Part shown: piece by piece, positions 1-43,971 of the stretch
Numbering within the stretch: position 1 is the first letter of the stretch
Layout of the letters: each line of letters begins with the position of its first letter
Assembly: GCA_029561735.1 (NCBI GenBank)
Contig: JAKQWZ010000064.1
Span: 67,583 to 111,553, forward strand
Direction: 5' to 3'
Origin: Candidatus Omnitrophota bacterium
GTDB taxonomy: Bacteria > Omnitrophota > Gorgyraeia > Gygaellales > Profunditerraquicolaceae
DNA: 43,971 bases
Made by a program: the position numbers and the translations under genes
Notes under the pieces: generated by a model
What the model saw: only the letters and a program-made list of their open reading frames with translations
What the model was told of the DNA's origin: nothing
Database searches by the model: none

Positions 1-1292
1 CTGCGGTTCTCAACTGCCCGGAATACCGAACCTTGAAGATGCTGGAACGGGCTGGAAGTATCTTTAAACCAGGCATCATTGGTCATATTCACTAAAAAAC
101 CGGCTCCGGCATTGACAAATCCGCGCGAAATATCAGGAAACATATCTTCAAAACAAATCAAAACCGAAAATTTTGCGTCTTTGACCTTAAATACAGTATA
201 ATCTTTGCCTGCGGAAAAATCACCTATAGGCACAATGGTCTCTAAGAATGTAAACGTATTTCTTAAGGGAATAAATTCCCCGAAAGGCACAAGATGTAAC
301 TTATCGTACTGCCGGATAGAACTTTCTCTGGGAGCAATTAACAGTGCGCTATTATAGAAATTCCCGCCCCTTAAAGTCACCGCTCCGAATAACAAAGGTA
401 TCCTGTTTTCTTTAACCGAATGTTTTATTTTTTCCAGGACATCCGGAGATTGTTCCAGGACTGCCGGCATAGTCGCCTCAGGCATAATAATCAAATCCGG
501 ATTCTCCTTAGCTGCGTGCCCGGCAATATCCAGATATTTATCAATTATATAATCTTTGGCTGCGGGGTCCCATTTAAGTTCCTGTGGAATATTACCTTGG
601 ACTACAGAGGCTTTAAGAGGCGGTGTCCGAGGGGCAAGGGGCAATGGGCAATAAAGGCAAAAATAACCATAAACTAAAACCCCTGCTAAACATACAACCG
701 GCAACCAGCATTTTCTTACTATGTTTGCAAGTTGCAAGTTGCAACTTGCAACTTGATATACCGCTACGTTGGCCATCATCACTACAAATGACACTCCCCA
801 CGCCCCGGTAATATCAGCAATCTGAATAACCGGCAAATTTGTTGACTGAGAATATCCCAGTAACGCCCAGGGAAATCCGGTCATCAGATACGAGCGGATA
901 TATTCCAGAATAACCCAGATAGATGAAATATAGAGCGGCGCGAATGGCCGGGGGGGAATAGATAAGGACGATACTATAGTGCCGAATAAGCCGAAATATA
1001 AAGCCAGATAAAGCGACATTAGAAACATGCCAATCAATGTCACATGCATCAGCCAATAAATCGTCCCCAGCCAGAATATCAGGCCGGTAAAATATGCAAG
1101 AAGGAATGCCTGCGTCTTGGATTTATTTTGGAGTGCAAAAAATAAAGGTACAAATCCAAACCAGGCAAAAACCCAAAGGTTTATCCTTAAAAAAGGAAAA
1201 GATAATAAAACTCCGGAAAAGGCACAAAGCAACAAATCTTTAAAGACTGGCGACTGGCGACTGGCGACTGGCGACTTTATTTGCCGCAGCAT
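1..1292 (-). CDS. lnt: apolipoprotein N-acyltransferase (3' end outside window)
   Basis: Hand translation of the minus strand from ATG at 1292 gives [52 protein letters not shown]...[17 protein letters not shown]..., typical Lnt membrane domain plus nitrilase domain ([17 protein letters not shown]). Absent from the ORF track because it runs off the window. ATG overlaps the secA 3' end. Confidence 0.85.
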
Positions 1293-4213
1293 TTTTTGTA
1301 TTTTTTTCCTGAACCGCAAGGGCAGGAATCGTTTCTGCCCACCTTGGGTCCGGCGTGGGCCTGGGCAACAGGAGTTGATTCATCATTTGCCTGCGGCATA
1401 TCCGCAAGGCCTGCTTCTTCCTGCACAACAGGAGCATTTCCGAATTGCTCCACCTCGTTGTGGACTAAATTCTTGGAAACTTCGCTAAAGACCCCTTTTA
1501 CTCTTTCAGGCCTGGCAGGCTGCATCTTATAGGCGGTCTCAACAACTTCTCTCTCTATGCTGTACATCATATCGCTGAACATCTGAAACCCTTCACGCTT
1601 ATATTCTACCAAAGGATCCCTCTGCCCGTAAGCGCGCAGCCCTATGCCTTCGCGCAGATTATCCATAGAATAAAGATGTTCTTTCCATTTGCTGTCAATT
1701 ATCTGCAGGAACGCGGCATGCTCTAAAAAACGCATCAGGTCTTTACCCACTGCTGACTCTTTGGCTTCATAGGCTTTTATCATTGCTTCTGAAACCGCTG
1801 CGATAGTAGCCTCTTTATCTACTTCATCAATTAATTCCGCCGCGACCTCTACGCCAAAGGCCAGTTTAAACGCATTAATTAGCCCGGCTTTATCTAATTC
1901 TGCCCCTTTGGAAATATCTACATAATAACCCGAAACTATATCGGTAATCGTTGCCCCGGCAAATTCCATGATTTCTTCTCTTAAAGATACACCCTCAAGG
2001 ATCTCCCTGCGGCGGGCATAAATGACTTCCCTCTGCTTATTCATGACATTATCATATTCAAGAAGTTGTTTTCTTATTTCAAAATTATGCTGTTCCACGC
2101 GCTTCTGGGCTATCTCTATTGACCGGGTGACCCAGGGATGTTCAATAACCTGCCCTTCTTCCAATCCTAATTTATCCATCAGGGTGATCAATTTATTTGA
2201 ACCAAAAAGCCGCATCAGGTTATCTTCCAGAGAGACACTGAATCTTGATGACCCCGGATCCCCCTGCCTGCCGCAGCGGCCGCGCAACTGATTATCTATA
2301 CGCCGGGCATCGTGGCGCTCTGTGCCTAAAACATGCAAGCCTCCGCAGGCAACCACCTTATTATGCTCTTCCTGCGCTTCTTTCTTATATTGATCAAGAA
2401 TCGCTTTATACTCCTCTGCAAAATTCGGGTCATCGGATTTTATTTTTTGTTTGGCAATGCTGCGCGCCACAAATTCCGGGTTGCCTCCTAAAATAATGTC
2501 TGTTCCCCTGCCGGCCATGTTAGTGGCGATAGTCACTGCCTTGTATCTTCCGGCCTGAGCAATTATCTGGGCTTCTGTCTCGTGATATTTTGCGTTAAGC
2601 ACCTGATGCTGTATGCCGCGCCTTTTAAGCATCTCGGAAAGCAGCTCTGATTTTTCAATAGAGATAGTGCCCACCAGAACCGGAGTGCCTGTCTTATATA
2701 ATTCGGCTATTTCTTCCACAACCGCATTGAATTTTTCTTTTTCCGTCTTATAAATGCGGTCGGAATAATTATTTCTGACCAACGGCCGGTTCGTAGGCAC
2801 TACCACCACATCAAGCTGATAGATAGCCTTAAATTCATTGGCTTCGGTAAAAGCGGTTCCGGTCATTCCGGACAATTTTTCATACATCCTGAAATAATTC
2901 TGGAACGTCACAGTGGCTAAAGTCTGGTTTTCGCGCTCAATCTTTAACCCTTCCTTGGCCTCCACTGCCTGATGCAGGCCGTCAGACCAGCGCCTGCCCG
3001 GCATAAGCCTGCCGGTAAATTCATCAACAATCAGGACCTGGCCTTCTTTAACCACATATTCTACGTCTTTACGGTAAAGATTATGAGCCCTGAGCGCCTG
3101 CAATACATGGTGGCGCCATTCCATAGTCTCCAAATCATGGAGATTGGCGATATTAAGCATGGCACAGACTTTGGCCTCTCCCTGCTCAGTCAGGCTGGCA
3201 GTATGCGCTTTTTCATCAATCATATAATCAAACCCTAGAGAAAGGTCAACGCCCTTGAACTTAGCATCAATTTCATCTTTTTCCAGGATGACCCGGCCTT
3301 TTAATTTGGGGACTATCTTATCAACAATATAGTATTTTTCCGTGGATTCTTCAGCCGGCCCGGAAATTATCAGCGGCGTGCGCGCCTCGTCAATCAAAAT
3401 AGAATCAACCTCATCAACAATAGCATAATAAAAAGGCCTCTGCACCATATCGGCGACGGAATATTTCATATTGTCGCGCAGGTAGTCAAAACCGAATTCG
3501 TTATTTGTGCCGTAGGTTATATCACAGCCGTAGGAATGCCTTCTCTGCTCATCGGACAAGTCATGCTGAATAACCCCTACGCTCAAACCCAGAAATTCAT
3601 AAATCGGCCCCATCCATTCCCGGTCTCTCCTTGCCAGGTAATCGTTGACAGTCACTACGTGTACGCCTTTGCCCAACAGCGCATTTAAATAAGCCGGCAA
3701 AGTAGCCACAAGGGTTTTGCCTTCTCCGGTGGCCATTTCCGCAATTCTGCCCTCATGTAAAACCATACCCCCGGCCAACTGTACGTCAAAATGCCTTAAG
3801 CCTATGGTACGCTTTGATACCTCCCGCACAACAGCAAACGCTTCAGGCAGGATCTCTTCAAACACCTTATTGCGCGTATCCCTTAACCTTCCTTTTACCT
3901 TGGCTTTTTCTTCAGGAATAGCTACGGCAAAGAGTTCTTCTTCTATCTGGGCGATCTGGGGAGCCAGCTCTTTTGAGCGGGCGGCAATTTTCTGCCTGAA
4001 CTCACCGGTTTTACTTTTTAACTGCCCGTCGCTAAGCGCGCTTATTTTGGGCTCGAGCAGATTTATCTGATTGACTACGCGGGCCAGCTCAACGATCTTG
4101 CTTTGCGAGGGGGCCGGCATATCCTGATGCAGAGTAATATGTAAATCCGGAAAACGCGAACTGATCGCATTCTGCCTGTTGCTTAAAATAGCCTTTTTAA
4201 TTGCTCCGAACAT
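1277..4213 (-). CDS. secA: preprotein translocase subunit SecA
   Basis: 978 aa with [49 protein letters not shown], and the C-terminal SEC-C zinc motif [13 protein letters not shown]. Confidence 0.98.
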
Positions 4214-4215
4214 AT

Positions 4216-5332
4216 CTACCTTTTCCCTGCTGTTTTATTTGCCTGTGATTTAAGGTACACTTCAATAAAATCGTCTATTTTGCCGTCTAAAACACGGGTG
4301 GCATCTCCTGTTTCATGAGCTGTGCGGTGGTCTTTAACCAGATTATACGGATGCAGGACATAGGAACGAATCTGGCTGCCCCATTCAATCTTTTTCTTAT
4401 CGCCGTCATACTGCTTAGAGAGTTCTTCTTCTTTTTTACGCAATTCTAATTCGTAAATGCGCGATTTTAAAATCTTAAGCGCGGTATCTTTATTCTGGTG
4501 CTGAGAGCGTTCATTCTGGCACTGGGCCACTATACCCGTAGGAATATGCGTAATGCGCACTGCTGAATCCGTGGTATTTACGCTCTGGCCTCCTGCGCCT
4601 TTAGACCGGTACACATCCACACGCAGATCCTTTTCATCAAGTTTAATATCAGCATCTTCTTCGATCTGCGGAATGACGTCTACGGACGCAAACGAAGTAT
4701 GCCTGCGTTTGTTGGCGTCAAAAGGCGAGATGCGCACCAAGCGGTGTACTCCTCGTTCAGCCTTAAGATAACCATAGGCGTATTCGCCTTCAATTAAGGC
4801 TGTAACATTTTTTATTCCTGCTTCTTCACCGAAAAGCACATCTAAAATCTTAACGTTGAATCCGTGCATGTCAGCCCAATGCTGATACATACGCAAAAGC
4901 ATTTGCACCCAATCGCAGGATTCGGTTCCGCCGGCGCCGGCATTGATGCTTAGAATAGCCGGGCATTCGTCAAATTTTGCGCCAAGTAAAACTTTAAATT
5001 CAAGCTTTTCTAATTCAATTTCCAGTTCAGATAGGTTCTTCAGGGAATTGCGCAGCAGTTCTTCGTCGCCTGAATTTAAAATAGCGCTTAATTCCAGCAA
5101 TTCATTATACCTGGCAAAGCTCATTTGCCAGGGCTCGGTAATTGATTTTAAGTGTTTTAATTGTTTGACGACTTTCGTGGATTCTTCCGCAGCATCCCAG
5201 AAACCCGGCAGAGACATATTGTTATTAAGTTCCTGAATAAGCTTGTTTCTGTTATCGATGTCAAAGATAACCTCGTAACTGTTCGAGGCGTATGCGGACA
5301 TTCTCCAGTTTCGTTCTGATCTCTTCTAACAT
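4216..5332 (-). CDS. prfB: peptide chain release factor 2 (programmed +1 frameshift)
   Basis: ORF 4216..5301 contains [20 protein letters not shown]. The true start is ATG at 5332 ([23 protein letters not shown]), joined at CTT-TGA-C to [15 protein letters not shown]. Confidence 0.95.
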
Positions 5333-5339
5333 AAATTTT

Positions 5340-6413
5340 TTATCCCCTTCTAATGCCCCGCAAAGCCAGGGCAAACTCATCTTTATCGTCGGAGAAATTC
5401 AAGGCTTCTTCCTCGGTAATTTTACCTTCTTTAAGCAGCTTTATCAGGGACTGATTAAAAGACTGCATGCCGAAAACAGCGCCTTCTTCAATGAACTTCT
5501 GTATCTCCCAGCTCTTGCCTTCTCTGATCAACCTGCTTATAGTCGGAGTCAGAAGCATGACTTCTTCCGCCGGTATTCTGCCTGCGCCTTCTTTGCGGGG
5601 CAAGAGCCTCAATGAAATCACCCCTTTTAATAAATAAGAAAGCTGGACACGCAGCTGTTGATGTTGATGCGGCGGAAAAAGATTTATTATCCTCTCTACG
5701 GTTTGCGCGGCATTTACCGTATGCAATGTGCTCAAAACCAGGACGCCGGTTTCTGCGGCGGTAAGAGCGGCGGTCATGGTCTCCGTATCCCTGATATTGC
5801 CTATATAAATAACATCCGGGCTCTGCAAAGTGAACGAACGCAGCGCCGTAGAATAACTGGAAACGTCCAGCCCCAGTTCCCTCTGATTGATAACTGACTG
5901 CTTGTCTTTAAAAGTAAATTCTATCGGCTCTTCAACGGTAAGCACATGCTTGGAAGCATTATTGTTGATATACTCTATCATGCTGGCTATGGTGGTGGAT
6001 TTTCCGCTTCCTGCAGAACCGGTCAGAAGCACAAGGCCTCTTGGCTCCAGGCACAGCTTTTTAAGGGTATCAGCAGGCAGATTCAACTCATCAAATGAAG
6101 AAAAATAATTACGCACATTTCTTATAACAATGGACGGCCAGTTGCGCTGCATAAACACGCTGACGCGGAAACGCTGGTTGAATTCTTCCAGGTAAAGGGC
6201 AAAGTCAATGTCCATAGACTTCTTTAACTCCTCCCTTTGTTCGGCAGTGGTGATCTCCTCGGTTGCCTTAACTACATCATCAAGGCTGAGCTCGCCGTCT
6301 CCTCTGGTTACAATCTTGCCGTCTAACCTTAATCGCGCCGGGCCGCCTGCACGATAAAAAAGATCTGAAGCCTGAGTATCAACCATCTCTTTAATTAATT
6401 GTTTTATATTCAT
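5340..6413 (-). CDS. PilT/PilU-like type IV pilus ATPase
   Basis: Walker A GSAGSGKSTT, Asp box VEEPIEF, LSTLHTVNAAQTVERIINLFP. Start moved to MNIKQLIKEMVD (6413), preceded by a GAGGT Shine-Dalgarno. Confidence 0.9.
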   Translation of the reverse strand: MNIKQLIKEMVDTQASDLFYRAGGPARLRLDGKIVTRGDGELSLDDVVKATEEITTAEQREELKKSMDIDFALYLEEFNQRFRVSVFMQRNWPSIVIRNVRNYFSSFDELNLPADTLKKLCLEPRGLVLLTGSAGSGKSTTIASMIEYINNNASKHVLTVEEPIEFTFKDKQSVINQRELGLDVSSYSTALRSFTLQSPDVIYIGNIRDTETMTAALTAAETGVLVLSTLHTVNAAQTVERIINLFPPHQHQQLRVQLSYLLKGVISLRLLPRKEGAGRIPAEEVMLLTPTISRLIREGKSWEIQKFIEEGAVFGMQSFNQSLIKLLKEGKITEEEALNFSDDKDEFALALRGIRRG

Positions 6414-6478
6414 ATTTACCTCGTTATTAGTGCTGCCGCGGCCATCAAACAACCGGATAGCCATGATTAAAGTATAAT

Positions 6479-6754
6479 TTAGTATATCACGAACTTGGCA
6501 ATTTGTCTTTCAAGTTCTATCAATTTCTTTTTAGCCGCCGGGCCGCCTGCGGAATATCCCCCAATCCGGCCGCTTGATTTTATTACCCTGTGGCATGGTA
6601 TGATCAAAGGGTACGGATTTCTTTTCAGTACCTGCCCGACTGCCCGGAATGCTTTGGGCTTATTGCATTTCCTAGCCACCCATTTATAGGTGCGTACCTG
6701 GCCAAGGGGTATGCTTAAAGTTGCCTTGTAGACCTTCTTAGTAAAATCAGTCAT
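6479..6754 (-). CDS. ogt: methylated-DNA--cysteine methyltransferase domain protein (O6-alkylguanine-DNA alkyltransferase fold)
   Basis: 91 aa with IPCHRVIKSSGRIGGYSAG; the catalytic PCHR motif is intact. Confidence 0.88.
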   Translation of the reverse strand: MTDFTKKVYKATLSIPLGQVRTYKWVARKCNKPKAFRAVGQVLKRNPYPLIIPCHRVIKSSGRIGGYSAGGPAAKKKLIELERQIAKFVIY

Positions 6755-8010
6755 TTTCCTATGATTTTTTTCTTGCGCAATAAATGATGGTATTTTAGCG
6801 CAAACCGGTGAGCTTCATCCCTCACCCTTCTGATAAGATTAAGCGCCGGAGAATCTATCCGGGCTTTTAGAGGCCCGGCTTTATCCGGAATGAATATCTG
6901 CTCTTTTTCTTTAGCAATAGATATAACTGCGGTATCCAGGCCCAAGGCATCTAAAATCTGTTTACCTGCGCCAAGATGGCCTTTTCCTCCGTCTATCAAT
7001 ATGAGGTCAGGCAAAGCCCTGCCCTCATTCTTTAGCCTTGAGTAACGCCTTGAGATAACTTCGCGCAGCATGGCATAATCATCTATGCCGCACCCGGATT
7101 TTATCCGGAACCGCCGGTAATTATCCTTATCCGGCAGGCCGTTATAAAAGCTGACCATTGACCCGGTTGCCTGCCTGCCTGAAATATTTGAAATGTCAAA
7201 ACCTTCAATCCTTTCAGGGATTTTTTTTAATTTAAGCAGTAATTTAAGGTCTTCAAGCTCATTCAGGCCGGTAGAATGTATTCGCCCCTGCGCAAAGATG
7301 CTTAGAGCATTTATTTGATCGCGCAGGCGGGCTGCCTCTTCAAATTTTTTTTCCGTTGAAAATTGCCGCATCTTCCCGGACAGTTTATGCAAAAGTTCTT
7401 CATAGCGGGAAGATAGAAACAGCTTTATTTGCTCTATTGTGTCATTATAATCTTTTTTGCTTATCCTTGCCTCGCAAGGCCCGGGGCAAAGTTTCAACCG
7501 GTAATAAAGGCAGGCTTTTTTAGGCATTATTCTGCAGGAACGGAAACCGAATATCCTGCGCATAGCTTTAAGCGCCTGGCGTAAATCCGCCGCGCTGGTA
7601 TACGGTCCGTAATAGGATGCCTTGCCTTTTTTGGAATATTTCTTGCGGCAAACCGAAACTATTGGAAAATCTTCCCTGCTGATGCCAACCAGAGGAAAAG
7701 ATTTATCGTCTTTCAAGCTGATATTGTAATGCGGCTGCTTTTCTTTAATCAAGGCCGATTCCAGCAGCTGCGCCTGCGCTTCCGAAGGGGTAACTATATA
7801 CTCTATATCCTCCGTCCTTGAGATAAGCGCCTGGGTCTTATCCGAAAGAAGCCGGCTAAAGTATGAATTAACCCTTTTCTTTAAACACTTGGCTTTCCCG
7901 ACATAAATTATATTGCCGCGGTCATCTTTAAATAAATATACTCCGGCGCAAACCGGTAATTCCCGCACTTTTTGTTTTAAGATATTTTTCTTTTTGTCAA
8001 CCAGGCCCAT
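6751..8010 (-). CDS. uvrC: UvrC-type excinuclease subunit lacking the C-terminal HhH region
   Basis: GIY-YIG domain (GVYLFKDDRGNIIYVGKAKCLKKRVNSYF), UVR motif, RNase H-like domain (LILIDGGKGHL, RDEAHRFALKYH). The listed ORF start (8046) is probably upstream of the real start near MGLVDKKKN. Confidence 0.9.
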   Translation of the reverse strand: MGLVDKKKNILKQKVRELPVCAGVYLFKDDRGNIIYVGKAKCLKKRVNSYFSRLLSDKTQALISRTEDIEYIVTPSEAQAQLLESALIKEKQPHYNISLKDDKSFPLVGISREDFPIVSVCRKKYSKKGKASYYGPYTSAADLRQALKAMRRIFGFRSCRIMPKKACLYYRLKLCPGPCEARISKKDYNDTIEQIKLFLSSRYEELLHKLSGKMRQFSTEKKFEEAARLRDQINALSIFAQGRIHSTGLNELEDLKLLLKLKKIPERIEGFDISNISGRQATGSMVSFYNGLPDKDNYRRFRIKSGCGIDDYAMLREVISRRYSRLKNEGRALPDLILIDGGKGHLGAGKQILDALGLDTAVISIAKEKEQIFIPDKAGPLKARIDSPALNLIRRVRDEAHRFALKYHHLLRKKKIIGK

Positions 8011-9542
8011 AGCTCTTTTATCTCGCGAACCTTCAAAAATATACAAAGCGCAGCAAAAACTGCAACAGAAACTGCTAAAATAACAAACAAAGCGATAATC
8101 TGGGCGCCTTTACCGGAAGCTGTAAAGGCGTAATTACAATAAATCAACCAGCTAATCAAGCCCATGCATAAGCCGGATAAAGATATCCTTAAAAAAGAAG
8201 ACACAACTTCTTTAAAATCATACGGGCTTAGCCGCTTATTGAGCTTTATAAAAAGCAAAGCTGTCGTTACAATAGCCGATATAGAAGTAGCTAAGGCAAT
8301 CCCGGCGATCTTCAGCGGGAACATCAATACGGCATTTAGTATTACGTTTAAAACCAGCCCGACAAAAGCGATTTTTGCCGGCGTATAAGTATCCTTCAGC
8401 GCGAAAAAACACGACTGCAATATTTTGGACATACCGTATGCAACAAGCCCAAGGCTATAGAATTTCAATGCAGCAGAAGTATTTATTACAGAGTATGCAT
8501 CAAACCTTCCTCCGCCAAAAAGGGCCTGAATCAGCGGCCGGGAAAACAAAAAGAACATGACAGAACTCGGCAGGAGCACAAAGTATGTCGCACGCAGGCC
8601 GAAAGAAAGTGTTTGTTTAAGGCTATCATGGCCGGGTTCAAGCGCCTGATGCGATAATGTAGGCAATATCGCCTGCGATAGCGCCGTGGAAAAAACCCCT
8701 AAAGGGAACTGGATCAGCCGGTAAGAAAAATACAGTATAGCCACGCCGCCTTCTCCGACAATAAAGGCAAGTGAGCCGAATATGGTATCAACAAAATTAT
8801 TCAGCTGGTAAATCGAAGAACTGGCCAGGCGCGGCAGCAGGAGCCTGCCGATATGCCGTGCCCCGGGATGATCAAATCTTTTGAATAAGTTAAGCCTGAA
8901 ACCTTTTTTATATAAAACCGGCATCTGAATAGCTAATTGAAGCGCTCCTCCGGCCAATACCCCTGTGGCAAGCCCGGTGATCCCTTCCCCGAATATCATG
9001 GCAAATACTATAATTGAGATATTTAAAAGGCAGGGCGCAAAAGCCGGCACAGCAAAATGCTTCAGCGAATTTAGCAGGCCCATTGAATAAGCGGCCAGGC
9101 ATATCAGTAATAAATACGGAAATATTATTCTATTCAGGGCGATTGTAGCCTGTAATTTGGCCGGGTCAGCGATAAAACCGGGGGCTATCAAACGCACGAT
9201 TACCGGAGAAAATATTATGCCCAGAATCGTAATAGACGCCAGAATCACAAGCAGTAGGTTTAATACGACATTTGCCAGCTCCCAGAATTCTTTTTCCGTA
9301 TGCTTAACATGGTATTCGGTAAACACCGGCACAAATGCCGCATTTGCAGCGCCTTCTCCGAGAAGATCACGGAATAGATTCGGTATCCGGAACGCAATCA
9401 CAAAAGCCTGCGCATAGATATATACGCCGAAAATCCTGGCAATAACAACATCCCTGGCAAAACCGAGTATGCGGGAAATCAGCGTAGCAAAACCGATAAT
9501 ACCGGCGGATTTGGCGACTTGACGGTTAGAATGATTTTCCAT
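7977..9542 (-). CDS. murJ: lipid II flippase MurJ (MviN family)
   Basis: 521 aa polytopic protein with SRILGFARDVVIARIFG, RIPNLFRDLLGEGAANAAFVPVF. Confidence 0.95.
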   Translation of the reverse strand: MENHSNRQVAKSAGIIGFATLISRILGFARDVVIARIFGVYIYAQAFVIAFRIPNLFRDLLGEGAANAAFVPVFTEYHVKHTEKEFWELANVVLNLLLVILASITILGIIFSPVIVRLIAPGFIADPAKLQATIALNRIIFPYLLLICLAAYSMGLLNSLKHFAVPAFAPCLLNISIIVFAMIFGEGITGLATGVLAGGALQLAIQMPVLYKKGFRLNLFKRFDHPGARHIGRLLLPRLASSSIYQLNNFVDTIFGSLAFIVGEGGVAILYFSYRLIQFPLGVFSTALSQAILPTLSHQALEPGHDSLKQTLSFGLRATYFVLLPSSVMFFLFSRPLIQALFGGGRFDAYSVINTSAALKFYSLGLVAYGMSKILQSCFFALKDTYTPAKIAFVGLVLNVILNAVLMFPLKIAGIALATSISAIVTTALLFIKLNKRLSPYDFKEVVSSFLRISLSGLCMGLISWLIYCNYAFTASGKGAQIIALFVILAVSVAVFAALCIFLKVREIKELWAWLTKRKIS

Positions 9543-9551
9543 AATTGCCTG

Positions 9552-9579
9552 TTGACCCCACCCTTGTTTTGTGTATAAT
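9552..9579 (+). promoter_or_regulatory. sigma70-like promoter for rpsT
   Basis: TTGACC-16 bp-TATAAT directly upstream of rpsT. Confidence 0.65.
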
Positions 9580-9669
9580 ATAACAGTAAATTAAGGGCAG
9601 GATTAAAATATGAATTTTTGTATTATAAATATAAAATTAACAATGCCCGCTAAATACTAAGGAGACCAA

Positions 9670-9933
9670 ATGCCCAGACGCAGAACTTCAATAAAAAAGA
9701 CGAGAGTCGATAAAAAAAGGCATCTTCGCAACCTGAAGATCAAAAGAGAGCTGAAGAAGACTTTAAAAAATTTCCAGGAACTCCTCCAGGCTAAAAATAC
9801 CGCTGAAGCAAAAAAGATTTTGGCAAAACTGTTTTCTCAGCTGGATAAAGCCGCAAAAAAACAAATCATCCATCAACGGCTGGCCAACCGCAAAAAATCC
9901 CGTTTAGCTAAAAGCCTATCTAAGGCTGCATAG
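9670..9933 (+). CDS. rpsT: 30S ribosomal protein S20
   Basis: 87 aa basic protein, MPRRRTSIKKTRVDKKRHLRN...IHQRLANRKKSRLAKSL; Shine-Dalgarno AAGGAG. Confidence 0.93.
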   Translation: MPRRRTSIKKTRVDKKRHLRNLKIKRELKKTLKNFQELLQAKNTAEAKKILAKLFSQLDKAAKKQIIHQRLANRKKSRLAKSLSKAA

Positions 9934-10572
9934 GCTGACTACCAGCTTTTCCAAGGCAAACGCGGGCTTCAACCTGCTGGATTTTATATCCAGGTCACAA
10001 CTCAAAAGCAGCTTTAACCTTTTCTTTTTTAGCAAGGCAGCCGCGCTTTGCCTTTCCCAGGCATATCTAAGCCCCCCAAGTATAAACTCCGGCTTTTCTC
10101 CGTTTTCAAGCAACCTGTTTAAGACCTTAAGCGCAGGCTCTAAATGTTTTGACTCTATCTGCCGGCTGAGAGTAAAAGCGTCAATTTGTTCTTGTTCATC
10201 AAAAGAAACTATCTCTGCGAGAGGAGATATCTTTTTAATAAATTCGTCTTTTTTATCACAAATTAGCATATCCAGGACAAGGACTGTCTGGGCAGGGGCT
10301 TTTTTGGCAAAATCAAGAATAAATTTTTTTACATCCGGTTTTAAAAGATGGGCCAGCCGTATGGTTATTACGCGTTTTTTGGCCCTTAAAGGCAGGGAGA
10401 GTATTTTTTCCTGGAGGTCTTGCAGGTTAAGGTCTTTTGCGTAAAATAAATCGCAATTAAACTGGTCAAGCTCTGCGTTAAAGAATTCTCTTTTTAATTC
10501 TTTAAGCCTGTTATCTTTGGAGGCGGAGTCTGTGCCGGTAAATAAAAATACGGGAATTTCTTTTTTTACCAT
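9916..10572 (-). CDS. holA: DNA polymerase III delta subunit-like (short)
   Basis: Pattern FLFTGTDSASKDNRLKELK... with AAA-like delta domain; 218 aa. Confidence 0.6.
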   Translation of the reverse strand: MVKKEIPVFLFTGTDSASKDNRLKELKREFFNAELDQFNCDLFYAKDLNLQDLQEKILSLPLRAKKRVITIRLAHLLKPDVKKFILDFAKKAPAQTVLVLDMLICDKKDEFIKKISPLAEIVSFDEQEQIDAFTLSRQIESKHLEPALKVLNRLLENGEKPEFILGGLRYAWERQSAAALLKKKRLKLLLSCDLDIKSSRLKPAFALEKLVVSLCSLR

Positions 10573-11129
10573 GCTTCAACTGTGCGCTCCACTATGCGGC
10601 GGGCCAGATCTGTAATCGCATCCTGTGTAGCCTGGTCATCGGATTTGGCACTGGATCCGGAGGTAAAATAGGTGCTGTCTCCGGTAAACCCATTCTCCTC
10701 CCAGAGTATTTTATCCTCCTGAACATCCCTCAGGCTCATATTAACCACAATATTTATTCTGTATTCGGCTACTGTTTCATTGTCGCTTTGATACCTCAAA
10801 GGATCCCTGCGAAACTGTGTAACCTCCCCCTTCAGTATCAACCGGGCGTTTTCCATTGGCACAGGCTTAAGGTTGCCATCAAATAAATAACGGTCAACTA
10901 CCGCCCGGGTAACGTCAGTCTCCAGCAAGGGCTTATAAGTGCGGTACTTATTGGCAATATATTTTTCCTGCGTAAAATCAACTTTATTGATAAAAGGTTC
11001 CACATAAATAGTGCGGTACTGGCTGACAAATGCCGAATGCGTAGAATATCCGCAGCCGCCAAGCAAGGCCAGAGAAGCTGACAAAAGGGCAAATGATAAA
11101 ACTGCAAGCTTATTTTTTCTTTTTAGCAT
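10566..11129 (-). CDS. lptE: LPS-assembly lipoprotein LptE
   Basis: Lipobox LLGGCGYSTHS; YRTIYVEPFINK; TRAVVDRYLFDGNL. Confidence 0.8.
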   Translation of the reverse strand: MLKRKNKLAVLSFALLSASLALLGGCGYSTHSAFVSQYRTIYVEPFINKVDFTQEKYIANKYRTYKPLLETDVTRAVVDRYLFDGNLKPVPMENARLILKGEVTQFRRDPLRYQSDNETVAEYRINIVVNMSLRDVQEDKILWEENGFTGDSTYFTSGSSAKSDDQATQDAITDLARRIVERTVEAW

Positions 11130-12108
11130 TTTTCTTCTCCGCTTTTTTATCCAGTAATTTTTCTAAAGCCTGCAGCTTCTCAGCAGACTTGGCAGCCCAT
11201 GCAGTATCAGAGTAGGTATTGATGACTTCCTGATAATAGATCTTTGCCGCATCATAGGCCTTCTGCTTCTCATAGAATACCGCGATATTAAAGCTGGCCT
11301 GGGCTTCTTTATCCTGTATTTGGGCTATACTTTTCTCTGCTTCAACAGAGAGCACCGCATCCGGGTGTTCCCGGACAAATTCTGCAAATTTCTGCTTAGC
11401 TTCTTCTGCAGCGCCCTGGTCATACGAAGGGCCGCGCGAAAGAGCAGCGCGGCAGCTGGCTATCTGGAATTTAGACGGTTCAGCCCATTCGCTGGTAGGA
11501 TAATTTGAGATGACTTTGCCAAAAGCCTCCTCTGCTTCATAATAACGCAACAGGCTTTTTAAAACCAGGCCCAATTTATACTGCGCCCTTGGCGCAAACG
11601 GGCCATAAGTGGAATTCTCAATCACCTTATTAAAAATTTCTATGGAAGGGTTCTCAACCGGCAGCACAACACCCATAGCCTTGCGTTTCTCTCCCTGCAT
11701 AAAGGCCTCGCCGATCTTATATTCCCTCTCGATTATTTCCTGAATGCGTTCGGAAAACGGGTATTTATCTATAACCTTCTGGTACTCAAGATAGGCCCAG
11801 TAAAGATTGCCCCGGTCTTCTTCTATCCTGCCCAGATAATACTGGCTTTCCGCTGCCTCAGCTGTCTTGCCGTATGCCTTAAGTAATTTATGGAATTCTT
11901 TTTTCGCATCATCGTATTTTTTTATTTCATAAAAACCTAGCGCGTATTCAAACTGCTCTTTGGGCGTAGGTTTAGGCATATTCTTAGGGTTCACCCATTT
12001 CCCGGATTTAGGCGTCCAAATCCAATAGGGATAAGCCTGGCCTAACCCCAGCCAGAAGAATATAATCAAGCACAAAAATACTTGTCTCATAATCAGTAAC
12101 TTTAACAT
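11110..12108 (-). CDS. bamD: BamD/YfiO-like outer membrane assembly TPR protein
   Basis: Signal peptide and TPR-like repeats (AESQYYLGRIEEDRGNLYWAYLEYQKVIDKYPFSERIQEIIEREYKIGEAF). Confidence 0.72.
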   Translation of the reverse strand: MLKLLIMRQVFLCLIIFFWLGLGQAYPYWIWTPKSGKWVNPKNMPKPTPKEQFEYALGFYEIKKYDDAKKEFHKLLKAYGKTAEAAESQYYLGRIEEDRGNLYWAYLEYQKVIDKYPFSERIQEIIEREYKIGEAFMQGEKRKAMGVVLPVENPSIEIFNKVIENSTYGPFAPRAQYKLGLVLKSLLRYYEAEEAFGKVISNYPTSEWAEPSKFQIASCRAALSRGPSYDQGAAEEAKQKFAEFVREHPDAVLSVEAEKSIAQIQDKEAQASFNIAVFYEKQKAYDAAKIYYQEVINTYSDTAWAAKSAEKLQALEKLLDKKAEKKNAKKKK

Positions 12109-12165
12109 ACCGGGCAGGCTTTGTCAATCCTTCGACACGCCTTGGATCAGAAGAAAACCGGCCCT

Positions 12166-14166
12166 TTATTTATAGACCAGGCTAATCCGGAAATTCTGCT
12201 CTTCTTTAGACATGCCGGGAGGAAAAGCAGGAAAAGGAGCAGCATTTTTAACTGATTTTATGGCTAAAACGTTCAATTTCTGGTTACTTGAAGCGGTAAC
12301 CTTTGGTTCATGCTTAAGCCTGCCGTCGGGAGCAAGAGAAAATGATACTTCCACCTCTCCCTGCTGGCCTTTTGCCCGCTCAAAAGCAGTTAAAGCAGAT
12401 AATTTTTCCGTTATTGCTTTGTAATAAGCCTTATTGGAAGTGGCGCTGGAGGCAGGCAGTAAAGAAGAATTTACTTTTTCAATTATAACTTCTCCCTGTT
12501 CCATCTTTGCCCTGGCCCCGTCATCCGGTTTTATTTCAGAGAAGACCGAGAAGGCACGGTCGCCGGTAATAATATGGGGGGTTAATAAAATAACCAGGTC
12601 TTTTGTTGTCAATTCATCCGAAATATTCCGGAAAAGGTTCCTGATGTAAGGAATATCCCCTAAGAAAGGTATCTTATTTACGGTTTTAGTCCTTTGTTCC
12701 TTCTTAAGCCCTCCTATTATAACAGTAATTCCGTCTTTAATCATAATAGTAGTCTCGGCTTCCGAGGTAGTGACTATTGGCACGGTCGTATCCTGATCCT
12801 GTGATTTTAATGTTTTGTCCTCGGAAGAGCTTATTTCAGGCTTTATCTTCATTGTCACAAAACCATCGCGATTAATAGTCGGGGTGACTGACAGGGATAT
12901 ACCGGTATCCACAAAATTTACGCTTTGGGCAGTGACTTCTGTACCGGTTCCGGCTTGAGAAGTCGTAGACGTTATATATGCCTGTTTGGTGCCTACGTGG
13001 ATCTTCGCCTCTTGATTATTTAAAGCAATAATCCGCGGGCTGGCCAATACCTTTGTATCTCCCACAGTCTGCAGGAGGTCAAGTATGGCTTTATATTCTC
13101 CGGGTTCAGTTACCGAAGCTGTTGAAGAAGTGCCTAAGAAAAGCTGGCTGGCCCCGGACATCGGCATCGCGGCACTGATCCTGAAATATTTGCGTATCCA
13201 ATAATCCCAATTAACGCCCATAACAAACTTATCAGATGGGGTAAGCTCAATTATCTGTGCGTCAATAAGCACCTGCGGAGTCTTATCATCAAAAGCAGTA
13301 ATAATCTTGGCGATCTCATCCAGCCGGAATACGTAATCCGTAATCGCGATCTTATTTGTACGCTCGTCTATTTTTATGGAACCTACGCCTTTGGTTATTG
13401 CATCGGTTAATTTAGCGCTTAGCTTATCAACAGGGGCATAATCCAGATTAAATATCCGGGTCTGAATAGGCAAATCCGTACTCGTGATAAACTCCATCAT
13501 CTCCCTGATTTTATCCGAGGAGTCAATTAAGACTATGGTATTTGACCCCTCATCCACTACTACCCTGCCTAAATTACTTTTAATTTGAGCCAAAGATTTG
13601 GCCAGGTCCGCTGCCCGGGCGTATTTGAGGTTAACGGTCTTGACGATTTTTTTATCCTGAAAACGGCTGCCATAAATAAGCTCATAATCTCGCTGGGTCA
13701 TTACATTGATTATGTTGCCGGTCTTTTCATAAGCCAAATCATTGGAAAAAAGAATAATCTCAAAAGCGTCCCAAACATCCACATCTTTTAAAAACAAAGT
13801 CACCCTGCCGACTACATTTTTACCGACTACGATATTTATTGAGGCGCGGTTGGCCAACATTTTCAGCACATCTACAATGTCCATACCTTTGATATCAAGG
13901 GTAATTTTATTTTTATTTACAAAACTGCCGGCCGCCGGCTCTTTACTAACCACCGGGACAAGAATATTCTGCCGCGCTTGCGGCTGCAGGCCCTGTTCAA
14001 TAGAAATTGCCTCAACCAGCTGCCCCGCGTCGTCATAGCGGACCACTTCAGTCTGCACCTGTTCTTCTTCAGGGAAAAACTCTGCCTGATCCTGTTCATC
14101 CTGGGCAAAAATAAGCCCGCAGAATAAAACAAAAAAGATTATTGCAAAATATAATTTTATTTTCAT
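12166..14166 (-). CDS. gspD: secretin (GspD/PilQ type) with C-terminal TonB-like domain
   Basis: Secretin core VLASPRIIALNNQEAKIHVG...GLKKEQRTKTVNKIPFLGDIPYIRNLFRN...LVILLTPHII. C-terminal GEVEVSFSLAPDGRLKHEPKV...NAAPFPAFPPGM resembles TonB_C. Confidence 0.92.
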   Translation of the reverse strand: MKIKLYFAIIFFVLFCGLIFAQDEQDQAEFFPEEEQVQTEVVRYDDAGQLVEAISIEQGLQPQARQNILVPVVSKEPAAGSFVNKNKITLDIKGMDIVDVLKMLANRASINIVVGKNVVGRVTLFLKDVDVWDAFEIILFSNDLAYEKTGNIINVMTQRDYELIYGSRFQDKKIVKTVNLKYARAADLAKSLAQIKSNLGRVVVDEGSNTIVLIDSSDKIREMMEFITSTDLPIQTRIFNLDYAPVDKLSAKLTDAITKGVGSIKIDERTNKIAITDYVFRLDEIAKIITAFDDKTPQVLIDAQIIELTPSDKFVMGVNWDYWIRKYFRISAAMPMSGASQLFLGTSSTASVTEPGEYKAILDLLQTVGDTKVLASPRIIALNNQEAKIHVGTKQAYITSTTSQAGTGTEVTAQSVNFVDTGISLSVTPTINRDGFVTMKIKPEISSSEDKTLKSQDQDTTVPIVTTSEAETTIMIKDGITVIIGGLKKEQRTKTVNKIPFLGDIPYIRNLFRNISDELTTKDLVILLTPHIITGDRAFSVFSEIKPDDGARAKMEQGEVIIEKVNSSLLPASSATSNKAYYKAITEKLSALTAFERAKGQQGEVEVSFSLAPDGRLKHEPKVTASSNQKLNVLAIKSVKNAAPFPAFPPGMSKEEQNFRISLVYK

Positions 14167-14265
14167 ATATCCTCCTCGCGCTAGATACGCGCACCCCGGC
14201 TTATTTGCCCCGAAAAGGGCACCTTGACATAAATGATTGCAGGGTGCCTTTAGCGCCAGCCGCCC

Positions 14266-14886
14266 TTAAAGATAAAGTTCATATCGCTGGCCGCGGTAAT
14301 TTAGTATAATCTTGCCTTCCTGTATATCTTCAACCTGAAATTCTCCGATAAACTGCCCCTTAACCACATAGGAAGTCCTCTGGGTCCTCTTATCCTCGAT
14401 AATTGCCTGAGGGTTTTCTCCGGCCATGATCCCGACCAGATTCATATCTTTGATCAGATTAGAATTTATCGCGGCAGAAGCTGCACCTTCCGGGCCTGCC
14501 TGACCAAATATCTGCTTACCTGATATTGATTGTCCGTAATAGTCAAACGGCTCAATTTTCTGCCTTATACTTTCTTTTTCCGAAACCTGGCTTTGAGGCT
14601 GAATTCCAGGCGGAGTGATTTTCTTCGGCGCCACAAACGGATAAACAAATGAAATCAATAAGTAAAGGCAAGCTAGGGCTAATCCGGCAATTAAAAGTTT
14701 TTCGATATTTATTAAAGTAACGAATTTACCGATCCTGAAATACGTTTTTTTGTCAAATTCAGCCTTAAAATCCGGGGCCCTTGAGCGGCCATTAACTGAT
14801 GCAGCCGGCTTAGGTTCAGCCTTGCCCTTGCCCCTGATCAATCTTAAGAGTTTTTCTTCCGGGGTCATATTGTCTCTGGCACTCAT
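14266..14886 (-). CDS. GspC/PilP-like inner membrane component
   Basis: Single TM segment, then an HR-like domain (LVGIMAGENPQAIIEDKRTQRTSYVVKGQFIGEFQVEDIQEGKIILNYRGQRYEL). Confidence 0.65.
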   Translation of the reverse strand: MSARDNMTPEEKLLRLIRGKGKAEPKPAASVNGRSRAPDFKAEFDKKTYFRIGKFVTLINIEKLLIAGLALACLYLLISFVYPFVAPKKITPPGIQPQSQVSEKESIRQKIEPFDYYGQSISGKQIFGQAGPEGAASAAINSNLIKDMNLVGIMAGENPQAIIEDKRTQRTSYVVKGQFIGEFQVEDIQEGKIILNYRGQRYELYL

Positions 14887-15701
14887 ACTTTCGCCTCTTC
14901 GCGGATAAGCCCGTTTATTATCTGGGCATCAACCAGCGGGCTGTCATTCATCACTGCGGATTCCAGCGCGTCATGACAGAGCATGGCAATACGCCGCGGA
15001 TACCCTTGAGTATGTTGGTAAATAAGCCTGACTGCCTCATCGGTAAATAAGGCATTCTGATTATCATAGCCGGCGGCTTTAAGCCTAAACTGGATCAATT
15101 CATTTGTTTCGCTGTCATCAAGAGGATTAATCGTATATTTTAAGGCGACCCGGTCCATAAAATTACGGATACGTTTTACCCGCGGCAATAATTCTACCTG
15201 CGCCATTATGACTAACTGCAATAATTTATATTCATTGGTCTCAAAATTAAGCAGGGTGCGCAAAACCTCAAGGTTTTCCTGGGTAATCTTCTGGGCCTCG
15301 TCAATAAGAAGAACTATGGTTTTATTTTCCTCCACGCCTTTTTGAAAAAGATATTTTTCAAGGGCCTCTTTAAAATCCATAGTAGATTTAAATTCCGGCA
15401 CAATATCAAACATCTTTACCAGGCTGTACAGAAATTGGAATTCTGATTTAAAACTGGGGTCAAGTATCAGGTGGAAGATGAAATCCGGTTCATCTTTGAA
15501 GGTCTGCAAAAGCGTGCGCGAAAGCGTAGTTTTCCCGGTACCCACATCTCCGAGTACTAAACAAAGCCCGCGGCGCAAGCGTATAGCGATCTCTAAACGT
15601 TTAAGCGCAGTATTATGGCTGGTAGAATGATAAAAAAATTCCGGGTCAGGGCTGGTAGAAAACGGCTCCTTGTTCAGGCCCAAAACTTTATAATAACTCA
15701 T
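14883..15701 (-). CDS. ExeA/GspA-like AAA+ ATPase
   Basis: MSYYKVLGLNKEPFSTSPDPEFFYHS; Walker A GDVGTGKTTLSR; LLIDEAQKI. Confidence 0.9.
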   Translation of the reverse strand: MSYYKVLGLNKEPFSTSPDPEFFYHSTSHNTALKRLEIAIRLRRGLCLVLGDVGTGKTTLSRTLLQTFKDEPDFIFHLILDPSFKSEFQFLYSLVKMFDIVPEFKSTMDFKEALEKYLFQKGVEENKTIVLLIDEAQKITQENLEVLRTLLNFETNEYKLLQLVIMAQVELLPRVKRIRNFMDRVALKYTINPLDDSETNELIQFRLKAAGYDNQNALFTDEAVRLIYQHTQGYPRRIAMLCHDALESAVMNDSPLVDAQIINGLIREEAKV

Positions 15702-15909
15702 CCTTAATTTCCTTTAAAGATTTGGATTGTTTTCTTAATTTCCGGATTTTCTCTAAAAATAATAAGGAAGAATCATCAAAATAACGATAACGTGTTTCAA
15801 GGCTGCGGCTTTTTTCTTTAAGCAGGCCGATTTTAAGGTAGAACTTAAGCGTATGAATAGAATAGCCGCTTAATCGAGCTAAGTCTTTGATAAGATATAT
15901 GTTAGAAAT
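15688..15909 (-). CDS. MerR-family helix-turn-helix regulator, non-canonical (ATT) start proposed
   Basis: Hand translation: ISNIYLIKDLARLSGYSIHTLKFYLKIGLLKEKSRSLETRYRYFDDSSLLFLEKIRKLRKQSKSLKEIKDELL*. Shine-Dalgarno AGGGGAGG sits just upstream; the stop overlaps the exeA-like ATG. Not in the ORF track. Confidence 0.75.
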   Translation of the reverse strand: MSNIYLIKDLARLSGYSIHTLKFYLKIGLLKEKSRSLETRYRYFDDSSLLFLEKIRKLRKQSKSLKEIKDELL

Positions 15910-15937
15910 ATTTCCTCCCCTTGCTCTCTAACTAGGG

Positions 15938-15966
15938 AGTGTATCAACTTTCTACCCCTTTGTCAA
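15938..15966 (-). promoter_or_regulatory. sigma70-like promoter upstream of merR-like ORF
   Basis: Minus strand TTGACA-17 bp-TACACT. Confidence 0.6.
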
Positions 15967-15973
15967 GAACAAA

Positions 15974-16513
15974 TTAATCTGCTGCTGAAAACTGGGAGAT
16001 TATAAAGATACCTTCTAATGCAGTTGAACCGGAGCGGGAGTTGAGCTGGAATTTTTTTATCTTGAGCACGGAAAGAGAATTTTCTATTTCGTAAATAAAC
16101 CTTAGAAAACTTTCCAAGTTGGCCTCTGCCCTGACATCAATATAAAGGGCAGATCCGCCTTTCTGACTCTGCGGCCTGATATCAATAATGTGCACGCGGC
16201 TGGCTTTGGCCAGATTTTCTATCTCTGATAAAGACGACACTATGCCGCTTTCGTTGTCTTGCGGAAGTTTTAACTGCGGAGCAAAAGTATTATATCTATG
16301 CATTATATAATCCTTTTGCGATAATAGGCGGGCATAGTTTTTGAGTTTCGAACGGGCCAGATTAATCTCCCTGTTTAAAGTATCATTCCTCTGTAAAAGC
16401 GGATAAAGTAGCAAGTTGAATACCGCGGCAAAGGCCATAACGCCGATAGCCAAATAAAGCATAAGCTGTTCTCTTTTATTCAAGAATTTTTGCATAATCA
16501 TCTTTTTTGGCAA
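15974..16513 (-). CDS. PilO/GspM-like protein
   Basis: N-terminal TM followed by a coiled coil and ferredoxin-like C-terminus (LESFLRFIYEIENSLSVLKIKKFQL). Confidence 0.65.
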   Translation of the reverse strand: MPKKMIMQKFLNKREQLMLYLAIGVMAFAAVFNLLLYPLLQRNDTLNREINLARSKLKNYARLLSQKDYIMHRYNTFAPQLKLPQDNESGIVSSLSEIENLAKASRVHIIDIRPQSQKGGSALYIDVRAEANLESFLRFIYEIENSLSVLKIKKFQLNSRSGSTALEGIFIISQFSAAD

Positions 16514-17937
16514 ATAATCTCAAAATCAACCTCTTCGCCCTGGCCGGTATTTTTTTTAGTAGCATACCTTACTTTTACTCCAAACCTTGAGAGGGCCGCA
16601 GACTGTTCCAGCTGCGGCACCAGATTAAATACGGAATTCAAATCTGCCGCATTACCGCGCAATACGATTTGTCCGTCGCTGTCAAAACTTAAAGATACCA
16701 GCTGAATTCCGGAAGGCAGCGACTGGAATACCCCGCGGATCATATCCATGGTGGAAGGTTTTTTTGAAGAGCGCCTTTCCAATATTTTGAGCCGTTTATC
16801 CATTTCCTCCAGCGGCCTGGCTTCTTTATTTATTTTGTTTATCTCCTGCTTAATTTTTTTTAGATATAACGATTTATTGCGGAGGCTTTGAGACAGGCCT
16901 AAAACAAACAATAGAATTATTGCCGCGCTTAATGCGCCAAGGCGGAATATTTCTTTTTTCTGCAGGGACCTTTTACTCACGTCTTTCAAGCCCGGCGGCA
17001 GCATATTAAGCGATTCAGGCAGCTCTTCCAACGCCAAGCCAAAAAGCGCCGCAAAAGACAGGTTAGTTGCGTTAATTTTATTTAATATCTGCGGCGAGAT
17101 CTTTAGCTTCTCTTCATAAGCCAAAGGCTCTGCGGCCAGGCCAGCGGTGCTAGTTAAATACTGCGCTAACTGGCTGGATAATCCGCTTTGGCCGAAAATC
17201 AGGATCTTCTGCGGCAATACTTTAGAAACCTCTTTTGCATAAGCCTCACGGGTCCTTTTGATCTCATCCGCAAAATGCTCCTGCCACACAGGGTCATCCC
17301 TGTTAAAACGGAATGACCGGCTGAATAAAGACTTACGGGCGCTGATAATGGCTAATTCTGCCTGTTGCTGATCCAGGTCCGCCAGCATAACAACAGACTG
17401 GTCATGCGGATACAGGTATGCATAAAGGTTAACCAGGCCGTAAGAACTCAAACCGACAGTAATCCCGGTGGCTTTTAAAGACTGGATGATTTTAATAAAA
17501 CGCTCTATTATATCCCTGTGTACTATTGATAAATTCACATGGGAATAACCGTCTCGTAAAGTTGTAATAATCTGATAAGCAGTGATTAATTCATCCTGCT
17601 GATAGGGGATATAGCGCGGGGCCTGCAAATTGGCTATGCGCTCTATCTCTGCCGGCTGAGTGCTGGGGATCTTTATGTAACGGCAGGTAGATTTATTGCG
17701 GTTCAGGGCTATGATCACCGGCTCATTATTATAGCCGAGGCGCTTGAATACCTGAGCTATTCTTTCAGCCAGCATTTTATCGTCGAGATTTACAGGAAAC
17801 TGCTCAAATTCAATGCCGGAAAATTCTTTCCGGCCCAAACTGCCCAAAGAGCACTTAACGGCCTTTAAGGCGCCTTCGCTAATCTGGCAGGCATATATAG
17901 CAGTCTTATTTTTTGAGCTTAGCAGTCGCTTAAACAT
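16498..17937 (-). CDS. PilM-PilN (GspL-like) fusion
   Basis: Actin-like PilM region (NLQAPRYIPYQQDELITAYQII...) followed by a TM and PilN-like C-terminus (IRGVFQSLPSGIQLVSLSFDSDGQIVLRGNA). Confidence 0.75.
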   Translation of the reverse strand: MFKRLLSSKNKTAIYACQISEGALKAVKCSLGSLGRKEFSGIEFEQFPVNLDDKMLAERIAQVFKRLGYNNEPVIIALNRNKSTCRYIKIPSTQPAEIERIANLQAPRYIPYQQDELITAYQIITTLRDGYSHVNLSIVHRDIIERFIKIIQSLKATGITVGLSSYGLVNLYAYLYPHDQSVVMLADLDQQQAELAIISARKSLFSRSFRFNRDDPVWQEHFADEIKRTREAYAKEVSKVLPQKILIFGQSGLSSQLAQYLTSTAGLAAEPLAYEEKLKISPQILNKINATNLSFAALFGLALEELPESLNMLPPGLKDVSKRSLQKKEIFRLGALSAAIILLFVLGLSQSLRNKSLYLKKIKQEINKINKEARPLEEMDKRLKILERRSSKKPSTMDMIRGVFQSLPSGIQLVSLSFDSDGQIVLRGNAADLNSVFNLVPQLEQSAALSRFGVKVRYATKKNTGQGEEVDFEIICQKR

Positions 17938-17979
17938 TTAATATATTTTATCTTACTATAAAATAGGCTGAATTCAAAG

Positions 17980-18981
17980 CTAATCTTGATGCCAAAACTT
18001 AATCGCTTTCTCCGACCTGTCATAGACGCATTCCAGGCGTAGCCTGTGGGAACGGTTTTTAATAATACCGACGGCGCTGATGTAAAAAAAGTCTGATTGC
18101 ACATCAATAAATTGCTGCAGGGAATTAAAAATATTATTTTCTTCGCTATCCTCCGGTAAGTTTAACTTCGCCGATAAATCGGCAATGCTCAAGAACGGAT
18201 CGGCTTTGCGCTTTTCAATAATAGCATCTAATAACCCGGCAATAGCTTCTTTGCTGCCGGAACCGTTCTGAAATACAGCATATTTAATTAACACGGAGAT
18301 AAGCTCACGGCTGGCGGTATTAATATTAACATTAACCCGGTCCTGCTGAATTCCCCAAACCGTAATAAAATCTTTTATGTCCTCAAATATCGCAGGCGTC
18401 ATGCCTTTGACCAAAAGAAGTTCTTCTATATTAACAAGCGGCGCAGCCTTGCAAGGATAACCCTGCAATGAATAATCCCTGCTTTCGTCGTCAGGGGGGA
18501 TATTTGAATCACCGCGCCAGGCCATTATATTCCGGGAAATTTTCCCTGCGTCAGAAACCTTAAGCTCCTCAAATAACATCCGCAGTAAATCCTCGTCTGC
18601 CAAGTTAATATTAAGCTTTCTTTCTTCGTCAATAACCCCGAATATGGTTGATGGTTTTAGGCTTTCATCAGGCCTGGTATACTCTATTGAATATACTTCG
18701 TTATCAACAGAATCAACTAACCTTACCTCTTTAAAGCTCTCCCGGCTATCCGCCCAAAACTCTTTTAGGCTGTCATAACTGTTATTATCAGCATCAAGCT
18801 GAATAATGGTCCTGTTGATCCCGGAAACAGCCAAAGCCCGGGCTTTCAGCCTGTCCGTTGCAAACCTGGATAAACGCAGTCCCAGAGAAACCCGGTTGGC
18901 CACGCTTACAGCCAAGAGGCTCAGGATAATCAATATCCAAAGAGTAATAATTATTACTTGGGCCTTATTGTTTTTGTTCAT
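17980..18981 (-). CDS. gspK: type II secretion minor pseudopilin GspK
   Basis: AQVIIITLWILIILSLLAVSVANRV; DEERKLNINLADEDLLRMLFEEL; VNVNINTASRELISVL. Confidence 0.85.
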   Translation of the reverse strand: MNKNNKAQVIIITLWILIILSLLAVSVANRVSLGLRLSRFATDRLKARALAVSGINRTIIQLDADNNSYDSLKEFWADSRESFKEVRLVDSVDNEVYSIEYTRPDESLKPSTIFGVIDEERKLNINLADEDLLRMLFEELKVSDAGKISRNIMAWRGDSNIPPDDESRDYSLQGYPCKAAPLVNIEELLLVKGMTPAIFEDIKDFITVWGIQQDRVNVNINTASRELISVLIKYAVFQNGSGSKEAIAGLLDAIIEKRKADPFLSIADLSAKLNLPEDSEENNIFNSLQQFIDVQSDFFYISAVGIIKNRSHRLRLECVYDRSEKAIKFWHQD

Positions 18982-19561
18982 TTATCGCAGTCAGGTATAT
19001 TGTGCGTTCAAAAACTTTGCGCGCCTTAGCCTCGCTGCCGGCGGATAGAGTTACCTTCACACAGGACGGAAGGTTCTTTTTATCAGTCCATGAATTCCGG
19101 TAAACCACAACCCTGCCGGATTGAACATAGCCGTATTCAAATTTTATCCCGGAATTTTCAACCATCTCTTCGGGAGAAATTGCCGAATCCGCATTAAGCG
19201 CAGCGCTGCCTGTCCTGCATAGGCGGATTAGTTTATTATCTTTAACCGAGTATGAAACAAAAGCAAAACTCTTTTTTATCCTATTCGCTTCATAGATATT
19301 GGCCAATGTCAGAAAACTTATATTACCGCTATCCCCGCTAAATTTATTATCATCAGAGCTAAAGCTGAAACAATTACGTATATCGGTATCCATCCGGTCT
19401 AAAGAGGAAAACGCTGCCTGATTTAAATCAAGCGCGTCTTCAATGTTGCGGTATCCGAAAATACCGGATTGAAACGCCGAATATATTGAAACAACTATCA
19501 CCGCGAAGATCGTCACGGCAATAAGCATCTCCATCAATGTAAAAGCCCTGGGCTTTCTCAT
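18965..19561 (-). CDS. gspJ: type II secretion pseudopilin GspJ
   Basis: Prepilin motif RAFTLMEMLIAVTIFAVIVVSIYSAF. Confidence 0.75.
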   Translation of the reverse strand: MRKPRAFTLMEMLIAVTIFAVIVVSIYSAFQSGIFGYRNIEDALDLNQAAFSSLDRMDTDIRNCFSFSSDDNKFSGDSGNISFLTLANIYEANRIKKSFAFVSYSVKDNKLIRLCRTGSAALNADSAISPEEMVENSGIKFEYGYVQSGRVVVYRNSWTDKKNLPSCVKVTLSAGSEAKARKVFERTIYLTAINEQKQ

Positions 19562-19941
19562 GGTTGATAATTTTTTAAATTTGCCGAAAAACGTATGTCC
19601 CGAAGCTGATTCATCCTGCCCCAGTAAATCTCGAAATCGGCTTTGAAAATCTGTGTTTGGGCATCCAATTCGGACAAATTATAATTCCAGGAAAATTTCC
19701 CCCTTGTTCCGGTGGACATCCCGGGAAGCAGCAACCCCCGGCCCTGAGCAAACTCCAGCTCCTGCATTTTGTCTTTAGCAAGCAATACAGCCTCGCCTAT
19801 ATCAAAACTCAAGCCCGTTATGCGTGCGGAATAAGAAAGTGACTGTAGGATAACTACTAGTGCTATAGCCAAAACCCCTACCGAAATAATTACTTCAAGC
19901 AGGGAGAATCCGCGGCTATTTCTGCATCTTAACTTTGCCAA
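19558..19941 (-). CDS. gspI: type II secretion pseudopilin GspI
   Basis: Prepilin motif RGFSLLEVIISVGVLAIALVVILQ; AVLLAKDKMQELE. Confidence 0.75.
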   Translation of the reverse strand: MAKLRCRNSRGFSLLEVIISVGVLAIALVVILQSLSYSARITGLSFDIGEAVLLAKDKMQELEFAQGRGLLLPGMSTGTRGKFSWNYNLSELDAQTQIFKADFEIYWGRMNQLRDIRFSANLKNYQP

Positions 19942-20368
19942 AGGAGCCCTCCGTAGTCAGCGTAATCCTGCGGTTTCCGGAAAGTACCGTTATGGAAGCC
20001 GCATCAATCCTGCCATCAGGATAGAAATAAATTTCCTGATTATTAATATTTGAATTTTTGGATATCTCTATACTGACCTCTTCCGGTATAGGATAGGCCT
20101 TAAATGGAATGTTTTCCAGCTGCCGCCATGCGTTGAACCGGCTCTTATCAGCACTAATATCCAAGTATAATACTTTTTGCTCAACAATACTTTGGCCTCT
20201 GAGATTATTCATATATGATTGCAGCTGGCGGGAAAAACTTTCTGCCCGGGCTGAACTGAATGTAGAACGGAAATTAGGAACTGCTAAACCAACAAGTACG
20301 CCTGTAATAATAACAACGATAAGCAACTCAATAAATGTCAAAGCCCTGGGCATAGACTTCATAATCAT
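19916..20368 (-). CDS. gspH: type II secretion pseudopilin GspH-like
   Basis: Prepilin motif RALTFIELLIVVIITGVLVGLAVPNF. Confidence 0.7.
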   Translation of the reverse strand: MIMKSMPRALTFIELLIVVIITGVLVGLAVPNFRSTFSSARAESFSRQLQSYMNNLRGQSIVEQKVLYLDISADKSRFNAWRQLENIPFKAYPIPEEVSIEISKNSNINNQEIYFYPDGRIDAASITVLSGNRRITLTTEGSFGKVKMQK

Positions 20369-20796
20369 TTTTGAGCGCTATCATTACAAATCCTGCTGCC
20401 CTCTTGGCCGTCTTTACCCGGGCCATTAGAACAAAGAATATAATTCCCGCTGTCCACTCTGGTATAAGAGTAGTCATTGCCCCACGGGTCTTTAGGAGCC
20501 CTTTTAAGATACGGGCCTTTCCCATTATCGGTTTTCTGCAGCAATTCATCCAGCGAAGCAGGATAAGCCCCGTTATCCATTTCATAAAGATCAAGGGCAA
20601 GCGCAATATTAGCATTGATATCCGCCTTGGCTGCGGTAACCCGGGCCTGTTCAGAACGGCCAACCAGTTTTGGCATAACCATAGCCGCCAATACGCCGAT
20701 TATAATGACCACTAACATGAGTTCAATAAGAGTAAATCCTTTTTTCTTGTAACAATATTTGTTATCCATGTTCTTCTCCTTGCGCAGAAAGTGCAC
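20365..20796 (-). CDS. gspG: type II secretion major pseudopilin GspG
   Basis: KKGFTLIELMLVVIIIGVLAAMVMPKLVGRSEQAR...ALDLYEMDNGAYPASLDELLQ...KDPWGNDYSY. Confidence 0.93.
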   Translation of the reverse strand: MHFLRKEKNMDNKYCYKKKGFTLIELMLVVIIIGVLAAMVMPKLVGRSEQARVTAAKADINANIALALDLYEMDNGAYPASLDELLQKTDNGKGPYLKRAPKDPWGNDYSYTRVDSGNYILCSNGPGKDGQEGSRICNDSAQK

Positions 20797-20823
20797 ACCA
20801 GCCTCATCCTTTAGGGCCGGGGG

Positions 20824-22032
20824 TTATTTGACTAATAAATTTATCTGGAAAATCGGCAGCAACATAGACATCACGATAAAACCGACAACCAAACCGACAA
20901 AAAGTATGACTATAGGCTCAATCATCCGGGCTAAACCCTTTAGCAGCGCATCTACTTCTTTTTCATAATCATCGGCGATCCTTCCCAGCGCCTTATCAAG
21001 AGAACCTGTCTCTTCCCCGATACTGACGATATTAGTCATAAATTCAGGGAATAATTTTGAATTCTTAAGCGATGCGGACAGGCTTGAGCCGCTAATAATC
21101 TGTTCTTTAAACTTCCTGATCTCAGCCTTAAGCAGTTGATTGCCCATAACAGAATATGCTACGTCCAGCGAAGGAATTATCCCTATGCCGCTGGAAAGCT
21201 GCAGCGACAGCGTCCGGCTTAAACGGCTGACTTCTGTTTTAAGCGTAACCGCTCCGATCAGCGGCAGCTTTAATTTTGCCGCATCCCAATTAAGCCTGCC
21301 TTGAGGGTCCTGATAAATCCGGCGCAGTAAAAATACGGCTGCAATTATCAACGCCAGCAACAACCACCAATAACTGCTTAGAAAACCGGATATACTGATA
21401 AGTATTTTTGTCGGTAAAGGCAAGGCCTGGCCCATATCTTCAAACATTCTTACCAAGCGGGGGATCACAAAAAGAAGCAGGACAATTACCGTGCATGCGC
21501 CGATCACAAAAACAAAAATCGGGTAAGTAAGCGCAGAGCGGATAGAATTTTTGAATTCTTCTTCTTTTTCCATGAAGTCCGCCAAACGGCCAAACGATTT
21601 ATTCAGGGTGCCGCTTACCTCTCCGGAGCGGATCATAGAAGTATACAGCGGCGCAAATACATACTGATGAACGCCCATACTTTCCGACAGAGAGTGCCCG
21701 TCTTTAATCCGGGAGCAAACATCATTAAGTATGCTTTTCAGATAATTATTAGGGGTCTGCCCGGAAACAATATTTAAAGCATTTACAATATTGACTCCGG
21801 AATCAATAAGGCTGGATAATTGCCGAGTAAATATAACCACGTCCCGGTTAGGGATCCTGTTGAGGCTGAAGATGTCTTTTTTATCCGGGGCAAGGCCGCG
21901 GGCTTGAACAGAAACCGGAAACAATCCTTTCTGGCTGATCTTATTAATCGCCTCTTGCTCTGTTTCGGCTTCAATCTCACCCTGTACTTTGCGCGCGGGC
22001 GAACTCTTTGCAGTATAGGAATATATAGGCAT
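20824..22032 (-). CDS. gspF: type II secretion inner membrane protein GspF
   Basis: 402 aa; FTRQLSSLIDSGVNIVNALNIV, NSIRSALTYPIFVFVIG, ARMIEPIVILFVGLVVGFIVMSMLLPIFQ. Confidence 0.93.
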   Translation of the reverse strand: MPIYSYTAKSSPARKVQGEIEAETEQEAINKISQKGLFPVSVQARGLAPDKKDIFSLNRIPNRDVVIFTRQLSSLIDSGVNIVNALNIVSGQTPNNYLKSILNDVCSRIKDGHSLSESMGVHQYVFAPLYTSMIRSGEVSGTLNKSFGRLADFMEKEEEFKNSIRSALTYPIFVFVIGACTVIVLLLFVIPRLVRMFEDMGQALPLPTKILISISGFLSSYWWLLLALIIAAVFLLRRIYQDPQGRLNWDAAKLKLPLIGAVTLKTEVSRLSRTLSLQLSSGIGIIPSLDVAYSVMGNQLLKAEIRKFKEQIISGSSLSASLKNSKLFPEFMTNIVSIGEETGSLDKALGRIADDYEKEVDALLKGLARMIEPIVILFVGLVVGFIVMSMLLPIFQINLLVK

Positions 22033-23744
22033 TAATCTTCCGGCAGTTCTTCCTGCTGGGTAACGCGCACGACCTCGGTAAAAGTAGTCAGGCCGGAAAG
22101 GACTTTTTGCAGGCCATCCTGGCGCAAAGTGCGCATTCCCAAAAGAACAGCTTTTTGCTTAATCTGCTGGCTGGAGGCGCGCTCAAGGATCATCTCTCTA
22201 ATTGCATCCTGCATCACGATAATCTCATGGATGCCTGTCCTGCCGCGGTATCCGGTAAACCTGCAGGCCTCACAGCCTTTACCTTCAAAAATTTCCGCCT
22301 TATTTGCATCAAATTTTATATCCCTGCTCATCTCTCTTAGAATCTCTTCTTTATTTTTTACGGGCGTTTTACATTTTTCACAAATAAGCCTGACCAACCT
22401 TTGCGCAATCAGGCATTCAAGAGAAGAAGAAACCAGAAATGGCTCCACGCCCATATCCAACAAGCGGGTAACCGCGCCTGCGGCATCATTGGTATGCAGA
22501 GTGGAAAAAACTAGATGTCCCGTAAGCGCTGACCTGATGGCGATCTCAGCGGTCTCATAATCCCTGACCTCTCCGACCATTATCACATCCGGATCATGCC
22601 TTAATATGTGCCTGAGGGCATTGGCAAAAGTAAAACCTATCTGAGGATTAACCTGCAGCTGATTCACGCCTCTTAACTGATATTCTACAGGGTCTTCAAT
22701 GGTAATAATTTTTATTCCCGCTGAATTTATTTTGGCAAGAGCCGCATAAAGCGTGGTGGATTTGCCTGACCCCGTAGGCCCGGTTACAAATATAACCCCG
22801 TGCGGCTTTTTAATAACCTCACCGATAATTTTCAGCTCATCAGGCATCAGACCTATCTTCTCCAGATCAAGGAAAAACCGCGAACTCAATATCCTGATAT
22901 GCACACCTTCGCCGAAAGCCGTCGGCAAGGTTGATACGCGCAAATCAATCTCCTCCTCATTAATCTTGATTTTAATCCTGCCATCCTGCGGCAGCCGGCG
23001 CTCGGCGATATTTAGCTGCGCCATAATCTTAATACGCGAGACTATCGCCGGATGAAAATATTTTATTGTCTCCGGGATATTGATATCATACAGCACACCG
23101 TCTATCCTGTACCTGGTGCGCAGCTCGTCCTTGAAAGGCTCAATATGAATATCAGTAGCCCGGTCTCTCACTGCTTCGGACAATATCTGATTGACGAATT
23201 TAATTATAGATGCATCTTCGGCCATGCTATCGATATCTTCAGCCCGGTCTTTTTGCTGCTGGGCCTGAGTATCCTGCTGGTCTATTATCTTTTCTAATGT
23301 CTCGGCCCCGACTCCGTAGTATTTACGTATTGCATCGCGGATATCTGATTCGCTGCTTAATACGGATTTCACCTCAACGCCCAGCAATAACCGGATATCG
23401 TCAAGGGTGCGCACATCAAGCGGGTCAGTCATTGCTATAGTAAGCGTATTATCTGCAAACTCTATCGGTATGACCTTATAATGGCTGGCATATTTTGCCG
23501 GAACCTTCATGATTATCCCGGAGGCGATATTTAAAGAAGCCAATTTGACGTAAGGAATGTTTAACTGGCGGGAAAGCGTGCTATAAAGCTTGTCTTCAGG
23601 GGCGAATTTCAGCTTAACAAGGGCTGCACAGATAAAATCATTGGTTTTTCTCTGCTCTTTTAAACCGGCATCCAGCTGTTCAGGTGTGATCAACTTCTGG
23701 TCAATCAGCATCTGGCCGATTAAAATATTATCTTTATCTGGCAT
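22032..23744 (-). CDS. gspE: type II secretion ATPase GspE
   Basis: Walker A GPTGSGKSTTLYAAL, HDPDVIMVGEVRDYETAEIAIRSALTGHLVFSTLHTNDA, CEKC/CEAC zinc motif. Confidence 0.95.
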   Translation of the reverse strand: MPDKDNILIGQMLIDQKLITPEQLDAGLKEQRKTNDFICAALVKLKFAPEDKLYSTLSRQLNIPYVKLASLNIASGIIMKVPAKYASHYKVIPIEFADNTLTIAMTDPLDVRTLDDIRLLLGVEVKSVLSSESDIRDAIRKYYGVGAETLEKIIDQQDTQAQQQKDRAEDIDSMAEDASIIKFVNQILSEAVRDRATDIHIEPFKDELRTRYRIDGVLYDINIPETIKYFHPAIVSRIKIMAQLNIAERRLPQDGRIKIKINEEEIDLRVSTLPTAFGEGVHIRILSSRFFLDLEKIGLMPDELKIIGEVIKKPHGVIFVTGPTGSGKSTTLYAALAKINSAGIKIITIEDPVEYQLRGVNQLQVNPQIGFTFANALRHILRHDPDVIMVGEVRDYETAEIAIRSALTGHLVFSTLHTNDAAGAVTRLLDMGVEPFLVSSSLECLIAQRLVRLICEKCKTPVKNKEEILREMSRDIKFDANKAEIFEGKGCEACRFTGYRGRTGIHEIIVMQDAIREMILERASSQQIKQKAVLLGMRTLRQDGLQKVLSGLTTFTEVVRVTQQEELPED

Positions 23745-23800
23745 ATTTTCCCTCTTGAGAAATTATAGCCCAATACACCCTAAATGTAAAGATATTTGGC

Positions 23801-25210
23801 TTACGGCTTATTCAGGCTCAAATAAGCGAAAGGGATCTTAAGAAAAGCGGCATTTAAGGCCAGCAATATTACTACTGCGAGTTCGCTGACAGGCGCAAAG
23901 CACCTTGCCAGACAAGGGTTTATAGAGCCGAGGATAGCCAAGGCAAAACCATTTAAAGTAATAAAGGATGCCAGGGGTACAATAAAGATGTTCGCAAGCA
24001 CAGCAACAGGCGAAATTGACCTGAAATAATAGAAGATCAGCCCGGACGTGCCTAACCAGGCAGCTAATGATACCAGAAAGCCTTCTGCGGTTATTCTTGC
24101 CGGTTTGCATGTGATCTTTTCAACAAAAAGCCTGCCTTTCATTTTAGGGTACAAAAAAACTATCGCTAATACGCTTGCAAACGACAGCTGGAATCCGACA
24201 TCAAATACCTGCTGCGGATTAACCAGCAAAATAAGTATCGCGGCCAATCCGAGCGAATTATAAATATCCGCCTCTCTTTTTATAAATACAGCTGCCAGAA
24301 ATACCGTAGCCATTATTGTTGCGCGGACCACCGGGTTGGACGCTCCGGTAATCAGGCAGTAACAAAATAATACCGCGGTTATCAGGATCACCCTGAACCT
24401 GCGCTTAAAACGCAGGGCCTTAAGAACCATATCCGCCAAAACTGCCACAAGCCCGACATTAAATCCGCTAACCACTAATATATGCACTGTCCCGGATTTC
24501 ATCATTGACTTATAAACTATAAAAGGGATATTCTTTTTATTTCCTAAAAGCATGGCGTCGGTTATTCCGGCGCAAAGCGGAGAAAGCAAACTGTATAATT
24601 GTTTTTGAATCTTATCCTTAATATAAAAACTGAAGCGCTTGAATATAAATCCGCTGTTTCTATTTAATCTGGTTATTCCCGCAGCATCGGGTACGCTCAT
24701 TAATAGCCGGATACCCTGTTTATCCAGATAAGCCGCATAACCGCTTTTGCCAAAAGCCCGGCATGCCTTACCCCGCAGGATTAGTTCTTCTCCGTAGTTA
24801 AAACTGGCTTTTGAATGCACTGTAACCAGAATATTGCCCCGGCATATAAAAGTTTTATTCAACGGCTGGATTGCCCGGGCATTAAACAAAAAGGAGAGCT
24901 TTCCTTGATTTTGCTGCGGCTGACTGATAACCCGGCCTTTAATTAAACAGGTTTCTTTGCCTGCATAATAGGCAAATTTTCCTACATAATCATTAGGGCG
25001 GGTATTTTGGTTTACCGCCCAGACAATACCAAGCATAAATACGGAGACAAAAGCAAACAAATGAAATAATTTCTTTGCCCGTAAGAAAAAACACAAAGCT
25101 AATATTATCAAAGCCCCGGCATAGGCTGCGATAAAACTAAAAAACAGGAAATGGGAAAAAATAATGCCGCAGGAAAAGACAATGGCCAGTATAAATATAA
25201 AGTGCTTCAT
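23801..25210 (-). CDS. ComEC/Rec2-type channel protein without a C-terminal metallo-beta-lactamase domain
   Basis: Competence domain: HILVVSGFNVGLVAVLADMVLK...ITGASNPVVRATIMATVFL...NPQQVFDVGFQLSFASVLAIVFLYPK; stops at 469 aa. Confidence 0.85.
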   Translation of the reverse strand: MKHFIFILAIVFSCGIIFSHFLFFSFIAAYAGALIILALCFFLRAKKLFHLFAFVSVFMLGIVWAVNQNTRPNDYVGKFAYYAGKETCLIKGRVISQPQQNQGKLSFLFNARAIQPLNKTFICRGNILVTVHSKASFNYGEELILRGKACRAFGKSGYAAYLDKQGIRLLMSVPDAAGITRLNRNSGFIFKRFSFYIKDKIQKQLYSLLSPLCAGITDAMLLGNKKNIPFIVYKSMMKSGTVHILVVSGFNVGLVAVLADMVLKALRFKRRFRVILITAVLFCYCLITGASNPVVRATIMATVFLAAVFIKREADIYNSLGLAAILILLVNPQQVFDVGFQLSFASVLAIVFLYPKMKGRLFVEKITCKPARITAEGFLVSLAAWLGTSGLIFYYFRSISPVAVLANIFIVPLASFITLNGFALAILGSINPCLARCFAPVSELAVVILLALNAAFLKIPFAYLSLNKP

Positions 25211-25539
25211 CAGCGGACAATAAAATAATCTTTGATCTTTTCAAATCTGGCTTCAGTCACGCCCTTAATGTTTTTGAGATCTTCACTGTGCTGAAAGCTG
25301 CATCCGGAGCGCCTGTATTCAATTATCCTGTCAGCTAATTTTTCTCCGATACCGGAAACACTCATTAACGTATCTTTATCTGCGCTGTTTAAATCAATTT
25401 TGTAAATCTGTTGGCTAAGAGAAAATGTTTCTTTAATGCGGGGATTTTTCTTAAGCAAGAAATCAATCCCTGCGCCCAACAAAGAAACGCCAAGAAGAAA
25501 TAAAATAACTTTCCTTTCTTGCGCGGTTAAATTAAGCAT
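25210..25539 (-). CDS. ComEA-like helix-hairpin-helix protein
   Basis: IDLNSADKDTLMSVSGIGEKLADRIIEYRRSGCSFQHSEDLKNIKGVTEARFEKIKDYF. Confidence 0.88.
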   Translation of the reverse strand: MLNLTAQERKVILFLLGVSLLGAGIDFLLKKNPRIKETFSLSQQIYKIDLNSADKDTLMSVSGIGEKLADRIIEYRRSGCSFQHSEDLKNIKGVTEARFEKIKDYFIVR

Positions 25540-25622
25540 AGATCCCCCTTTTTTTGTTTTCTATACTTATAAGACGCTAGACAGGGATAAATCTAACAAA
25601 GATTTTTTACTGCGGGCTTGGG

Positions 25623-26174
25623 TTATTCGGATTTGTCCAGATCAATCATGCGGGAGTTTCCGCTGATAACAGTGGAAACCGGTTTGGATAAAGAAGACAG
25701 CTTGCCGGTAGCTTGCATTATTCTGGCGCACTGGGTTTTCATGGTATTCAGGCGCTTGACCAGGCTCTCAATAGACGGTTTTTCTTTACAATCGCCTTCC
25801 ATTAATTCCAGATTGCCCTGTATGGCCAATAACGGGTTATTGATCTCATGGCCTACGGCAAGGACAGTCTCGGTTATGGCGGCTAAACGGTTTTTCTCAA
25901 TAAGCTCTTCCTGCATTTGAATTATCTGATTATTAGAAATTATCAATTTCTCGATTATCTTCCATACGGCTTTCCTGCCGGTGATTATACCTAATAAAAC
26001 CACTGTCAAAACAATGGACATCACCTTACCGAACCTTCCTGAAAGCATATCAAAACTGCCGAATTCCCAGACAGCCAGATACATAAAGACTAGAAACGGG
26101 ATTATACTCATCAAGCAGACCGCGTTATTAAAATCCCTTCTTGCGCTTTCAGTATCCATTTTTATAGCAGCCAT
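25623..26174 (-). CDS. membrane HisKA (DHp) domain protein without HATPase domain
   Basis: Two TM segments, coiled coil, H-box ETVLAVGHEINNPLLAIQGNLELM; ends at 183 aa. Confidence 0.7.
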   Translation of the reverse strand: MAAIKMDTESARRDFNNAVCLMSIIPFLVFMYLAVWEFGSFDMLSGRFGKVMSIVLTVVLLGIITGRKAVWKIIEKLIISNNQIIQMQEELIEKNRLAAITETVLAVGHEINNPLLAIQGNLELMEGDCKEKPSIESLVKRLNTMKTQCARIMQATGKLSSLSKPVSTVISGNSRMIDLDKSE

Positions 26175-26190
26175 AATCCACCCCCGCAGG

Positions 26191-28587
26191 TCAAATCACT
26201 ATGCTTAAAAGCTTTTTAGGAACGAAGATAATATTTTTTATTGCCTTGCCTTCTATCCACGGTTTGACTTTATCATCGCAAAGAGCCATTTCCCTTACTT
26301 TTTTTTCGCTGATATCCTGCGGCACGTCTAATTTCGAGCGGACTTTACCGTTAACCTGAATAATTATTGTCACCGTATCGTCAATAAGCATCTTTGGGTC
26401 ATATTGCGGCCAGCCGGACTTGGAAATCGAGCCTTTATTACCCATCTGCTGCCATAGCTCTTCGCAGAAATGCGGGGCAATCGGGGCTAATAATAAAATA
26501 AGAATAGAGAAAGTGTTTCTATCGGCTCCGTACTGATAAATCGCATTAACCAGCTCCATTAGCCCGGCAATCGCGGTGTTGAATTTAAAACCCGCATAAT
26601 CATCGCTGACTTTTTTAATTGTTTTATGTAAGATACGCAAAAGCTGCGGATCGGCAATACTTTTAAGATTTTCCTGGATCCTCCAGACACGGTTAAGAAA
26701 TCTGTGTGCTCCCTCCATTCCTTTCTCATCCCAATCCAGTTCTGTTTCAGGAGGAGCGGCAAAAAGAATAAAAAGCCTTAAAGTGTCTGCTCCGTATTTA
26801 GAGATGATCGAATCCGGATCAACGATATTTCCGCGCGATTTAGACATTACTTCGCCGTCTTTGAGCACCATGCCCTGGGTAAGTAATTGTAAAAACGGCT
26901 CATCAAAATCAATCAGCCCTAAGTCCTTAAAAAATTTGGTAAAGAAACGCGAATATAAAAGATGCAGGATAGCATGTTCTATGCCGCCGATATACTGATC
27001 AACCGGCATCCAGTATCGGGCTTCTTTTTGATCAAAAGGCGCTTTTTTAAAATCAGGGCTGGCAAAACGCAGAAAATACCACGAAGAATCAAAAAAAGTA
27101 GCCATGGTATCGGTTTCCCGCCGGGCCAAAGATTTACATTTCGGGCATTTTACGTCAGTGAATTCTTTTACTTTTCCTAAAGGACTGCCGCCTTCTCCGG
27201 TAAACGGAGCATCATTTGGGAGTTTAACCGGCAGGTCTTCGTAAGGCACAGGTACTGTGCCGCACTTGGGGCAATTTATCATCGGAATAGGCGTGCCCCA
27301 GAAACGCTGACGTGAAATCAACCAGTCACGCAAGCGCCAATGCGTCTGGATTTTGCCGATCTTCTCTTTTTCCATCCACTCAGCTATCTTTATCTTCGCT
27401 TCTGAGTTAGATAATCCGTCAAACTTCCCGGAATTAACCTGAATACCGTCATCTTCATAAGCCTCAACAAGCTCATCCGGATTATTGCTTTCGGATCCCG
27501 GATTTTTTATAACAATCCTCATCGGTAACTTATGTTCTTTGGCAAACAAAAAGTCTCTTTGATCATGCGTAGGAACCGCCATGATCGCGCCGGTGCCGTA
27601 TTCCATTAAAACATAATCCGCAGTCCAGATAGGGATTTTTTCATTATTCACCGGATTGATACAGAAACAGCCGGTAAAAACGCCTTCTTTTTTAACGTCA
27701 TCCTTGGAGCGCACCTGTTTAGTCTCTTTGGATACTTTTTCAATGAACTTAAGCACTTCTTTTTCCTGCGGTTTTCCTTTGACGATTTCTTTGACCAGGG
27801 GATGCTCAGGGGCCAGAACGATATAAGTTGCGCCGAAAATCGTATCTACGCGCGTGGTAAAAACCGGGATAATCTTATCGCTGTTATCAAGGCGAAAATA
27901 TATTTCCACGCCCAAGCTCTTGCCTATCCAGTTATTCTGCATGGCAATAACCCGTTCAGGCCAGTTTTTAAGCTGCTTTAGATCCTCTAAAAGCCTTTCC
28001 CTGTATTCGGTGATCTTTAAATACCACTGCTCAAGGTCTTTTTGCTCGACCTGAGTGTGACAACGCCAACAACCACCGTCGATGACTTCTTCGTTAGCCA
28101 GAGTTGTGGAGCATGACGGACACCAATTGACTCCGGCCTTTCCTTTATAAGCCAGGCCGCGCTCATACATTTTTAAAAATATCCACTGGTTCCATTTATA
28201 ATAACCGCTTTCGCAGGTGGAAAGTTCGCGCGACCAGTCATAAGAAAAGCCCATTTTTTTGAGCTCTATCTTCATCCAATCTATGCATTTATGAGTCCAG
28301 ATGTCGGGTTTAGAGTTATTCTTGATTGCGGCGTTTTCTGCGGGCTGGCCAAAGGCGTCAAAACCCATCGGATGCAGGACATTAAAACCCTGCATCATCT
28401 TAAAACGGGCGGCGACATCGGCAATGGTGTAATTACGCACATGGCCCATGTGGATCTTCCCCGACGGATAGGGGAACATTTCCAGCACGTAATATTTTTT
28501 CTTCTTTGGATCGATCGCGGCCTCAAATACCTTATGATCCTGCCAGTATTTCTGCCATTTTTCTTCTATAAGTTTAAATTCGTACAT
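26191..28587 (-). CDS. leuS: leucyl-tRNA synthetase
   Basis: MFPYPSGKIHMGHVRNYTIADVAAR; KMSKS-type motif VMSKSRGNIVDPDSII; 798 aa. Confidence 0.97.
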   Translation of the reverse strand: MYEFKLIEEKWQKYWQDHKVFEAAIDPKKKKYYVLEMFPYPSGKIHMGHVRNYTIADVAARFKMMQGFNVLHPMGFDAFGQPAENAAIKNNSKPDIWTHKCIDWMKIELKKMGFSYDWSRELSTCESGYYKWNQWIFLKMYERGLAYKGKAGVNWCPSCSTTLANEEVIDGGCWRCHTQVEQKDLEQWYLKITEYRERLLEDLKQLKNWPERVIAMQNNWIGKSLGVEIYFRLDNSDKIIPVFTTRVDTIFGATYIVLAPEHPLVKEIVKGKPQEKEVLKFIEKVSKETKQVRSKDDVKKEGVFTGCFCINPVNNEKIPIWTADYVLMEYGTGAIMAVPTHDQRDFLFAKEHKLPMRIVIKNPGSESNNPDELVEAYEDDGIQVNSGKFDGLSNSEAKIKIAEWMEKEKIGKIQTHWRLRDWLISRQRFWGTPIPMINCPKCGTVPVPYEDLPVKLPNDAPFTGEGGSPLGKVKEFTDVKCPKCKSLARRETDTMATFFDSSWYFLRFASPDFKKAPFDQKEARYWMPVDQYIGGIEHAILHLLYSRFFTKFFKDLGLIDFDEPFLQLLTQGMVLKDGEVMSKSRGNIVDPDSIISKYGADTLRLFILFAAPPETELDWDEKGMEGAHRFLNRVWRIQENLKSIADPQLLRILHKTIKKVSDDYAGFKFNTAIAGLMELVNAIYQYGADRNTFSILILLLAPIAPHFCEELWQQMGNKGSISKSGWPQYDPKMLIDDTVTIIIQVNGKVRSKLDVPQDISEKKVREMALCDDKVKPWIEGKAIKNIIFVPKKLLSIVI

Positions 28588-28635
28588 GGTCTGATTATAT
28601 CCCAGTCGCAGATTTCGGTCAAGGTCAAAGAAAAC

Positions 28636-28674
28636 GGGGCCAGATCTATTTATTTATAAAATAGCCCTGACCCC
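28636..28674. repeat. REP-like imperfect palindrome
   Basis: GGGGCCAGATCTATTT-ATTTATA-AAATAGCCCTGACCCC. Confidence 0.5.
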
Positions 28675-28689
28675 CACGGCATTAAATTG

Positions 28690-28776
28690 ACAATCGCAGC
28701 TATTGAAAATCGACAATAGAGAATAGAACGCAATCGAAAAGTTCCTGTCGAATTTCTATTTTCTATTTTCGATTGC
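28690..28776. repeat. 7-bp-period repeat island with inverted arms
   Basis: CTATTTT x2 then CGATTG on the right arm, (C/G)AATAGA units on the left; GCAATCGAAAA (28730-28740) is inverted at 28766-28776. Confidence 0.5.
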
Positions 28777-28779
28777 TCT

Positions 28780-28807
28780 GATTTTTGCCGCTAAAGCGGC
28801 AAAAATC
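28780..28807. repeat. perfect hairpin abutting the tRNA-Ala 3' end
   Basis: GATTTTTGCCGC-TAAA-GCGGCAAAAATC. Confidence 0.7.
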
Positions 28808-28883
28808 TGGTGGAGCTGAGGGGGATTGAACCCCTGACCTCATGCATGCCATGCACGCGCTCTCCCAGCTGAGCTACAGCCCC
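28808..28883 (-). tRNA. tRNA-Ala(TGC), CCA encoded
   Basis: GGGGCTGTAGCTCAGCTGGGAGAGCGCGTGCATGGCATGCATGAGGTCAGGGGTTCAATCCCCCTCAGCTCCACCA; anticodon TGC. Confidence 0.95.
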
Positions 28884-28914
28884 GAAAATATTATAAAATT
28901 ACACGGGTCGCCAT

Positions 28915-28986
28915 GTCACAATGACACCAAGTCACACGTAAGACTTTACGACGAGTTGTGACTTGGTAACCTTGAGACTTTGTGAC
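28915..28986. repeat. GTCACAA-type repeat island with inverted arms
   Basis: CCAAGTCACA (28927-28936) is inverted at 28957-28966; GTCACAA at 28915 is inverted as TTGTGAC near 28980. Confidence 0.5.
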
Positions 28987-29057
28987 TACCGCTATTAACA
29001 TTATCTATTGACCGAAGCTATTTTAGAATATAAAATAGTCTGCGTCAACAGATTATT

Positions 29058-29140
29058 GCCGGGGTGTCGGAATGGCAGACGGGCCGGTCTCAAAAACCGG
29101 TGACCTCACGGTCATGAGGGTTCAAGTCCCTCCCCCGGCA
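29058..29140 (+). tRNA. tRNA-Leu(CAA)
   Basis: GCCGGGG acceptor stem, anticodon arm CCGGT-CTCAAAA-ACCGG, variable arm, GGTTCAAGTCC T-loop; no encoded CCA. Confidence 0.93.
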
Positions 29141-29244
29141 TTTTCTCTTTTGTATGCCTACCTGCTTCAATTCTCAATAAAATAGAAAATCTTTGTTAGA
29201 TTTTACCTCCTGCCGCGTCTGTTATAGCAGAAAGGAGGTTCAAA

Positions 29245-29610
29245 ATGCCTAATTTAATCCCTACGGAAACAATAGCTACAAAAATCTTAGTCATTAGAGG
29301 CAAACAAGTTATGCTGGATAGCGATTTAGCTATACTCTATGAGGTAAGAACAAAACGTCTGAATGAACAGGTGGCAAGAAATAGGAAAAGATTTCCCGAA
29401 GATTTTATGTTTCAGCTTACAGAAGAAGAGACTAATTTTTTGAGGTCGCAAAATGCGACCTCAAATCGAGGCGGCAGAAGGTATCTTCCTTATGTCTTTA
29501 CTCAAGAAGGCATAGCCATGCTTTCAAGCGTACTAAATAGTGAGCGAGCAATTATGGTGAATATCCAGATAATGCGGGCATTTGCGCAGTTAAGTATAAA
29601 TTTGGAATAA
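29245..29610 (+). CDS. ORF6N domain protein, short form
   Basis: [49 protein letters not shown]...[38 protein letters not shown]; Shine-Dalgarno AAAGGAGG. Confidence 0.85.
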
Positions 29611-29633
29611 TGTTTTACCCTAATTAACCTTTA

Positions 29634-29685
29634 CAAACTGCGCTACGTCGCTAACCGAGCCATCGGCATTTATTTGCTGCAACCA
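29634..29685 (-). pseudogene. relic of the lipoprotein C-terminus
   Basis: About 46 of 52 nt identical by eye to 30311-30362; encodes DWLQQINADGSVSDVAQFVKVN* versus VWLQQINADGSVIDVAQFKKIG. Confidence 0.6.
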
Positions 29686-29808
29686 GTCAACATTATCATA
29701 CTATCCACAGCCAACAACCCCAATAGTCAATAGAAATTCCGTAATATTTTGGCTGCCAAGAGTTGCGGTGTCATATCAGCTCAATTTCGTTCCCTAAACT
29801 TAGAACCA

Positions 29809-30285
29809 TCATGGCTTAAATTTGATCTCTTTTAAAAGGAATTTGCCGAAGTCGGGCGTCTTCCCTGCGCCAGTTTGTTGGGGGTTATCTCCCTCAAATA
29901 CTAAATCGCATACGTCTCGCCCGCCGATGCCAACGGTCATACTCAAAGCCACTTTCCCCGATAGTACCTCCATCCCCATACCGCCAAAATCCACATCCCA
30001 TGATCCAACCGTTATATCGTTCATGCACTGCTTTTGAGTGGTCACGCCGATCTTATAGCCGCGCAGAACTTCGCGCATTTTGGCCTCCGGCGAAGCCTTG
30101 TCTGTCAATGATGACGTAAGCTGCGGCTTAAGCTTAGAAGATGAAGCCATCGAAATGTCATTCGAGTCTGCGCAAGAAGCTAGCCCATAAAAGAACGTTA
30201 CTAATAAACAAACTGTAATAATCACAATGCTTATTTTGGTATTCTTCATAGAAATATCCTCCACTGGTTCTTCTCGCAAATTCAT
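29809..30285 (-). CDS. secreted hypothetical protein
   Basis: Signal peptide-like N-terminus; ATGA overlap with the upstream lipoprotein ORF. Confidence 0.5.
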   Translation of the reverse strand: MNLREEPVEDISMKNTKISIVIITVCLLVTFFYGLASCADSNDISMASSSKLKPQLTSSLTDKASPEAKMREVLRGYKIGVTTQKQCMNDITVGSWDVDFGGMGMEVLSGKVALSMTVGIGGRDVCDLVFEGDNPQQTGAGKTPDFGKFLLKEIKFKP

Positions 30286-30926
30286 CCGGAATAGTCCGAA
30301 CCGATCTTTTTAAACTGCGCTACGTCAATAACCGAACCATCGGCATTTATTTGTTGCAGCCATACTGTGTATGTATACAAAATCTGCGGTTGAACCGCTT
30401 TCATGATTATTTTAATCGTTGTAAAATGGCCCCCTATCCGGTACCGGCACCCTTTTTTGAAATCATAGGTAATACTATGCTTTGTCGATACGAACTTAGA
30501 GGGGCCATAGCTACCGCCATAATTTATCCACGCGTTATGACCGATATAAGTAAGAATAGTATGGACACCCGGCTTAAGGTGATAATCAACATTTTTTCCC
30601 GGTTCATCAAATGGAGGTCGACGTTTTTCATCTTCCCAAGAGTAATTAAGATAATTAGGGATTGCTTCGCCGTCAGCATATTTACCGTCAACTTTAGCTG
30701 TTGTGTTCGACATATAATACTCTATGTCGCAGCCTTCATATTGCGCCGCCTTTTCTTGTTGCTCGTATCCGGAGGATATTCCCCGAAGCACGCTGATCTC
30801 GCTGTCTGGCAGCGGGGTGCCCTCATACAACTTTACATTACCTAGTATTTTATTGCCAACGCTATTAGTAGTGCTACAACCGGCCAACAGTAATAAAATA
30901 AGGCTGAAACTGATAAATCGCTTCAT
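30282..30926 (-). CDS. hypothetical lipoprotein
   Basis: Lipobox LLLLAGCSTTNS; 214 aa. Confidence 0.6.
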   Translation of the reverse strand: MKRFISFSLILLLLAGCSTTNSVGNKILGNVKLYEGTPLPDSEISVLRGISSGYEQQEKAAQYEGCDIEYYMSNTTAKVDGKYADGEAIPNYLNYSWEDEKRRPPFDEPGKNVDYHLKPGVHTILTYIGHNAWINYGGSYGPSKFVSTKHSITYDFKKGCRYRIGGHFTTIKIIMKAVQPQILYTYTVWLQQINADGSVIDVAQFKKIGSDYSG

Positions 30927-31218
30927 CTGTCATCCCCCCCCACGCTTTCTAATTTAAAAAACTATTGCTGCTTTTCCTGCGGAACCTTAGAGTAGGCTGA
31001 ATAATAAACTCCATGACCATCCTTACTATAATGAAATTGCTACCATCAATCTTAACTATTGTATTGTAGCAAGGCACTTGAACTACTGCAAGTATTTTCC
31101 CCGGTGCCCTATCCTCTGGTTGGCTTATAATTATTGTTGTAGTAATCTGAAAGGCGGTAAGATATTTGACAAATGGCCTTTTGGGTATTCCTTAGAGGAA
31201 GAGCAGTCTTTCATAAAT

Positions 31219-31264
31219 AGAGACGGCACTCTTGAAATCTGCGTAACTCTTGAGAACCGTCCCT
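31219..31264. repeat. REP-like imperfect palindrome
   Basis: AGAGACGGcaCTCTTGAAATCTGCGTAACTCTTGAGAACCGTCCCT; outer arms (G/A)GACGG...CCGTCCC. Confidence 0.5.
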
Positions 31265-31269
31265 GCTTT

Positions 31270-32541
31270 TTAACTCAAAATATCGGCTTTATCCGACCTG
31301 ACCCGCGCGCTTGGCCGCAGCGGCGTAGGATTATCTTCGATCACCGTAGGCAGGCCCATCTTATCCAGCAAAGCGATAAAAGGATCCGGGTCAAGTTCTT
31401 CCACATTGACCATAGCCTTGACATCCCAATCGCCTCGAGCAATAAGCATTGCCGCGGCAACCGGCGGAACACCTGCGGTATAGCTTATTGCCTGCGATTC
31501 GACTTCCTTGTAGCATTCGGCATGGTCGCAGACATTATAAATAAAGATCTCTTTTCTCTTGCCGTCTTTCTTGCCTTTAAAATAATCTCCGATACAGGTC
31601 TTTCCGGTATAATTAGGCGCCAGGCTTGAAGGATCCGGCAAAAGCGCTTTTAATACTTTTAAAGGCACAACCTCTACTCCCTCGGCAGTCTTGATCGGCT
31701 TTTCCGAAGTCAGGCCCAGATTAGTCAAGACCGTAAATACATTAATATAGTGGTCGCCAAACCCCATCCAGAAACGGATACTGTTGGCTTCGATATTCTT
31801 GGACAAAGAATGCAGCTCGTCATGGCCGTTAAGATAGATCGGCTGTTTGCCTACAACCGGAAAATCATATTTCATCTTTATAGAATGGACTTTTTCTTCC
31901 ACCCATTTGCGGTCGATCCATGTCCAGACCTTTTTGAACTCACGGAAATTTATTTCCGGGTCAAAATTAGTGGCAAAATATTTTCCGTGGTTGCCCACAT
32001 TGACATCCATAATATCTATTGTATCAATCTTATCAAAATAATGTTTTACTGCCAGAGCGCAATAAGCATTGACCACGCCCGGGTCAAATCCACAACCTAA
32101 AATCGCAGTAATTCCTTTTTCTTTGCAAAGATCTTTGCGTTTCCACTCATAATTGGCATACCATGGCGGGTCTTCGCAGACTTTAGCCGGATCCTCGTGG
32201 ATGGCGGTATCCATATAAGCCACACCGGCTTTGATACAAGCCTCTAAGAGGGACATATTTACATAGGCCTGGGCCAGGTTGATAACTATTTCGGACTTCG
32301 TGTCCTTAATAAGCTTGACTGTAGCAGGTACATCCAAGGCATCTATCTGGCGGGAATATATTTTTTTGGACTTATCTTTTATATTATTTTTTCTTTTAAC
32401 ACTCTCAATTATCGCATCGCATTTTGCCTGTTTTCTGGAGGCAATACAGATATCGCCTAAAATGTCATTATTCTGCGCGCATTTATGCGCTGCCACATGC
32501 GCCACGCCGCCTGCGCCGACAATCAAAACATTCTTCTTCAT
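31270..32541 (-). CDS. carboxynorspermidine/carboxyspermidine dehydrogenase (saccharopine dehydrogenase family)
   Basis: VLIVGAGGVAHVAAHKCAQNN; CGFDPGVVNAYCALA; adjacent to the decarboxylase. Confidence 0.85.
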   Translation of the reverse strand: MKKNVLIVGAGGVAHVAAHKCAQNNDILGDICIASRKQAKCDAIIESVKRKNNIKDKSKKIYSRQIDALDVPATVKLIKDTKSEIVINLAQAYVNMSLLEACIKAGVAYMDTAIHEDPAKVCEDPPWYANYEWKRKDLCKEKGITAILGCGFDPGVVNAYCALAVKHYFDKIDTIDIMDVNVGNHGKYFATNFDPEINFREFKKVWTWIDRKWVEEKVHSIKMKYDFPVVGKQPIYLNGHDELHSLSKNIEANSIRFWMGFGDHYINVFTVLTNLGLTSEKPIKTAEGVEVVPLKVLKALLPDPSSLAPNYTGKTCIGDYFKGKKDGKRKEIFIYNVCDHAECYKEVESQAISYTAGVPPVAAAMLIARGDWDVKAMVNVEELDPDPFIALLDKMGLPTVIEDNPTPLRPSARVRSDKADILS

Positions 32542-32565
32542 TTCTTATTCTCTCCTGTTGGATTT

Positions 32566-33669
32566 TTATGACAAACTGCCCACAAAATCTTTATAAGTGA
32601 ATTTGCGTTCCAAATCAATCCGGCCATTCAGCCTTTTTACGGCTATTGAAGGCATCTGCAGCCCGTTAAACCAGTTCTTTTTAACCATGGTATATCCGGC
32701 TGCGTCGGAAAACCTGATGATACTGCCGGATTTTAACGGATGCCTGAAATTATAGGTCCCAAACACATCGCCGGCTAAACACGAGCGCCCGGCAACCATA
32801 TATTTATATTTACCCTTACCGCTATCGTTTATTTTGGCGTTTAAACGGTAAATCAGCAAATCCAACATATGGGCTTCGGCTGAAGCGTCAACAATAGCTA
32901 TATTAATCCGGTTGCGTACAATATCAAGCACTTTTGTCACCAGTTCGCAAGACTGGGTTATACTGCTTTCTCCGGGTTCAAGGTAAACCTGAACTTTAAA
33001 CCTGCGGCTGAATTCTTTGAGCCTGCGGCAGAGCTTATCCACAGGATAACCGGACCGGGAAAAATAGATTCCTCCCCCCAGGCTGACCCATTCCAAAGAA
33101 TCCAAAACATCTGCGTAATTACAGCTGATATAATCCAGATTTGCTGAAAGATTTTCAAAATCGCAGTTCTCACAGTTAAAATGGAACATGATACCGCTGA
33201 TCAAAGGCAGCACTTTTTGCATTTCTCTTTTATCTATGACTCCTAAACGCGAAAACTTACGCGCAGGATCTGCCAGATCAAAATACGAATAACTCACGCC
33301 CGGATTGACCCTCAGGCCTATCTCTTTGCCTTTAGCCAGCGGATAAAATTGCTTTAATTGCGATACGGAATTAAAGATCAGCTTATCAGATATCCTGCTG
33401 GCTGAGCTGATTTCGCTTTTTGAAAATGCCACGCAATAGCTATGGGTTTCTTTGCCGAATTTCTCATAGCCAAGGCGGGTTTCATAATATGAGCTTGAGG
33501 TAGTCCCGTCCATGTATTTTCTCATCAAAGGAAAAACGCTCCACGCCGAGAAACATTTCAAGGCCAGCAGAGATTTCGCTCCCGAACTCTCCCGGATATA
33601 CCGGATTATTTCAAGGTTTTTTAAGAGTTTTCTCTCGTCAATCAGGTAATAAGGCGTGTCTATATTCAT
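32566..33669 (-). CDS. nspC: carboxynorspermidine decarboxylase (NspC-like)
   Basis: TPYYLIDERKLLKNLEIIRYIRESSGAKSLLALKCFSAWSVFPLMRKYMDGTTSSSYYETRLGYEKFG; PLP fold III. Start adjusted to MNIDTPYY. Confidence 0.88.
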   Translation of the reverse strand: MNIDTPYYLIDERKLLKNLEIIRYIRESSGAKSLLALKCFSAWSVFPLMRKYMDGTTSSSYYETRLGYEKFGKETHSYCVAFSKSEISSASRISDKLIFNSVSQLKQFYPLAKGKEIGLRVNPGVSYSYFDLADPARKFSRLGVIDKREMQKVLPLISGIMFHFNCENCDFENLSANLDYISCNYADVLDSLEWVSLGGGIYFSRSGYPVDKLCRRLKEFSRRFKVQVYLEPGESSITQSCELVTKVLDIVRNRINIAIVDASAEAHMLDLLIYRLNAKINDSGKGKYKYMVAGRSCLAGDVFGTYNFRHPLKSGSIIRFSDAAGYTMVKKNWFNGLQMPSIAVKRLNGRIDLERKFTYKDFVGSLS

Positions 33670-33820
33670 GGCGGATTTATTATAATCAGGATTGGGCTGA
33701 TAAGCAAGAAAATTCATTTTGCCGGATAAAAAATTAAAAAAAATTATTGACTTCCCTGAAAAAAGTTATACTATATATTCAGAATAGATGAGCGAAAACA
33801 GAGGAAAAAAAGCTAATTTT

Positions 33821-33854
33821 GCCGGCCAGTATTTTATTTCGGGGCCGGTTTTTT
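33821..33854 (+). terminator. terminator/attenuator-like hairpin in the speD leader
   Basis: GCCGGCC-15 nt-GGCCGG followed by TTTTTT. Confidence 0.5.
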
Positions 33855-33940
33855 ACTAAACAAAATAATAAAAGCAACATTAGGCGCCGTTTTAAATGAT
33901 AAACGGGCCTACACCTTCTGCGTTAGGAGAGAAAAACGAA

Positions 33941-34306
33941 ATGGATAAAGGTAAGCTATACGGATATGAGCTTGTTCTTGACCTCTATGATTGCAATCCA
34001 AATACTATCAGCTCAAAGAAAAAACTGCAGCAATATGTGGACAAACTATGCAAAGTCATAGATATGAAGAAATACGGCAAGACGTTCCTGCCTTATTTCG
34101 GCTTGAATGAGCCGCAGACTAAAGGTTATTCGCTGGTACAGCTGATCGAAACCAGCTCAATTACCGGGCATTTTTCGGAGTTATGGTGCGCAGCGCACTT
34201 GAATATATTCTCCTGTAAGACATTTGATAAGAAATTGGCTGAAAATTTCAGCAGGAAATTTTTCGGAGCAAAAAAAGTGGTCAGCCGCTGGCTAATAAGA
34301 AGGTAA
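33941..34306 (+). CDS. divergent S-adenosylmethionine decarboxylase (SpeD) family protein
   Basis: LYGYELVLDLYDCNPNTISS...LIETSSITGHFSELWCAAHLNIFSCKTFDKKLAENFSRKFFGA; start at MDKGKLYG behind a GGAGAG Shine-Dalgarno. Confidence 0.75.
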   Translation: MDKGKLYGYELVLDLYDCNPNTISSKKKLQQYVDKLCKVIDMKKYGKTFLPYFGLNEPQTKGYSLVQLIETSSITGHFSELWCAAHLNIFSCKTFDKKLAENFSRKFFGAKKVVSRWLIRR

Positions 34307-34323
34307 TTGAAGGGTTTTTACAG

Positions 34324-34364
34324 AAAACTGCTGTTCTTTCCGGAAGAAAGGGCAGCGGTTTTTT
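34324..34364 (+). terminator. Rho-independent terminator downstream of speD-like gene
   Basis: AAAACTGCTGTTCTTTC-CGG-AAGAAAGGGCAGCGGTTTTTT. Confidence 0.75.
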
Positions 34365-35037
34365 ATTTCCTGACTAATTTGTATTTTTTATCAATATAAG
34401 GCGAGATTGTGCGGTAAATACGCATAGCCACGATCTTATAGCCGTCGCGGTTAGGATGGAGAAAATCACTCTTTAAACGCGGATTGGTTATAATGCCGCT
34501 GAGGATATTAGGGATAAATATCGCCCCCTTCTGCCTGGCAAGCTCTTTATAGGCTTTACGGTAATTTTTCATAAGCATACCGGCGCTAATATCGGCTATT
34601 GCCACCATGGAGCCCCTGGCCTGGATCTTATCAACCATATCGCTGATATTCTTTAAAGTTTTTTCTTCCGGGACCTTTCGTAAAAAATCATTTCCGCCCA
34701 ATTCTATTATGACCAGTAACGGGTCGCGGCTTAAGACATCGGATTCCAGCCTTTGTAAAGCTTCGGTAGACGTATCCCCGTCTATCCCTTCGTTGATCAC
34801 CGGGATATTTACCATTTCAGCCAAGGCGGTGGGATAACTCTCCTGTTTGGTAACGCCGTAGCCAAAAGTAATACTGTCCCCGAAACAGACAATTGTCTTT
34901 CCTTTTGAGCCGGTATTGCGTACTTCTTTCTTCCCGCAGCCGCTTAAGAAGGTAAAACTAAAAATACAAAACGTAAAACTACAGCCTAAAACTAAAAACT
35001 TTATAAATTTTCTTGCTTTTGAATTTTTAATTGTCAT
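34363..35037 (-). CDS. SGNH/GDSL hydrolase (TesA-like esterase), lipoprotein
   Basis: VCFGDSITFGYGVTKQESYPTALAEMV; ELGGNDFLR; SDFLHPNRDGY; lipobox FLSGCG. Confidence 0.9.
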   Translation of the reverse strand: MTIKNSKARKFIKFLVLGCSFTFCIFSFTFLSGCGKKEVRNTGSKGKTIVCFGDSITFGYGVTKQESYPTALAEMVNIPVINEGIDGDTSTEALQRLESDVLSRDPLLVIIELGGNDFLRKVPEEKTLKNISDMVDKIQARGSMVAIADISAGMLMKNYRKAYKELARQKGAIFIPNILSGIITNPRLKSDFLHPNRDGYKIVAMRIYRTISPYIDKKYKLVRK

Positions 35038-35060
35038 TTTGACTTTTTACTTTTGACTTT
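34951..35060. repeat. 7-bp-period repeat island spanning the rlmN stop, GDSL start and signal peptide
   Basis: Minus strand AGTCAAA AGTAAAA AGTCAAA ATGACAA ... GTTTTTA GTTTTAG GCTGTA GTTTTAC GTTTTGT ATTTTTA GTTTTAC. Confidence 0.65.
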
Positions 35061-36082
35061 CTCTTAATCTGAGTTGCCCGCATGCCGCCTCAATATCCTG
35101 TCCGCGGCTTGAGCGTAAAGTCACATTTACATCAGACTTTATCAGCATGTCCCTGAACATCAGTATATCCACTTTTCCCGGGGGTTCAAGCCCTAATTCT
35201 TTTATAGGGTTGCACGGTATCAGGTTAACTTTAGCCTCCAGGCCGGCTATAAGCTTAACCAGATTCTTTGCGCTTTGCAGGTCTGAATTCAGCCCCTTGA
35301 TCATAGTATATTCAAAAGTGACCTGCCTATTGGTATCTTTGATGTATTCTCTTAATGCCCCTATCAGTTCTTTTAATGGATATTTTTTTATTTATCGGCA
35401 TGATTCTGGAACGGGTTAAATCGTCTGCCGCGTGCAAAGAAACGGATAATTCCACTTGCAGGCCTTCCTTGGCTAATTTTCTGATTTGAGGAACCAGGCC
35501 GCAGGTTGAGATGGTAATCCTGCGCTGGCCTATATTCAGGGACTCCTTGGAATTAATAATACGGATTACCTTTAATACGTTGTCATAATTATCCAGCGGC
35601 TCACCCGTACCCATAAAAACTATATGGGTTAATTTATTGCCCTCTGAATTGCATTTAATCAACAATACCTGCTCCATCATTTCACCGCAGGTGAGATTTC
35701 TTTTAAAACCCGAAGCGCCGCTGGCGCAAAACCCGCAGGCGTATTTACAGCCTGCCTGGCTGGAGACACATCCGGTAACCCGGTCATCTGCAGGAATTAT
35801 AACCGATTCTATTAAGTTTCCGTCGTCCAGGCCCATAAGCAGCTTTTGAGTCTGGTCGCGCGAAATGGATTTTTTGACCAGTTTAAAGCCAATAATGAAG
35901 AACTTATCTTTAAGCTTATTACGTAATTCAGCCGGCAGATTGGTCATCCGGTCAAAATCAAACACGCCTTTCTGGTATATCCAGGAGAATATCTGTTTAG
36001 CGCGGAATTTTTCAGCCGAAATCTGCGGCAATTCGCGCTCTAATTCAGACAGGCTGAAATCTTTGAGGTCTACCATAGCCAT
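35047..36082 (-). CDS. rlmN: 23S rRNA (adenine2503-C2)/tRNA methyltransferase RlmN, frameshifted
   Basis: ORF 35327..36082 (QAGCKYACGFCASGASGFKRNLT) continues in another frame as ORF 35047..35304 (MIKGLNSD...VNLIPCNPI) across a 7-nt A run at 35383-35389. Confidence 0.9.
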
Positions 36083-36084
36083 AT

Positions 36085-37581
36085 TTATTTACGAAGCAAT
36101 TCTTTGTCTATTTTTCCGGTGCGGTTCTTCGGCAATGCGGGTTTAAACTCAAAGTAATGCGGAATCTTGAAATGTGCCAGGTGCTGGCGCAGAAAATAGC
36201 GCAAATCTTCTTCCTCCAGGTTCTTATTATCCTTTAAGACTACAAATGCCTTAGGGACTTCGCCTCTTAAATTATCATTCACACCCACAACCGCAGTTTC
36301 AGCAACATCCGGATGTTTTTGTATGGCTGCCTCTACTTCAGGCTCAAAAACTATCTCTCCCCCCACCTTAATCATCTCTTTCTTGCGGCCGACAATATAC
36401 AAATGTCCCTCTTCATCAAACCTCCCCAGGTCGCCGGTATGAAACCAGCCATTGCGGATTGCCTCTTTAGTGGTCTCGGGGTCCTTAAAATACCCGTCGG
36501 TAACCACCCATCCGCGGCAGACAATTTCTCCTACCCGGCCCTGCGCAACTTCTTTTCCTGCGTCATCAAATATTTTTATATCAACCCAGGGCAAAGGTCT
36601 GCCTACGCTCTCTATTTTTGTTGAGCCCATAGGCAAAACCACTGTAGGGGCATTAGTTTCAGTCATGCCCCAGCCGTTTAACAGGTGCGCATCAGGGCAA
36701 TATTTATGGAATCTCTTCAAAGCATCTGGCGAATTTGAAGCCCCGAATGTGACCATCCAACGCAGAGAAGAAAGGTCAAAGCTTTCAAATTCTTTCAACT
36801 GCAAAAACGCATAATACATTGACGGCACGATCCAGAAACAAGTCACCCTGTAAGCCTGAATATTCCTGATAAATTCCAGCGGTATAAAACGCTCCATTAT
36901 AACTATGGTTATGCCGAAAGATACGCAGTTCTGAATATGGATCAGGCCCCCTGAATGCGAAAAAGGCAATGCGCAAAGCACAATATCTTTTTCGTTTAAA
37001 TCCACAAAGAAGCCCATGGATTTTGGCGCGGCTCCCAGCTGCAAATAATTAATTAAAACACCTTTGGGTTTTCCGGTAGTGCCCGAAGTATAAAAAATTA
37101 TGGCATAGTCCTTATCATTGACAGCGGCCTTAGGAGCGGCATTCTTTCCCCGGGCAATCAGCTCTTCAAGGCCAAAGCAGCCTTCTTTTTTTTCAAAACA
37201 GGTAATAATATTTTTCAGCGACGGACAGGCAGATTTTAATTTGTCCAAGGAAATATTTGCTTTTGTTTTTAGTATCAGCGTCTTGGCCTCACAATGGCTT
37301 ATGCAGGAAATAAGCTCATCTTCGGTAAGCATAAAATCTAAAGGCACGGCTGTTGCGCCCAAGGACCAGATAGCCAAATACGCATAGAAATACTGGGGGC
37401 AGCTGGGCAAATAGATAGCTACCTTGTCCGATTTATTAACCCCCAGCCCAAACAGGCTGTCGGCTAATCTAAACGAATTATCCTTCAGCTGTAAAAAGCT
37501 GATATTCTGGTCTTTAAAAATTACTGCTGTTTTTTCGGGCGTTCTTTTTGCCCTTGATTCCAAAAGGTTTATCACGTCCAT
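36085..37581 (-). CDS. AMP-dependent acyl-CoA synthetase/ligase
   Basis: AIIFYTSGTTGKPKGVLI; GWGMTETNAP; GWFHTGDLGRFDEEGHLYIVGRKKEMIKVGGE; PKNRTGKIDKELLRK. Confidence 0.93.
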   Translation of the reverse strand: MDVINLLESRAKRTPEKTAVIFKDQNISFLQLKDNSFRLADSLFGLGVNKSDKVAIYLPSCPQYFYAYLAIWSLGATAVPLDFMLTEDELISCISHCEAKTLILKTKANISLDKLKSACPSLKNIITCFEKKEGCFGLEELIARGKNAAPKAAVNDKDYAIIFYTSGTTGKPKGVLINYLQLGAAPKSMGFFVDLNEKDIVLCALPFSHSGGLIHIQNCVSFGITIVIMERFIPLEFIRNIQAYRVTCFWIVPSMYYAFLQLKEFESFDLSSLRWMVTFGASNSPDALKRFHKYCPDAHLLNGWGMTETNAPTVVLPMGSTKIESVGRPLPWVDIKIFDDAGKEVAQGRVGEIVCRGWVVTDGYFKDPETTKEAIRNGWFHTGDLGRFDEEGHLYIVGRKKEMIKVGGEIVFEPEVEAAIQKHPDVAETAVVGVNDNLRGEVPKAFVVLKDNKNLEEEDLRYFLRQHLAHFKIPHYFEFKPALPKNRTGKIDKELLRK

Positions 37582-37583
37582 AT

Positions 37584-39020
37584 TTACACCCCGTACCAGT
37601 AGTTGACTATCGGTTTTGCGCCTTTGGTTTCATCAATAAATATATTTTTTAATTTTGTATACTCCAGCATCCCCTCCCGGCCCAGCTCCTTGCCAAAACC
37701 ACTCTGCTTAAATCCGCCGTAAGGCAACTCATTGTAAAACATCCCGTAAGTATTAACCCAGACTGTGCCGGCATTAACCTGCGCGGCTATTTCTCTGGCT
37801 TTACTGACATCCGCGCTCCAAACACATGCGGCCAGGCCAAAATCCGAATCATTAGCCAACTTTAACGCTTCTTCGGTATTAATAAATTTATTCACGCATA
37901 CAACCGGGCCAAAGACTTCCTGTTGAAATATCGTATTTCCCGGATCCACCTGGGCGAACACAGTAGGTTCAAAGAAATATCCGTCTTTAAATTCTTCGCC
38001 CCTGGGGATATTGCCGCCGCAAAGCAGCTGCGCCCCTTCTTTTTTGGCTTTCTCAACAAAAGCCTGCACCTTCTTTTGCTGGCTTTCTGATATTAACGGC
38101 CCGATCTGCGTTTCGTGGTCCAGGCTATTGCCTAATTTAAGCTTTTTAACTTTGTCTAAAAACGCCTCAATAAATATCTCATAGATTTCTTCATCCACCA
38201 GAATACGCGACATCTGCGTGCACATCTGGCCCTGGTTCAAGAACACGGAACACAGCGAGGCATTAACAACAAGCTCCATATCCGCATCTTTTAGAATTAT
38301 TGAGGCTGATTTGCCGCCTAATTCCATAAGCAGTTTCTTAACGTTTGATGAGGTATATTTTAATATCTCTTTGCCCACTTCATTGCTGCCGGTAAAAGAG
38401 ATCATATCCACGCGCTTATCCGAACAAAGCTTTTCTCCTAATAACGGGCCGCTTCCCACAACCAGATTAACTGTCCCTTCAGGCAGGCCGGCATCATCCA
38501 TTATTTTGATCAGCTCCAGTGCGGTTAACGGGGTCAGGCTCGAAGGCTTCAAAATAACCGTATTGCCGGCAGCCAAGGCCGAAGCTAATTTCCAGGATGC
38601 GATTAACAACGGGTAATTCCAGGGAATTATCAATAAAACTACCCCTTGCGGCTGGCGTACTAATAAGCTTTTTGCGTTCTCAACTTCCAGCCCTTCGGGT
38701 TTCAGATATTCCTCCATGGCCTGTGCGGCATGTTCAAAGGCCTTAGCGCTGGAAGGGATGTCCATAAAAGTTGTTTCTTTAATGGGCTTACCGGAATTCA
38801 TTGACTCTAATTTCGCTAATTCAGCGGCATTTTCCAAAATCCCCTTAGAGATCTTAAGCAAAATATCCCTTCGCTCGCTTAAAGGCATAAGCGGCCATCT
38901 GCCGTTATCAAAGGAATTGCGGGCCTTGGCAATAGCGCTTTCAATGCGCTCCTGGCTGTCAGGCTCCAAATGAGTGATAATTTCAGAGGTGCAAGGATTG
39001 ATTATTTCTAGATTTCTCAT
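37584..39020 (-). CDS. NAD(P)-dependent aldehyde dehydrogenase
   Basis: IIPWNYPLLIASWKLASALAAGNTVILKPSSLTP; ELGGKSASIIL; NQGQMCTQMSR (catalytic Cys). Confidence 0.95.
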   Translation of the reverse strand: MRNLEIINPCTSEIITHLEPDSQERIESAIAKARNSFDNGRWPLMPLSERRDILLKISKGILENAAELAKLESMNSGKPIKETTFMDIPSSAKAFEHAAQAMEEYLKPEGLEVENAKSLLVRQPQGVVLLIIPWNYPLLIASWKLASALAAGNTVILKPSSLTPLTALELIKIMDDAGLPEGTVNLVVGSGPLLGEKLCSDKRVDMISFTGSNEVGKEILKYTSSNVKKLLMELGGKSASIILKDADMELVVNASLCSVFLNQGQMCTQMSRILVDEEIYEIFIEAFLDKVKKLKLGNSLDHETQIGPLISESQQKKVQAFVEKAKKEGAQLLCGGNIPRGEEFKDGYFFEPTVFAQVDPGNTIFQQEVFGPVVCVNKFINTEEALKLANDSDFGLAACVWSADVSKAREIAAQVNAGTVWVNTYGMFYNELPYGGFKQSGFGKELGREGMLEYTKLKNIFIDETKGAKPIVNYWYGV

Positions 39021-40018
39021 TTAATTTTGACCATCCTGAATTTCTCAAAAACCTTTGTAAACGGCACATACCAGCGGGAAAGCTTGCCGAATTCTCCTTT
39101 TAATTTCATCTTGCCCTGCATTGTAGCCACAAATGGGTCGATCTTGCCGTAAAATATCATTTCCCAGACATCGGTTGGCGCTGAAATTATAAAAGGCGCG
39201 TCTTCTTCAGAATCAAGTTTTGTAATCACGCCTTTTTCAAAATTGAACCTGAAAGGCTTGCCTGCGCCGTCCATTTTAATCACCAACTTAACAGTGAGAT
39301 CCAGCTCCCCGCCTTTTTTGCGGATAACTTCATCTTTGTTTACAAGGTCAACTATTGCCTGGATATGCTCCTGGCTAAACATAAGAAAGCTCTTATCGCT
39401 TTCAAGGTCGGCCTTTATACCCTTATCCAGCTCATCAAAAATATCTTTCTTAAATATTCGCGCCACTGCCGCAACTTTTATCGCTTCTTCCAGCGTTTCT
39501 ATAATATAAAGCGCATCGCTGAATTTATCGGCGATTGAAATGACCCCGTGGTTTTTAATCACTACTATGCTGCTTTCTTTGAGGGCATTGATCACTAATT
39601 CCGGCTTGGTAATCGTCGGGGTATCCTGCTCTACCACCGGAATATTGCCCAGATAAAGCTTAGTCTCAAAAGTAATCGGTTTAAGATCCGGATAAACCGC
39701 AAAATAAGCATTGATCAGCGTCGGATGGCAATGGATAACAACTTTACTGGGAAAATTCTTATAAACTAACGAGTGTAATGGAAATTCCGAAGTCAGGCGC
39801 TCCTTCTTGATGTCCATGGGGCTAGAAAGGTCGACTTTTATGATATCTTCGTGCGTCAGGCTGCCTAAAGATGTGCCGGTAGCAGTAACCAGTATAGAAT
39901 TTTGGTCTATCCGCTGGCTGATGTTTCCGGAACGGGCAACTACTAAACGCAAATCGTAAAGCTTTTTGCCTAACGCAATTATTTCGTCTCTGTATTTGTT
40001 TTCTTTATTAAAGATCAT
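39017..40018 (-). CDS. class II aldolase (5-substituted ribulose-1-phosphate aldolase-like) fused to a C-terminal SCP2 domain
   Basis: VARSGNISQR, TGTSLGSL, SEFPLHSLVYKNFPSKVVIHCHPT, VIKNHGVI; C-terminal APFIISAPTDVWEMIFYGKIDPFVATMQGKMKLKGEFGKL is SCP2-like. Confidence 0.85.
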   Translation of the reverse strand: MIFNKENKYRDEIIALGKKLYDLRLVVARSGNISQRIDQNSILVTATGTSLGSLTHEDIIKVDLSSPMDIKKERLTSEFPLHSLVYKNFPSKVVIHCHPTLINAYFAVYPDLKPITFETKLYLGNIPVVEQDTPTITKPELVINALKESSIVVIKNHGVISIADKFSDALYIIETLEEAIKVAAVARIFKKDIFDELDKGIKADLESDKSFLMFSQEHIQAIVDLVNKDEVIRKKGGELDLTVKLVIKMDGAGKPFRFNFEKGVITKLDSEEDAPFIISAPTDVWEMIFYGKIDPFVATMQGKMKLKGEFGKLSRWYVPFTKVFEKFRMVKIK

Positions 40019-40956
40019 TTACCCACTCCTAAATGTATGTGTTTGGTGATCAGCTCGCTGGGGGTCACGTCAAAAGCCGGATAATATCCTTTTACGCCTT
40101 TGGGCGCCAAACGAACCTTGCAAAACTCCAAGAGCTCCTCTTCGGGCCTGATCTCAATCTTAATATCTTTGCCGCTGGCAAAAGACGACGGCGGCGGGCA
40201 GATAACATAAAAAGGAATAGCGAAATGTTTTGCCAAAAGAGCAATCTGATATGTGCCGATTTTGTTGGCAATATCTCCGTTCTTAGTCAAATGGTCTGCT
40301 CCGACAATCACTTTGCTAACTTTGCCTTCGCCTAGGACATGCGCCACCATATTATCGGCGATAACCGTTACATCAAACCCTCCCTTTTTCAATTCCCAGG
40401 CAGTCAAACGCGCGCCCTGTAAATAAGGCCGGGTCTCGGTAACAATAAATTTAATTTTCTTCTTCTGCCTACGGCAGAATTCTGCGATTAAAGGCATTAG
40501 CCCGCTGATATTGCAATGGGTCAGGATCGTATCGCCGTCTAAAATAAGCTTGCTCGCCTCTTCCGCCTGCTTTATGCGCCTGCCTTTTAACATTTCCAGA
40601 AATCCGAGAATACTCTGCTCTAAAGGTTTTCCTGTTGCGACCCAGCCCAAAACCATATCAGTCATAAACTTAAAAGACAGCGTCGGACGCGTCGCGTTTA
40701 TAGCCTTGGCTACTTTCTGTAACACCGGCAGGATATTTTTGTTACGCTTAATCTTTTTTGCCTCCAGAAGAAAAGTATAGAATACCAGAAGCACCTGCCC
40801 TACTGCCCGAGTCTTCATCTCTTTTATCGCGCGGCAAGAGCCTTTATAATCCCTTACCTTTATATAGGAGACTTTGGACGGCAGCTTAGTCTCATCCAAT
40901 ATTGAGATGAACTTGCCTTTTAATTCAATCGGCCAGAAAAGGGGCGAGAACTTCAT
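40015..40956 (-). CDS. methylthioribose-1-phosphate isomerase-like (MtnA/eIF2B family)
   Basis: ILTHCNISGLMPL (Cys), IVGADHLTKNGDIANKIGTYQIALLAKHFAIPFYV (Asp) match MtnA motifs. Confidence 0.82.
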   Translation of the reverse strand: MKFSPLFWPIELKGKFISILDETKLPSKVSYIKVRDYKGSCRAIKEMKTRAVGQVLLVFYTFLLEAKKIKRNKNILPVLQKVAKAINATRPTLSFKFMTDMVLGWVATGKPLEQSILGFLEMLKGRRIKQAEEASKLILDGDTILTHCNISGLMPLIAEFCRRQKKKIKFIVTETRPYLQGARLTAWELKKGGFDVTVIADNMVAHVLGEGKVSKVIVGADHLTKNGDIANKIGTYQIALLAKHFAIPFYVICPPPSSFASGKDIKIEIRPEEELLEFCKVRLAPKGVKGYYPAFDVTPSELITKHIHLGVGK

Positions 40957-40958
40957 GA

Positions 40959-41707
40959 TTATTTTCCTTCCAGTTTTTTCACTGTTTCCAAAGCGATTTT
41001 TATCATATTGGCCTCAGCCATATAATAAAGCGGGTTCATAAAACCCATTTCGCCGGTAATTACGTTATCACTGACAGCCAGAATCGAAGCGGCTTTAACG
41101 TTATATTTCTGGGCAATGGTCAGGAGTGTTGAAGAAACCATATCCACTGCCGTAGCGCCTTCTTTGCGCTTTGCCTCGACTATTTCTCTAGTCTCGCGCA
41201 AAAGCGCATCTGTGGTCCAGGTGGTGCAGCGATGCACATTACAGCCCATTTCTTTGGCTATATTAAACATCAAATCCGATATCTTCTTATCTGCAACTGT
41301 CACAAAATCTTTATCCACATAATAAGGCGTTACTCCGTCACCGCGGATAACTTTATCTACGATAACCAGATCGCCAACTTTAATATTTTCGTCAAGTGAT
41401 CCACAGGTGCCGATACGGATAATATTCTGAATTCCGGCATTGCACATAACTTCTGATGTGATTGCAGTATCAGTTGAAAACCTCCCACCGTTAATAGTAG
41501 TCAGTTTTATACCTTCAAACATTCCGGTATACATAGTATATTCCATAAACGAGAAATTCTTTACCGGATTTTCTATCTTCTTCATCAATACTTCCATCCT
41601 GTCACGCGGCCCCGGCACTATCGCGTATTACCCACATCCTGCGGCCTCAGCTGCACCATTGCGGTCAAATCCTTGCCAGTTAAGTGTACGTCTTTCTGCA
41701 TTTGCAT
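40959..41707 (-). CDS. purine nucleoside/MTA phosphorylase family, 5' frameshift
   Basis: ORF 40959..41618 plus upstream MQMQKDVHLTGKDLTAMVQLRPQDVGN from ATG 41707 (Shine-Dalgarno AAGGAG). One nt appears missing near 41627-41633 (GGTAATACGCGATAGTGCCGGGG). Confidence 0.85.
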
Positions 41708-41731
41708 ATCTATTTCTCCTTAAATGAGCAG

Positions 41732-41766
41732 ACAACTTATGGAGCATGAAATGCGACATAAGTTGT
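41732..41766. promoter_or_regulatory. 35-bp dyad/hairpin in the 5' leader of the phosphorylase operon
   Basis: ACAACTTATG-GA-GCAT-GAA-ATGC-GA-CATAAGTTGT. Confidence 0.65.
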
Positions 41767-41961
41767 AGCTGCTGCTATTGATAATATACAGCGTCTGCGA
41801 ATTTACGTCGCCCTATTTTTAGGTACGAGCGACGCTAAAAATCAATTCCCCAATTTTGCTGAGGGTTAAAAACGCCCCCCCGCTGGGCCAGAAATTTGCT
41901 GCGAACAAAACTCGCAACAAAATTAAAAAAGAGCTTTCTAAGGGGACTGCCCCCTCAATCC

Positions 41962-42864
41962 CTAGCTAAGCATTAATTCTAAATTCCCGCCTAAGATTGA
42001 CTGCTTGTCGCTGGCGGGAATGGATAACTTATTTACTGCTTCAATTGAGGCCGCGATGTCTTTTTTTGCCGGCCAGTCGCTTCCCCAGACTACGTGAGAT
42101 GCTCCGAAAAACGATACCGCTATCTCAATATTCAATTTATTCCTATCTCCTCCGGTATCAACGTATATTTTTCTAAGAAACTGCGACGGCTGGCCGCCGA
42201 TATCTTTGACAAAATTCATTCCGCGCAGCATCTGATATGTAGCGTCAAAACGATGCTCTAAAAACGGCATTGCCCCGCCGAAATATCCAAAGACCAGAGG
42301 TGCATCCAAATCCTTGAGCTTACCTGACATCATCAGTTTTCCGATACACATGGCAGTATCAAAGATATATTCAATAACCGGAGTAAGCAAAGGGTCTTTT
42401 ACGCGCTCAACTCCGATCGGCTCGATAATCTGGGAATGCACAAAGACCGGAATACGCCTTTTTTGAGCTTCTTCCAGCAAAGGGTCAAATTTAGGGTCAT
42501 CCAGATAAATACCTGAATAACTAGTAGCTAAAGAAATCGCTTTAAACCCAAGCTCTTCGATTGCGCGCTTTAACTCATCCAACATCAATTTACGATCATC
42601 AACCGGCAGTATTGCCGCGCCGATGAATTTATCCGGAAAACGCTTAAGTATTTTGGCGACGTTGTTGTTAAAGATTGCAGCGGTTTCTTTAGCGCCCAGT
42701 TTTAAATGCGCGTCAGATGTGGGATAACTCAAAACTGCTTTATCAATCCCGGCATCCTGCATTGCCTTGGCATGCGCCTCAATATCTCCCCAGCCTTTGT
42801 GAAAAAAATGGGCATTGGATATGATTTCATCAGGTAACCAGTGAGAGTGGCTGTCAATTATCAT
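41962..42864 (-). CDS. amidohydrolase family (amidohydrolase 2, TIM barrel)
   Basis: MIIDSHSHWLPDE; IPVFVHSQ; VVWGSDWPA; GGNLELML. Confidence 0.88.
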   Translation of the reverse strand: MIIDSHSHWLPDEIISNAHFFHKGWGDIEAHAKAMQDAGIDKAVLSYPTSDAHLKLGAKETAAIFNNNVAKILKRFPDKFIGAAILPVDDRKLMLDELKRAIEELGFKAISLATSYSGIYLDDPKFDPLLEEAQKRRIPVFVHSQIIEPIGVERVKDPLLTPVIEYIFDTAMCIGKLMMSGKLKDLDAPLVFGYFGGAMPFLEHRFDATYQMLRGMNFVKDIGGQPSQFLRKIYVDTGGDRNKLNIEIAVSFFGASHVVWGSDWPAKKDIAASIEAVNKLSIPASDKQSILGGNLELMLS

Positions 42865-43256
42865 TTATGCTCAGTGCTCTTTAAGATGCGCTTAATCATC
42901 TCTTTTTCGTAAGAGGCTTTTATCCCGGCCAGTTCTCTTGGGCCGAATTCTTTCCTGATTGCCTTCTCTATGGCCAGAAGCTTTATGCTCAGGAAATAGT
43001 ATTCGGGCTTCAGGTCTTTCCCTTCGTATTTGAGCGCAAGGCCATCTTTTTCTTTACTGGCAATATAGTCTTCAAATTCCTTGATCTTGCCGGCCGCATG
43101 GCCTGCCTTGTCCAATGACTTTAGCTCTTTCAAGATAAAACGGTCCAGCCCGGCTTGAGTAAATTTACGCTCAATCCTGTCCAGCTCATCCTTGGTCACT
43201 TTATAGAACCAGATAAGATAGCGCTTTTTAAGGTTTTTTAAGTCTTTCTCAATCAT
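42861..43256 (-). CDS. hypothetical alpha-helical protein
   Basis: ATGA overlap with the downstream amidohydrolase gene; no family recognised. Confidence 0.5.
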   Translation of the reverse strand: MIEKDLKNLKKRYLIWFYKVTKDELDRIERKFTQAGLDRFILKELKSLDKAGHAAGKIKEFEDYIASKEKDGLALKYEGKDLKPEYYFLSIKLLAIEKAIRKEFGPRELAGIKASYEKEMIKRILKSTEHK

Positions 43257-43867
43257 TATTTTTCGATTAATTGAACTGTATCAAAATATAATACGCCTTT
43301 GGATTCCGGGAGCGGCTCAACCTGATAATTCTTCAGGGGAAAATCTATGGTTATATTCTTTTCCGCATTATCCGGCTGCCAGTCAGAACGGGCAACAAAC
43401 TGGTCAAACGGGCAGGCTACCTGTTTCCAGCCTTTGAAATCATCGGTTACCATATAACGCCAGATCTCATTTCCGCTGTCTTTAAAATCAAAGGCAATCT
43501 GGCCCTTAGAATCATTGCCATACATATGAAAAGCGATTGCTTTGTATTTATTCCAGTCTATCTTGTCCGGCTTGATATCCCAACCGGCATTTTTAGCATC
43601 CAGGCCTTCTCCCCTGGCCACATAAATATATCCGCCGGCAACAGCATCATAGGTAATCTTCAAAGCTAATTTTCCCCCATGAAAGCTTTCCGAAGCAGAC
43701 GAAACTTCAACTGATGAGCCGTTTCCCGCGCCGAAATCAACCGTGCCATCAGGTCCGCCGATCACTCCGATTTCCAGGTCATCGATCACCAGAGGCGTAT
43801 TTTCAGCAAAACAGCAGGTTAAAATGGTAAAAACGCACGCTAAAAACAGAAAAAATACTTTATTCAT
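43256..43867 (-). CDS. secreted carbohydrate-binding (CBM11/CIA30-like beta-sandwich) protein
   Basis: Signal peptide; DFGAGNGSSVEVSSASESFHGGKLALKITYD...KAIAFHMYGNDSKGQIAFDFKDSG...LYFDTVQLIE. Confidence 0.6.
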   Translation of the reverse strand: MNKVFFLFLACVFTILTCCFAENTPLVIDDLEIGVIGGPDGTVDFGAGNGSSVEVSSASESFHGGKLALKITYDAVAGGYIYVARGEGLDAKNAGWDIKPDKIDWNKYKAIAFHMYGNDSKGQIAFDFKDSGNEIWRYMVTDDFKGWKQVACPFDQFVARSDWQPDNAEKNITIDFPLKNYQVEPLPESKGVLYFDTVQLIEK

Positions 43868-43880
43868 CTGGCTCTCCTCT

Positions 43881-43971
43881 CTATTTATTTGGATGATCCT
43901 GTTTATAGGGTATAACCGGTTTAGTCCATGGCGTCTGCTGATTGATCACCGCAATTTCAAGCGGACAGACA
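43881..43971 (-). CDS. C-terminal end of a protein extending beyond the window
   Basis: Open frame ...CPLEIAVINQQTPWTKPVIPYKQDHPNK*. Confidence 0.5.
   Translation of the reverse strand, partial: VCPLEIAVINQQTPWTKPVIPYKQDHPNK

What the first reader, a model, noticed from the sequence alone, without database searches (positions are those of the whole stretch)
34951..35060. Heptamer island supplies the rlmN C-terminus and stop, the GDSL start codon and the lipoprotein signal peptide
On the minus strand AGTCAAA AGTAAAA AGTCAAA ATGACAA carries the rlmN end (ESQK*) and GDSL ATG. Then GTTTTTA GTTTTAG GCTGTA GTTTTAC GTTTTGT ATTTTTA GTTTTAC encodes KFLVLGCSFTFCIFSFTFLSGCG, the hydrophobic core leading to the lipobox. 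A repeat element appears to have been exapted as an export signal.
Basis: partly seen in the sequence, partly recalled or inferred. Interest (0 to 1): 0.65.

Follow-up and report, generated by a model that had tools for sequence, protein, structure and literature searches.

The report
Repeat arrays rebuilt into signal peptides
In a family of uncultured Omnitrophota bacteria, short runs of repeated 7- or 8-letter DNA words turn up again and again inside genes and are read as protein, here as the end of one gene, the start of the next and its predicted export signal, although repeats of that length would normally wreck a gene.

Summary
AGTCAAA-AGTAAAA-AGTCAAA (35038-35058, minus strand) supplies the rlmN stop and leads into the GDSL ATG, and irregular GTTTTA-type heptads encode the signal peptide core. 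In the window alone the signal-peptide half is weak (codon-shuffle p 0.005 with indels allowed; 0.30 without), and the AGTCAAA array occurs once in the 1.23-Mb genome.

Relatives decide it. All but this one of 68 orthologs overlap rlmN and GDSL (median 14 nt). In 12 of 74 the signal-peptide DNA is a 7- or 8-bp tandem array (0 of 295 catalytic segments), with different units in different genera, scattered on the tree. Such arrays also lie in-frame in LeuRS, UvrA, MnmE, FolC, RnfC, PurD, LptE, ApbE. In one near-complete relative, AGTTCAT forms a dispersed family of about 44 mostly intergenic elements, many of them inverted pairs, half starting within 40 nt after a stop codon; one is that genome's GDSL signal peptide.

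Best reading: a degenerate member of a class of short heptad elements, lodged behind rlmN's stop and kept because its arms read as a Lys-rich n-region and hydrophobic h-region. Precedents: Rickettsia palindromic elements, ERIC/RU fusions, Neisseria opa. Export and mobility are untested.

The parts
35015..35060 (-). Left (A-rich) heptad arm: AAAGTCA AAAGTAA AAAGTCA AAATGAC AATTAAA AATTCAA AAGC. Holds the rlmN C-terminus and stop, the GDSL start codon and most of the Lys-rich n-region (MTIKNSKA).
   Evidence: 21-mer at 35038-35058 expected 0 times by chance
35047..35049 (-). rlmN stop codon TAA inside the array; among 68 orthologs this is the only junction where rlmN and GDSL do not overlap
35035..35037 (-). 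GDSL lipoprotein start codon ATG directly after the third heptad
34951..34998 (-). Right (T-rich) heptad arm TTTTTAGTTTTAGGCTGTAGTTTTACGTTTTGTATTTTTAGTTTTACC, read as the hydrophobic core FLVLGCSFTFCIFSFT
   Evidence: indel-tolerant heptad score p 0.005/0.02; ungapped p 0.30
34999..35014 (-). AT-rich spacer between the two arms (AAGAAAATTTATAAAG)
   Evidence: fold
34936..34938 (-). Lipobox cysteine (LSGC, residue 34), kept in most orthologs
34363..35037 (-). GDSL (TesA-like) lipoprotein gene, 224 aa, immediately downstream of rlmN
   Evidence: PF13472, 8e-26; matches in 123 of 195 genomes
35327..36082 (-). rlmN, 5' part (RlmN_N and radical SAM)
35047..35304 (-). rlmN, 3' part, in another frame because of one extra A in an A7 run at 35383-35389
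1245..1276 (-). Second heptad array of the same kind in the window: (AGTCGCC)n starting at the secA stop codon and read as the N-terminus of the overlapping lnt gene ([23 protein letters not shown])
   Evidence: unit found once in the genome
725..755 (-). Third array, inverted heptads CAAGTTG CAAGTTG / CAACTTG CAACTTG inside lnt, read as [12 protein letters not shown]

Best explanation
The island is a degenerate member of a class of short elements made of arrays of 7-bp (sometimes 8-bp) units, often two arrays in inverted order around an AT-rich spacer, which are dispersed in these Omnitrophota genomes with a unit particular to each genome. They lie mostly just behind stop codons. At the rlmN/GDSL junction the two genes overlap by about 14 nt, so an element behind (or here over) the rlmN stop falls on codons 5-30 of the GDSL gene, its signal peptide. 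In the window the element also broke the ancestral overlap and supplies a new rlmN stop and a new GDSL start. Copies survive when in frame and when the strand being read fits the protein: the A/purine-rich arm reads as a Lys/Ser/Gln-rich n-region (or soluble loop), the T-rich arm as the hydrophobic h-region. Shown: recurrence, different units, in-frame placement, dispersal in G057, position behind stops, hydropathy bias. Inferred: that the window's own element has this origin, how elements arise or spread (copying versus slippage), and that the peptide is exported and lipidated.
For: Signal-peptide arrays in 12/74 orthologs against 0/295 catalytic segments. Array carriers scattered on the GDSL tree: 14 changes for 14 carriers, at least 4 forced by well-supported branches. 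67/68 orthologs overlap rlmN by a median of 14 nt, the window being the sole exception; the strong arrays begin -2 to +20 nt from the rlmN stop, one exception (L024) at +57. Genome-specific dispersal: AGTTCAT 54 hits in G057, 0 in 11 of the 13 other genomes searched, reversed control 0; about 44 loci, 40 intergenic by a simple ORF caller, 22 starting within 40 nt after a same-strand gene end against 5 near a gene start, several with an inverted second arm. Complete inverted arms as n- plus h-region in LptE (hairpin z -5.7) and in L025. Same class inside UvrA, RnfC, FolC, MnmE, PurM, PurD, PheT, ApbE and LeuRS, identified by family models or motifs; six LeuRS copies carry arrays at one loop. 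N-terminal arrays encode hydrophobic and internal arrays hydrophilic peptide (median hydropathy 1.6 vs -1.1, p 1e-4). Own genome has two further cases: the lnt N-terminus behind the secA stop and a TPR protein whose signal peptide reads MKVISYKLQVTSWVKAGIFCLVIAIFAPCALRLAPCYA from AAGTTAT/AAGTTAC then GCCTTGC heptads.
Against: The window's own signal-peptide heptads are irregular and not significant in an ungapped test. Its hairpin is explained by an A-rich block next to a T-rich block. The AGTCAAA and GACTGGC units each occur once in the genome, so dispersal is not shown in this genome. Array-bearing and array-free LeuRS loops have about the same length, which fits local turnover as well as insertion. 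Behind the rlmN stop and in the signal peptide are the same place here, so the two causes cannot be separated at this gene. The genera sampled for array density were partly chosen because they carry arrays, and gene calls are simple ORF calls.
Confidence: 0.6

Rival explanations
1. Local slippage only: 7/8-bp microsatellites arise in place from short seeds in these lineages, with no dispersed element; selection keeps in-frame arrays in tolerant places such as signal peptides and loops.
For: Units differ between loci within one genome; loop length about unchanged with or without arrays; heptamer repeats are over-represented in many bacteria (PMC4692102).
Against: One unit recurs at about 44 loci in G057 and AAAAGCG-type units recur at several genes in G037, while most relatives have none of the G057 unit; G057 elements share ends (TTAGTTCAT...CATAGA) and several have inverted second arms.
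Confidence: 0.25
2. For this window, coincidence: an AT-rich genome gives Lys-rich and Phe/Leu-rich signal peptides from A-rich and T-rich DNA, and the heptads in the h-region are codon bias (TTT, TTA, GTT, AGT).
For: Ungapped test p 0.30; hairpin not better than block codon shuffles.
Against: AGTCAAA x3 at the stop/start is not expected by chance; only this ortholog lost the rlmN/GDSL overlap, exactly there; indel-tolerant test p 0.005 and 0.02; arrays at the same place in a dozen relatives.
Confidence: 0.2
3. A phase-variable (contingency) signal peptide like Neisseria opa: gain or loss of one 7-bp unit shifts the frame and switches the lipoprotein on or off.
For: Unit length not a multiple of three in coding DNA; 4-6 near-perfect copies in some relatives.
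Against: Few, degenerate copies in the window; arrays also sit in housekeeping genes (LeuRS, UvrA, PurD) where switching off would be harmful; no within-species copy-number data.
Confidence: 0.06
4. The array is an RNA element of the rlmN 3' end (hairpin, terminator or decay signal) and its coding role is a by-product.
For: Elements cluster behind stop codons, one in G057 just before a terminator-like hairpin; a related array lies behind the stop of a similar gene in the window's genome.
Against: rlmN and GDSL overlap in all other orthologs read, so a terminator there would silence GDSL; the hairpin in the window is weak.
Confidence: 0.06

Closest known systems
Rickettsia palindromic elements (RPE; Ogata et al. 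2000, reviewed in PMC10969869)
   Same: Small, often palindromic repeats found in frame inside many unrelated protein genes, in places the protein tolerates.
   Different: RPEs are about 150 bp with conserved families and a conserved peptide; here the elements are about 30-90 bp, built of 7/8-bp units that differ from genome to genome, and no conserved peptide was seen.
ERIC/RU elements fused to enterobacterial genes (Delihas 2007, PMC2759123)
   Same: [quoted passage not shown] pestis YPO1552 while related proteins have unrelated signal sequences.
   Different: A single case with one long element; here a dozen genera use different short arrays at the same gene.
Neisseria opa CTCTT coding repeats (PMC3960869)
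   Same: A tandem repeat of non-triplet length inside the leader-peptide codons.
   Different: opa is a many-copy switch; here copies are few and often degenerate, and the class also occupies housekeeping genes.
Heptamer direct repeats of Cyanobacteria and Beggiatoaceae (TAACTGA, PMC4679880) and of Xanthomonas/Nostoc (PMC4692102)
   Same: Dispersed 7-bp arrays, mainly intergenic and close to gene ends.
   Different: Reported mainly between genes; no role as signal peptide or enzyme loop was found in the passages read.

Membership tests
GDSL/SGNH hydrolase, TesA-like lipoprotein | GDSL-type domain above the Pfam cut-off | tested here: met
   PF13472, 92 bits against cut-off 32.9
GDSL/SGNH hydrolase, TesA-like lipoprotein | n-region, h-region and lipobox Cys | tested here: inconclusive
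   MTIKNSKARKFIKFLVLGCSFTFCIFSFTFLSGC has all three by eye and the Cys is kept in most orthologs; no SignalP or LipoP was available
Rickettsia palindromic element | about 150-bp palindrome with conserved sequence | tested here: not met
   elements are 30-90 bp with units differing between genomes
Rickettsia palindromic element | in-frame placement in many unrelated genes | tested here: met
   arrays inside UvrA, RnfC, FolC, MnmE, PurM, PurD, PheT, ApbE
Phase-variable coding repeat (opa type) | copy number that varies within a species and shifts the frame | not testable with these tools
   one genome per species is held
Dispersed heptamer repeats (Cyanobacteria/Beggiatoa type) | tandem 7-bp unit recurring at many loci of one genome (relative G057) | tested here: met
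Dispersed heptamer repeats (Cyanobacteria/Beggiatoa type) | same test in the window's own genome | tested here: not met
   AGTCAAA and GACTGGC arrays each occur at one place
MITE | terminal inverted repeats, target-site duplication, related transposase | tested here: inconclusive
   inverted arms and common ends in G057; duplications and transposase not tested

The most novel reading that the evidence does not exclude
Inverted heptad-array elements are a self-dispersing class whose unit is homogenised within each genome and turns over between genera. Because one arm is purine-rich and the other pyrimidine-rich, a single insertion behind a stop codon is a ready-made signal peptide (charged n-region, then hydrophobic core) for an overlapping downstream gene, and such insertions repeatedly replace lipoprotein signal peptides and enzyme loops in Omnitrophota.
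Probability: 0.35. Interest if true: 0.8.

Novelty: new variant of a known kind. Interest (0 to 1): 0.64.

Why it matters
It would show repeat DNA being turned into functional protein segments many times over, at the same gene, with a different sequence each time. That gives a natural, replicated experiment on how little a signal peptide needs, and on how genomes tolerate repeats whose length is not a multiple of three inside essential genes. It also warns annotators that N-termini of lipoproteins and some enzyme loops in these genomes need not be homologous across genera.

Tried and rejected
Hairpin as proof for the window's element: z -2.0 against dinucleotide shuffles, but no better than codon shuffles within the two blocks, so dropped as evidence. 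Hairpins as a general mark of array-bearing GDSL signal peptides: z-scores scatter around zero except L025; LptE is a separate gene. A common heptad core (AGTC) across phyla: suggested by eye, chance level about one in five for any heptamer by my estimate, not pursued. Named-genome search for orthologs gave only two loci, both Candidatus Omnitrophota. Literature searches found no report of these repeats in Omnitrophota in the library held.

Full report
What is there. On the minus strand the end of rlmN and the start of a GDSL lipoprotein gene are written in A-rich heptads: AAAGTCA AAAGTAA AAAGTCA AAATGAC AATTAAA AATTCAA AAGC (35060-35015). The rlmN stop is 35049-35047 and the GDSL ATG is 35037-35035. 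After a 16-nt AT-rich spacer follow T-rich heptads of uneven length (34998-34951), read as the hydrophobic core before the lipobox cysteine at 34938-34936. The 21-mer AGTCAAAAGTAAAAAGTCAAA is not expected by chance in the window. It occurs once in the 1.23-Mb, 82%-complete genome. The signal-peptide part is weaker: p 0.30 in an ungapped test, and 0.005 and 0.02 in an indel-tolerant test against two kinds of codon shuffle. The protein is a GDSL/TesA-like hydrolase. The named relatives found are Candidatus Omnitrophota.

Orthologs. GDSL matches were found in 123 of 195 related genomes, and 74 signal-peptide regions were read. In 12, the signal-peptide DNA is a tandem 7- or 8-bp array with score 10 or more; none of 295 equally long segments of the catalytic part reaches that score, and codon order was shuffled as a further control. 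Examples are TTTGCTA x4 reading FAICYLLFAI (L005), CGTTATTG-type x6 reading RYCVIALLGYWVIG (L019), and AAGCTCC x4 followed by CTTGCAG x4, inverted, reading SSKLQAPSSKQRK then LLAACSLQLATLL (L025). The carriers lie in different genera and carry different units. On a tree of the catalytic domain the label needs 14 changes for 14 rows (12 strong carriers and weaker ones, the window included), of which well-supported branches force at least 4. The tree is poorly resolved near its base, so 14 is an upper reading.

Geometry. In 67 of 68 orthologs with a readable junction, rlmN and GDSL overlap (median 14 nt). The window is the only one without overlap, because the AGTCAAA array has taken the place of the usual junction. 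In carriers, the strong arrays begin -2 to +20 nt from the end of the rlmN stop, with one exception at +57. The same arrangement, an array directly behind the stop of an overlapping upstream gene, is found for ApbE, a LysM lipoprotein, LptE, and in the window itself for lnt behind secA.

A dispersed family. In G057, a nearly complete relative, the unit AGTTCAT gives 54 hits (up to 1 mismatch in 18 nt), against 0 in 11 of the 13 other genomes searched and 0 for the reversed pattern. About 44 loci were read: 40 are intergenic by a simple ORF caller, 22 begin within 40 nt after a same-strand gene end, 5 lie that close to a gene start. They share ends (TTAGTTCAT ... CATAGA), and several carry an inverted second arm. 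One member is the G057 GDSL signal peptide, its array beginning in the rlmN stop codon. Other units are shared within other genomes (TTTGCTA in G015 and G037; GTTATTGG in G007, G018, G032 and G074) (for GTTATTGG the reversed control also matches, since that pattern reads much the same backwards). In the window's genome AGTCAAA and GACTGGC each occur at a single place.

Inside genes. In 622 kb of sampled relatives, period 7 is the commonest array period (22 arrays; none of period 7 or 8 in block-shuffled sequence), and most of these lie in reading frames. With one scoring, 7/8-bp arrays number 55 per Mb in the array-rich genera, 10 per Mb in genus g13, 25 per Mb in the window's genome and 0 in 200 kb of E. 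coli K-12. The array-rich genera were partly chosen for having arrays, so these densities illustrate and do not estimate. Array-bearing genes were confirmed as UvrA, RnfC, FolC, MnmE (two genomes, same site), PurM, PurD, PheT and ApbE. In LeuRS, several genomes carry arrays of different units in one loop of about 17 residues, much the same length as in array-free copies. Arrays at N-termini ahead of a lipobox-like cysteine encode hydrophobic peptide, internal arrays hydrophilic peptide (median hydropathy 1.6 against -1.1, p 1e-4). This is what selection on the strand and frame being read would give.

Own genome again. A TPR protein on contig 38 of the window's genome has a signal peptide built from AAGTTAT/AAGTTAC heptads (n-region) and GCCTTGC heptads (core and c-region). 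Its counterpart in another genus has a signal peptide from other heptads. So the window's genome has at least three N-termini of this make.

Mechanism. Shown: recurrence at one gene with different units, position behind stops, in-frame survival, dispersal of one unit in one genome, and hydropathy matching the protein context. Inferred: that the window's island is an old, decayed member; that elements spread by copying and not only by slippage; that the peptide is exported and lipidated. The hairpin of the window's island is not independent evidence.

Known kinds. [quoted passage not shown] Dispersed heptamers are known from Cyanobacteria, Beggiatoaceae and Xanthomonas, mainly between genes (PMC4679880, PMC4692102). 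What is new here is a 7/8-bp array class, often inverted, whose unit changes from genome to genome and which repeatedly rebuilds the same signal peptide. No report of it was found in the library held, which lacks most subscription journals.

Noticed in passing
window 35383-35389 (minus strand A7): rlmN is split by one extra A in an A7 run; relatives read NKKYPL or similar through the same place. Sequencing or assembly error, a real frameshift, or slippage cannot be told apart here.
   Followed up: partly
window 1245-1276, 725-755, 630-651: The lnt gene at the window's left end carries three heptad arrays, one forming its N-terminus directly behind the secA stop codon, one an inverted heptad pair inside the protein.
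   Followed up: partly
G000 contig 38 (locus L216): A TPR protein of the window's genome has a signal peptide made of AAGTTAT/AAGTTAC and GCCTTGC heptads; its relative in L125 (6372-8864) uses other heptads.
   Followed up: partly
L038 and L045, GDSL gene, codons about 15-45: A different, long palindrome (GTCATTCTGAGG...CCTCAGGATGAC) sits in frame in the same signal-peptide region in genus g13 (fold z -8.2 and -7.2).
   Followed up: no
L037, leuS gene loop: The LeuRS loop that holds heptad arrays elsewhere holds another repeat here (reading IPASAGMTE), suggesting the loop accepts various in-frame repeats.
   Followed up: no
L111-L113 (G028): Intergenic arrays of the palindrome GGAAACWGTTTCC spaced 23 bp apart, many copies within 80 kb.
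   Followed up: no
L197 (G057) and L214 (G000): Behind the stop codon of what looks like the same gene (both ends read ...KRFQWTKR*), both genomes carry heptad arrays of different units, just before a terminator-like hairpin.
   Followed up: no
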